Shown: in pieces, positions 1 to 41,057 of the stretch | Position numbering within the stretch: position 1 is the first letter of the stretch | Layout of the letters: every line of letters begins with the position of its first letter | Virus record (IMG/VR): IMGVR_UViG_3300045929_000054 | Coordinates: 1-41,057 of that record | Reading direction: 5' to 3' (one strand) | DNA from: a virus | DNA length: 41,057 nt | Made by a program: the position numbers and the translations under genes | The notes under the pieces: model-generated | Database searches by the model: none | Told to the model about the DNA's origin: nothing | The model's input: the letters and a program-made list of their open reading frames with translations, nothing else

Positions 1-10
1 CCCCTGGGCG

Positions 11-30
11 CCCCCCCCCCCCCCCCCCCC
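11..30. repeat. C20 homopolymer at contig edge
   Basis: Twenty consecutive C follow the first ten bases. It lies upstream of the first gene and at the contig edge, inside what looks like an operon interrupted by linearisation of the sequence. A run this long is unusual even in a GC-rich phage; it is most simply read as an assembly or library tailing artefact, though a true physical end cannot be excluded from sequence alone. Confidence 0.8.
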
Positions 31-73
31 GTTCTCTCGATCACGCCGCCTGGTCTGGGGCCTCTACCCCTTC

Positions 74-349
74 ATGGGGTTCTCGGAGGTCGAAGTGAGC
101 TCCGCGCCGGCAACGTTCCGCGAGCGCCTCGCGGCGCTCCGCGCGGAGTGCGGCGCGACCCAGCAGGACCTCGCCGACTTCCTCGAGGTGCCGCTCGAGC
201 TCGTCCGCGAATGGGAGAGCGGCGTCTTCCCCAAGCACGAGGACCTCGTGCGCATCGCCGAGGCCTTCGACACCACCGTGGACTACCTGATCCTCGCAAC
301 CAAGCAGCGGATGCCGCCGCCGGCGGCGCCTGACCGAGAGGCCATCTGA
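74..349 (+). CDS. XRE/Cro-CI family helix-turn-helix regulator
   Basis: A 91-residue protein that is almost entirely one HTH_XRE domain (about residues 14-70). The pattern FRERLAALRAECGATQQDLA, then LELVREWESG, then HEDLVRIAEAF matches the five-helix Cro/CI fold, with the recognition helix around residues 38-50. It lacks the C-terminal dimerisation or peptidase domain of a lambda-type CI repressor, so it is a small DNA binder, either repressor or Cro-like. Its stop overlaps the ATG of the ParB-domain gene (bases 347-351), indicating co-translation. If the contig is circular or permuted, it continues the early operon that ends at 41052. Which promoter it controls is not visible; the CCGGATGTTCCGG dyads at 1956 and 4484 are candidate operators by inference only. 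Confidence 0.85.
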   Translation: MGFSEVEVSSAPATFRERLAALRAECGATQQDLADFLEVPLELVREWESGVFPKHEDLVRIAEAFDTTVDYLILATKQRMPPPAAPDREAI

Positions 350-1869
350 TGACCGCAGCACTCGCAATCCCCGTGCAGACGTCTGCACTCCCGCTCGACG
401 CGATCACCCCGAGCAGGACGAACCCGCGGAAGCACTTCGACCAGGCGGCGCTCGCGGAGCTCGCTGAGAGCATCGCAAAGCACGGCGTGCTCCAGCCGAT
501 CCTCGTGCGGCCGTCCGACGCGCCCGGGCTCTACGAGCTCGTCGCCGGCGAGCGCCGGTTCCGCGCCGCGGCGATGGCGAAGCTCACCGAGATCCCGGCG
601 ACCGTACGCGAGCTCAGCGACGCCGAGGTCCTCGAGATCCAGGTCGTCGAGAACCTGATGCGACAGGACCTCCACCCGATGGAGGAGGCGCAGGGCTACG
701 AGGCGCTTCACTCCCGGCACAAGTACTCCGTCGAGCAGCTCGCCGCGAAGATCGGGAAGTCGGTCGCGTACGTGTACGCGCGTCTCAAGCTCTGCGCGCT
801 CACGAAGGAGGCGCGGCAGGCGTTCCTCGAGGACCGGTTCACCGCCGGGCACGCGATCCTCCTCGCGCGCCTCAAGCCCGCGGACCAGAAGCGGGCGATG
901 GATCCGGACCAGTTCGCGATCTTCGACCATGAGCGCGGTCTACTCGATCACGCAGACGACGGCGACGAGGACGACGCCCGACTCAAGCCCCGGAGCGTCC
1001 GTGAGTTCCAGGCCTGGATCGACAAGCACGTCCGGTTCGACGTTGAGAAGGACGCCGACCCGATGCTCTTCCCGGAGACCGCCGCGACGCTCGAGAAGGC
1101 GGAGGAAGCCGAAGAGCGCGTGATTCCCATCACGCACGATCACATGCTCGCCCCGTCGACGCGGGATTCGAAGGTGCGCACGTACACGTGCCGGTCCTGG
1201 AAGCGCGCCGATGGCGCGGTCGTCGAGGACAGCTGGACCGGCAAGAAGGGGCGGTCGAAGACCTGCGAGCACTCCATCACCGGGATCGTCGTCGCCGGCC
1301 GCGATCGCGGCGACGCCTTCAAGGTCTGCATCGCTCGCGACAAGTGCGCCGCGCACTGGCCGGAGGGTGTGAAGGCGAAGCAGGCGCGCCAGAAAGCCGA
1401 GGCCTCCGGGGAGAAGACGCCTCGCGCGAAGGAGCTCGAGCGCCAGAAGCGCGACCACGAGCGATACGAGGCCGAGCGGAAACGCGAGGAGGCCGAGCGC
1501 GAACGCTTCGAGAAGGCGACGCCGGCGATCCTCGAGGCCGTCTCCGCATGGGCGAGAGAGGCTGAAGCCGACACCGACTCGTGCCTCGTCGCGAAGATCG
1601 TGACCGATCAGCTCACGCCGTACGGACCACGCGGAAAGAAGGCCCTGCAGGCTTTCGGCAAGGTCCATTCAGCACAAGACATCCTGCGCCGGGCCGCGTT
1701 CCTTCACGTCGCAGCGCAGGTCCTCGACTCCTGGCGCGCGTCGCGCGACTTCGCGAAGTGGGCGAAGGGCGCGATCGGCCTCGACGTCGCCGCGATCCTC
1801 GAGAAAGTCGCGCCGGCTCCGAAGGAAGCTCCCGCGAAGCCGAAGACCGGCAAACGGGCGAGCTCGTGA
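349..1869 (+). CDS. ParB/Spo0J-like N-terminal domain protein, 506 aa
   Basis: The N-terminus is a clear ParB/Sulfiredoxin-like domain: an SRTNPRKHF motif (22-30), then GERRFRAA at 68-75 (the CTP/phosphate-binding arginine patch of ParB proteins) and ENLMRQDLHPMEEAQGY at 101-117, followed by a helix-turn-helix (about 125-165). The rest is unusual for a partition ParB: an acidic stretch, a cysteine-containing segment (YTC, KTCEHS, KVCIARDKC, about 279-345) that could bind metal, then a highly charged helical region (345-385) and an alanine/lysine-rich tail. No ParA and no obvious parS array lie nearby, and the phage has an integrase, so a role as a transcriptional or replication regulator or as a ParB-type nuclease is more likely than plasmid partition. 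ParB-domain proteins are frequent in phages of soil bacteria. Start and family confident; role uncertain. Confidence 0.85.
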   Translation: MTAALAIPVQTSALPLDAITPSRTNPRKHFDQAALAELAESIAKHGVLQPILVRPSDAPGLYELVAGERRFRAAAMAKLTEIPATVRELSDAEVLEIQVVENLMRQDLHPMEEAQGYEALHSRHKYSVEQLAAKIGKSVAYVYARLKLCALTKEARQAFLEDRFTAGHAILLARLKPADQKRAMDPDQFAIFDHERGLLDHADDGDEDDARLKPRSVREFQAWIDKHVRFDVEKDADPMLFPETAATLEKAEEAEERVIPITHDHMLAPSTRDSKVRTYTCRSWKRADGAVVEDSWTGKKGRSKTCEHSITGIVVAGRDRGDAFKVCIARDKCAAHWPEGVKAKQARQKAEASGEKTPRAKELERQKRDHERYEAERKREEAERERFEKATPAILEAVSAWAREAEADTDSCLVAKIVTDQLTPYGPRGKKALQAFGKVHSAQDILRRAAFLHVAAQVLDSWRASRDFAKWAKGAIGLDVAAILEKVAPAPKEAPAKPKTGKRASS

Positions 1870-2048
1870 AACACCCCCGTCGTGCGCCAATGCCCCTCCT
1901 CGCATTGACCCGAGGAGAGCATCCCCCCCAGGCGGCGACGGGTGCATTCAACGGTCCGGATGTTCCGGGCCGCAGCGCGGCAGCCCTCTTCTCGTTGTCG
2001 TGGGCTGCCGCGCGTTCCTTTCCCGGAACCTGAAGAGGAGTTCCCCAG
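1870..2048 (+). promoter_or_regulatory. Structured leader A (hairpins, CCGGATGTTCCGG dyad) before the 2049 gene
   Basis: This 179-base gap contains three inverted repeats in a row: CTCCTCG/CGAGGAG (1896-1902 with 1911-1917), the dyad CCGGATGTTCCGG (1956-1968, extending to a CGGTCCGGA/TCCGGGCCG stem with a TGT loop), and a perfect 12-bp stem GCGCGGCAGCCC/GGGCTGCCGCGC (1975-1986 with 2002-2013). A pyrimidine tail TTCCTTTCC (2015-2023) follows. CCTCTTC at 1985-1991, partly in the loop, is complementary to GAAGAGG at 2032-2038, which includes the Shine-Dalgarno region of the next gene. A 47-codon open frame (ATG 1890 to TGA 2033) runs through the element. It could be a terminator for parB, an operator, or an SD-masking leader. 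Confidence 0.55.
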
Positions 2049-2378
2049 ATGGCTGAGAGCGACACCATGCGAGGCGAAGAGGTCCAGATCGGGAAGCTGA
2101 AGTTCATCATGCCCTCCGAGCCTCCCATGGAGGACGAGCAGGTCATCGCCAACGAGATCCTGATCGCGCAGATCGACAAGCACGCCGCGCCCTTCCGGCA
2201 GATCCACGAGCGCGCCGAGCTCGCGAAGAAGACGCTCCGCGCCGATATCACCGCGGCCTTCCGGATGCGTCTCGAGGAGAAGGACAAGGGTCCGACCTTG
2301 ATGGACTCGCCAGGCGTCGAGGTCGACGACAGCGGGAAGAAGGGCGGCCGGCGGCCGCGAGCTGCGGCGGGGTCATGA
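2049..2378 (+). CDS. Hypothetical early protein, 109 aa
   Basis: Not recognised. The protein is charged and mostly helical (roughly residues 28-82, rich in E, K, R and A), ending in a basic KKGGRRPRAAAG tail that could contact nucleic acid. The start is set by GAAGAGGAG nine bases upstream of ATG, after leader A. The stop overlaps the ATG of the 2375 gene (ATGA), making it the first gene of a tightly coupled block 2049-3060. No cysteine motifs or membrane segment. Codon use matches neighbouring phage genes (strong G/C third positions), so it is coding; the function is unknown. Confidence 0.7.
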   Translation: MAESDTMRGEEVQIGKLKFIMPSEPPMEDEQVIANEILIAQIDKHAAPFRQIHERAELAKKTLRADITAAFRMRLEEKDKGPTLMDSPGVEVDDSGKKGGRRPRAAAGS

Positions 2379-2572
2379 GTTCGGCGGAACCGACCGGTCC
2401 CTACGTCTTCCAGCCGTACGGGACCGTCACTCATCCGGACCACGCGGCGTGGGGGCGGCTCTACGGCGTCGGCGGCGTCGGGCCGCTGATGGCGCCAGCC
2501 ATGATCCGAGGGCTGACGCGTGAGGAGGCGGAGGCTGTTCGAGAGGTGCTCGCACGGCTCGGCCCGCGATGA
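2375..2572 (+). CDS. Hypothetical small protein, 65 aa
   Basis: Not recognised. The start ATG overlaps the preceding stop (ATGA) and its own stop overlaps the next ATG in the same way, so translation of 2049-3060 is probably coupled. The sequence has an aromatic, proline- and glycine-rich first half (YVFQPYGTV) and a short helical end (TREEAEAVREVLARLG). No known domain can be assigned. It is supported mainly by overlap geometry and codon bias. Confidence 0.6.
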   Translation: MSSAEPTGPYVFQPYGTVTHPDHAAWGRLYGVGGVGPLMAPAMIRGLTREEAEAVREVLARLGPR

Positions 2573-3060
2573 CCTTCGCGGAGAAGACCTCCGTCCCCGT
2601 CGAGCGCTCGCGCGCAGAGATCGAGGGCCTGCTCGTGAAGTACGGAGCCTCTTGCTTCGCGAGCGGCTGGAAGCCTGGCGCCGCCGTGATCCAGTTCACG
2701 ATCAAGCGACCCGGGGGCGATCGCCTCGTCCGGTTCGAGCTCCCGCTGCCGAGCGGGACGGACAAGGCAGTCACCCACTTCAAGAACCGCTACGGGAGCT
2801 GGACCGCACGCCCGGCCTCCTCAGCGGCCGATGCCCTCGCTCAAGAGACGCGCCGGCGCTGGCGCGCGCTCGCGCTCGTCATCAAGGCAAAGCTCGAGGC
2901 CGTCGAGACCGGCATCGTTCTCTTCGACGACGAGTTCCTGGCGCACTTCGTCATGCCCAACGGGCAGACGCTCGGCAAGCACTTGGCGCCGCAGCTGGAA
3001 GCGGCCTACCGGTCCGGCGAAATGCCGGTGCTCGCGCTGCCGGCGGGAGGTGGGGAATGA
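2569..3060 (+). CDS. Conserved-looking phage hypothetical, 163 aa
   Basis: A soluble 163-residue alpha/beta protein. The N-terminal half looks like an antiparallel beta domain (AEIEGLLVKYGA, AVIQFTIKRPGGDRLVRFELPLP); the middle (about 83-115) is helical, rich in Arg and Ala (RRRWRALALVIKAKLEAVE); the end contains FDDEFLAHFVMPNGQTLG. This organisation resembles an uncharacterised protein family common in phage early regions, but I cannot name it. The start overlaps the preceding stop (ATGA). The next gene lies on the opposite strand and converges with it (15-base gap). Confidence 0.75.
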   Translation: MTFAEKTSVPVERSRAEIEGLLVKYGASCFASGWKPGAAVIQFTIKRPGGDRLVRFELPLPSGTDKAVTHFKNRYGSWTARPASSAADALAQETRRRWRALALVIKAKLEAVETGIVLFDDEFLAHFVMPNGQTLGKHLAPQLEAAYRSGEMPVLALPAGGGE

Positions 3061-3074
3061 GCGGTCGCTCCTAC

Positions 3075-3443
3075 TCAGCCGGATCCCTCGCCACGGGCTG
3101 GCTGGAAATTCTTGTCGCAGTTCGGGCACGCCCGGATGTGGAAAGACCCCGGCGGCTGGAGGTGCACGATGACGCCATCAGCGTCCTTGCATCGTGGGCA
3201 GATCGCGAAGCGCTTCCCGGCGGTGGTCTCCCAGTAGATGGATCCGTCGAATTCGAGAGCCGCGGCTCGTGCCGCATTGGCGAGCTGCTCTTTCAGTTCG
3301 CGGTTCTCCGCCGCGAGTTGCTGCGTTCGATCCTGCAGCTCCAGATAGGACTCGCGGAGCGTGTTGAGTGCCGTGCGATGTTCCTGCGCGGCGCTCTCGT
3401 CGTAGAGCTTCTTGAACGCGCCCGCCCAGTCGAAAATGCCCAT
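3075..3443 (-). CDS. Coiled-coil plus zinc-ribbon protein (reverse-strand moron)
   Basis: A 122-residue reverse-strand gene within a rightward operon. Residues about 15-62 are a predicted coiled coil (LRESYLELQDRTQQLAAENRELKEQL), followed by a short beta segment and a four-cysteine zinc ribbon: CPRC near residue 81 and CPNC near residue 110. A GGAGGAC Shine-Dalgarno precedes its ATG (3443, reverse strand), supporting the start. Base composition is less GC-rich than the neighbours and it is self-contained with an inverted orientation, which fits an independently transcribed moron or lysogeny gene. Cysteine spacing suggests structural zinc; the function is unknown. Confidence that it is a gene is good. 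Confidence 0.75.
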   Translation of the reverse strand: MGIFDWAGAFKKLYDESAAQEHRTALNTLRESYLELQDRTQQLAAENRELKEQLANAARAAALEFDGSIYWETTAGKRFAICPRCKDADGVIVHLQPPGSFHIRACPNCDKNFQPARGEGSG

Positions 3444-3475
3444 AGGGGAGTCCTCCGAACGGCGAGGGTAGCAGC

Positions 3476-3886
3476 GTGACCGGCCTCCGCTGGCTCCTCT
3501 GGCCGCTCCGCGCGCTGCTCGGCCGCTGCCGCGGCTGCGGCTGCTCGCTCGAGGTCGAGTACCGCGAGAGCCGGTCAGCAGTCACGCGCGACGTTGTTGG
3601 CTGGGTCTGGTGCTTCGATTGCGCGGTCGAGTTCAAGCGCCCACTACCGATCCTCCCGGCGCCCGCCGAGCAGCTCGCCACGATGCCGACTGCCGACATC
3701 TGCTCCGCGCTCCGGGCGCGCTCGGAGGGCGTCTTCGTCGTGATGATCGGCGAGGCCAACGCCGCGGCGAACGGTGACGACGCCAGGTGCGTAATCCACG
3801 TCGCCACAGGCCGCGGCGTCCGGCAGCGCATGAAGGGCGCGATCGAAGGCGGCTTCAACGAGTTCCTCAGGAGGTTCCCGAAGTGA
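3476..3886 (+). CDS. Hypothetical protein with N-terminal zinc-ribbon-like cysteines, 136 aa
   Basis: Starts at GTG. After a hydrophobic stretch (LRWLLWPLRALLG) the protein has CRGCGC at about 18-23 and CFDC at about 47-50, a plausible zinc knuckle. The C-terminal part (about 70-136) is a compact alpha/beta region with VFVVMIGEANAA and a helical end. The stop overlaps the next start (GTGA). Together with the 3075 and 3883 genes it forms a small group of cysteine-pair proteins. No family assigned. Confidence 0.65.
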   Translation: MTGLRWLLWPLRALLGRCRGCGCSLEVEYRESRSAVTRDVVGWVWCFDCAVEFKRPLPILPAPAEQLATMPTADICSALRARSEGVFVVMIGEANAAANGDDARCVIHVATGRGVRQRMKGAIEGGFNEFLRRFPK

Positions 3887-4071
3887 GTCTCCACGCCGAG
3901 TACGTCTGTGATTGGTGCCGCCGCGCCATCCGAGTGCATCCCGTGGCGCCTGGCGCGCGGCAGTTCCTCCCGCCTCCAGAGTGGCTCGAGGTCGAGCTCG
4001 CCAAGGGCGGCACGCTCGACGCCTGCTCGGAGCCCTGCGCCGAGAAGATCGCGACGGGGGCGGAGGTCTGA
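3883..4071 (+). CDS. Small zinc-ribbon-like protein, 62 aa
   Basis: Starts at GTG 3883, overlapping the previous TGA; a longer in-frame reading to 3787 exists but lies inside the preceding gene. CDWC near residue 9 and a second pair CSEPC near residue 51 suggest one zinc site in a protein otherwise rich in Pro and charged residues. Its TGA overlaps the ATG of the XRE gene (TGATG). Function unknown; perhaps a small adaptor or transcription-modulating protein, as is common among phage early zinc-ribbon proteins. Confidence 0.65.
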   Translation: MSLHAEYVCDWCRRAIRVHPVAPGARQFLPPPEWLEVELAKGGTLDACSEPCAEKIATGAEV

Positions 4072-4319
4072 TGGGCCGATCCGTCCAGAACTCGCGACAC
4101 GTTCAGTGGCGGCAGCAACAATTCGGCGCCCGGCTCGGCGCGCTGCGTGACGCGGCAGGGCTTCAACAGAACGAACTCGCCGAGCGGTGCGGGTGCTCGG
4201 CTGCCTGTGTGAACGCGATCGAGGCCGGCCGTCAGGCTCCGTCGCTATTCCTCGCGGGCCGCTTCGCAGTGGCGCTCGGCGTCCTGCTTGACGACCTGGT
4301 CGAGGGTCTCACGTCGTGA
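4071..4319 (+). CDS. XRE-family helix-turn-helix protein, 82 aa
   Basis: Nearly the whole protein is an HTH_XRE domain: FGARLGALRDAAGLQQNELA, then GCSAACVNAIEAGRQAPS (recognition helix about 43-56), then FLAGRFAVALGVLLDDLVEG. The usual invariant Gln, Ala and Glu positions of the Cro/CI fold are present. The ATG overlaps the upstream stop (TGATG); a longer in-frame reading exists upstream but overlaps the previous gene entirely. It is the second XRE protein in the window (first at 74), so the pair may act as repressor and antirepressor/Cro. Leader B with an exact dyad lies just downstream (4484), a plausible target by inference. Confidence 0.85.
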   Translation: MGRSVQNSRHVQWRQQQFGARLGALRDAAGLQQNELAERCGCSAACVNAIEAGRQAPSLFLAGRFAVALGVLLDDLVEGLTS

Positions 4320-5044
4320 CGGTCGCGATCGACATCCCTGCGTTCCGCGTCGTCTTCGCGATCGCGCGGGGCATGAACCAGACAACCGAGGGGGCGGCGG
4401 CTGCCGGAACACCGGAGACCGTGCGCGAGCTTGGAGTGCCAGCGCGCGACGCCCAGGCCGTCGCCCCCTCACCATCAACCGGGCCGGATGTTCCGGCTCG
4501 GCGCGCGGCGGGTCGTGTCGGACGCTCGGAGCGGCGGGACCCCCACTCCGATCCAACGACAGTCCGCCGCGCCGTTCTTTCCACACGAGGAGGATCCGAT
4601 GGCACGAGACTACGACAAGGCGATTCGGGCGCTGAGGGCCGAGGCGCTTGCGTGGACAAAGATCATGACACACGCCAGCTATCACTGGCTACAGGCGGCA
4701 GGCATCCGCGCGGCAGCATACAGCTACGCCGCGGACTACCTCGCATCCATCACCGGCAAGCTCGAGCAGGCCGCCGGAAAGCGCCCGCGCCGGTCCCGCG
4801 CGTCACGCTCCGGCTCGGCGCGGGGTCGCCCGAAGTCCTGATCCCAGGCGAGGACGCGAAGGTCCTGGAATGCCCGTGGCAGGCCCACGACGTTGCCGAG
4901 CGCGTCGCAGAGCGGCTCGGAGCTCGGCTCTACATCGAAGGCATGCCCGAGCGCGGGCCGCCTCCTGATCGCGCCGTAGCGCGCGTGCGCCGCCACCGGA
5001 GCGGCGCGGGGCTCATGGAGGAGGACGGCGGCGACGAGGACTGA
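4316..5044 (+). CDS. Long open frame; only its ends look coding (start of 3' part unclear)
   Basis: The frame opens at GTG 4316 (overlapping the XRE stop) and stays open to 5044. Codon use looks coding for the first 50 or so codons (MTVAIDIPAFRVVFAIA...) and again from about 4765 to 5044 (VTLRLGAGSPEVLIPG, then HDVAERVAERLGARLYIEG), but not between, where leader B and the start of the 4599 gene occupy the DNA. The 3' segment has no ATG, GTG or TTG near its beginning; it reads naturally as a -1 continuation of the 4599 gene. So this entry may be a chimera: a short gene at 4316 plus a separate 3' gene or the second half of a frameshifted gene. Confidence 0.4.
   Translation: MTVAIDIPAFRVVFAIARGMNQTTEGAAAAGTPETVRELGVPARDAQAVAPSPSTGPDVPARRAAGRVGRSERRDPHSDPTTVRRAVLSTRGGSDGTRLRQGDSGAEGRGACVDKDHDTRQLSLATGGRHPRGSIQLRRGLPRIHHRQARAGRRKAPAPVPRVTLRLGAGSPEVLIPGEDAKVLECPWQAHDVAERVAERLGARLYIEGMPERGPPPDRAVARVRRHRSGAGLMEEDGGDED
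4475..4596 (+). promoter_or_regulatory. Structured leader B (same CCGGATGTTCCGG dyad as leader A)
   Basis: TCAAC (4475-4479) followed by the exact dyad CCGGATGTTCCGG (4484-4496), which extends to a 10-bp stem CCGGGCCGGA/TCCGGCTCGG with a TGT loop and one G-T wobble. A second stem, GCGCGGCGG/CCGCCGCGC (4503-4511 with 4564-4572), encloses about 50 bases. Then come the pyrimidine tract TTCTTTCC (4575-4582) and the Shine-Dalgarno CGAGGAGG (4587-4594) of the 4599 gene. Order and spacing mirror leader A at 1948-2040, while the stem sequences differ. Confidence 0.55.
4599..4841 (+). CDS. Hypothetical 80-aa protein, possibly 5' part of a frameshifted gene
   Basis: ATG 4599 follows a strong GAGGAGG site. 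Residues 1-58 are a plausible helical protein (YDKAIRALRAEALAWTKI, then AAYSYAADYLASITGKLEQA). The last 20 or so residues (arginine/serine-rich, ending GRPKS) look like an out-of-frame reading, because the -1 frame over the same bases gives a natural sequence continuing to 5044. Moving to frame -1 around 4760-4770 would give a protein of about 148 residues. No canonical XXXYYYZ slippery heptamer is present there, so a sequencing indel or a second gene with an unusual start are alternatives. Function unknown. Confidence 0.6.
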   Translation: MARDYDKAIRALRAEALAWTKIMTHASYHWLQAAGIRAAAYSYAADYLASITGKLEQAAGKRPRRSRASRSGSARGRPKS

Positions 5045-5059
5045 GAGGGCGGGGGAACG

Positions 5060-5686
5060 ATGCGAGCGGCATGGTGGTGGATCGATCGGTGGCGGAAGTC
5101 GACGGCTTACACCGACATGACGCCCGAGCAGAAGGGCGTCTACCGGGACCTCCTGGACGAGCTCTGGATCCGTGACGGGGTGATCCCGAAGGACGAGAAG
5201 ATCCTGCGCAAGATCGCGGGCGCCGACGCGGCCTGTTGGAAGCGCGTTCGGAAGGCCGTCCTGGCCCACTTCACGCTCACCAGGAAGGGCTACCGGAACG
5301 AAACACACGACAAGATTCAGCACGAGTCGGAGCTCGCCCGGAGGCGTCAGGAGCGGTACCGAGCGTCACGTGACGCATCACATAACGCGTCACGTGACGC
5401 ATCACGTAACGGCCGAAGTGACGGTGAAGGTGACGGTAACGTTATGCGTCCTCCGTCTCCGGCTCTCTCCCTCCCCCCACCAAAGGGGGAGGGAGGGGAG
5501 AGCAGACAGATTTCGAATACCGTCCGGGCCGCGCGCTTCGCGTCGGCTGGCCCTCACGGGCCGCCGCTCCGCGCGCCCGAGCAGGGGGAGCCCATCGGGA
5601 TCGGGGAGATGCTCAGGGCCTCCGGGTGGGCACCGCCTGACGCCGCCCCGATCGAGCCCGGACCGATTCCCGGAGCCCCCGCGTGA
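5060..5686 (+). CDS. DUF1376/YdaU-like replication protein, 208 aa
   Basis: Residues 5-60 match the DUF1376 (YdaU) pattern: WWWIDRWRKSTAYTDMTPEQ, then GVYRDLLDELWIRDGVIP, then DEKILRKIAGADAACWKRV. It is a winged-helix-like domain found in phage replication initiation regions. The middle (about residues 102-125) is a low-complexity ASRDASHNASRDASRNG stretch, which is the coding shadow of a 24-bp DNA repeat (5364-5411). The C-terminal half is proline- and glycine-rich and disordered. This resembles lambda O, where iterons of the origin lie inside the replication gene. The stop overlaps the 5683 GTG. RusA follows two genes later, a usual replication-module context. Domain call fairly sure; origin role inferred. 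Confidence 0.8.
   Translation: MRAAWWWIDRWRKSTAYTDMTPEQKGVYRDLLDELWIRDGVIPKDEKILRKIAGADAACWKRVRKAVLAHFTLTRKGYRNETHDKIQHESELARRRQERYRASRDASHNASRDASRNGRSDGEGDGNVMRPPSPALSLPPPKGEGGESRQISNTVRAARFASAGPHGPPLRAPEQGEPIGIGEMLRASGWAPPDAAPIEPGPIPGAPA
5364..5411 (+). repeat. Iteron-like tandem 24-bp repeat, candidate replication origin
   Basis: Two adjacent 24-bp units (5364-5387 and 5388-5411) differ at one base. Each begins with the perfect palindrome CGTCACGTGACG and ends CATAACG or CGTAACG. Degenerate GTGACGGT copies and an inverted CGTTATGCGTC follow to about 5450. They lie in the linker of the DUF1376 gene and encode a low-complexity peptide, so the DNA rather than the protein is probably under selection. 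Confidence 0.7.
5469..5493 (+). repeat. Polypyrimidine/polypurine hairpin beside the iterons
   Basis: CCCTCCCCC (5469-5477) and GGGGGAGGG (5485-5493) form a perfect 9-bp stem with a 7-base loop; the purine arm continues as AGGGGAGAG. It lies about 55 bases past the iterons, inside the disordered part of the same gene. It may be an origin structure, or a REP-like element captured by the phage. Confidence 0.55.
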
Positions 5687-5916
5687 CGCAGCCCTGGCGC
5701 CCATCCCAGACCGTCGAGCAGCCGCTCCTTCCGGAGGTCGCGGCGAAGCCCAGACCGACCTTCCAGGAGACCGGCTCGATGGCCTGGGGGCAGCTCACCG
5801 CGGCGCTCCGCGGGATCCGTGACGGGCGGGGCTTCCGCTGCTCGCCGCAGTGCGAGCGGTGCGCCGACCTCTGGCCGTGGTACGCGCCTCGGAGAGAGGC
5901 AGGAGAAGAGGGATGA
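5683..5916 (+). CDS. Hypothetical protein with CxxxCxxC motif, 77 aa
   Basis: Starts at GTG overlapping the DUF1376 stop (GTGA) and ends overlapping the RusA start (ATGA), so it is co-translated with both. A Pro-rich N-terminus precedes an amphipathic segment (MAWGQLTAALRGIRDG) and a cysteine cluster CSPQCERCADLW at about 55-66 that could bind zinc. By position it may be an accessory to the replication protein; no family is recognised. Confidence 0.65.
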   Translation: MTQPWRPSQTVEQPLLPEVAAKPRPTFQETGSMAWGQLTAALRGIRDGRGFRCSPQCERCADLWPWYAPRREAGEEG

Positions 5917-6395
5917 ACCTGATCACGTTCCGAGTCCCCGGCGAGCCCGTCGCGTGGGCCCGCACGACCCGCAACATTCACGGCTTCGCGACGACCCCGA
6001 TGCCCCAGCGCCAGTTCGGCGCCTCCGTGAAGCAGTTCGCCGCCGCCGCGCTGCCGCCCGACTGGCAGCTCCTCGAGGGGCCCGTGGAGCTTCGCGTGCG
6101 CTGCGTCTTCGCGCGTCCCGCGTCGAAGTGCCGGCGGAAGGACAATCCTCACCGACGCGCCTGGAGCGACTGCCGGAAGGACGCCGACAACTGCGCGAAG
6201 ATCGTGTCCGACAACCTCAACCTGATCGTCTGGCGGGACGACCGCTGCGTCGCGCGGCTGGTCGTCGAGAAGCTGATCGGCACCCAGGGTGAGCCGCCCT
6301 TCGTCGAGGTCACGATCACCGTCCTCGAGGACACCTCCGACGTCGTCGCGGAGCACGAGGCCTCGCTCTTCGTCTCCAAGGCGCAGTCATCCTGA
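5913..6395 (+). CDS. rusA: RusA-family Holliday junction resolvase, 160 aa
   Basis: RusA enzymes are Mg-dependent homodimeric nucleases that resolve Holliday junctions and debranch phage DNA. The expected elements are visible: an N-terminal strand FRVPGEPVAWARTT (7-19), then KDADNCAKIVSDNLN at 89-103 with acidic residues D90, D92 and D100, and WRDDRCVARLVVEKL (107-121), matching the RusA pattern of D.DN..K...D.L and W.DD..V. Length (160) is a little above the 120-140 typical. The start ATG overlaps the previous stop. The distal residues ED.. in the C-terminus look disordered. It sits directly after the replication genes, as in many temperate phages. Confidence 0.9.
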   Translation: MNLITFRVPGEPVAWARTTRNIHGFATTPMPQRQFGASVKQFAAAALPPDWQLLEGPVELRVRCVFARPASKCRRKDNPHRRAWSDCRKDADNCAKIVSDNLNLIVWRDDRCVARLVVEKLIGTQGEPPFVEVTITVLEDTSDVVAEHEASLFVSKAQSS

Positions 6396-6414
6396 CCGTA
6401 CAGATTTCCAAGCG

Positions 6415-6536
6415 GAGCGGCCGCGCAACGAGGTGGGCGTCACAGTCACACCTTCTCATGCGCGAACCATCCCGGGAGCGTGGCAACCGCTCTCGGCTCT
6501 CTCGGCCCGCCACTGCGCGGCCGCTCTTCCTTTCGG
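6415..6536 (+). promoter_or_regulatory. Leader with 13-bp perfect inverted repeat and pyrimidine tail
   Basis: The gap 6396-6581 holds GAGCGGCCGCGCA (6415-6427) and its exact complement TGCGCGGCCGCTC (6514-6526), enclosing 86 bases that themselves fold: CGGGAGCG/CGCTCTCG (one wobble, about 6474-6496) and GGTGGGC with GCCCGCCAC. The outer stem is followed by TTCCTTTCGG, as in leaders A and B. It could be a terminator for the rusA operon or an RNA leader of the 6582 gene. A TAGAAT hexamer just downstream (6538-6543) is a weak -10 candidate. Confidence 0.5.
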
Positions 6537-6581
6537 ATAGAATCTTGGCCACGCGCTTCGGGAAGGTGTCGGAGTGGACCG

Positions 6582-6863
6582 ATGCCAAGGCACGTCGGGC
6601 TCGCCCCCGAGCCCTCAGTCGAAGCGCCGCCCAACGCCGTGATCGTCCGCGCTGCCGAGTGTTCGGTCGGCTCGAAGCGTGGCCCGCGGCAGTACTTCCC
6701 GAACCTCTGGGCCGCGCACAAAGCCGCCGAGGACCTCGCGAGAGAGCGCGGCCGACCGCTCTTCATCATCGGCCTTCCCGAGCGGGAATCCCGGCCGGCG
6801 ACGCACTACGGATGGCGCTCGCGAAACCGGGACTTGCATTGGTTCCCCGACTCCGAAGAGTGA
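6582..6863 (+). CDS. Hypothetical protein, 93 aa
   Basis: Not recognised. The start is set at ATG 6582 with GGAG eight bases upstream; the open frame extends upstream to 6480 but that part overlaps the inverted-repeat leader. The chain has a beta-rich N-terminus (NAVIVRAAECSVGSKRG), a helix (AAHKAAEDLARERG) and ends HYGWRSRNRDLHWFPDSEE. A compact soluble alpha/beta protein is likely. First gene after the leader and upstream of the packaging genes. Confidence 0.65.
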   Translation: MPRHVGLAPEPSVEAPPNAVIVRAAECSVGSKRGPRQYFPNLWAAHKAAEDLARERGRPLFIIGLPERESRPATHYGWRSRNRDLHWFPDSEE

Positions 6864-6870
6864 CGCCGGA

Positions 6871-7224
6871 ATGGCGCTCTACACGAGCAGACCGACCGAG
6901 TTCACCGGCATCAAGGCGCACGACTTCTCCGCCGAGATCAACAACGTGATCCCTGCGCCTGCCGTGCAGGACGACATCGCGGTCCTCGACTACCTGAAGC
7001 TCAAGGTCACCGGCGCCGCGACGACGCCGGTCCTGAAGACCACGGGCAACGGAGTCGAGCTCATGAGCTGGCCGCTCGCGGACGGGGGCGAGATCGAGCT
7101 CCGGCCGAAGCGCGGCCTTCGCCTCCCTCCGAACGACGGGCTCAAGCTCATCGGCCACGCCGCCTCCGCAGTTGCGCACGGCATGATCGAGTTCCACTAC
7201 GAGCGGCCGGGGACGGCTGAGTAA
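6871..7224 (+). CDS. Hypothetical structural-type protein, 117 aa
   Basis: A Thr/Gly/Leu-rich beta protein without cysteines or membrane segments, beginning MALYTSRPTEFTGIKAHDF. The second half (GVELMSWPLADGGEIELRP, then KLIGHAASAVAHGMIEFHYE) resembles small phage virion beta proteins such as decoration or minor head proteins, but no family is recognised. Its last base is the first base of the next ATG (TAATG), so it is paired with the 7224 gene. The short spacing from the 6863 stop suggests one operon leading into the terminase genes. Confidence 0.65.
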   Translation: MALYTSRPTEFTGIKAHDFSAEINNVIPAPAVQDDIAVLDYLKLKVTGAATTPVLKTTGNGVELMSWPLADGGEIELRPKRGLRLPPNDGLKLIGHAASAVAHGMIEFHYERPGTAE

Positions 7225-7553
7225 TGGCGCTCTTCAACCGCGGCAACGGCTACGTCGGCATCGTCTCGCAGGACCACGCGAGCACGTACACGATCGCGGC
7301 GGCCGACACCCGGAAGAGGTACACGATCATCGCCTTCGGCTTCGCCAACACCGGCGCCGACTCCGACGTCCAGCTCAACATCGGTTCCGCCGGCTGCTTC
7401 CGCAAGCCCGCTAACGCGACGTTTGGTCCGTCGATGACCGAGGTGAAGGGCGTCCGGATCCCCGGCGCCTACGGCGAGGCGATCTCCGTCCCGGCTGGCG
7501 CCGCCGGCTCCATCAACGACGGGTACGTCCTTTTCGAGACCACCGAGCGGTAA
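7224..7553 (+). CDS. Hypothetical beta-rich virion-type protein, 109 aa
   Basis: Opens with MALFNRGNGYVGIVSQDHAS, so both members of the pair 6871/7224 begin MAL. The composition (alternating hydrophobic and Thr/Ser/Gly residues, RYTIIAFGFANTGADSDVQLNIG) suggests a jelly-roll or Ig-like beta sandwich, as in head decoration or fibre proteins. Evidence is compositional only. Located directly upstream of the small terminase. Confidence 0.65.
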   Translation: MALFNRGNGYVGIVSQDHASTYTIAAADTRKRYTIIAFGFANTGADSDVQLNIGSAGCFRKPANATFGPSMTEVKGVRIPGAYGEAISVPAGAAGSINDGYVLFETTER

Positions 7554-7558
7554 CCGCC

Positions 7559-8071
7559 ATGGCCGCCAAGCGGCCGAAGCATGCGCCCGCGAACTCGACA
7601 CGCTCGACAGTAGAAAAACGAGTCGAAGAGGACCGCGCGCGCTTCCTCGAGATCTTCCGCGCGCGACGCTCTGTCCTCCACACGTGCAGGGCGATGGGCA
7701 TTCACCGGTCGACGGTCTACCTCTGGCGGAAGGACGAGGGGTTCGCGGCCGCCATGGACGCGATCGACAAGGAGCTCGACGACGACCTCGAGGACTCCGC
7801 ACGACACCGCGCGACGTTCGGGCTTCACCGCGGGATCTACCACGATGGTGAGCTCGTCGGGCAGGAGCGGCACTTCGAGACCGCGCTCACGATCTTCATG
7901 CTGAAGGCGCGGAAGAAGGGCACCTATCAGTTCGGCCTCGACGCGATGGGGCCTGCGGACGCGGAGAAGGCGAAGGCGATCCGCGCGATGGTCTCGGGGA
8001 TCAGGACGTCGATCGAGGGACCGCCCGATGAAGCTCGGCCCGCGCTGGACCAAGCTCCGCCATCATCCTGA
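7559..8071 (+). CDS. terS: Terminase small subunit-like protein, 170 aa
   Basis: Small terminases recognise the packaging site and hand DNA to the large subunit. The N-terminal half contains a helix-turn-helix (about residues 26-65): FLEIFRARRSVLHTCRAMGI, then HRSTVYLWRKDEGFAAAM, similar to homeodomain-like terminase DNA-binding domains. A helical region (66-95) and a basic tail follow. Its 3' end overlaps the 5' end of the large subunit by 44 bases. Assignment rests on the HTH plus position immediately upstream of terL; sequence divergence of small terminases keeps confidence moderate. Confidence 0.8.
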   Translation: MAAKRPKHAPANSTRSTVEKRVEEDRARFLEIFRARRSVLHTCRAMGIHRSTVYLWRKDEGFAAAMDAIDKELDDDLEDSARHRATFGLHRGIYHDGELVGQERHFETALTIFMLKARKKGTYQFGLDAMGPADAEKAKAIRAMVSGIRTSIEGPPDEARPALDQAPPSS

Positions 8072-9398
8072 GCAGTGGCGTCTCTGGACGTCCCGCGCGC
8101 GCTTCCGGGTCGTACCCGCGGGCCGCCGCTCGGGGAAGACCGAGCTCGCGAAGCGCTTCGGCGTGCTCCAGGCCTGCATCGAGGACGAGATCGCCGACCT
8201 CCGTATCGGGTTCGGAGCGCCGACGCACGACCAGGCGCGCGACCTCTACTGGGAAGACCTGAAGGCGCTCGTTCCGCGGGAGTTCGTCGTCGGACGCCCG
8301 AACGAGACCCGCCGCGAGCTCCGCCTCGTCAACGGCGCGACGCTCTTCGTAGCCGGCCTCGATCGACCGGAGCGATGGGAGGGCGCGCCACTCGACGGCG
8401 TCGTGCTCGACGAGTACGCGAACATGAAGGAGCACGTCTGGCCGAGGCACATTCGGCCGGCGCTCTCGACGCCAGGCCGGCGACCTGGCTGGGCCTGGTT
8501 CATCGGCGTGCCCGAAGGCCGGAACCACTACTACGCGCTCTACCGCCGCGCGCTCGAGCTCCGCGAACAGGCGATCAAGGAAGGCCGCGTGCCGGAGTGG
8601 GACGGCTTCACGTGGGAGAGCGCGACGGTCGTGAGCGCCGCAGAGATCGAAGCGGCGATGCGCGACCTCGACGCGCTCACGTTCGCGCAGGAGTACAAGG
8701 CATCGTTCGTCGACTACGCGGGGCGCGCCTACTACACCTTCGACCGCGACCGGCACGCGCTCGAGGCGCTCTCGTACGTGCCGAAGCTCCCGCTCATCCT
8801 CTGCTTTGACTTCAACCGATCGCCGGGCGTCGCCGTAGTCCTGCAGGAGCAGGACTATCACCCGCTCGAGCCGCTGCACCGACCCGAGATCGCGCGCCAG
8901 GTCACCGCGGCGATCGGCGAGGTCTTCATCCCGAAGAACAGCAACACGCCGGCCGTCGTGAACCGCCTGATCCAGGACTGGGGGAAGCACCCCGGCATCG
9001 TCCGCTGCTACGGCGATCGCACGGGCGGCAACCTGCACACGCAGAGCACCGAGGGCTCGGACTGGGACATCATCGAGGGAATGCTCCGGCCCGTCTTCAA
9101 GGACCGGCTCGAGATGATGGTCACTGGGGTGAACCCGGCCGAGCGCGCGCGTCTCAACGCGATGAATTCCCGGATCCAGCCCGTGGGCGGCCCCGCGCGG
9201 TTCCTGGTCGACCCCGGGAAGTGCCCGCACCTGATCGAGGACCTCGAGGGGACGATGCTCCTCGAGGGCGGCTCCGGGGAGATCGACAAGCCGAAGGGCA
9301 CCATGCTCACCCACATGACGGACGCCCTCGGCTACTACGTCGAGCAGACCTACCCGATCATCTCGCGGGACGCGGTGATCGAGTACGGCGAGAGCTGA
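8028..9398 (+). CDS. terL: Terminase large subunit
   Basis: The DNA-packaging motor ATPase and nuclease, 456 aa. Walker A is AGRRSGKT at 31-38; Walker B with the catalytic carboxylate is VVLDE at 125-129; a C-motif-like segment WFIGVPEG follows at 158-165. The RNase H-like nuclease domain begins near LILCFDFNRSPG (D261), with YGDRTGG (D330) and HMTDALGYY (D432) as the other acidic positions. All motifs are in order, so the gene appears intact. It overlaps terS by 44 bases. The packaging strategy (cos, pac or other) cannot be read from the motifs; a TerL tree would help. Confidence 0.95.
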   Translation: MKLGPRWTKLRHHPEQWRLWTSRARFRVVPAGRRSGKTELAKRFGVLQACIEDEIADLRIGFGAPTHDQARDLYWEDLKALVPREFVVGRPNETRRELRLVNGATLFVAGLDRPERWEGAPLDGVVLDEYANMKEHVWPRHIRPALSTPGRRPGWAWFIGVPEGRNHYYALYRRALELREQAIKEGRVPEWDGFTWESATVVSAAEIEAAMRDLDALTFAQEYKASFVDYAGRAYYTFDRDRHALEALSYVPKLPLILCFDFNRSPGVAVVLQEQDYHPLEPLHRPEIARQVTAAIGEVFIPKNSNTPAVVNRLIQDWGKHPGIVRCYGDRTGGNLHTQSTEGSDWDIIEGMLRPVFKDRLEMMVTGVNPAERARLNAMNSRIQPVGGPARFLVDPGKCPHLIEDLEGTMLLEGGSGEIDKPKGTMLTHMTDALGYYVEQTYPIISRDAVIEYGES

Positions 9399-9478
9399 TT
9401 CCTGGGATTGCTTCCCCCGGCTTGTACGGTCGGTCCTGACAGCAACGGATCGCCCTCAGCTCACCGGAGGACAGGCCA

Positions 9479-9829
9479 ATGCCACGAGTCGACTGGAACG
9501 GACTTCTCAGCGAGCTCACCGACACCCTGAAGACCGAGCTCGCCGACCTGGTCGAAGGCGCGGCCGACGACCTCGCAGCGGACGGGTTCGCGACCGACCT
9601 CGCGGAGCTCATGCTCGACGCCATCAAGTCGGGCGACGAGAAGCTGATCGCGGAGGCGAAGGCGAACATCCCCTTCCTCCTCGAGACGCACCGCCTGCGC
9701 GCCGCGCACGCGACCAACGCCACGATCGAGAAGGTGCTCTCCGTCGCGACCCGCATGGCGACGGCCGGGCTCTCCGCGGTCCTCGGAGGCCTCGGCGGGA
9801 TCTCGGCGGCCGCGGCCGACGGCGGCTGA
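9479..9829 (+). CDS. Hypothetical helical protein, 116 aa
   Basis: ATG 9479 is preceded by GGAGGACAGGCCA. The protein is Ala/Leu/Asp/Glu-rich and almost entirely helical; residues about 10-50 repeat acidic amphipathic helices (LTDTLKTELADLVEG, then DLAELMLDAIKSGDEKLIAEA). A Gly/Ala-rich hydrophobic end (TAGLSAVLGGLGGISAAAA) may insert in a membrane or pack in a bundle. It lies in a cluster of membrane-associated genes (9479-11278) between terminase and portal, where some phages keep lysis or envelope genes. No family recognised. Confidence 0.65.
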   Translation: MPRVDWNGLLSELTDTLKTELADLVEGAADDLAADGFATDLAELMLDAIKSGDEKLIAEAKANIPFLLETHRLRAAHATNATIEKVLSVATRMATAGLSAVLGGLGGISAAAADGG

Positions 9830-9876
9830 TCGCTCGCTCAACTCTTCCCCTGTCCCCACCTCAGGAGGTTCTCCCC

Positions 9877-10329
9877 ATGATCGACAAGCGCCGGAACAAG
9901 CTCGCCCAGCTCGCCGCGCTCTTTGCGCTGCTGCTCGCGTTCGGCTGCTCGACTGACTCGCTCGAGCAGTCCAAGAACGACGACGGGACGCTGAGTCTTC
10001 AGCCGCTGACCACGATCGTCTGCGATCGCCACGACGAGTACGTGAAGGCCGACGCGGCTCTCGACGCCGACGGGAAGGCAGCCGCGCTCGCCGAGAGCTA
10101 CCTCGTGCGCCAGGCGTTCCTCTCCGAATCCGTCGCCGTCGGACCGATCGCCGGGCCGATGAAGGCCATGCTCGCGCGCCACGACTCCTACGTGAACGCC
10201 GACACGACGCTGAAGCCGACGGCGAAGAAGCTCGCGCTCTACTCGTCCGCGAACATCCGGAGGACCTTCGCCGAGGCGGCCGGCGGAGGCGACGAAGGGG
10301 CCGCCTCAAAGCCCACGGGGGGCGGATGA
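9877..10329 (+). CDS. Putative lipoprotein with internal duplication, 150 aa
   Basis: A basic N-terminus (MIDKRRNK), a hydrophobic core and the lipobox LAFGC at about residues 20-24 indicate a type II signal peptide and lipid attachment. AGGAGG precedes the ATG. The mature chain has two similar units: CDRHDEYVKADAAL followed by LAESYLVRQAF, and LARHDSYVNADTTL followed by LYSSANIRRTF, so it is an internal duplication of about 50 residues, each probably a two-helix hairpin. Could be an outer spanin, a superinfection-exclusion protein or a lysogenic-conversion lipoprotein; the 10326 holin-like neighbour favours lysis, but nothing proves it. The stop overlaps the next ATG. Confidence 0.75.
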   Translation: MIDKRRNKLAQLAALFALLLAFGCSTDSLEQSKNDDGTLSLQPLTTIVCDRHDEYVKADAALDADGKAAALAESYLVRQAFLSESVAVGPIAGPMKAMLARHDSYVNADTTLKPTAKKLALYSSANIRRTFAEAAGGGDEGAASKPTGGG

Positions 10330-10556
10330 CCGGCACCACTCCACCGACGTCGCCAACGCCGTCCCTTCCCGCGACGGCGAAGTTCTGGCTCTTCATCCTC
10401 GGCCAGCTCGCGAACGGCGTGATCGCGGTCGAGCTCGCCCCGCCGGGCTCGGTCTGGGTGAAGCTCTGCAACCTCGCGATCTTCGTGCTCGGAGGCGCGG
10501 GGCTCCTCTCTGCCCAGCATGCGGTCAAGGCTGCTCGCTCGGGCACCGGCACATGA
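10326..10556 (+). CDS. Two-helix membrane protein, holin-like
   Basis: A 76-residue protein with two hydrophobic segments, about residues 18-36 (FWLFILGQLANGVIAVEL) and 45-63 (KLCNLAIFVLGGAGLLSA), a short turn, a Thr/Pro-rich N-terminus and a basic C-terminal end (HAVKAARSG). This layout fits class II holins. The ATG overlaps the stop of the lipoprotein gene, so the two are co-translated. No endolysin is recognisable next to it, so the lysis role is an inference from topology. Confidence 0.65.
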   Translation: MTGTTPPTSPTPSLPATAKFWLFILGQLANGVIAVELAPPGSVWVKLCNLAIFVLGGAGLLSAQHAVKAARSGTGT

Positions 10557-10672
10557 GAACGGCCGTTCGCCGCGGCTCTCGAGGAACGCAGGGGAACCCG
10601 TCGCGATGTCGCTTCGGGTGTTCCGACGGATCCGCGGCGAGCGCTTTCTCGATCGGAGGCTCGTGAGCCGCA

Positions 10673-11278
10673 ATGAGCACCCAGGTCCTGGTCGCCCTCA
10701 TCTCAGCCGGTGGGGCGGCCGTCGTCGCGTTGATCGGCGTCTCGATCAAGTTCCGCGGGCACCGCGCGCGAGTGAACGCGGCGATCGACAAGCGGTACGA
10801 CGGCCTCATCACGGCGCTCAGCAAGCGGCTCCGGGCTGTCGAGCTCAGCCACGAAAAGTGCGAGGAGCAGCTCGCCGCCATGAAGCAGGAGCTCCGGCTG
10901 CTCGGCGGAAAGACCGGGCTCAGGCAGCTGACGGCCATGATCGTCGCGAGCTCGGCCGGCATCATCGAGGACTGCAACGCCCCGTGCACGCGGCTCTTCC
11001 AACGCCGGCGGGATCAGCTGATCGGAGAGCGTATCGACGCCCTGGTGCCGCCGGGTCTTCTCGAGAGGCATCGCCGGGGCTTTGCTGCTTTCAGTTCGCG
11101 CGGGAGCTTCTCGAGCCAATTTCGAAGGCTCTCAACGCGGGCGCTCCGGAGCGACGGCGCCGAGATCCCCGTCGAGATCGACCTCAGTGACTCCTACCAG
11201 GAGCCGGGCGGCGAGTGGGTGCTCGTCGCCGAGCTGCGAAGCCTCCGCGAATCGTTTCACGACGACGTGAGCAGCTGA
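10673..11278 (+). CDS. Membrane-anchored PAS-domain protein, 201 aa
   Basis: Residues 4-27 form one transmembrane helix (VLVALISAGGAAVVALIGVS), followed by a coiled-coil linker (about 38-77) and a PAS-like domain (about 85-190). The PAS features are: MIVASSAGIIEDCNAPCTRL, then LIGERIDALVPPGLLERH, then the closing strands RSDGAEIPVEIDLS and GEWVLVAELRSL, matching the pattern GxIxxxNxAxxxLF, LxGxxIxxLVP, RxDGxxxPVEI seen in bacterial PAS sensors. There is no kinase, GGDEF or methyl-accepting domain after it, so it is a sensor or dimerisation module without a visible output. Preceded by a 116-base structured leader (10557-10672). It ends 4 bases before the portal gene. Function unknown; unusual for a phage. 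Confidence 0.75.
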   Translation: MSTQVLVALISAGGAAVVALIGVSIKFRGHRARVNAAIDKRYDGLITALSKRLRAVELSHEKCEEQLAAMKQELRLLGGKTGLRQLTAMIVASSAGIIEDCNAPCTRLFQRRRDQLIGERIDALVPPGLLERHRRGFAAFSSRGSFSSQFRRLSTRALRSDGAEIPVEIDLSDSYQEPGGEWVLVAELRSLRESFHDDVSS

Positions 11279-11282
11279 TCCC

Positions 11283-12758
11283 ATGCCGAAGGACCTCGAC
11301 AAGCCGAGCGACGCCTACCTGGAGATGGCGAAGGGTTGGCAGCTGCCGCACGACCTCATGGGCGGGACGCGCTCGATGCAGGCCGCGGCGGAGCGATGGC
11401 TCCCGCGCGAGGCGCAGGAGGAATGGGACGACTACCGGCGCCGGCTCGACCGGACCGTCCTCTACAACGCCTTCCGCGACACGGTCGGCTACCTCTCGTC
11501 GCGTCCGTTCCAGAAGCCGATCACGATCAAGGCGGGGGAGAAGGGCCTCTGGCGCCCGCTCAACTTCATCGAGAAGAACTGCGACCGCGCAGGCACTGGG
11601 CTCACCGACTACGGCAAGCGCCTCATCAAGTTCGGCCTCACGCACGGCCTGGTTCACACGTTCGTCGACTTCCCGAACACGAAGGGACAGCAGACGTTCG
11701 CGGACGAGCAGGAACGCGTGCGTCCCTACTTCCTCCTGATCCCCGCGCCGCGGCTGCTCGGCGGGCGCGTCCGGATCCGCGAGGACAACGGCGCCGAGGA
11801 GCTCGAGCAGATCCGCGTCCTCGAGATCCGCACCGTGGCCGACGGCCCCTACAACGAGAAGCAGGTTCGGTACGTCCGGGTGATCGAGAAGGACGGCTGG
11901 ACGCTCTACGAGGAGGACAAAGAGAACGACGACTGGGTGCAAAGGAAGCAGGGCGAGCTCACGCTCGGCGAGATCCCGCTCCGCACGCTCTACTTCGATC
12001 GGACGGGCACGCTCATGGCGGCGCCCCCGCTCGAGGACCTCGCCTGGCTCAACCTCGCGCACTGGCAGTCGCAGAGCGACCAGCGGAACATCCTGCGCTT
12101 CGCCCGCATGCCGATCCTCTACGAGACCGGCGTCGCCGCCGACGAGAAGGGGAAGAAGCTCGTGCTCGGGCCAGGTGCGAAGGTTCGCCGGCAGCAGATC
12201 GACGCGAAGCTCGTCTACGTGGAGCACGGAGGCGCCGCGATCGCCGCGGGCCGCCAGGACCTCGTCGACCTGAAGGAAGAGATGCAGATGCTCGGCGCGC
12301 AGCCGTTCATCCAGCGCACAACGACCCAGACCGCGACCGGCCAGGGGATCGACGAGGAACGCTGCCACTCGGACCTGCAGGCCTGGGTGCGCGCGACCGA
12401 GATTCACCTCGAGGAGTGCTACGGGCTCGCCGGGAAGTGGATGAAGCGCCCGATGCCGGAGGACTTCAGCTGCGACCTCTTCTCGGAGTTCGCGCTCTCC
12501 TCCCGCGCGGCCGAGGAGACCCGGGCACTGATCGACATGCGGAAGGCCCGCCAGATCAGCCGGAAGACCTTCCTCGAGGAGATCCGGCGCCGCGGAGTCG
12601 TGGCGGAGACCGTGGTCGTCGAGGACGAGATCGCCGAGCTCGAGCGCGAGGGCCCCGACCTATCCGACCTCATGCCGGGCGGCGGAATGCAGACGTCTGC
12701 AGGCGGCGGAGGCGGGAAGATGCCGAAGCCGAAGACGCCCAAGGTCGACGCGGCGTAG
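11283..12758 (+). CDS. Portal protein (DUF4055 family)
   Basis: 491 aa. The N-terminal region (YLEMAKGWQLPHDLMGGT, WLPREAQEEWDDYRRRLDR, DTVGYLSSRPF) matches the DUF4055 family, which includes portal proteins of P22-capsid-type siphophages. Portals form the dodecameric ring through which DNA is packaged and ejected. The central region carries a long mixed beta segment, and the C-terminus a helical stem and a Gly-rich end (GGGMQTSAGGGGG). It follows the terminase cluster and precedes the minor head gene, the standard head order. Confidence 0.9.
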   Translation: MPKDLDKPSDAYLEMAKGWQLPHDLMGGTRSMQAAAERWLPREAQEEWDDYRRRLDRTVLYNAFRDTVGYLSSRPFQKPITIKAGEKGLWRPLNFIEKNCDRAGTGLTDYGKRLIKFGLTHGLVHTFVDFPNTKGQQTFADEQERVRPYFLLIPAPRLLGGRVRIREDNGAEELEQIRVLEIRTVADGPYNEKQVRYVRVIEKDGWTLYEEDKENDDWVQRKQGELTLGEIPLRTLYFDRTGTLMAAPPLEDLAWLNLAHWQSQSDQRNILRFARMPILYETGVAADEKGKKLVLGPGAKVRRQQIDAKLVYVEHGGAAIAAGRQDLVDLKEEMQMLGAQPFIQRTTTQTATGQGIDEERCHSDLQAWVRATEIHLEECYGLAGKWMKRPMPEDFSCDLFSEFALSSRAAEETRALIDMRKARQISRKTFLEEIRRRGVVAETVVVEDEIAELEREGPDLSDLMPGGGMQTSAGGGGGKMPKPKTPKVDAA

Positions 12759-12761
12759 CCC

Positions 12762-14714
12762 ATGAACGCGCCGCTCACGCGCCGGCGCGGGCAGTCCGTC
12801 AACGACTACCTCCGCGATCGCGCCATCCGGCATGCGATCTACTTCCAGCGGCTCACGCTCGGCGAGATTCAGCAGATCGTCGGGCTCCTCAACAGCCAGG
12901 TCCTGCCTGACCTCATGGGCCGCATCGAGCAGGCCCTCGAGGATGGGGCGAGGCGTCTCGCAGTCCTTCGCGATGCGACGCGCGACGTCCTGCATGCCGG
13001 GTTCGGCGAGCTGAAGCGCCGCCTCGTCGACGACCTGGTCGCGATCGCCGGCGCCGAGGCCGACTGGCAGGCCCAGACGTTCGGGCGCGCCGTGCCTCAC
13101 CTCGACGTCGACTACGTGACGCCGTCGCCGGCTATGCTCCGCGCGATCGTCACGTCGAAGCCGTTCGAGGGCGAGCTGCTCGGCACCTGGTGGAACGGCA
13201 TCGAAGCCGACACGCAGGCGAAGGTCCTCGAGCAGCTGAAGATCGGGTTGGCTGAGGGCGACACGATCGACGACCTGGTCCGCCGGATCCGCGGCCGCCG
13301 CGAGGAGGGCTACCAGGACGGCGTCATGCAGGGCACGCGGAGGAACATCGCCTCCGTCGTGCGGACGGCGACGAACCACGTGAGCAACGATGCCCGCATG
13401 GCGACCTACCAGGAGAACACCGACGTCGTGAAGGGCTGGCAGTTCGTGGCCACGCTCGACGATCGGACGACGATCATCTGCGCCGCGAACGACGGCAAGG
13501 TCTTCCCGGTTGACGACACCGAGCATGCGCCGCCGCTGCACTGGGGCTGCCGCTCGACGACGGTCCCCGTCCTGAAGAGCTTCGAGGAGCTCGGCATCAA
13601 GGGCCTCGACGAGCTGCCCGACGGCGAGCGCGCGGCGATGGACGGCCAGGTGCCGGCCGCCGAGACGTTCGAGGAGTGGCTCCGGAAGCAGCCGGCATCC
13701 GTCCAGGACGAGGTCCTCGGCTCCAGCCGTGCGGAGATCTTCCGCCGCGGCGAGCTCTCGCTCGACAGGTTCGTCGACGACAAGAACCGCGTCCTCACGC
13801 TCGACGAGCTCCGGGCCCTCGAGGCGGAGGGCGGCGGGGACTCAGGGGGCGGCGAGCCGCCGGCGCCCGGGGCTGCGCCCGCTCCGACGAACCCATCCGG
13901 CGAGGACACCCGGGCCCGGCTCGACGCCGTCCTCGAGGCGGTGCAGGCGCAGCAGCTCGAGCTCGGGCGGAAGATCGAGGCGCTTGACCGGGAGCTCCAG
14001 GCCGCCACGAGCGCCGCCGCGCAGACGCAGCTCATGCGCCGGATCGGCCGGCTCGGGTCGGCGCGCGCCGCGCTGCTCGCGAACCAGCGCCGGATCGCGC
14101 ACCGAATCCTCCGCGTGGCGGATCCGGCGCCCGTCGTCGTGCGGGGGGCGACGAAGCCGACGAAGGAGGCCGTGCCATTCCTCTCGTCGATCTTGAGCCG
14201 CCAGGCCGCGCCAGACGGGCTCACGGTCCAGCAGGTCACCGAGCGCGCCAGGTCGCGCGCGTACTACTCCTACGACGATCACTCGATCCACATCGCGCGC
14301 CGCGGTCAGGTGAGGAGCTCCGTGCACGAGATGGGGCACGCGCTCGAGGACCGCTACCCGCGGCAGTTCGCGGAGCGCGTGCGCGACTTCCTCTGGCGCA
14401 GGGCGCAGGCCGACCGCCGCGGACTCCGGCGCCTCGGCGACATCTACCGGCAGCCGGGCTGGAACCCGGGCGAGATCGCCTGGGAGGACGAGTTCCTCGA
14501 GCCGTACATGGGCAAGTTCTATCCCGTGACCGGAACGACCATCGACCAGTTCCGCGAGATCGCCCTGAGCCTCGGCCCCGTCAAGCGCGCGCAGATCGGG
14601 GCGACCGAGATCACGTCCATGGGCGTCGAGCTGCTCTGGACGGACCCGCTGCGGCTCCTGCGCGAAGACCCGGAGTTCTTCGAGTTCATCGTCAACCTCC
14701 TCCGCGGCCGGTAG
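12762..14714 (+). CDS. Minor head protein (Mu F-like) fused to an HExxH metallopeptidase-like domain
   Basis: A 650-residue protein. Residues about 190-272 are a phage Mu gpF/SPP1 gp7-like head morphogenesis domain: RTATNHVSNDARMATYQ, then TLDDRTTIICAANDGKVFP, and HWGCRSTTVPV, with the conserved DxRT..C...G..F and HWGCR elements. Then comes a Gly/Pro-rich linker (about 357-385), a coiled coil (about 390-440) and a C-terminal domain with VHEMGHALEDRYP; H522, E523 and H526 form an HExxH zinc site, and E in the downstream ATEITSMGVELL segment could be the third ligand. Minor head proteins can carry extra enzymatic effector domains (for instance ADP-ribosyltransferases), and this looks like a peptidase version. 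The C-terminal function is inferred. Confidence 0.85.
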   Translation: MNAPLTRRRGQSVNDYLRDRAIRHAIYFQRLTLGEIQQIVGLLNSQVLPDLMGRIEQALEDGARRLAVLRDATRDVLHAGFGELKRRLVDDLVAIAGAEADWQAQTFGRAVPHLDVDYVTPSPAMLRAIVTSKPFEGELLGTWWNGIEADTQAKVLEQLKIGLAEGDTIDDLVRRIRGRREEGYQDGVMQGTRRNIASVVRTATNHVSNDARMATYQENTDVVKGWQFVATLDDRTTIICAANDGKVFPVDDTEHAPPLHWGCRSTTVPVLKSFEELGIKGLDELPDGERAAMDGQVPAAETFEEWLRKQPASVQDEVLGSSRAEIFRRGELSLDRFVDDKNRVLTLDELRALEAEGGGDSGGGEPPAPGAAPAPTNPSGEDTRARLDAVLEAVQAQQLELGRKIEALDRELQAATSAAAQTQLMRRIGRLGSARAALLANQRRIAHRILRVADPAPVVVRGATKPTKEAVPFLSSILSRQAAPDGLTVQQVTERARSRAYYSYDDHSIHIARRGQVRSSVHEMGHALEDRYPRQFAERVRDFLWRRAQADRRGLRRLGDIYRQPGWNPGEIAWEDEFLEPYMGKFYPVTGTTIDQFREIALSLGPVKRAQIGATEITSMGVELLWTDPLRLLREDPEFFEFIVNLLRGR

Positions 14715-14715
14715 G

Positions 14716-14964
14716 ATGGCCCCCATGGCCAGGATCCGCTACCGCGGAGTCGACGTCGTCCTTGAGGGCGGCGACTGGAGCTGCCCCGACGCCGACGTGC
14801 TCGCGTACGTGAAGGCGATCGCCGGGCAGCACCCGAGCCCTCCAGGCGACTGGCACCCGGATCCGGACGGCGCACTCGCGCGGTGGGTCGCGGAGAAGAT
14901 CGGCGGCGAGCTCGTGCCCGAGGAGGCCCCGCCGCCCGAGAGCGTGCCCGGGCGGGTCTACTGA
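14716..14964 (+). CDS. Hypothetical protein, 82 aa
   Basis: Two close starts (ATG 14716 and ATG 14725, MARIRY) are possible; the second has better separation from the previous gene. The sequence RIRYRGVDVVLEGGDWSCPDADVLAYVKAI suggests a small beta-alpha fold, and the end is Pro/Glu-rich. It is the last rightward gene before the reverse-strand insertion at 14969. No family recognised. Confidence 0.65.
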   Translation: MAPMARIRYRGVDVVLEGGDWSCPDADVLAYVKAIAGQHPSPPGDWHPDPDGALARWVAEKIGGELVPEEAPPPESVPGRVY

Positions 14965-14968
14965 TGGC

Positions 14969-15550
14969 TCACTCCTCGATGTGCGAGCTGATCTCGTCCA
15001 CGATGCCAGTGACTTCCTCATAGGCGGGGGGCACGGATTTGCTCTCATCGATCAAGAATAGAGTCAGAGCCTGGGGGTGTGGATCGGGAAGGTGCTTCAT
15101 CACCGCTGTCGCCGTGGCTTTCCGAATCTTGGCCCGCAGATCAGCCGAGGTCGACTCGGTCAACGCGAGCAGGGTTGCTGCGTCGAGCCGGACGCGGAGT
15201 GTCTCGAGCTCCTTCTCCAGCTTGAGATCGACCTCAGCGCCACCTCGAAGAAACTGAAGCGTGAGACCGACGTAAAGGGCCTTCTGGGCGAGGTAGGCAA
15301 AAGCCGCACCAGCCCATTCCGCTACCGCCGACTTGAGCGCACGCTCGCGCTGCATCGCCCGTTCACCGCGCTGGAGAGATCTCGCGCCTCGAAGCTGCGC
15401 GTTCGTCACGACGAAGGCCGTGTAGGCCGCCAGGACCGCGCCACCAAACAGAGCGATGAAGTTCGTCCAGTCTGGGCCTGACGACCCAGCTGCGGCCTTC
15501 ACGACTTCAATGACCTGCTGAACTGTCAACACCGGCTGCGTTTCGGGCAT
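14969..15550 (-). CDS. Reverse-strand membrane protein, candidate moron/superinfection-exclusion gene
   Basis: 193 aa, transcribed against the head operon. GGAGG lies upstream of its ATG (15550, reverse strand). A first membrane segment (FIALFGGAVLAAYTAFVV, about 32-49) and a second hydrophobic helix (AGAAFAYLAQKALYVGLTLQFL, about 81-102) are separated by a basic helix rich in Arg (RSLQRGERAMQRERALK), a good signal for inside orientation. The C-terminal 90 residues are soluble and helical. Lower GC and reversed orientation between head genes mark it as an inserted gene probably expressed in the prophage, with a host-surface or exclusion role by inference. No family recognised. Confidence 0.75.
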   Translation of the reverse strand: MPETQPVLTVQQVIEVVKAAAGSSGPDWTNFIALFGGAVLAAYTAFVVTNAQLRGARSLQRGERAMQRERALKSAVAEWAGAAFAYLAQKALYVGLTLQFLRGGAEVDLKLEKELETLRVRLDAATLLALTESTSADLRAKIRKATATAVMKHLPDPHPQALTLFLIDESKSVPPAYEEVTGIVDEISSHIEE

Positions 15551-15622
15551 TTCAACCTCCGGGGAAAGAGCCCCTAACGCTACCAGCCTTGCATTGCCTC
15601 CCCGGGGCGGGACCGTCCCACC

Positions 15623-16384
15623 ATGCGCCGCAAAGCCAAGCTCTCCCCGGACGCCTGGAAGGCCCTCCCCGAAGCCCAGCGCGAGGACTACGTCCTCGTC
15701 AACGGCAGCTACCTCCTCGACGTCGAGGCCGTCGACGGCTTCACGCTCGAGGACACCGGTGCGCTGAAGCAGACGATCTCGGCGCTCCGGACCGAGAAGG
15801 ACGGCCTCGAGGGGCGCGTCGCCGCGTTCAAGGGCATGGACCCCGAAGCGGCGAAGGAAGCCCTCGCGAAGCGCGAGGAAATGAAGACCTGGACGCCTCC
15901 CGAGAAGATGTCCGAGCGCGAGAAGGCGCTGAAGGACAAGGCCGACGCCGACCTCTCCGGCGAGCGCGCGACGAGCGCGAAGTACCGCGGCCAGCTCGAG
16001 AAGCAGCTCCGGACGAACGAGGCGACGAAGGCCCTCGTCGCGGCGGGCTGCAAGAAAGTCCGCCTGCTGCTCCCCGAGGTCGAGCGGCAGATCCGGGTCG
16101 AAGAGAACAAGACAACGGGCGAGCTCGTCGCCCGCGTGGTCGATGCGAACGGCAACCCGGCCGTGACGAAGAAGGCCGGGATGGGCGACATGACGATCGC
16201 CGAGCTGATCGAGATCACGCGGGCGGATCCGGAGTTCGCCGACTGCTTCAGTGGCTCAGGCGCGAGCGGCACCGGGAAGGAGCCCGAGAGCGGCTTCAAG
16301 AAGCCGGACAAGTCCGTCGGCCAAGCCGAAGCTGGCAAAAATCTAGAGGCGATTGCGGCCGGGGAGGTCGGCGTCTCGGGGTAA
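15623..16384 (+). CDS. Head scaffolding-like protein, 253 aa
   Basis: Rich in Lys, Glu and Ala, mostly helical: residues about 50-165 form long charged helices (LKQTISALRTEKDGLEGRVA, then MKTWTPPEKMSEREKALKDKA), then a short ordered part and a disordered Gly/Lys-rich end. This composition, the length and the position directly upstream of the coat gene are typical of phage scaffolding proteins (GP20-like). The 72-base gap to the reverse-strand gene is a divergent promoter region. Identity rests on composition and synteny rather than motif. Confidence 0.75.
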   Translation: MRRKAKLSPDAWKALPEAQREDYVLVNGSYLLDVEAVDGFTLEDTGALKQTISALRTEKDGLEGRVAAFKGMDPEAAKEALAKREEMKTWTPPEKMSEREKALKDKADADLSGERATSAKYRGQLEKQLRTNEATKALVAAGCKKVRLLLPEVERQIRVEENKTTGELVARVVDANGNPAVTKKAGMGDMTIAELIEITRADPEFADCFSGSGASGTGKEPESGFKKPDKSVGQAEAGKNLEAIAAGEVGVSG

Positions 16385-16558
16385 CCGGCGCGCGGAGCGC
16401 GAGGGCGGGATGCCCTCCGGGCGGGATGCCCGGCGACGCGCGTGGGTTTGGGTGCGGAGGGGTTCTTTTCTTTCGGCAGCTCGTGACGAGGGATTCGCGC
16501 GAGCAGACGTGGGTGGCGGGATGCCCAAGCGTCGCCGGCAACCGGAGACGTTCCATCC
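16385..16558 (+). promoter_or_regulatory. Capsid-gene leader with triplicate GGCGGGATGCCC repeats
   Basis: This 174-base gap contains GGCGGGATGCCC three times (about 16404-16415, 16420-16431 and 16515-16526); each can form a small GGGC/GCCC-type hairpin. GCGCGC at about 16390 and CGCGCG near 16437 may close the first two. A pyrimidine tract TTCTTTTCTTTC (16463-16474) follows. The start of the coat gene is ATG 16559 with no strong SD in the last 15 bases, so translation may depend on this leader. No ORF here looks coding. Confidence 0.5.
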
Positions 16559-17707
16559 ATGGCCAATAGCCTCACCGAAATCATCCCGCGCATTCTCGCG
16601 CGGGGCTTGCTCCACCTGCGTCGTACGTGCGTGCTGCCTCGCATGGTCAACCTCGACTACAGCACCGAGGCGAAGGAGAAGGGCGACACCATCGACGTGA
16701 CTATCGCTTCCGCGGTCACTGCGTCGGACGTCACGCCCAGCAACACCCCGCCGGCGCCCGGCGACTCGGCGCCGACGAAGGTGCAGATCCAGCTCAACAA
16801 GTGGAAGCACGCGGACTTCCACCTGACGGACAAGCAGAAGAACGAGATCATGCGGGAGAAGAGCTTCATGCCCGGGCAGATGAGCGCCGCGCTCGACGCC
16901 CTGGCGGGTGAAGTGAACGCCGACATCTTCGCCAAGTACAAGGGCGTCTACGGCGCCGTCGGCACCGCTGGCACGACCCCCTTCGGCGGTGCGTCCCCGG
17001 ACTCCGCGTTCCCGGCGGACATCGTCAACGCGCGGAAGCTGCTCAACAAGCAGCTCGCGGTCCGGATGGATCGCCGGGTCGTCCTCGACCACGACGCGTA
17101 CGCGAACGCGCTGCGGCTCCCGGCCTTCCGCGACGCTTCGCAGTCCGGCGACAAGGAAGTCGTCCAGGACGGCGCAATCGGCAAGAAGTACGGGTTCCCG
17201 ATGTGGGCGGACGACGACCAGGTCCCGACCCACACGGCGGGCACTGCGTCCGGCTACCTGATCAACAACGGAGCGGGCTACGCGATCGGCACGACCACGC
17301 TGGTCATCGACACTGGCACCGGGACCTGGGTCGAGGGCGACATCGTCACCTTCGCAGGACACGCGCAGCAGTACGCCGTGCAGTCCGGGACCACGACCCA
17401 GCTCGTGCTCAAGCGCGGCCTGGTCGCGTCCGTCGCGGACAATGCGGCGATCACGAAGGTCGCGACCCACGTCGTGAACCTCGCGTTCCAGAAGGACGCG
17501 TTCGCCTTCGCGAGCCGCTCGCTGGGCGACGAGAAGGAGTCCGAGTTCGAGCGCCTGGCGCCGATGATGAGCATCGGCGATCCGGTCTCGGGCCTGAACC
17601 TCCGCCTCGAGGTCATGCGCCAGTACAAGCAGACGGTCTGGGACTTCGACATCCTCTGGGGCGCGCAGCTCATCCGCCCCGAGTTCGCGGTCCGGATCCT
17701 CGGCTGA
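16559..17707 (+). CDS. Major capsid protein, P22 coat-like
   Basis: 382 aa. The N-terminal part with GDTIDVTIASAVTASDVTPS, then QLNKWKHADFHLTDKQKNEIM and the NARKLLNKQLAVRMDRRVVLDHDAYANAL segment follows the pattern of P22 coat protein relatives (HK97 fold). A domain at about 215-310, with alternating Gly/Thr/Val strands (ASGYLINNGAGYAIGTTTLV), resembles the inserted I-domain of this group. Position after the scaffold and before the connectors fits. Expected as the most abundant virion protein. P22-type coat with a siphovirus tail is known but less usual. Confidence 0.88.
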   Translation: MANSLTEIIPRILARGLLHLRRTCVLPRMVNLDYSTEAKEKGDTIDVTIASAVTASDVTPSNTPPAPGDSAPTKVQIQLNKWKHADFHLTDKQKNEIMREKSFMPGQMSAALDALAGEVNADIFAKYKGVYGAVGTAGTTPFGGASPDSAFPADIVNARKLLNKQLAVRMDRRVVLDHDAYANALRLPAFRDASQSGDKEVVQDGAIGKKYGFPMWADDDQVPTHTAGTASGYLINNGAGYAIGTTTLVIDTGTGTWVEGDIVTFAGHAQQYAVQSGTTTQLVLKRGLVASVADNAAITKVATHVVNLAFQKDAFAFASRSLGDEKESEFERLAPMMSIGDPVSGLNLRLEVMRQYKQTVWDFDILWGAQLIRPEFAVRILG

Positions 17708-17721
17708 TCACCCAGGCCGTT

Positions 17722-17769
17722 CGGCGGGCCGGCTCCCGTAAGTCGGCCCGCCGCGGCCTCCCTTTCCCC
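17722..17769 (+). terminator. Hairpin plus pyrimidine tail after the capsid gene
   Basis: CGGCGGGCCG (17722-17731) and CGGCCCGCCG (17744-17753) form a perfect 10-bp stem, with GGCCG/CGGCC extending it after a short bulge, followed by CCTCCCTTTCCCC (17757-17769). It fits a transcript-attenuating terminator after a highly expressed gene. CCTCC (17757-17761) can also pair with the GGAGG (17779-17783) of the next gene, so SD masking is an alternative. Confidence 0.6.
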
Positions 17770-17789
17770 AACGCAGACGGAGGATCCCC

Positions 17790-18035
17790 ATGGCAGGAGA
17801 GATGCCCACGACGACGATGGTCGGGCCCGACGGCTCGACGGCGATCGTCAACATCTGCGACGTCGCCGACTGGCGCGGCCGCGGCTACCGGCTCGAGTCG
17901 GACCCGCCGGCCAAGCAGCCGGACGCGCCGCCGCCCGCCGAAGAGCCCACGGAGCCCACCGAGACGTCCGAGGACGACGGCGAGGCCGAGGAGCCCAAGG
18001 GCCGCAAGCGCGGCCGGAAGGGCGCCGGCGGGTAA
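17790..18035 (+). CDS. Hypothetical protein with acidic/basic disordered tail, 81 aa
   Basis: ATG is preceded by GGAGGATCCCC. The first 35 residues (TTTMVGPDGSTAIVNICDV, then GYRLESDP) look like a small beta domain; from about residue 36 it is Pro/Glu/Asp-rich and ends in KGRKRGRKGAGG. Phages commonly have a protein like this between capsid and connector genes, possibly a decoration or head-completion protein. No family recognised. Confidence 0.6.
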   Translation: MAGEMPTTTMVGPDGSTAIVNICDVADWRGRGYRLESDPPAKQPDAPPPAEEPTEPTETSEDDGEAEEPKGRKRGRKGAGG

Positions 18036-18038
18036 CCC

Positions 18039-18551
18039 GTGGCGCTCGACGTCGAGGACGGGACGGGGCGCGCGACCGCGGAGAGCTACCTCTCGGTGGC
18101 CGACGCCGACACCTACCACGCGGCGCACGGGGCCCCTTCCGCCTGGTCGGGCTCGTCGACCGACCAGAAGGAGGCCGCGCTCCGGTCCGCCACCGAGTAC
18201 CTCGACCAGGTCTACGGCGAGGACTTCCAGGGCGAGCGCAAGACGCTCACCCAGCGGCTCTACTTCCCCCGGTACGACGTCTACGTCGACGAGACCTCGC
18301 AGCCGCACGACCAGCTGCCCCGGCAGCTGAAGGAGGCCTGCGCCGAGCTCGCACTGCGCGCGCGCACCGAGACGGACGGCCTCATCCCCGACATCGCCGA
18401 GCCCGGCGCGATCGCGAGCGAGAGCGTGAAGGTCGGCCCGATCGAGGAGTCGAAGACCTACGTCGGCGGGCGGAGCCAGGTGAAGCTCTTCCGGAAGGTC
18501 GACCTCATCGTGGCCCCGCTGCTGAAGCCCGACCGGGCGGAGCGCGCCTGA
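18039..18551 (+). CDS. Head-tail connector adaptor (DnaT-like family), 170 aa
   Basis: Starts at GTG 18039, three bases after the previous stop. The helical pattern VADADTYHAAHG, then TDQKEAALRSATEYLDQVYG, then LKEACAELALRAR matches the phage adaptor/connector family annotated as DnaT-like (gp6-type) proteins, small helical proteins that dock onto the portal. The stop overlaps the next ATG (TGATG). Its place directly after the capsid module and before the next connector supports the assignment. Confidence 0.75.
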   Translation: MALDVEDGTGRATAESYLSVADADTYHAAHGAPSAWSGSSTDQKEAALRSATEYLDQVYGEDFQGERKTLTQRLYFPRYDVYVDETSQPHDQLPRQLKEACAELALRARTETDGLIPDIAEPGAIASESVKVGPIEESKTYVGGRSQVKLFRKVDLIVAPLLKPDRAERA

Positions 18552-18919
18552 TGACGACCGCACTCGACTCCCGCCTCGTGCCGCGCGTGCTCGCCATCAT
18601 CGACCGCGTCGGCACGAACGCCACGTTCAAGGTCATCAACAGCGGCCCGACGTACAGCCACAGCTCGCGCCAGGTGACCCAGGGCACGACCGACGTCGTC
18701 CGCAAGGTCTCGCCGCCGATGGCGCGGAAGTTCTACGGGGAGAGCGACGTCACGCGGATGGAGGAGACCGTCATCTACGTGGCCGCCTCCGGGCTGAGCT
18801 TCACGCCCATCCGCGGCCAGCAGGTCGAGGTCGCGAGCACGAAGTACCGCATCGAGAACGTCGTCGAGCTCCGCTCCGGAGACGACGTCGCGGCGTACGA
18901 GCTGGGGATTGCCGGGTGA
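18551..18919 (+). CDS. Head closure / stopper-like protein, 122 aa
   Basis: A beta-rich 122-residue protein (VNRTFKVINSG-like strands, then VIYVAASGLSFTPIRGQQVEVA, and KYRIENVVELRSGDD) typical of gp16/gp7-like head closure proteins, which plug the connector after packaging. The ATG overlaps the stop of the adaptor gene; the next gene (tail completion) begins a base or two after. The order adaptor, closure, completion, terminator is that of siphophages. Assigned by position and size. Confidence 0.7.
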   Translation: MTTALDSRLVPRVLAIIDRVGTNATFKVINSGPTYSHSSRQVTQGTTDVVRKVSPPMARKFYGESDVTRMEETVIYVAASGLSFTPIRGQQVEVASTKYRIENVVELRSGDDVAAYELGIAG

Positions 18920-18920
18920 C

Positions 18921-19316
18921 GTGGGGACCAACGTCGCGCAGTTCAACCTCGCTCTGCGGCGCTTCACCGAAGAGCTCCTGCCCGAGCAGGTCGTGCTCTT
19001 CCACAAGAAGCTCACGCTCGAGGCCCTCGCCCGAGTCGTTCGTCGGACGCCCGTCGACACCGGCCGGGCCCGCGGGAACTGGCAGGCCACGATCGGCTCG
19101 CCCGCGACGGGCCAGGTCGACGCGGTCGATCGAGGCGGCGGAGAAACAGTGGCGGCCGGGGCGCGCGCGATCGCGAAGCTCCCGCCCTACTCGGTTTCGT
19201 TCCTCACGAACAACGTGCCGTATGCGCAGCGCCTCGAGGAGGGCTGGTCCCAGCAGGCGCCGAAGGGAATGGTCGCGCTCACCTTCGCCGAGCTCGAGAG
19301 CGTGCTGCAGCCATGA
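18921..19316 (+). CDS. HK97 gp10-like tail completion protein, 131 aa
   Basis: The start is uncertain: GTG 18921 is used here, TTG 18909 is the alternative. The middle RRTPVDTGRARGNWQATIGSP matches the hallmark of HK97 gp10/Bacteriophage-tail-completion proteins (a TPVDTG.LR.SW-type loop), and LPPYSVSFLTNNVPYAQRLEEGW matches the conserved N..PYA..lE.G motif. The protein joins the head connector to the tail. The stop overlaps the next ATG. Family call is secure from two motifs. Confidence 0.88.
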   Translation: MGTNVAQFNLALRRFTEELLPEQVVLFHKKLTLEALARVVRRTPVDTGRARGNWQATIGSPATGQVDAVDRGGGETVAAGARAIAKLPPYSVSFLTNNVPYAQRLEEGWSQQAPKGMVALTFAELESVLQP

Positions 19317-19732
19317 GCGTCACCTCGTTCCATTCGATGATCGGCGGCCTCGAGGAGGACTTCGCGACGGCCATCGCGCAGGCCCAGCAGCTGGTCACGC
19401 AGTACGACAACGCGCCGTTCACGAAGCCGGCCCCGCCGGGGCCTTGGGCGCGTATGCGCGTCATCCGCGGCGAGACGACGCTGATCGAGATCAATCGCGT
19501 GGGTTTCAGGACGTTCCGCACGGTCGGCATCCTCAGCGTGCAGCTCTTCGTCGCTCTCGAGCTCGGGGAAGGCGAAGCCACGCAGATGGCGGACATAATC
19601 GCGAACCGGTATCGGGGAATCACGCGCGCCGGATGCCTCTTCCGGTCGCCGACGATCGGGGACGGCTCGCGCGACGGGCCATGGTGGACGCTCACAGTCT
19701 TCTGTCCGTTCCACGCGGACAGGATCGCCTAA
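19313..19732 (+). CDS. Tail terminator-like protein, 139 aa
   Basis: A small alpha/beta protein (SFHSMIGGLEEDFATAIA, then RMRVIRGETTLIEINRV, then LQLFVALELGEGEATQMADI) of the size and position of lambda gpU/DUF4128-like tail terminators, which cap the tail tube. The start overlaps the upstream stop (ATGA). The next gene is the tail tube. The assignment comes mainly from position and fold-like pattern. Confidence 0.7.
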   Translation: MSVTSFHSMIGGLEEDFATAIAQAQQLVTQYDNAPFTKPAPPGPWARMRVIRGETTLIEINRVGFRTFRTVGILSVQLFVALELGEGEATQMADIIANRYRGITRAGCLFRSPTIGDGSRDGPWWTLTVFCPFHADRIA

Positions 19733-19750
19733 AGGGGAGGTTCTTCGCTC

Positions 19751-20941
19751 ATGTCTGATTCCAGCTCCATCGCCCTCTACGGGAAGAAGGAGGTGACGTA
19801 CGCCACCAACCCGGGCGGCACCGCGGACTTCCGCCTGCGGCTCACGGGCGAAGGCCTGAAGCAGGTCACGGAGTCGACCAGGTCGGACGAGATCGACCCG
19901 ACCCGGCAGACGTCCGACATCATTCGGAAGGGCATCGGCGTCGCCGGGCCGGTCAACGGCCGGTTCTCCTGCGCGAGCTACGACGAGGTCCTCCGCGCGC
20001 TCTGGATGGCGGCGACCTGGAGCGCCGAGGTCGTCACGTCGGGCGTGAACCTGCAGGCGACGGCCGCGACCCAGAGGTTCACCCGGGCGTCGGGAGACTT
20101 CACGGCGACGTCCCCGCCGCACGCCGTGGGCATGTGGATCAAGACGTCGGGCTTCACGAACCCGGCGAATAACGGCTGGTTCAAGATCACGGCCGTGGCC
20201 GCGACGACGCTCGACGTCACGGGCCCGACGGCGATCGTCGACGAGGCCTCGGCCCCGAGCAGGACGATCAAGCTCGGCTCGCAGATCGTGAACGGCACGC
20301 AGCTCGACTCGTTCTCGCTCTACCGCGACTACACCGACCTCTCGACGACGTTCGAGCTCTTCAAGGGCTGCTGCTTCGACAAGGGCGTCCTGACCATCCC
20401 GACGAACGATATGTTCTCGATCGTCTTCGACGTGCTGGGCAAGATCGCGACCTCCGAGACCTCGGCGCCGTTCGCGGTGACCGCCGCGGGCACGAACCCG
20501 ATCCTCGAGTCGATCGACCACGTGCCCTATTTCGCCGAGGGCCCCGCGTCTGGCTCGCCGCCGACGTTCGTCAACTCGGTCGCGGCGATCGTCGACGGGA
20601 CGTTCGAGCTCGGGAACAACCTGCGGCAGCGGCTGCAGGTCGGGACGCTCGGGCCGCTCTCGATCGGCAAGGGCCAGTGCGACGTCCGCGGCGCGGTGCG
20701 GGTCTACTTCCAGACCGCCGCGATGTTCAACAAGTACCTCGCGTGGACGAACACGAACCTCTTCTTCGTCCTCTCGGACGGCACGCGGTCGTACGTGCTC
20801 GACCTCCCGCGGGTGAAGCTCTCCGACGGCGAGCGCGTCGCCGGCGGCATCAACCAGGACGTGATCGCGGCGTTCCAGTACGAGGCGTTCAAGCACGAGA
20901 CCGAGGGCGTCACCGCCCGGCTCGTCCGCTGGACGTCGTAA
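19751..20941 (+). CDS. Major tail tube protein with inserted beta module
   Basis: 396 aa, larger than many tube proteins. The N-terminus (SIALYGKKEVTYATNPGG, then GLKQVTESTRSDEIDPTRQ) matches the phage tail tube pattern in which strands of the tube barrel are followed by a SDE.R..R loop. About residues 98-170 are an extra domain with FTRASGDFTATSPPHA, VSGF-like KTSGFTNPANNGWFKITAV and IVDEASAP; a related module appears in the tip protein at 28403. Such insertions decorate the outside of the tube. GGGGAGG at 19736-19742 precedes ATG. Confidence 0.85.
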   Translation: MSDSSSIALYGKKEVTYATNPGGTADFRLRLTGEGLKQVTESTRSDEIDPTRQTSDIIRKGIGVAGPVNGRFSCASYDEVLRALWMAATWSAEVVTSGVNLQATAATQRFTRASGDFTATSPPHAVGMWIKTSGFTNPANNGWFKITAVAATTLDVTGPTAIVDEASAPSRTIKLGSQIVNGTQLDSFSLYRDYTDLSTTFELFKGCCFDKGVLTIPTNDMFSIVFDVLGKIATSETSAPFAVTAAGTNPILESIDHVPYFAEGPASGSPPTFVNSVAAIVDGTFELGNNLRQRLQVGTLGPLSIGKGQCDVRGAVRVYFQTAAMFNKYLAWTNTNLFFVLSDGTRSYVLDLPRVKLSDGERVAGGINQDVIAAFQYEAFKHETEGVTARLVRWTS

Positions 20942-20973
20942 CCGGCAGCTCCTCTCTCACCCCGGAGATCAGA

Positions 20974-21399
20974 ATGGCCAAGCTCTCAGCAGTGCAGACC
21001 GACCCCGCCCTCGAAGCCGGCGGGGTCTGGGTCCATTACACGCTCGGGATCCGGCTCAAGATCGCGCGCCTCGGGAACCCGGCGTACCAGAAGCGGCTCA
21101 CCGAGCTCCGGCAGCCCATGCTATCGGCGATCCGGACGCGCACGGTCGACGCGGCGAAGGCGGACGACGTCCTCAAACAGTGCGCGGCCGAGGAGCTGCT
21201 CAAGGGCTGGGAGAACGTCACGGACGACGACGACAAGCCGATCGAGTACTCGCCCGAGCGAGGCCTCGACGTCTTCCGAGACCCCCGCTACCGCGACCTC
21301 TACGAGTTCGTCATGGCCACCGCGGCCGACGCGGCCATCTACCGGAAGGAGCTCGCCGAGGGCGCCCGGGGAAACTCTCAGCGGTCCTCGGATGGGTGA
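20974..21399 (+). CDS. Tail assembly chaperone gpG-like (short product)
   Basis: 141 aa unframeshifted product. A helical/beta protein with VWVHYTLGIRLKIARLGNP and KQCAAEELLKGWENVTDDDD; it ends shortly after the GGGAAAC slippery site. It plays the role of lambda gpG: an abundant chaperone that, together with the frameshifted gpGT, wraps the tape measure and recruits tube subunits. Located between tail tube and tape measure exactly as expected. Confidence 0.85.
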   Translation: MAKLSAVQTDPALEAGGVWVHYTLGIRLKIARLGNPAYQKRLTELRQPMLSAIRTRTVDAAKADDVLKQCAAEELLKGWENVTDDDDKPIEYSPERGLDVFRDPRYRDLYEFVMATAADAAIYRKELAEGARGNSQRSSDG

Positions 21400-21770
21400 A
21401 GGAGTGGGGATCGCTTCGGAGCTTCCTCGAGCGGCGCGCCGCGCGGGGCCTGAGCACGCCGGCGATCGACAACCGACCGGAGCTCTACGAGGACCTGATC
21501 CCCGTCTGGGAGGCGTTCGAGGACCTCTCGAAGACCAGGGCCCGCGACCTCGGCTCGCCCATGCCCATCACGTTCGCGGAGATCTCGGCCTGGCTCGACC
21601 TTCACTCGATCGAGGGCGCGGACACGCGGGCAGAGTTCGCCGCGCTGATCCGCTCCATGGACGAGGACTGGTTCCGGATCGAGGCAAAGAAGGCGCAGGA
21701 GCGTAAGCCACCCGATGCCCACGCTGATCGCAGCAATCGACGCAAGCCGCGCGAAGTCGGGCGCGGCTGA
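20974..21770 (+). CDS. Tail assembly chaperone gpGT-like (-1 frameshift product, about 265 aa)
   Basis: The in-frame chain runs to the AAC codon at 21373-21375; slipping back one base at GGGAAAC continues with CTC TCA GCG (LSAVLGWVKEWGSLRSFLE) to the stop at 21770. The added 131 residues are a good helical domain with normal phage codon use (DLIPVWEAFEDLSKT, then EISAWLDLHSIEG) and have no start of their own. The ratio of gpG to gpGT sets tail assembly in lambda-like phages; the efficiency here cannot be read from sequence. The T region overlaps the start of the tape measure gene. Confidence 0.88.
21369..21375 (+). promoter_or_regulatory. Programmed -1 frameshift site GGGAAAC
   Basis: GGGAAAC fits X XXY YYZ in the zero frame (codons GGA AAC preceded by G). 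The -1 frame then opens into the T domain. This is the canonical tail chaperone recoding signal; slippage on GGA AAC to GGG AAA keeps good pairing at both sites. Confidence 0.9.
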
Positions 21771-23877
21771 GTTCAACGCGGCTGCCGCGAGCATGGCTCG
21801 CGAGTCGACGCGGTTTGCCGGGAGCGTCAGCCAGGCGGAGCACACGTCGAGGATCCTCGCGGGCAGCCTCGGCGTGAACGTGCTGCGCTTCGGTGCGCTC
21901 GGCTACGCCATCATCAAGACCCGGCAGCACGTCTCGCAGTTCCTCGACCAGGCCGATCGGCTCTACGACCTCTCGCAGCGGTTCAACCTCCCCGTCGAGA
22001 CGCTCTCGATCCTGGGAGATGAGGCGAAGCAAGCCGGGGCCGACATCGAAGGTGTCGCGAGAGCCCTGCAGCGCCTCTCGGTTGCCGAGACTCAAGCCCT
22101 TCGGGACCGGGAGGGCACAAGCCAGTCCGCGCGCGCCTTCGCCGACCTTGGCATCGCCGTCCGTGACGTCTCCGGCGACGCCCAGGGCCTCCAGAAGCTC
22201 TTCGAGGACGTCGCCTCGGCGCTCGCTTCACTCGAGGACCCGGCGCGCCAAGCCGACCTCGCGATGAAGCTACTCGGCCGATCGGGCGGCGACCTGATCC
22301 CGTTCCTCGAGGAGTTCACCCGCGGCGGCGGGTTCGGCGGCAAGTTCGCTCGCGTGAGCTCGGAGACGGCCGCGGCAGCGGACCGTTGGAACGACGCGGT
22401 GCAGCGGCTCGGCAAGCAGTTCGACATCTTCCTCGGCAAGCTCACCCCGGCGATCGAGAAGCTCTCCGAGTTCATCGACGTGCTGACGGGCGCAGAGGGA
22501 GCGCTGCCCGCGCAGCCGCAGTACACCGCCGAGTTCCAGAAGCTCGTGACCGCGAGCGAGCAGGCTGGCCTCGCGTTCCAGCGCGCGAACGACGCGCTCA
22601 CGGCTTTCGACAAGAACTTCGAGGCCGGCGTCTCCGATCTCAAGGAGCGCAATCGCCTGGTCCAGGAGGCGATCGCGGCGCAGCTCGCATACAACGAGGC
22701 CCTGAGCCGCGTTGACAACTTCACGGGTCCGCGGCAGCGCGAGCGGCAGTTCCAGGCGACGGGAACCGAGCTCGGCGGCCCGAGCTCGAGGCCGACGCCT
22801 GTGGACCCGGAGCTGGCCCAGAAGCGCAAGGAGTACCTGCAGACCATCGCCGACGAGACGTTCGCGATCGGCAAGAACAACCTCGCGGGGCAGCGCGAGC
22901 TCCTGCTGCGCAAGGCGCTGACGCTCGCGATCGGCGAGCAGGACGACGCGACGAAGAAGTTCCTCGAGAGCGCTCGATCGGGGATCGACAGCCTCACGCA
23001 GCGTGCCTTCGAGAACGTCGGCCTCGAGGCCGTGAAGGACCTCAACCTCGAGATCGAGCGCTTCGGGAAGACGGCGGCCGAGGTGCGGCAGCTCGACTTC
23101 GATCGGCTCTTCGAAGGGTTCGAGGGCAAGAGCGAGGTCATCGCCCGCGCGCGCGAGGACTTCGAGCGCCTCAACGCCACGCTCCAGCGCCTGGGCGATA
23201 CGAAGATCTTCGAGGATCAGGTCCGGCTCATGAGCCAGGCCGTGACGCTGGCCAAGCTCGGCGTCGACGCCCGCGAGGAGGAGGCCGCCGTCCTCGAGCT
23301 CATCAACGCGACCCAGGGGAGGATCACGCTCGAGCAGGAGCAGCAGATCCGAGCGCTCGTCAGGGCCCGCCAGGAGGCCGACCGGATCTTCGCGCTTGCG
23401 GACGACACGGCGCGCGCGCTGGCCGATGGCGCCGCTGAGGCCGTCGTTCGCTTCCACGAGTTGGACGACGTCCTCGAGAGCATCTACCAGCAGCTCATCC
23501 GGATCGGGGCGCAGACGTTCATCGCGCAGCCGCTGCAGGGGTTCCTCGGGGGACTCTTCGGGAGCATCCTCGGAAACGCGCGTGGGAACGTGTTCTCGCG
23601 CGGCGTGGTCCAGCACTTTGGGCTCGGCGGCGTGAACGACCGGCACGCCTACTTCCCGGTCGCCGGAGGTCTCGGCGAGATCTCCGAGGGCGATCGCGAG
23701 GAGGGCGTGTTCCCGCTGGGCCGCGACTCGCGCGGCCGACTCGGCGTGCACGCGATCGGCGGCGGAGGCAAGGTCATCAATCAGACCTTCAACATCCGGA
23801 CGAACGACGCCGGCAGCTTCAAGCGCTCGCGCCGGCAGGTCCTCAACGACATGCGCCGAGCGGCGCGGGACAGCTGA
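21715..23877 (+). CDS. Tail tape measure protein, 720 aa
   Basis: The longest coiled protein of the tail region after the hub. Residues about 20-270 contain helical repeats typical of tape measure proteins (MARESTRFAGSVSQAEHTSR, then YDLSQRFNLPVETLSILGDE, the LSQRFN...ILGDEA pattern and SGGDLIPFLEEF). At the rule of thumb of 0.15 nm per residue it would set a tail of roughly 108 nm. The C-terminal end has a Gly-rich segment (RGNVFSRGVVQHFGLGG) and a basic tail. It overlaps the T region by 56 bases, so it follows the chaperones immediately. Confidence 0.92.
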   Translation: MPTLIAAIDASRAKSGAAEFNAAAASMARESTRFAGSVSQAEHTSRILAGSLGVNVLRFGALGYAIIKTRQHVSQFLDQADRLYDLSQRFNLPVETLSILGDEAKQAGADIEGVARALQRLSVAETQALRDREGTSQSARAFADLGIAVRDVSGDAQGLQKLFEDVASALASLEDPARQADLAMKLLGRSGGDLIPFLEEFTRGGGFGGKFARVSSETAAAADRWNDAVQRLGKQFDIFLGKLTPAIEKLSEFIDVLTGAEGALPAQPQYTAEFQKLVTASEQAGLAFQRANDALTAFDKNFEAGVSDLKERNRLVQEAIAAQLAYNEALSRVDNFTGPRQRERQFQATGTELGGPSSRPTPVDPELAQKRKEYLQTIADETFAIGKNNLAGQRELLLRKALTLAIGEQDDATKKFLESARSGIDSLTQRAFENVGLEAVKDLNLEIERFGKTAAEVRQLDFDRLFEGFEGKSEVIARAREDFERLNATLQRLGDTKIFEDQVRLMSQAVTLAKLGVDAREEEAAVLELINATQGRITLEQEQQIRALVRARQEADRIFALADDTARALADGAAEAVVRFHELDDVLESIYQQLIRIGAQTFIAQPLQGFLGGLFGSILGNARGNVFSRGVVQHFGLGGVNDRHAYFPVAGGLGEISEGDREEGVFPLGRDSRGRLGVHAIGGGGKVINQTFNIRTNDAGSFKRSRRQVLNDMRRAARDS

Positions 23878-23879
23878 CG

Positions 23880-24854
23880 ATGGCGTTCCACGAGGTGCAG
23901 TTCCCGAGCTTCATCAGCTACGGCGCCCGCGGCGGCCCGGGGATGAACACCGCCGTCGTCGAGCTCGCATCCAAGGCGCGCCAGGCGGTGCAGCGCTGGA
24001 GCCCGGCCGGGGCGCGCTCCTGGAACGTCGGCTTTGGCCTCCGCGACTACGACGACGCGGCCGCCATCCTGAACTTCTTCATCGCGCGCGGCGGCGCCGC
24101 CCATGGGTTCCGGTACAAGGACTGGAGCGACTTCGCGACCACCGCGCGGCATACAACCATGGGCGGCGCGGCCGTCTCGCACTCCGACGAGCAGATCGGC
24201 GTCGGCGATGGCACGACGACCCAGTTCCAGCTCGTCAAGCGGTACACGAGCGGCGCGACCACCGTCACGCGCAACATCACGAAGCCGGTCGCGGGGACCG
24301 TCAAGGTCGGGGTGAACTTCGCGGACACCCTGGGTGTCGGCTGGAGCGTGAACACGACGACGGGGATCGTCACGTTCTCCGTGGCTCCGACGCTCGGCCA
24401 GGTGGTGACGTGGGGCGGCGAGTACGACACGCCCGCTGCCTTCGGCGTCGAGACCGACCAGCAGCTCCCGATGACGCTCGAGGCCTTCGACGGGACCTCG
24501 GTGCCCGACATCATCGTGACCGAGCTCGTCGACGAGGCGCCGGTAGACGACGACTTCTGGTACGGCGGGAGCAAGGCGTTCGGCACCGTGAGCGCGAACG
24601 TCACCATCACGCTCGCGGACGGCCGGACGCTGACGTTCAACCCGGACGCGGCGAACAGGAAGATCTTCCTCCCGAACCCCGCGGCGATCGCAGACGGTGG
24701 GGCGCACTTCTTCCTGATCAACCAGAGCGCCGTGCACACGATGCTCGTCCGGACGCACCTCGACGCCGCGGTCGCGAGCCTCGGGCCGCTGGTGATGATG
24801 ACGATCGTGCTGGCGAAGGACGCCGGCGGGAACAAGACCTGGATCGGGGCCTGA
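23880..24854 (+). CDS. DUF2460 distal-tail-like protein with extra C-terminal beta domain
   Basis: The N-terminal 200 residues match the DUF2460/TIGR02217 family of gene transfer agent and phage tail tip proteins: FHEVQFPSFISYGARGGPG, then RWSPAGARSWNVGFG and AILNFFIARGGAAHGFRYKDW, with the conserved F.DW-type segment. From about 225 the chain has an added domain (TFNPDAANRKIFLPNP, then GGAHFFLINQSA, ending GGNKTWIGA), similar to the N-terminal domain of the 24970 protein. ATG 23880 is 3 bases after the tape measure stop. Expected role: the first ring of the tail tip. Confidence 0.88.
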   Translation: MAFHEVQFPSFISYGARGGPGMNTAVVELASKARQAVQRWSPAGARSWNVGFGLRDYDDAAAILNFFIARGGAAHGFRYKDWSDFATTARHTTMGGAAVSHSDEQIGVGDGTTTQFQLVKRYTSGATTVTRNITKPVAGTVKVGVNFADTLGVGWSVNTTTGIVTFSVAPTLGQVVTWGGEYDTPAAFGVETDQQLPMTLEAFDGTSVPDIIVTELVDEAPVDDDFWYGGSKAFGTVSANVTITLADGRTLTFNPDAANRKIFLPNPAAIADGGAHFFLINQSAVHTMLVRTHLDAAVASLGPLVMMTIVLAKDAGGNKTWIGA

Positions 24855-24856
24855 CC

Positions 24857-24973
24857 ATGGGCCGCGAGACGGAGCGCCGTGAGAAGGACACGATCGCCGT
24901 CGGTTCGGTGATCGTGATCCTCGTCGCGATCCTGATCGCTGCCGCGCGTCTGGTCTTCGGGGGCTCCTGGTGA
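24857..24973 (+). CDS. 38-aa single-helix membrane peptide in the tail operon
   Basis: A basic N-terminus (MGRETERREKD) followed by one membrane helix (TIAVGSVIVILVAILIAAARLVF) and GGSW. The ATG is 2 bases after the DUF2460 stop, and its own TGA overlaps the GTG of the next gene, which supports a real gene despite its length. Could be a small holin, antiholin or regulatory peptide; no homologue known to me. Confidence 0.6.
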   Translation: MGRETERREKDTIAVGSVIVILVAILIAAARLVFGGSW

Positions 24974-26142
24974 TCGAGGCGACCTTCCACGGCCGCGCGC
25001 GGTTCCTCTCGGTCTCGGGGACCGCCGCCATCAACCCCTGGCTCGCGCGGGTCTGGTCGATTTCTGCGACGGCCGGGCCACACACGGTGAACGTCCCGGC
25101 GCCCGATCGCCGGATGGCGGGCGGCCCCGCGCTCTACGTCTTCAACATCGGCGCGAGCGCCTTCAACCTGGCGACGCCTTCGGACGGTACGACGAGCATC
25201 CCGCCGGGGAACGTGATCATTGCGACCGTTCACCTCGACGCGAACGGCGTCCCGCACTGGTACGGGAACATCCGAGTCACGAACACGGGAGCCGTCGCGC
25301 TCGCCTACCGGAAGATCGTCATCGCCGGGGGCTCCGCCGGCGCGGCGACGTCGACGGCCTTCGATCAGATCGCCGGGACGTGGGCCGCCGGCGGGGGGAT
25401 CCCAAACAACAAGAGCGAGGCCGCGGCGATCGACCTCGAGGGCGCTGGCTACGTCACGGGCTTCCATCCGCTCACCGGTGGCGTCTCGGACCGGTGCGAC
25501 GAGGTCGCGCCCGTGACTCACGCCTGGACGAACCGGCAGAACTGCCCGTTCCAGACCGGCCGGGCGCAGGCCTGCGGGCTGCCGCTGCTCGGGAAGGGGA
25601 AGCTCTTCTCGGGCACCGGCACGCCGAATACGGCCGAGTTCTCGATGCCGGCCTGGGTCTCGAAGAAGGTCGTGCCGTACGCGAAGACCCGCGGCTCGGC
25701 GCAGGCCGTGAAGGACCGCGCCTACCTGATCTCAGGGGAACCGGTCCCGATCATCAACCTGGCGCACGACCCGATCGCCGATTCCTACTGGGGAATCGCA
25801 GGCTATCCGAGCGCTGCCCGGCACTCGATGGCCACGTTCGCGATCGAGCACAAGCTCTACAGCGTCGGCGGCTACTTGGATTCCCCCCTCACCCGGTATG
25901 ACAAGTGTGACGAGTACGACCCGCTGACGGACAGCTGGGTCGTGAAAACTGCGCTCTCGTTGGGGATCCGCTACGGCGGCGCCGGGGTCGGCGGGAACTT
26001 CAGGGGGTACTTCTGCGGCGGAAGGGACAACGCCGACGCGCACCAGGCCGGGGCCGCGTCCTACAACCTCGACGCCTGGACGGCGCTGGCGGGGATGCCC
26101 GCGGCGCGCGCCGAGACGGCCAACGCGGGCGTCTCGATCTAG
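24970..26142 (+). CDS. Kelch-like beta-propeller tail protein, 390 aa
   Basis: Starts at GTG (overlap GTGA). Residues about 20-105 are a beta domain like the C-terminus of the DUF2460 protein. From about 105 onward there are repeated kelch-like blades: WAAGGGIPNNKSEAAAID, then YLISGEP, then HSMATFAIEHKLYSVGGYLD followed by CDEYDPLTDSWVVKTALSL, then GGNFRGYFCGGRDNADAH. The GG doublet and D-x-W spacing are typical of kelch repeats. The domain may bind host receptors or glycan. It sits inside the tip module, between DUF2460 and DUF2163. Exact blade number needs modelling. Confidence 0.78.
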   Translation: MIEATFHGRARFLSVSGTAAINPWLARVWSISATAGPHTVNVPAPDRRMAGGPALYVFNIGASAFNLATPSDGTTSIPPGNVIIATVHLDANGVPHWYGNIRVTNTGAVALAYRKIVIAGGSAGAATSTAFDQIAGTWAAGGGIPNNKSEAAAIDLEGAGYVTGFHPLTGGVSDRCDEVAPVTHAWTNRQNCPFQTGRAQACGLPLLGKGKLFSGTGTPNTAEFSMPAWVSKKVVPYAKTRGSAQAVKDRAYLISGEPVPIINLAHDPIADSYWGIAGYPSAARHSMATFAIEHKLYSVGGYLDSPLTRYDKCDEYDPLTDSWVVKTALSLGIRYGGAGVGGNFRGYFCGGRDNADAHQAGAASYNLDAWTALAGMPAARAETANAGVSI

Positions 26143-26270
26143 CGCCCGCCCCGGCGGCCACGAACGGCGCCGGCGACGTCCTGGAGCTCCTGGCGGACAA
26201 CCAGCCGTTCCACTCCGAGTTCCAGCTCGAGCGCTTCATCCTGGTCGGCGCAGGTCGCACGCCGTGGGGC

Positions 26271-26783
26271 ATGTACCGCCAGGCCCTCCGCGAGCTCCGG
26301 ACCCGCTACGACGCCCTCCTGATGGACTACGAGCAGCTCGAGGGGCTCCGCGCCGGGCTGGCGAGGCTCCGGGGCACCAGGCACGCCGCGCAGGCCGCCC
26401 GGCTCGAGAGCGCCATGGCCACGTGCCGCGATCGGGCGCGGGAGTTCGCTTGGTTCCTCGGCGTAGCACGGAAGCTCAAGGTCTCGCTCGGCGAGCTCAC
26501 CGAGGAGCGCCGGGCCGCGCTCGAGGCGGAGCATTGGGTCACGAAGCTCCGGGAGCAGGCCGCCTCGGACTTCCAGGCAACCGGCCGGATCTCCGCCGGC
26601 ACGTGGTCGGCGATCGCGAGCCTTCCGGCTGCGCTGAAGGACCCCATCCTCCTGGACGCGGTCAACAAGCCCAGCAGGCTCGTCGAGGAGTGGTTCGCCC
26701 GGGACCCCGGCATCCCGGAGCCTGACGAGATCCCCGAGGCCGAGGTCCGCGCGCTGATCGAGAGGACCGTCCCGTGCCGGTAG
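26271..26783 (+). CDS. Hypothetical helical protein; coding frame extends upstream without a start codon
   Basis: ATG 26271 gives 170 aa, mostly helical and rich in Arg/Leu/Ala/Glu (YRQALRELRTRYDALLMDY, then LRAGLARLRGTRHAAQAARL, then TEERRAALEAEHW), suggesting a coiled or DNA-binding protein. In the same frame, 26145-26270 reads as natural protein (LELLADNQPFHSEFQLERF, then ILVGAGRTPWGM), but there is no ATG, GTG or TTG after the upstream kelch gene's stop. The true start may be CTG 26181, or the frame may be joined to the kelch gene by a shift or an indel. No family recognised. Confidence 0.55.
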   Translation: MYRQALRELRTRYDALLMDYEQLEGLRAGLARLRGTRHAAQAARLESAMATCRDRAREFAWFLGVARKLKVSLGELTEERRAALEAEHWVTKLREQAASDFQATGRISAGTWSAIASLPAALKDPILLDAVNKPSRLVEEWFARDPGIPEPDEIPEAEVRALIERTVPCR

Positions 26784-27646
26784 CGATTCCGGGCCCCGTG
26801 CTCGGGCTCTCCGAGGCGCAGCTCAAGCGGATGGCGACCTGCTTCAAGCTCCAGCGGAAGGACGGGACGATCTTCCGGCTCACGTCGCACGACAAGAAGC
26901 TCACGCTCGAGGGCGAGGAGTACTCGCCCATGGGCGGCGTCGACGCGTCGGCGAAGCGCAAGCAGGGCGGCCTCGGGGAGCACGACGTCGAGCTCCGCGG
27001 AGTGATCTCCTCGAACGTGATCACGAGCTCGGACCTCCGCGCGGGCCGGTACCGGGACGCGAAGATCACGGAGAAGCTCTGCGACTGGCGCTATCCGTTC
27101 GCCGGGACCTGGGGCAGCGCGATCTACTGGATCGGCGACGTCAAGTTCAACGGCGAGGTCTGGGAGTGCGCGATCGCGGGCATGGCGCGCTGGCTCAAGC
27201 ACCGCGTCGGATCCGTCTTCGCCCGCAACTGCGAGGTGACGCTCGGCGACGCGAAGTGCCAGGTCAACCTCGCTTCGTTCACGGTGAGCGGCGTCGGGAT
27301 CCTGGGTCTCGTCGACGGCGAGAAGCGGAGGATCATCCGGGCGAACCCAGCCCAGCTCTCGGGCTCGTTCGTCGATCACTGGTTCCGGCACGGGAAGGTG
27401 ACGTTCACGAGCGGCGCCAACAACGGGCTGAAGGGCGACATCGCCGCTTACACGCAAGCGACGCGCGAGATCGAGCTGCAGCTGCCGATGCCGTTCGAGA
27501 TCGGGCTCTCCGACCAGTTCTCGATCGTCGCGGGCTGCGACAAGCGCTCGAGCACGTGCATCCTGACGTTCAACAACATCGTGAACTTCCGCGGGGATCC
27601 CTTCCTCCCGGGGAGCGACAAGGTGCTGAGGATCACCCCGCAGTGA
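26774..27646 (+). CDS. DUF2163-type (TIGR02218) tail protein, 290 aa
   Basis: Matches the DUF2163/GTA tail family: CFKLQRKDGTIFRLTSHDKK, then YSPMGGVDASAKRKQGGLGE, then a NCEVTLGDAKCQVNLASF segment and CDKRSSTCILTFNNIVNFRG with the conserved C..R...C...F.N..NFRG end. The GTG start overlaps the previous gene by 10 bases. Cys residues in the C..F.N..NFRG region are probably structural. Part of the distal tail tip assembly with the 23880, 27921 and 28403 products. Confidence 0.9.
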   Translation: MPVAIPGPVLGLSEAQLKRMATCFKLQRKDGTIFRLTSHDKKLTLEGEEYSPMGGVDASAKRKQGGLGEHDVELRGVISSNVITSSDLRAGRYRDAKITEKLCDWRYPFAGTWGSAIYWIGDVKFNGEVWECAIAGMARWLKHRVGSVFARNCEVTLGDAKCQVNLASFTVSGVGILGLVDGEKRRIIRANPAQLSGSFVDHWFRHGKVTFTSGANNGLKGDIAAYTQATREIELQLPMPFEIGLSDQFSIVAGCDKRSSTCILTFNNIVNFRGDPFLPGSDKVLRITPQ

Positions 27647-27924
27647 GCGCACGGGCTGAACGTCGAGGCTCCGCCGTCGTCTTCCAGTGCCCGGGGTGCC
27701 GCTGCCTTCACTCTGTCATCGTCGAGCGGAACAGGCCCGAACACCCGCTGTGGACTTGGAACGGCTCCCTGGATCGGCCGACGTTCTCGCCGTCGATCCT
27801 GGTCCGAGACGGCCGCGGCGGCGTGTGCCACTCGTTCGTAACCGACGGCCGGATCCAGCTCCTCGGAGACTGCACGAACTCGCTCGCTGGGCAGACTGTG
27901 GACCTCCCCGAGGTGGAATCGTGA
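27643..27924 (+). CDS. DUF6527-like small zinc-ribbon protein, 93 aa
   Basis: Starts at GTG overlapping the preceding stop (GTGA) and ends overlapping the next GTG. The features are VFQCPGCRCLHSVIVE (cysteine pair), DRPTFSPSILV, CHSFVTDGRIQLLGDC and LAGQTVDLPEV, as I recall for the DUF6527 family found in tail operons (a CHSF..G.I...DC....GQTV.LP signature). One zinc or iron site is likely. The role in the tail is unknown. Sits between the DUF2163 and NlpC/P60 genes. Family name from memory of the pattern, so moderately sure. Confidence 0.78.
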   Translation: MSARAERRGSAVVFQCPGCRCLHSVIVERNRPEHPLWTWNGSLDRPTFSPSILVRDGRGGVCHSFVTDGRIQLLGDCTNSLAGQTVDLPEVES

Positions 27925-28403
27925 CCGCCGCGGCCGCCGAGCTCGGGACGCTGATCACCGGGGGCACGATCGCCGGCGCCCACGTCGTCGCGTGCGCGCG
28001 GCGGTTCCTGGGCACGCCCTTCGTGCACCAGGGCCGGCTCGGGGGCGTGGGTCTCGACTGCATCGGCCTCCTGCAGGCGGTCGCGCAGGGCTGCGGCATC
28101 GCGCACGAGGACTTCGCCGAGTACTCCAGGCGTCCGGACGGCGAGGACCTCGAGCGGCGGATCGCGAAGCACTGCAGACGTGTGCAGCTCGCGGAGGCGC
28201 GCCCCGGGGACATCCTCGTCTTCTGGATCAAGGAGAAGCTCCGCGGCCGCGTCCGGCCGCCTCATCACGTCGGGATCCGAACCGACGTCGGGATCATCCA
28301 CACGCACGGCCTGACGGGCGTCCGGCGAGTCGTGGAGCACTCGCTCGACACGTTCTGGACGGAGCGCATCCTCTCGGCCTGGCGCCTCAGGGCGATCGCT
28401 TAA
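27921..28403 (+). CDS. NlpC/P60 tail peptidoglycan hydrolase, 160 aa
   Basis: Cell-wall peptidases of phage tails that help DNA entry. The catalytic Cys lies in GVGLDCIGLL (C47), His in RPPHHVGIRT (H116), and the third polar residue is near IIHTHG (H127 or H129). The fold order helix, C, beta, H matches NlpC/P60. GTG start overlaps the previous stop (GTGA) and its stop overlaps the ATG of the hub gene (TAATG). This is the canonical GTA-like position between DUF2163 and the gpJ-like gene. It is not the lysis endolysin. Confidence 0.92.
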   Translation: MTAAAAELGTLITGGTIAGAHVVACARRFLGTPFVHQGRLGGVGLDCIGLLQAVAQGCGIAHEDFAEYSRRPDGEDLERRIAKHCRRVQLAEARPGDILVFWIKEKLRGRVRPPHHVGIRTDVGIIHTHGLTGVRRVVEHSLDTFWTERILSAWRLRAIA

Positions 28404-30991
28404 TGGCCACCCTCGCGCTCGGCATCCTCGGCTCTACGGTGCTCGGCCCCATCGGCGGCGCCATCGGTGCGCTCGCGGGCTCGATCATCGATCAGACGCT
28501 GATCATTCCGACGCTCTTTCCGCAGGACCCGATCGACGGCCCGAAGGTCGACGAGTTCCGGATCCAGACGCAGGACGAGGGCTCCGCCGCCAACTTCGTC
28601 CTCGGGACCGACTTCCGATGCGCCGGGACGATTCGCTGGGTCTCCGACATCATCGAGGAGACCGAGACCGAGGAGGTTGGCGGCAAGGGCGGCGGCGGCG
28701 CGAAGATCCGGCACAAGGTCTACTACGCGCACATCGCCATCTGCATCGCGAAGTCGCCGATCACGAAGGTGAAGCGGATCCTCGTCGAGGGCAAGCTCCT
28801 CTACAACGAGAGCCCGGACATATCGTACGCGAGCAACCTGCTCTCCGTCACCGTGACCGGAACGAGCACGAAGAAGCGGATGATCATCGCGTCGCCGGCG
28901 AACGGTCCGGACCTCTCGAAGATCCAGTCTGGCAAGAACGTCGTCTCCGCGGGCTGGTCGAACGGCGGCAACAACGGCACGTTCAAGTGCGTGAGCTCGT
29001 CGAAGGACCAGAGCTCAGGCGCGAGCACGTGCATCCTGAGGAACTCGGGCGCCATCGCGGAATCTGCTGGCGCCGCGGTCACGCTCTTCCAGGATCTGCC
29101 GAGCTTCGACCCCGCCAAGGTCGCAGCGCTCACCTTCTACAACGGAGACGAATCGCAGACGCCGGACTCGCTGATCGAGTCGTACGAGGGCCCCGGGAAC
29201 GTGCCTGGCTTCCGCGGGACGTCCTACTTCGTGGCGACGAAGCTCGCGCTCGGGCCGTACGGCAACCGCATCCCGCAGATGGCGATCATCGGTGAGAGCG
29301 CCGCTGGCCTCACCGTCGGCACGGCTATCGCGAAGATCATGGAGCGCGCCGGCCGCGCGCCTGGCGAGTACGACGTCTCGGCGCTCTCAGGCGCCAACAA
29401 CGGCTACACCGTCTCGGGACCGCAGGCGACCACGCAGCAGCTCCAGGCTCTCCTCCTCACGCACGACGTCCTCCCGCAGGAGGGCAACGGCGCAATGCGG
29501 TTCTTCCACCGGAGGAACGCAGCGGTCATCGAGGTCCCCGAGTCCGACCTGGTCGCGCACGAGGAGGGGACCGACGCGCCGCGGCCGCTCGAGGTCTCGG
29601 ATATGCCGGATGCGGAGCTCCCGGCCGACGTGACGGTGAAGTTCATCGACCTCGAGAAGGACGGGAACGCCGGCGCGCAGAAGGCGCGGAAGAACGACAT
29701 CGAGACCGACGGCACGCTCACGATCGACCTCAACGTCGTGATGACTGGCGGGAAGGGCATCGCCGCGGCACGGCGCTTCCTCTGGATGGCCTGGGGCAAC
29801 CGGCAGCCCGTGACGCTCCAGCTCCCGCCGAAGTACTGGTACGCGCAGGAGAACGACTGCATCCGCGTGCAGGCCCTCGACTTCCCCTGGCTCCTGCTCA
29901 TCAACCGGATCGACTACGGGGTCAATCACGTGATCGTCTGCGAGTGCACGCTCGAGCTCCGGAACGTGCTCACGCAGTCCGAGGAGTACGACCCGCCGGA
30001 CGTAACGCCGGCCTTCGGGAACACGGTCCCCGGCCAGGCCGAGGCGTTCATATTCGAAGGTCCGCCGCTCACACCCAGTGGCGGAGGGCCGACGGACGGC
30101 CCGCACGTGCTCATCCCGGTCGCGATCGAGGACGACGATCAGAACTGGGGCGGCGCGACGATCTTCGTTTCGCCGGACGACGACGACTACGTCCCGCTGG
30201 GGGCGGTCGGCATCGAGTCGACCATGGGCTTCACGCTCACGGTGCTGCCGTCGGGTCCGACAACGGTCTGGGACCTCACCTCCACCGTCGACGTCTACCT
30301 CGTGAACGGCACGCTCGAGAACCGGAGCGAGGCCGACGTGCTCAACGGCGCGAACCGCGCGCTCATCGGTGGCGAGATCATCGGGTTCACGACCGCGGCG
30401 CTGATCGCGGCGAACACCTACCGGCTCTCCGGTCTACTACGCGGGTTCCGGAACACCGAGGACCAGGTCGGCACGCACGCGGTGAACGAGGACTTCTGCT
30501 GGCTCAACGTGGGCTTCGGGATCTTCCCGGTGAATCCGCTCTGGGTCGGCCAGACGAAGTACTTCAAGCCGGTGCTCTCGGGCGGCGACATCGACGACGT
30601 CGACCCGATCGTCCGGACGATCACGGGCGCAAGCCTGAAGCCCTTCTCGCCGACGGATCCGTTCTCCGCGCGGAGCGCCGCCAACGACCTGACGGTGAGC
30701 TGGAAGCGGCGATCGCGCGCGATCCACGACGGGTTCTCCGCGTCGCAGCCGCCCCTCATGGAGGAGCTCGAGCGATACGAGGTCGAGTTCCGGTACTTCG
30801 GCGTGCTCAAGCGCACCTATTCGGTCGAGCCTGCAGGCGGGACGATCTCGCCCTCGGTCACGTATCCGGTCGCGCAGCAGGAGGCCGACGGCATTCCTGC
30901 CGCGACGCTGGCGCCCGCGCTCCAGGTGACGGTCTTTCAGATGAGCGTCGCCGCGGGGCGCGGCAAGTCGCTCGAGTTCACGACGGTATAG
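28403..30991 (+). CDS. Tail tip / gpJ-like host-specificity hub protein, 862 aa
   Basis: The N-terminal region (LGSTVLGPIGGAIGALAG, a hydrophobic helix; then EFRIQTQDEGSAANFVLGTDFRCAG) and the middle (LYYNESPD-type and TPDSLIESYEG, then AYLSALSG-type blocks with VHDVLPQEGNGAMRFFHR) match putative phage tail proteins related to lambda gpJ and the GTA hub. About residues 160-235 contain an added beta module (MIIASPANGPDLSK, AGWSNGGNNGTFKCVSS), related to one in the tube protein. The C-terminus (500-862) contains Ig-like beta segments. Determines receptor contact in this family. Start at ATG 28403 overlapping TAA. Confidence 0.87.
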   Translation: MATLALGILGSTVLGPIGGAIGALAGSIIDQTLIIPTLFPQDPIDGPKVDEFRIQTQDEGSAANFVLGTDFRCAGTIRWVSDIIEETETEEVGGKGGGGAKIRHKVYYAHIAICIAKSPITKVKRILVEGKLLYNESPDISYASNLLSVTVTGTSTKKRMIIASPANGPDLSKIQSGKNVVSAGWSNGGNNGTFKCVSSSKDQSSGASTCILRNSGAIAESAGAAVTLFQDLPSFDPAKVAALTFYNGDESQTPDSLIESYEGPGNVPGFRGTSYFVATKLALGPYGNRIPQMAIIGESAAGLTVGTAIAKIMERAGRAPGEYDVSALSGANNGYTVSGPQATTQQLQALLLTHDVLPQEGNGAMRFFHRRNAAVIEVPESDLVAHEEGTDAPRPLEVSDMPDAELPADVTVKFIDLEKDGNAGAQKARKNDIETDGTLTIDLNVVMTGGKGIAAARRFLWMAWGNRQPVTLQLPPKYWYAQENDCIRVQALDFPWLLLINRIDYGVNHVIVCECTLELRNVLTQSEEYDPPDVTPAFGNTVPGQAEAFIFEGPPLTPSGGGPTDGPHVLIPVAIEDDDQNWGGATIFVSPDDDDYVPLGAVGIESTMGFTLTVLPSGPTTVWDLTSTVDVYLVNGTLENRSEADVLNGANRALIGGEIIGFTTAALIAANTYRLSGLLRGFRNTEDQVGTHAVNEDFCWLNVGFGIFPVNPLWVGQTKYFKPVLSGGDIDDVDPIVRTITGASLKPFSPTDPFSARSAANDLTVSWKRRSRAIHDGFSASQPPLMEELERYEVEFRYFGVLKRTYSVEPAGGTISPSVTYPVAQQEADGIPAATLAPALQVTVFQMSVAAGRGKSLEFTTV

Positions 30992-31004
30992 GGGAGGACG
31001 ATCG

Positions 31005-31691
31005 GTGACATTCCCTCGGTACAGCTCGAGCGGCACCCCGTTCAACGAGCTCGTCGAGTCGCAGGCCGGCAACGCGACGACGGCGAATTCGGCGATCTAC
31101 CGGCTCATCGGAATGATCAACGGCAAGGTGATCGACCGCGACCTCAACACCGCGCCGGGCTCGCCGGGGAACCTGGACCTGTACATCGTCGGGCCGTCGC
31201 CGACTGGCATCTGGGCGGGGAAGGCGGGCAAGTTCGCGTTGAACGTGACCGGCACGGGCTGGCTCTACGGCGACCCCGACACCGGCATGGTGATCTACGT
31301 CGTCGACGAGAAGCTCCCGATGATGTACTCGGCCGTCGAGTCTCTCTGGTTCCCGCTGCAGGACTCGTGGCAGGCGACCGAGCACTGGACGGGCCGCTAC
31401 TTCAGTGGCGCCAAGGTCTACGCGAAGACGATCACCTTCGGCACCCTGGTGGCCGGCAACAATCCCGTGGCCCACGGGATCACCGGCCTCGACCTGACGA
31501 AGCCCGTCTACTGCCAGGGCGTCTCGAACCTCGCAGGGTTCGCGCACATGTCGCTCGGCGGCGTGTTCGTGGACTGGAACGGCCAGGGCATCGGCATCAT
31601 CGTCGACTCGACCCTCATCTTCATTGACGTCCTCGGCACCATCTACCCCAGCCAAACCGCGTGGGTCCGCATGACCTACTGCAAGGTCTGA
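31005..31691 (+). CDS. DUF2793-like tail fibre protein, 228 aa
   Basis: GTG start with GGGGAGGACGATCG upstream. The segment DLNTAPGSPGNLDLYIVGPS, then GIWAGKAGKFALNVTGTGW, then LYGDPDTGMVIYVVDEKLP closely follows the DUF2793 pattern (a P..P..GD.YLV..A..G.WAG..G.....W.W....G..V.V.DE motif), as found in tail fibres. The C-terminus (YFSGAKVYAKTITFGTLVAG onward) is a beta domain typical of receptor-facing tips. Located after the gpJ-like gene, as with other fibre genes. Confidence 0.78.
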   Translation: MTFPRYSSSGTPFNELVESQAGNATTANSAIYRLIGMINGKVIDRDLNTAPGSPGNLDLYIVGPSPTGIWAGKAGKFALNVTGTGWLYGDPDTGMVIYVVDEKLPMMYSAVESLWFPLQDSWQATEHWTGRYFSGAKVYAKTITFGTLVAGNNPVAHGITGLDLTKPVYCQGVSNLAGFAHMSLGGVFVDWNGQGIGIIVDSTLIFIDVLGTIYPSQTAWVRMTYCKV

Positions 31692-31694
31692 GCC

Positions 31695-32654
31695 ATGGCA
31701 CGAACCGCGTTCACGGACGGCGTCGTCTTCGTCGACTTCTGGGGGCTCACCGCGCCGACCGGGGCCGAGGTCGATGGCGACGTCGCGCTCGTCGGCGCTG
31801 GCGCGACGGGCGCCTTCTCAGGCCACGACAACGAGATCGCGATCAAGCTCGGTGGAGCGTGGAGCTTCAGCGGGCCGTCGTCGCTGGGCGGCCTGATCCT
31901 CTGGCGGAAGGCCGGGAGCCCCGCGAACCGGCACTACGCATCTCCACCTGGGGCGCCGCCGTTCCTTCTCGCGAAGGATGTCGGGCTCGACGTGCTCACG
32001 ACCCGCGGGGATCTCATCCGCCGCGGAGCGTCGGCGCCGGAGCGGGTTGCACTCGGCTCCGCCGGCCAGCTCCTCGGGTCGGACGGGACGGACGCGCTCT
32101 GGCTGCCCGGCATGACCACGCGCGGCGACCTGCTCACGCGCGACGCCACGACTTACAAGCGCTTGGCGAAGGGCTCCGCGCGCCAGGTCGCAAGCTGGGA
32201 TGCGAACGACCTGATCGCGGCGAACCAGCTGCGCTTCCATACCGCGCACTTCATCAACGCGACAGCGACGGCGGCGGGCGCGAGGACGTTCGGCATCTAT
32301 GCCGTCACGTCCAACGACCCCGGGATCCCGGTCGCAAGCGGCAAGACGCTCCGGCTCTGGTATCTCGGCCTCACGCTCAAGACGGGCGCGACGGTGGGAT
32401 CGAACTACGACCTCGAGGGGTGCGTGCGCAAGAAGGTCGCGGCCACGGATCACGTCATCGCGACGATCAACGACCAGTCGAACGACGTCAACGTGCAGTT
32501 CTCGGCCGAGGCCGCGGACTACGCGGTCGGGTCGGAGCTGATCGCGATCGCCGGCCCCGAGCGGGTCCACCTCGGGTGGGGCGTTGTCGCGGGATCGACT
32601 GGTGCGCTGGCCGCGGTGAACCACGTGGCTGAGGCGGTCTACTCGATCGAGTAA
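31695..32654 (+). CDS. Tail fibre protein with tandem GDL repeat motif, 319 aa
   Basis: Two tandem motifs TTRGDLIRRGASAPERVALG, then AGQLLGSDGTD and TTRGDLLTRDATTYKRLAKG, then ARQVASWDAND, are typical of tail fibre shafts (GDL.....A...RL..G..GQ.L repeat). The N-terminus (FTDGVVFVDFWGLTAPTGAE) and a globular C-terminus from about 180 (HFINATATAAGARTFGIYAV) complete a fibre-like protein. ATG is 4 bases after the previous stop. Expected to be a receptor-binding or side-fibre component. Confidence 0.78.
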   Translation: MARTAFTDGVVFVDFWGLTAPTGAEVDGDVALVGAGATGAFSGHDNEIAIKLGGAWSFSGPSSLGGLILWRKAGSPANRHYASPPGAPPFLLAKDVGLDVLTTRGDLIRRGASAPERVALGSAGQLLGSDGTDALWLPGMTTRGDLLTRDATTYKRLAKGSARQVASWDANDLIAANQLRFHTAHFINATATAAGARTFGIYAVTSNDPGIPVASGKTLRLWYLGLTLKTGATVGSNYDLEGCVRKKVAATDHVIATINDQSNDVNVQFSAEAADYAVGSELIAIAGPERVHLGWGVVAGSTGALAAVNHVAEAVYSIE

Positions 32655-32671
32655 CGGAAGGGGAGACGACG

Positions 32672-32983
32672 ATGGCGACAATCACACTCGGGGAGTTGCA
32701 GGCGCAGGGCTACACCCTGGTCATGGGCGCAGGCGAGCGCGTGCAGATGTGGAGCGGGATCAAGGCCGGAACCACCGACTCGCAGGTGCTGATCTGGGAC
32801 TCCGTCACGCTGCGGAAGAAGTCGATCGAGGACATGGACCCGCACAAGCTGCTCATGATGATCGTCGGCGGGCTCGCCGCAGTGTTCGAGCTCGTCGACA
32901 AGCTGGTGAAGCCCACGGCGATCACCGCGGCCAACGCGAACGGCGTCAATCAGATCCTCGGCCAGGCGCTGAAAGACAACTGA
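32672..32983 (+). CDS. Small virion-type protein, 103 aa
   Basis: The last gene of the tail operon. GGAAGGGGAG lies upstream of ATG. MATITLGELQAQGYTLVMGA, then LRKKSIEDMDPHKLLMMIVGG and a hydrophobic helix (LLMMIVGGLAAVFELVDKLV, about 66-85) end in an Asn/Ala-rich tail. The C-terminal helix might be membrane-active, a weak alternative being a holin-like role. A strong hairpin at 32992-33022 directly follows. Confidence 0.65.
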   Translation: MATITLGELQAQGYTLVMGAGERVQMWSGIKAGTTDSQVLIWDSVTLRKKSIEDMDPHKLLMMIVGGLAAVFELVDKLVKPTAITAANANGVNQILGQALKDN

Positions 32984-32991
32984 GAAAGAAA

Positions 32992-33022
32992 CCGGGCCCG
33001 GAGTCAGCCACTCCGGGCCCGG
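32992..33022 (+). terminator. Strong inverted-repeat terminator after the tail operon
   Basis: CCGGGCCCGGAGT (32992-33004) and ACTCCGGGCCCGG (33010-33022) form a perfect 13-bp stem with loop CAGCC, 6 bases after a stop. GAAAGAAA precedes it; on the reverse strand this would be a TTTCTTTC tail, so it could act bidirectionally, although the forward tail (CCTGCC) lacks T. Position at the end of the 10-kb tail operon supports a terminator. Confidence 0.8.
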
Positions 33023-33100
33023 CCTGCCAAGGAACCAGTGAAGAGGGAGGAGGTGATGAGTCTCCCCGGGGTCACTCTGAAACCACCGGGAGGCAATTCA

Positions 33101-34984
33101 ATGCGACGGACTCTGCTCGCGCTTCTCTTGCTCTGCGCCTGCGCCATTTCAGCTGCGTCCGGGCAGGATGCTCCGAACCAAGTCCGGATCGTCCTTCGCG
33201 ACGGCACGGCGCTCGATGTCACCGAGGGCGACTTCAGGACGTTCACCATCCCGAAGGGTCCTAACGCGCCGAACGGCCCTCAGCCGCTGTACGTGCGGCT
33301 GACCGACGACATCCTCGAGACGCGGAACGGCGGCCGCGGCGACGTCTACAACCAGGGCGGCATTCCGCAACCGATGTACGCGCAGTGGGTCGGCGGCCGG
33401 TTCCCAAGGAAGACGATCTTCGCGCCAGAGCTCATCGGGGCTCGGCGCTCGACGCAGATGGCGACCGCCGACGACTGGCTCCTGATCTCACCGCACGACC
33501 CGAAGCACCCGGCCAGAAAGGCGGCCCTCGCGGATCCGGCGTACGCGCCGTCGGTGTTCTGGCCGATGTGGGACGGTGGTGAGGGCTCGGTCTGGAACCT
33601 CGTCGACGAGAAAGACCCGCTCGGGCTGAAGCACGCGCCCGACGCCGCGGGCTGGGCGCGCGTCCGCGACCTGTTCGAGATCGACGAGGACCTGATCGCG
33701 GCCGAGCCGATGGCCGCGAAGATGATGGACCTCTACCGGTGGGACGCGACCTGCCTCGACCCGAACCTGCCGCCGGGTCAGACGCTCGAAGGCTGGCTCA
33801 TGGTCGGCACGAACCTCGCGCGGTTCGGTGGCGGCCCGTGGGCTCCGACGCGCGGCGGGGCGGCCATCATGCACACGCACTACACCGGAGGCTGCCCGGT
33901 CGTCCCGGACGGCACCGGAGGGCTGAAGCCCTGGTACGAGGCCGAGACGCACTGGTGGGTCTACGCGGCCCGGCGCTGGCCGTCCGAGGACGCGAAGCGG
34001 TCCTTCAAGATCGCCTACGACATGACCTCGAAGTCGATCGCCGCTCACCACATCCGGAGCGACGCGCAGCACCCGCTCCGGAACGCATGGCGGAACGAGG
34101 GCAACGAATGGAGCGGCCCGCACGCGGCGCCGCGCGAGACGTGGCAGGTCCACAAGCGCGGGACCGCCGGGCCGACGCCGTACCGGGCGAAGATGTGGCC
34201 GGGCAAGGCGTTCGCGGCCGCGCTCGCGTGCCCGTCGAATCCCGTCTTCGTCGACTCGGCCGATCGGTGCGTCGACTACTACATGGGCGGCCCGGGGCTC
34301 CCGCCGCAGTCCGGCGAGATGCGGATCTTCGGGAACACGCTCCGCGGGATGTACCTCGCGCACGGATACCTCGTGCTGATCGGGGACACCGCGCGCGCGT
34401 CCGCGATGCGCGCGAAGGCTGAGACCGCGATCAAGAACGCCCACACGCTCGCCAACCCCTCGAGCGGCGCGTACGCCGTCGACTGGCTGCCGGCGACGAA
34501 CACGTCCGGCACGCCATTCACCGCGCAGACCATCGGCGACTTCGAGGGCGCCCTCACCATGATGGTGAAGTGGACCCAGGACCAGGGCACGAACACGCCC
34601 GAGGTCAAGGCGTGGGTCATCCGGTGCTGCGAGTGGGCTCTCACGCATACGACGCGGCGCGCCGCGGGCCTCTCGACGGACGGCCTGCTGATGCGCGAGT
34701 GGGCCTACAACTGGAAACCGGATCCGCTGAACTGGAACGGGAAGCCCGTGGCCGTGACCTACAACGGAGGGCTGCACACGGCGTACTTCTTGCAGCTCCG
34801 GGACCACCTCGGGCCTCAGTGGAAGGCCCATTTCGACGAGATGCAGCGGTACACCTACCGGAACCCGGGGCACGCGATCCACGACTGCGGCGCGATCCAC
34901 AACGGCGGCTTCAACTGGACGTCCGCGGGGAAGTGGAACAAAGACGACTGCATCGCGTGCTGGTTCAAGAAGCGGACGCCGTGA
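33101..34984 (+). CDS. Secreted 627-aa protein of unknown function (signal peptide)
   Basis: ATG 33101 opens a signal peptide MRRTLLALLLLCACAISAAS with a GGGAGG site upstream; in-frame ATGs at 33038 and 33056 exist upstream, the latter inside a near-perfect SD sequence. The mature part is large, Trp/Tyr-rich and helical in the second half (TLEGWLMVGTNLARFGGG, then YEAETHWWVYAARRWPSEDA, FEGALTMMVKWTQD, and LMREWAYNWKPDPLNWNG), with several Cys, resembling (alpha/alpha)-toroid glycan enzymes such as polysaccharide lyases or glycosidases; that is only a fold-type impression. It is in the accessory island after the tail terminator. Could be a virion depolymerase or a lysogenic-conversion exoenzyme. 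Not a recognised family. Confidence 0.7.
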   Translation: MRRTLLALLLLCACAISAASGQDAPNQVRIVLRDGTALDVTEGDFRTFTIPKGPNAPNGPQPLYVRLTDDILETRNGGRGDVYNQGGIPQPMYAQWVGGRFPRKTIFAPELIGARRSTQMATADDWLLISPHDPKHPARKAALADPAYAPSVFWPMWDGGEGSVWNLVDEKDPLGLKHAPDAAGWARVRDLFEIDEDLIAAEPMAAKMMDLYRWDATCLDPNLPPGQTLEGWLMVGTNLARFGGGPWAPTRGGAAIMHTHYTGGCPVVPDGTGGLKPWYEAETHWWVYAARRWPSEDAKRSFKIAYDMTSKSIAAHHIRSDAQHPLRNAWRNEGNEWSGPHAAPRETWQVHKRGTAGPTPYRAKMWPGKAFAAALACPSNPVFVDSADRCVDYYMGGPGLPPQSGEMRIFGNTLRGMYLAHGYLVLIGDTARASAMRAKAETAIKNAHTLANPSSGAYAVDWLPATNTSGTPFTAQTIGDFEGALTMMVKWTQDQGTNTPEVKAWVIRCCEWALTHTTRRAAGLSTDGLLMREWAYNWKPDPLNWNGKPVAVTYNGGLHTAYFLQLRDHLGPQWKAHFDEMQRYTYRNPGHAIHDCGAIHNGGFNWTSAGKWNKDDCIACWFKKRTP

Positions 34985-35145
34985 TCGCCTGGCTCATCAT
35001 CGGTGGGTTCCTGCTCGCGTGGCTGATCATCGCGTACGTGATCGGCAGTGCCCTCGTGAAGCGTGACGAGGAGGCGCGCGAGCTCCGTGAACGTCTGGAG
35101 CGCGTCGGCAAGATGTGGGATCGGCCGCACCAGGGCGAGCCGTGA
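34981..35145 (+). CDS. 54-aa single-helix membrane protein
   Basis: GTG 34981 overlaps the upstream TGA (GTGA). IAWLIIGGFLLAWLIIAYVIG spans residues about 2-22 as one membrane helix, followed by a basic-acidic coiled region (KRDEEARELRERLERVGK). This layout is like an inner-membrane spanin (Rz-like) or a small phage membrane peptide. It is the last rightward gene before the reverse-strand pair; no lipoprotein partner overlaps it. Confidence 0.6.
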   Translation: MIAWLIIGGFLLAWLIIAYVIGSALVKRDEEARELRERLERVGKMWDRPHQGEP

Positions 35146-35162
35146 GGATCGCTCGGAGCTGA

Positions 35163-35423
35163 TTAAGAGCCGGGCGGCTTCTGCTGCGTGGTGAGCTTGT
35201 CGATCCGTCGAACTAGCCAGTCCATGCTCGCCTTCAGGTCCCGGATGTTCGTGTGCATGAAGTAGACGAAGAACGGAAGGCAGAACCAGAGGACCGACCA
35301 GGCGATGAGGATGCAGACGACGACTATCAGGACCCAGCCGGGCAACGCGTCGATCCACTCCCTGGCACTGCGAGCCGAGAGGCGTGCCTGCGTTTCGATC
35401 GTGCTTTCGACCGGGACTTGCAT
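35163..35423 (-). CDS. 86-aa membrane protein (reverse strand)
   Basis: A single long membrane segment WVLIVVVCILIAWSVLWF, continuing FCLPFFVYF (about residues 30-56), is followed by a soluble amphipathic helix (LKASMDWLVRRIDKLTTQQK). Its start overlaps the stop of the upstream reverse-strand lipoprotein gene (35423), so they are one leftward operon. Probably expressed in the prophage; function unknown. Confidence 0.65.
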   Translation of the reverse strand: MQVPVESTIETQARLSARSAREWIDALPGWVLIVVVCILIAWSVLWFCLPFFVYFMHTNIRDLKASMDWLVRRIDKLTTQQKPPGS

Positions 35424-35938
35424 CAGCGGCCGAGTATACCCAGCAGGTTCCCGCCGGTGTCATAGACGAAGGTGATCGTTCCCGCCGGCCTCGTGTCCGG
35501 GGCCGTCGCAGGCGCGGTGCGCACGAGTGTCGCCGTGCCGGTGTCGCCGGTGCAGGCGCCGGCGGAGACGACGTTGTAGGTCCCGTTCAAGTCGTCCTGG
35601 GTGACGCCGCTCACTGCTCCGGCGATGTTCACCTGAATCCCGCCAGCACTGAGCATCCCCGTGATGTTCGCGCCGTTCACGAAACCGGTGAGCGGGCCGC
35701 CGGCAAAGCACGGCGAGCCGGTAAATGAGATGGATCCGGTGATCGTGTTCCCGGTCTGCGTGATCGTGACGTCGAGCTGTCCGGAGTTGATCCCGTTCGA
35801 GCTCTGCCAGCTTCCGGTCCATGTGCCGGTGGCGTCGATCGTTGCGGCGCCGCCGCCACCGCCGCCGCCTCCACCTCCGCACGACGCGAGAACCATCGTT
35901 AGCGACGCGATCACCAGCAGCACGGGGAGTGTTCTCAT
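35423..35938 (-). CDS. Polyglycine outer-membrane lipoprotein-like gene (reverse strand)
   Basis: 171 aa from ATG 35938 (reverse strand). The signal peptide MRTLPVLLVIASLTMVLASC ends in a lipobox LASC, followed by a run of ten Gly (residues 21-30), typical of SCGGG-type lipoproteins of diderm bacteria. The mature domain is beta-rich: GTWTGSWQSSNG, then LDVTITQTGNTITGSISF, a Cys pair (SPCFAGG and GACTGD) and repeats of xGxY/xITG. It resembles small secreted beta-barrel or lipocalin-like proteins by pattern only. A leftward unit with 35163, divergent from the integrase gene; a lysogenic-conversion gene by inference. An upstream extension exists but the signal peptide sets the start. Confidence 0.75.
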   Translation of the reverse strand: MRTLPVLLVIASLTMVLASCGGGGGGGGGGAATIDATGTWTGSWQSSNGINSGQLDVTITQTGNTITGSISFTGSPCFAGGPLTGFVNGANITGMLSAGGIQVNIAGAVSGVTQDDLNGTYNVVSAGACTGDTGTATLVRTAPATAPDTRPAGTITFVYDTGGNLLGILGR

Positions 35939-36115
35939 GGTCGCGGAGTTTACACGAGCGTCGGCCCGCGGCCCGTGTTGCATTGTGGAGAACGACGATT
36001 TCTCGTCTGCGCCGGAGCGCCGCGGCGCGGCGCGCGTATCTTCCTCAGCCGCAACGCGATGCGCTGAGTCCCACGCGCCCCCGCCCCCGCGCTGCGGCAA
36101 ACCTTCCCCGGTTCT
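35939..36115. promoter_or_regulatory. Divergent intergenic region between lipoprotein and integrase genes
   Basis: A 177-base gap between leftward 35938 and rightward 36116. It presumably carries promoters for both directions. TTGCAT near 35977 is a weak -35-like hexamer; no clear -10 partner is seen, and the region near 36070-36100 is C-rich. No ORF or strong hairpin is evident. Confidence 0.35.
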
Positions 36116-37357
36116 GTGCGAGGTTCCCGTCACTTGCAGTCCTATGCCCGCGCTTACGATCGTCACCACTTCGGGCCAAGCGAACCGGCAGGCGGTGCCG
36201 GGGATACGGGAGGGGCGGAGGCTCTTGCTCGCTTGGCCGCATCACTCTCTCTCGACCAGAGCGATCGCATTCGGCGCGCCATCGCTCTCCTCACTCGCGA
36301 GGTCGCCGAAGTCTCCGAGCCCGGCCCGTCCCTGGTGGACATCAAGGACGTCTACCTCGCTGACCTGAAAACGCGCGCGAGCTCCGAGCACTACCGGACG
36401 ACGAAGCGCCAGCTCGACAAGATCGTCGCGGCGGTGGGTCCGTCGATCCCGTCGCCGCTCGCGGTGCTCCGGTACAGGCAGCATCGGATCGCCGAAGGCC
36501 CCCAGAACATCCGGCACCGGAATCGCCACCGGCCGGCGCTCTCGAACCGCTCCGCGAACATGGACGTCAACGCGCTTCGGGCCTGCCTCAACTGGGCGGT
36601 CGAGGAGGCGCAGATCCTTGGGGCGAATCCCATCGCGGGCGTGAAGTCGCTGCCGCACACGGAGGCGCACCACAACCGGCGATCGCGTGCGCTCTCGGAC
36701 GATGAGGTCGATCGGCTCCTCGACGAGTCGCGGCGCCTCGACGAGTTCCGGGCGTGTCCGCAGACTCCGCTCTGGCGGCTCCTGATCGAGACGGGCATCC
36801 GGTGGGGCGACGCGATGGGGCTTCGGCCGTCGCACGTCCGCGCGGACTGCATCGTCCTCGAAGCGATCACCGCGAAGGGGAAGAGGTCGCGCGAGATCCC
36901 GATCCCGCCGGACCTCGCGCTCGAGCTCGGGACCGTGCTTCCGTTCCGGACCCCGAAGGGCAGGCTCTGGTCCCCGAAGAACGGGAGGAACGGCCGGCGG
37001 CTCTTCCTCGCTACCGTCGTGCGCGCGGGGATTCGGTGGAGCGTGAACGGGAAACAGGTGTTCGTTCACGCGCTCAGAAAGACTGCGGCGAGCCGGATGC
37101 TCAGGCGCGGGGTCCCGCTTCCGATCGTCTCCGCGATGCTCGGGCACAAGGACCCGTCGCTGACGGCTCGGCTCTACGTCGAGATCACGGGCGACCAGCT
37201 CCGCGACGCGATGCGCCCCGCGTGGATCGCTCCTTTGGCACCCGCGGCCTCGGAGGGGTCCACCGCTCCGCGTCACGCAGGAGGCAGATGCGAACACGGG
37301 CACCAACCTTGCGCCCCCGGAGGTCCCCACGATCGAACGCACGGAGGACGGTGCTAA
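36116..37357 (+). CDS. int: Tyrosine integrase
   Basis: 413 aa from GTG 36116 (start uncertain; TTG alternatives inside). An N-terminal SAM-like DNA-binding region (about 72-175, LVDIKDVYLADLKTRASS, then ANMDVNALRACLNWAVEEAQ) is followed by the catalytic domain: R229 (ETGIRWGDAMG), K255 (AKGKRS), H318 and R321 (HALRKTAASRML), H344 (LGHKDPSLT) and Y354 (RLYVEI). All tyrosine recombinase residues are present, so it should be active. The last 57 residues are low complexity and overlap an antisense xis-like gene. attP with a tRNA-Lys half lies 0.25 kb downstream. Confidence 0.93.
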   Translation: MRGSRHLQSYARAYDRHHFGPSEPAGGAGDTGGAEALARLAASLSLDQSDRIRRAIALLTREVAEVSEPGPSLVDIKDVYLADLKTRASSEHYRTTKRQLDKIVAAVGPSIPSPLAVLRYRQHRIAEGPQNIRHRNRHRPALSNRSANMDVNALRACLNWAVEEAQILGANPIAGVKSLPHTEAHHNRRSRALSDDEVDRLLDESRRLDEFRACPQTPLWRLLIETGIRWGDAMGLRPSHVRADCIVLEAITAKGKRSREIPIPPDLALELGTVLPFRTPKGRLWSPKNGRNGRRLFLATVVRAGIRWSVNGKQVFVHALRKTAASRMLRRGVPLPIVSAMLGHKDPSLTARLYVEITGDQLRDAMRPAWIAPLAPAASEGSTAPRHAGGRCEHGHQPCAPGGPHDRTHGGRC

Positions 37358-37418
37358 GAGAACACTTCTTCAGGGCGGCGACCTCGGACAGCGTGACGAT
37401 CTCGGACAGATCCTTCAT
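37185..37418 (-). CDS. xis: Excisionase/AlpA-like helix-turn-helix protein, antisense to int 3' end
   Basis: 77 aa, reverse strand. MKDLSEIVTLSEVAALKKCS, then STVLRAFDRGDLRGRKVGAR and RICLLRDAERW match the MerR-like DNA-binding fold used by Xis/AlpA proteins (a S..EVA..L..S..TV.RA...G.L...KVG...R....D...W pattern). The 3' 173 bases overlap the end of int on the other strand. No SD is evident before its ATG (GCATCTGATCC), so it may be leaderless or depend on the 37469-37605 element. Gene lies between int and attP, the usual place for a directionality factor. Confidence 0.72.
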   Translation of the reverse strand: MKDLSEIVTLSEVAALKKCSLSTVLRAFDRGDLRGRKVGARVRICLLRDAERWTPPRPRVPKERSTRGASRRGAGRP

Positions 37419-37468
37419 GGATCAGATGCTACGGCGATTGTCCGTCATCGTCGAGCTGGCGAACAGAA

Positions 37469-37605
37469 GGTAGCCGGGGCACCTGGCAGGCCCCCACGGG
37501 TAGGCTCCTCAGAGCCCGGCCGGTTAGAACAGCACGACCCAGGGGCGAGCTCTCACACACGGCCCCGCCCAAGGCGGAGCGCCGTCCAGGCAGCCCCCGG
37601 CTACC
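37469..37605 (-). ncRNA. Candidate structured RNA upstream of xis
   Basis: A 137-base segment closed by the perfect 11-bp inverted repeat GGTAGCCGGGG (37469-37479) and CCCCGGCTACC (37595-37605), with CCTGG/CCAGG pairing next to it. Read on the reverse strand, inner hairpins are possible: ACGGC..CCGCC TTG GGCGG..GCCGT and GGCTC TGAG GAGCC. It lies directly after the tRNA-Lys 3' half and before the xis start on the reverse strand. It may be a leader RNA for xis or an attP arm structure. No known RNA family recognised. Confidence 0.45.
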
Positions 37606-37607
37606 AG

Positions 37608-37654
37608 TGCCCGCGGCAGGACTCGAACCTGCGGCCCGGTGATTAAGAATCACC
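37608..37654 (-). other. attP core: 3' half of tRNA-Lys(CTT)
   Basis: On the reverse strand, from the anticodon stem to the discriminator base: anticodon stem GGTGA/TCACC with loop TTCTTAA (anticodon CTT), a 5-base variable loop, T arm GCAGG-TTCGAGT-CCTGC and acceptor 3' strand CGCGGGC with discriminator A. The sequence upstream (37655-37680) does not provide the acceptor complement GCCCGCG or a D arm, so the tRNA is truncated. This is the expected attP of a phage that rebuilds a host tRNA-Lys 3' end on integration. The anticodon arm is extended to a 10-bp palindrome CCCGGTGATT/AATCACCGGG (37635-37657). Confidence 0.85.
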
Positions 37655-37796
37655 GGGTCCGCGGCACGCGGTTTGCCCAGTCACCGGGTCACAGATTCTC
37701 TAAATCGGGCGCTGGTGCTTTGGCGATTACCTGTCTATGATGCTCGCGTGATCGCTGAGAAACCGGCGATCGACTCCGCCGCGTAGGACCACGCGG
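37655..37796 (+). promoter_or_regulatory. attP right arm and candidate early promoter region
   Basis: TCACCGGGTC occurs at 37650-37659 and again at 37681-37690, a direct repeat of attP-arm type. The most AT-rich stretch of the area follows (37691-37741). TATGAT (37736-37741) is a possible -10 for the rightward early genes, though no good -35 is at the right distance. GATCGC/GCGATC (about 37750-37771) forms a short operator-like dyad. All functions are inferred. Confidence 0.35.
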
Positions 37797-37982
37797 CCCG
37801 GGGCTCTCACCCCGGAAGTTAGACGCGCGGAATCTCGCGCAGAACAGGACCAAGCGATGTCCCATTCCATGTGCTCGGATGCTCCCGGGCGTTCACCGAA
37901 TTCGGAGGAAGCGCGCGTCGCAGGCGGCTCTATCCAGTCGCTTGGTCCGGGGTCGTCTCCGGCGCGCGCTCCTTCTTCTTCT
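37797..37982 (+). ncRNA. Structured leader C of the early operon
   Basis: CCGGGG/CCCCGG (37798-37803 with 37810-37815), GCGCG/CGCGC (about 37824-37840), and a perfect 11-bp repeat GGACCAAGCGA/TCGCTTGGTCC (37847-37857 with 37938-37948) lie in succession; the last encloses about 80 bases including a CCGAATTCGG palindrome. A pyrimidine tract CCTTCTTCTTCT (37971-37982) follows. ATG 37857 lies exactly at the left arm of the 11-bp stem, so this stem would hide that start. May be a regulatory leader rather than coding DNA. Confidence 0.45.
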
Positions 37983-38384
37983 GACGGGGTGGTTCTTAAT
38001 CACCAGTCACCGGCACCCGTCGTCGTTCACCTTCGCCTCGACAACTCCGCGTACTCCAACATCCCGACGACGGCGACGTTCCGTCCCGACTGCGGCTGCG
38101 TCGAGATCGCGGACTATCAGGATCCCGACACGTGCTGCGACTTCTCGTTCGAGCCGACCGAGTACGAGGACGAGTTGCGCGAGGCGTTCGACGGGATCGC
38201 GTTCGTGTGCTCGACGTGCGAGATGTGGACCGAGTGGGACGACTGCGGCACGGTCGACGATAGCGGCAAGCGGAACCCGTCCGCCGACGATGCCATGTGC
38301 GTCTCGTGCGTGAACGACGCCGGTTACGCAACGAGCCGGAAGGCGTGCAACGTGCGGCATGACGCGACTGGCGGTGTCTCGTGA
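37857..38384 (+). CDS. Cysteine-rich early protein; N-terminal 43 residues doubtful
   Basis: 175 aa from ATG 37857. The convincing part begins around residue 50 (PVVVHLRLDNSAYSNIPTT) and has many Cys pairs: DCGCVEIADY, DTCCDF, CSTCEMW, DDCGT, CVSC, so it is probably zinc-binding. The first 43 residues overlap the inverted-repeat element C and read as Ser/Pro-rich spacer, so the real start may be GTG 37989. First gene of the early operon that includes the exonuclease and RecT. No family recognised. Confidence 0.55.
   Translation: MSHSMCSDAPGRSPNSEEARVAGGSIQSLGPGSSPARAPSSSDGVVLNHQSPAPVVVHLRLDNSAYSNIPTTATFRPDCGCVEIADYQDPDTCCDFSFEPTEYEDELREAFDGIAFVCSTCEMWTEWDDCGTVDDSGKRNPSADDAMCVSCVNDAGYATSRKACNVRHDATGGVS
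37988..38013 (+). repeat. Second att-core-like element
   Basis: GGTGGTTCTTAATCACC (37988-38004) is the reverse complement of the attP anticodon arm (37638-37654) with one mismatch, and CCAGTCACCGG (38003-38013) repeats 37677-37687 exactly. So a 26-base composite copy of attP sequences lies about 340 bases away, inverted for the core. Could be an auxiliary integrase site or a remnant. Confidence 0.7.
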
Positions 38385-38623
38385 GCGCCCGCCTGCTCCC
38401 GCGCGGCACGAAGCCGCCGCCGGCGCCCGTGCTCGACCTCTCGACGCTCGTCGAGGTCCGCGAGCAGCTGCAGGTCCTCAAGAAGCGCGTCCGGGGTCCC
38501 AAGCGGGTCCTCGTCGCGCTCGAGGGCATGCTCGACCTCGCGATCGCCACGCGGCGACCGGAGGGCGAGGACCATCCGCCGATCAGGCTCCTCCGCGCGG
38601 AGGCGATCGGAGGCCGCCGATGA
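38381..38623 (+). CDS. Hypothetical protein, 80 aa
   Basis: GTG start overlapping the preceding TGA (GTGA). Ala/Leu/Arg-rich with a helical middle (LVEVREQLQVLKKRVRGPK, then ALEGMLDLAIATRRP). Charged, soluble. The stop overlaps the next ATG. It could be a small DNA-associated helical protein; no family is known to me. Confidence 0.65.
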   Translation: MSARLLPRGTKPPPAPVLDLSTLVEVREQLQVLKKRVRGPKRVLVALEGMLDLAIATRRPEGEDHPPIRLLRAEAIGGRR

Positions 38624-38817
38624 CGCGCCGCCAATTTTTCGAGCTCCGCGACCTGCTCGCGGCGACCGACATCCAGGTCGGCGTGCGGGACGCGATCGTG
38701 CAGAAGCTCTACGACATCCGGTGCGAGACGCCGGAGCCGCTCAACGGCTGCACGTGCGGACCGTGTGAACGACTCCGCGCCATCGAGGCGGCCGAGGCCG
38801 ACGCGGTGCGCTCGTGA
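38620..38817 (+). CDS. Hypothetical protein with C-x-C-x2-C motif, 65 aa
   Basis: ATG overlaps the previous stop (ATGA). A helical N-terminus (QFFELRDLLAATDIQVGVRDAI) is followed by CETPEPLNGCTCGPCERL at about 35-52, a potential zinc knuckle, and an acidic helix. The stop overlaps the next GTG. Part of a string of overlapping small genes ahead of the exonuclease. Confidence 0.65.
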   Translation: MTRRQFFELRDLLAATDIQVGVRDAIVQKLYDIRCETPEPLNGCTCGPCERLRAIEAAEADAVRS

Positions 38818-38924
38818 CCGCCGCCGGCGTCGTCGTCCTCGTTCTCGCGGCCGTCTTCCTCTACTGCGCCTCGACGGCTCCGAGGATCGAGTCGGACCCG
38901 GCAGGGAGGGATCGGACCCGATGA
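38814..38924 (+). CDS. 36-aa single-helix membrane peptide
   Basis: GTG 38814 overlaps the stop of the previous gene (GTGA), and its TGA overlaps the exonuclease ATG (ATGA at 38921-38924), strong evidence for a real coupled gene. The chain is VTAAGVVVLVLAAVFLYC followed by a short charged tail (PRIESDPAGRDRTR): one membrane helix of about 16-18 residues. Function unknown. Confidence 0.6.
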   Translation: MTAAGVVVLVLAAVFLYCASTAPRIESDPAGRDRTR

Positions 38925-39853
38925 GCGCCCTCACCGACTTCGACCGCTCGTCGGGCATCGGGGCCTCCGAAGTGGCCGTCGTGCTCGGCCTGGATCCGCG
39001 GCGATCGCAGTTCGATCTCTGGCTCGAGAAGGTCGGCCGGAAGGCCCCGTTCGCGGGGAACCGGTTCACCGAGCTCGGGCACAAGTTCGAACCGATCATC
39101 GCGGACGCCTACGCCGAGCAGCGCGGTCTCGCCCTCGAGGAGACCGTCACGCGCCGGCATCCCGCGGCCGCCTGCGTCTTTGCCACGCCGGACCGACTCG
39201 TCGTCGGATCCCCGCTCGGCGTCGAGTGCAAGGCGGTGTTCTCGCCGCACGTCATGCGCGAGTACGGCGAGACGGGCTCCCGCGACTTCCCCCCGCGGGT
39301 CGCCGCGCAGTGCCTCATGCAGGCCGCCGTCTTCGACCTCGACGCCGTCGACCTCGTCGCGTTCATCGCGGGCGACATCCGGGTCTACCGGGTCGACCGC
39401 GACCGCGCGCTTGAGCAGCGGGTCCTCGATCGACTCTGCGGATGGTGGGAGACGCACGTCCTTGCGTGCGTGGCGCCGCCGATCGACGGCAGCGACAAGG
39501 CTCTCGACTGGATCCAGGATCGGTTCCCCTCGCCGACGCGCGGCATCCTCCGCGCGGACGCGCCCGAGCTCGTGCAGCTCCTCTCGGACCTCCGTGATGC
39601 GAAGCGCGACGTCGACGCGGCGAAGGATCGATTCGACGTCCTGAAGAACAACGTCTGCGCCGTGATCGCCGATGCGTCGGGGATCGAGGCGGACGGCGTC
39701 GGCTCGGTCACGTGGCGGAAGGCCGCGGACAAGGCCGTGACGGATTGGGAGGCGGTCGGTGCGGGCGCCGGGCCCGACGTGATCGCAGCGCACACGACCG
39801 TGCGCACTGGCACCCGGCGCTTCCTCTGCAACTTCCCCAACGGAAAGGAGTGA
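38921..39853 (+). CDS. YqaJ-type viral recombinase/exonuclease, 310 aa
   Basis: Lambda-exonuclease-like family that degrades the 5' strand of double-stranded ends to give single strands for RecT. Signs: SSGIGASEVAVVLGLDPRRS (10-29), ELGHKFEPIIADAY with E57 (51-64), ATPDRLV with D91, GVECKAV with E102 and K104 (the D..EXK nuclease triad), and a Q-containing helix AQCLMQAAVFDLD. Length 310 is normal. ATG overlaps the small membrane peptide stop; the SD CAGGGAGGG lies 15-23 bases upstream. Paired with RecT, 9 bases downstream. Confidence 0.9.
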   Translation: MSALTDFDRSSGIGASEVAVVLGLDPRRSQFDLWLEKVGRKAPFAGNRFTELGHKFEPIIADAYAEQRGLALEETVTRRHPAAACVFATPDRLVVGSPLGVECKAVFSPHVMREYGETGSRDFPPRVAAQCLMQAAVFDLDAVDLVAFIAGDIRVYRVDRDRALEQRVLDRLCGWWETHVLACVAPPIDGSDKALDWIQDRFPSPTRGILRADAPELVQLLSDLRDAKRDVDAAKDRFDVLKNNVCAVIADASGIEADGVGSVTWRKAADKAVTDWEAVGAGAGPDVIAAHTTVRTGTRRFLCNFPNGKE

Positions 39854-39862
39854 CGTTCCCCC

Positions 39863-40762
39863 ATGACCACCGCACCCACGACAACCCAGCAGCAGCCCAC
39901 GCCGCCCGCGGAGACGCGGCCGGCGAAGCCGATGACGCCCTTCGAGCAGCTCATCGGCGGCCTCAAGGCGCGCCGCGCGCTCTTCGACGCCGTGCTGCCG
40001 AAGCACATGAACGTCGATCGCTTCATGCGGTCCGTCCTCGTCGCCGTGACGCGGCAGCCCAAGATCCTCGACTGCAACCTCGAGTCGATCTACAAGTGCT
40101 GCCACGAGGCGGCGACGCTCGGCCTCGAGGTCTCCGGCATCCTCGGGTCCGCCTACCTCGTGCCGTTCAAGCGCGACTGCACGCTCATCCCGGGCTACCG
40201 CGGGCTGATCGGGCTCGCGCGCCAGTCGGGCGAAGTCGAGACGATCGACGCGTTCGCGGTCTACGAGAACGACGACTGCCGCGTGCAGCTCGGGACGGAG
40301 CCGTCGATTCACCACGTCCCGAAACTCGACGGGTCCGACCGCGGGAAGCTGAAGGCGGTCTACGCGGTCGCGAAGATCTTCAACGGCGGGCGGCAGTTCG
40401 TGTACATGCCGCGCGTCGACGTCGAGAAGGTCCGGGACGAGAGCAACGGCTACAAGGCCTCGAAGCAGTTCAAGTTCCCGTCTCCCTGGGACCTGCACTT
40501 CGAAGCGATGGCGCTGAAGACAGCCATCCGCCGGCTGATCAAGGTTCTCCCGATCTCCGTCGAGAAGCTCGCGCGTGCGCAGGAGCTCGACGAGGCACAC
40601 GACGAGGGCAAGGCGCCCGCCCCTGCGGTGATCGACGCCGAGGCCTTCTCGAAGATGGTCGAGGACGCGCAGGCCGCCGAGAAGGCCGCCGGCGCGGTCG
40701 GTGCGGTCGCGGCCGCGGTGGATGGCGGCAAGCCGGCGGGTGAGGCCGCCCCCGCGTCATGA
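39863..40762 (+). CDS. recT: RecT-family single-strand annealing protein, 299 aa
   Basis: RecT proteins bind single strands and anneal them during phage recombination. The motifs VLVAVTRQPKILDCNLESIY, then CCHEAATLGLEVSGILGSAY with the LGLE..G....AYLVPF block, then CTLIPGYRGLIGLARQSGEV match RecT closely (the LVPF...C..IPGYRG signature). The N-terminal 25 residues and the C-terminal 60 are disordered. AAAGGAG precedes ATG at 39863 by about 12 bases. It follows the YqaJ exonuclease, the standard pair. The stop overlaps the next ATG. Confidence 0.93.
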   Translation: MTTAPTTTQQQPTPPAETRPAKPMTPFEQLIGGLKARRALFDAVLPKHMNVDRFMRSVLVAVTRQPKILDCNLESIYKCCHEAATLGLEVSGILGSAYLVPFKRDCTLIPGYRGLIGLARQSGEVETIDAFAVYENDDCRVQLGTEPSIHHVPKLDGSDRGKLKAVYAVAKIFNGGRQFVYMPRVDVEKVRDESNGYKASKQFKFPSPWDLHFEAMALKTAIRRLIKVLPISVEKLARAQELDEAHDEGKAPAPAVIDAEAFSKMVEDAQAAEKAAGAVGAVAAAVDGGKPAGEAAPAS

Positions 40763-41052
40763 GCGCGGCCGCGGAATCGAACGGGGCGGCTCCGGCCGCC
40801 CCCGCGGCGCCGACTCAGGAGAAGCGCAAGCGGTTCAACCTGTCGAGGAGGATCGAGGAGCTCGGCTTCGACCCGTCCCAAGTCCAAGGGCTCCTGACCC
40901 CGATCGAGTACGCGGCGCTGCCGACCATGGTCCGGACAGTCGACGAAGCGCTCGAGCGCCTCCAGGAAGCCAGGAGGGACCACGACGCGGCCTGGAAGGC
41001 AATTGTGCCTCTCATCGAGAAGCTGAAGCCGGCGAAGAAGGAGGGCATGTGA
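40759..41052 (+). CDS. Hypothetical protein, 97 aa
   Basis: ATG overlaps the RecT stop. Ala/Pro-rich N-terminus (30 residues, disordered), then basic (EKRKRFNLSRRIEELGFDPS), then helical (VRTVDEALERLQEARRDHDAAW) ending in Lys-rich residues. Could be a helical nucleic-acid or partner-binding protein; no family is recognised. It stops 5 bases from the window end, after which, if the genome is circularly permuted, base 1 and the XRE gene follow. Confidence 0.65.
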   Translation: MSAAAESNGAAPAAPAAPTQEKRKRFNLSRRIEELGFDPSQVQGLLTPIEYAALPTMVRTVDEALERLQEARRDHDAAWKAIVPLIEKLKPAKKEGM

Positions 41053-41057
41053 CCGAT

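Follow-up and report, generated by a model that had tools for sequence, protein, structure and literature searches.

Twin structured leaders ahead of two early genes in a temperate siphophage genome

The early region of this environmental phage carries two copies of a structured leader, each ending shortly before the start codon of a small gene. The shared sequence, shared pairing and placement of the two leaders are established by computation, and it is very likely that the twin leader is a real control element. The window analyzed spans all 41,057 bases of an IMG/VR virus record, a temperate siphophage by gene content. Both leaders lie inside the rightward early region, among RecE, RecT, XRE, ParB-like, DUF1376 and RusA genes, with leader 1 between the ParB-like gene and the gene at 2049, and leader 2 between the XRE gene that ends at 4319 and the gene at 4599.

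The order in both copies is P1, an unpaired linker, P2, P3, a pyrimidine tail, a Shine-Dalgarno sequence and ATG (Table 1). P2 is the CCGGAUGUUCCGG hairpin, and its tip, CCGGATGTTCCGG, is part of this larger element; it occurs exactly at 1956-1968 and 4484-4496 on the + strand and nowhere else in the 41 kb record. A preliminary description of this DNA had started from the identical dyad at 1956 and 4484, preceded by TCAAC and followed by a GC stem, a TTCYTTTCC-type tail, a purine-rich Shine-Dalgarno sequence and ATG (2049 and 4599), all of which we find as it claimed. The shared layout it proposed is also present, but is larger than described, with P1 as a third stem upstream in both copies (z -4.0 and -4.3). 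P1 is a stable GC stem directly upstream of the linker and P2, and its sequence differs between the copies, while the unpaired linker CAU(U)CAA is common to both. Only 2 nt (copy 1) or 1 nt (copy 2) separate P2 from P3. P3 has a base common to the copies (GCGCGGC/GCCGCGC) and a top that varies in sequence and length, and the common tail GUUC(C)UUUCC stands ahead of the Shine-Dalgarno sequence, ending 16-26 nt before ATG in the two leaders.

Table 1. Features of the twin leaders and of their setting in the record.
Feature	Position	Strand	Basis or remark
Copy 1 P1 (outer helix + inner hairpin)	1876..1942	+	fold -34.4 kcal/mol, z -4.03, 0/200 shuffles as good
Copy 1 linker TGCATTCAA	1943..1951	+	CAT(T)CAA shared with copy 2; unpaired in minimum-energy fold
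Copy 1 P2 with CCGGATGTTCCGG	1952..1972	+	9 pairs; 13-base core identical to copy 2
Copy 1 P3, 12-bp GC stem	1975..2013	+	fold; two pairs changed on both sides vs copy 2
Copy 1 tail GTTCCTTTCC	2014..2023	+	shared with copy 2; terminator-like together with P3
Copy 1 Shine-Dalgarno AGAGGAG, ahead of ATG 2049	2034..2040	+	sequence
First gene after copy 1, 109 aa, no assigned function	2049..2378	+	G+C by codon position
Copy 2 P1 (15-bp outer helix + two inner hairpins)	4388..4470	+	fold -55.7 kcal/mol, z -4.34, 0/200 shuffles as good
Copy 2 linker ACCATCAA	4471..4478	+	alignment, fold
Copy 2 P2 with CCGGATGTTCCGG	4479..4501	+	10 pairs; core identical to copy 1
Copy 2 P3, same base, longer top	4503..4572	+	fold; recovered by copy-1-only model
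Copy 2 tail CGTTCTTTCC	4573..4582	+	alignment
Copy 2 Shine-Dalgarno GAGGAGG, ahead of ATG 4599	4587..4593	+	sequence
First gene after copy 2, 80 aa	4599..4841	+	G+C by codon position favours frame at 4590-4770
Possible P2-less cousin: GC hairpin + CCTCCCTTTCC tail ahead of Shine-Dalgarno	17714..17772	+	fold z -6.29
XRE regulator genes	74 and 4071		second ends 4319
ParB-like gene	349-1869		stop at 1869, copy 1 P1 directly after
DUF1376/primosomal gene	5060		
RusA gene	5913		
Terminase genes	7559, 8028		portal, head and tail genes also present
Major head gene	16559		start
Integrase gene	36116-37354		
RecE-like gene	38765		
RecT-like gene	39863		

The 13-base identity alone is weak evidence, since repeated 13-mers are common in the record (362 identical pairs against 96-135 in five shuffles). 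That abundance in a GC-rich record, together with the lack of copies elsewhere, is what speaks for chance, or for simple copying of a functionless GC-rich spacer. We nevertheless regard this as very unlikely. To avoid circularity, we based a covariance model on copy 1 only; it recovers copy 2 in the record at 41.6 bits (E 4e-13, E-values being rough), and stems have changed on both sides with pairing kept. The next match of this model in the record reaches 13 bits, setting aside the reverse strand of copy 1 P3 (21.6 bits), and the next best in ~560 kb including phage relatives reaches 22 bits. When ~0.64 Mb was scanned with a descriptor that omits the core and asks for AAC, a pair of adjacent hairpins, a pyrimidine tail and a Shine-Dalgarno start, these two sites alone were found. 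The record holds 79 hairpin-type 13-mers (5-3-5), and CCGGATGTTCCGG is the only one occurring twice. The local alignment score of one leader against the other was equalled in 3/1000 shuffles, the fold of the copy 1 leader was better than those of 200/200 shuffles, and that of copy 2 beat 200/200 when the P2-P3 leader was folded and every shuffle except one when the full leader was.

All of the modelled pairs of P2 and P3 (20/20) form in both copies, three with both sides changed and two with one side changed, in an alignment where the top of copy 2 P3 was trimmed. Sliding the 3′ partner of P2/P3 by 1-3 columns lowers the paired cells to 32-48%. One shuffle control on this alignment gave 61/500, a count made uninformative by there being two rows. 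The outer stem pairs, said in the preliminary description to differ between copies yet remain paired, are indeed paired, but not in the types it had given: one position has U-G against G-C, a change on both sides, and another has G-C against G-U, a change on one side. Conservation outside the 13 bases is clear and runs through the P3 base, linker and tail.

Whether such a dyad reflects RNA structure or an operator had been left as a choice, and RNA is favoured because the linker, tail and P3 base are shared and P1 is paired in both copies while unrelated in sequence. Four G-T cells in P2/P3 form pairs in the sense RNA and would be mismatched in a DNA dyad or in RNA of the complementary strand; since they pair on the sense strand only, we modestly favour the element being a sense RNA. 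In the operator explanation, CCGGATGTTCCGG would be bound as DNA by an XRE or ParB-like protein, in a stoperator- or parS-like manner, and the RNA fold would be incidental. Phage repressor operators are often short dyads, and here a perfect 5-3-5 dyad occurs twice, next to the parB-like gene in one case and next to an XRE gene in the other. However, there are two sites only, conservation runs through the P3 base and tail for ~80-110 nt, the outer dyad mismatches are G-U in the sense RNA, and the unrelated P1 sequences are paired all the same, which makes an operator quite improbable in our view.

A consensus scan of positions 1-8000 showed no sigma-70-like promoter, using a consensus that may not be that of the host. 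Since none was seen and there is little promoter room between tail and ATG, the element should be transcribed from upstream. We propose that each leader would be a cis-acting sense RNA between cistrons that sets expression of the next gene block. Immediately ahead of the ribosome site, P3 with GUUC(C)UUUCC would form an intrinsic terminator or attenuator that leaks. Recognition by a phage factor, a host factor or RNA polymerase would fall to the invariant P2 with the CAU(U)CAA linker. Once engaged at P2/linker, the factor or polymerase would allow transcription to continue, in the way that nut/put elements act in front of terminators. Conditional read-through control via P2/linker and a weak P3 terminator is, in our tentative judgement, the likeliest mechanism; with it we infer that the leaders are transcribed, that termination would take place at P3 and that binding would take place at P2.

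P3 and the tail form a strong GC stem followed by a mixed U/C tail rather than a pure U run, and with 5 T in 10 bases the tail makes a poor intrinsic terminator by E. coli standards, which may not apply to the host. A terminator consensus scan, itself weak evidence, flagged copy 1 P3 with its tail only and not copy 2, and no antiterminator gene was recognized in the phage. It is rather doubtful that the leaders represent a novel class of phage RNA, with three stems and the invariant CCGGAUGUUCCGG hairpin, that would switch early read-through, perhaps without a protein.

The same stems could instead act in RNA processing or stability, with P1/P3 cut by an RNase III-type enzyme or protective, leaving a stable 5′ hairpin before the Shine-Dalgarno sequence of each block. 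This would fit long GC stems that lie between cistrons just before the Shine-Dalgarno sequence, and that vary in sequence and are paired in both copies. With that said, the exact P2 tip, linker and tail suggest recognition and not double-strandedness alone, and copy 1 P3 has just 12 bp; we consider processing unlikely. Translation control would place the effect at initiation at 2049 and 4599, tuned by a protein or by the ribosome through a standby site or S1 on the pyrimidine tail. The order of tail and Shine-Dalgarno sequence is indeed constant, both lying within 16-26 nt of ATG, and folding of P2-P3 leaves the tail unpaired. P2, however, lies ~75-100 nt upstream of ATG and does not cover the Shine-Dalgarno sequence, and no switch structure common to both copies was seen; translation control is likewise an improbable explanation.

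A related structure may be present at 17714..17772, right behind the major head gene and ahead of the following one, where the stem and CCTCCCTTTCC resemble P3 plus tail; the covariance matches there are weak (16.3 and 11.4 bits). A partial terminator is commonly found after the major head gene, and we count this resemblance for the terminator reading of P3. The leader of the major head gene itself (16384-16558) has GGGCGGGATGCCC twice, at ~16403 and ~16419, and GGCGGGATGCCC again near 16516. The two GGGCGGGATGCCC copies fold as hairpins with a GGGAU loop, a GGTTCTTTTCTTTC tract lies in between in this leader, and the repeated hairpins are possibly protein-binding.

Downstream of leader 1, the first gene is followed by the overlapping genes 2375-2572 and 2569-3060, the latter matching phrog_17260. 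The product of 4599..4841 has no family match, and the proteins directly after both leaders and that of 2569-3060 have no relatives in IMG/VR by the method used. A 242-aa ORF starting with GTG (4316-5044) runs in another frame over the XRE stop and all of leader 2, and overlaps the gene at 4599; codon-position G+C is ambiguous over its stretch 4316-4470.

Several other segments of the record can be described. The minus strand carries, at 37607-37673 beside the integrase gene, a segment resembling tRNA-Lys(CTT), which is probably attP. Its best match in sampled genomes was 93% over 40 bases, and its use as a query against three phyla pointed to no particular host. A run of ~20 C at the left end (positions 1-30) is probably an assembly artefact. 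Inside the DUF1376/primosomal gene, at 5363-5410, a 24-bp repeat of GCGTCACGTGACGCATCACATAAC type occurs three times at intervals of 12 bp; by analogy with lambda O, these repeats could be the iterons of an origin that lies in a replication gene. A perfect CCGGGCCCGGAGTCAGCCACTCCGGGCCCGG hairpin without a T run is found at 32992-33022, between the gene at 32672-32983 and the gene at 33038.

The preliminary description knew of no named RNA motif of this kind, and 4227 Rfam 15 families searched against the record at the gathering cut-off indeed gave no match; a search with relaxed limits gave chance-level matches only (best 18.6 bits). It had counted a lack of further copies in related phages against its own reading, and as far as we searched, other phages have none. 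TCAAC with CCGGATGTTCCGG has 11 exact matches in IMG/VR, and in none of them do the second stem and the tail match; a looser pattern with a TTCYTT tail has 34 matches in IMG/VR and 51 in GTDB genomes, none with a long P2 plus P3. Among the matches listed for GGATGTTCC with GTTCYTTYC in IMG/VR, both stems are found in the record's two copies only. None of three ParB-like protein relatives examined has such a leader after the gene, and a model search of 24 viral records, ParB-like and TerL relatives included, gave nothing convincing. Matches in L026 and L047 appeared to be chance on inspection, and a DNA match in Arthrobacter phage Brynnie lies antisense inside a gene. Model R1 gave 21-28 bits in ~350 bacterial genomes (best 27.9), which we judged to be chance. 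Since the pattern and model searches gave chance matches only, the element is known from one record. The absence of further copies is not strong evidence because the IMG/VR and GTDB pattern scans may not have included the record's near relatives, and with no homologous element in other phages there is no independent covariation. Other candidates considered and dropped were IS200/IS605-type ends (no transposase was recognized between the copies), alternative P2/P3 pairings (not common to both copies), CsrA sites (the GGA sits in a stem) and lambda boxA.

Repeated elements at start sites are also known from Cluster K mycobacteriophages, in which repeated 13-bp elements (SAS) and inverted repeats with variable spacers lie upstream of some start codons (PMC3203893). 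The SAS is GGGATAGGAGCCC, near the start codon, and the ESAS contains SigA-like promoter hexamers (PMC11373665). The leaders resemble SAS/ESAS in being repeated start-site elements, but GGGATAGGAGCCC was not found by eye before 2049 and 4599, nor did the sigma-70 consensus scan of 1-8000 find a SigA-like promoter as in ESAS. Rfam phage RNAs such as c4 antisense RNA are, like the leaders, small hairpin RNAs of temperate phages, and none matched. In lambda-type nut sites (boxA, boxB) a short recognition hairpin stands ahead of terminators in early operons. P2 differs from lambda nut in its loop of 3 nt and its exact upper stem, and neither a boxA before P2 nor an N-like gene was recognized. Nut and put share a logic in which polymerase gets past terminators by means of a recognition RNA (PMC9378689). 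HK022 putL and putR are cis-acting RNAs of two hairpins, present as two copies per phage in early transcripts, and put RNA works on RNA polymerase itself, suppressing pausing and termination with no further factor. The leaders too come in two copies, with P2 next to P3 in the early region, and would likewise be transcribed and act in cis. In contrast to put, which is ~70 nt and lies after pL and pR, P2 and P3 of copy 2 span ~95 nt, both leaders are on one strand in one early region, a further stem precedes P2, and only 16-26 nt separate the end of the element from ATG. The leaders may work like put or nut. To our knowledge, few systems are known in which leader RNAs let phages pass or use terminators, and most are from coliphages. 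With two copies in one record the element remains a candidate, and, being structured, duplicated and carried by a phage whose host is high-GC, it would offer a testable case beyond the coliphages.
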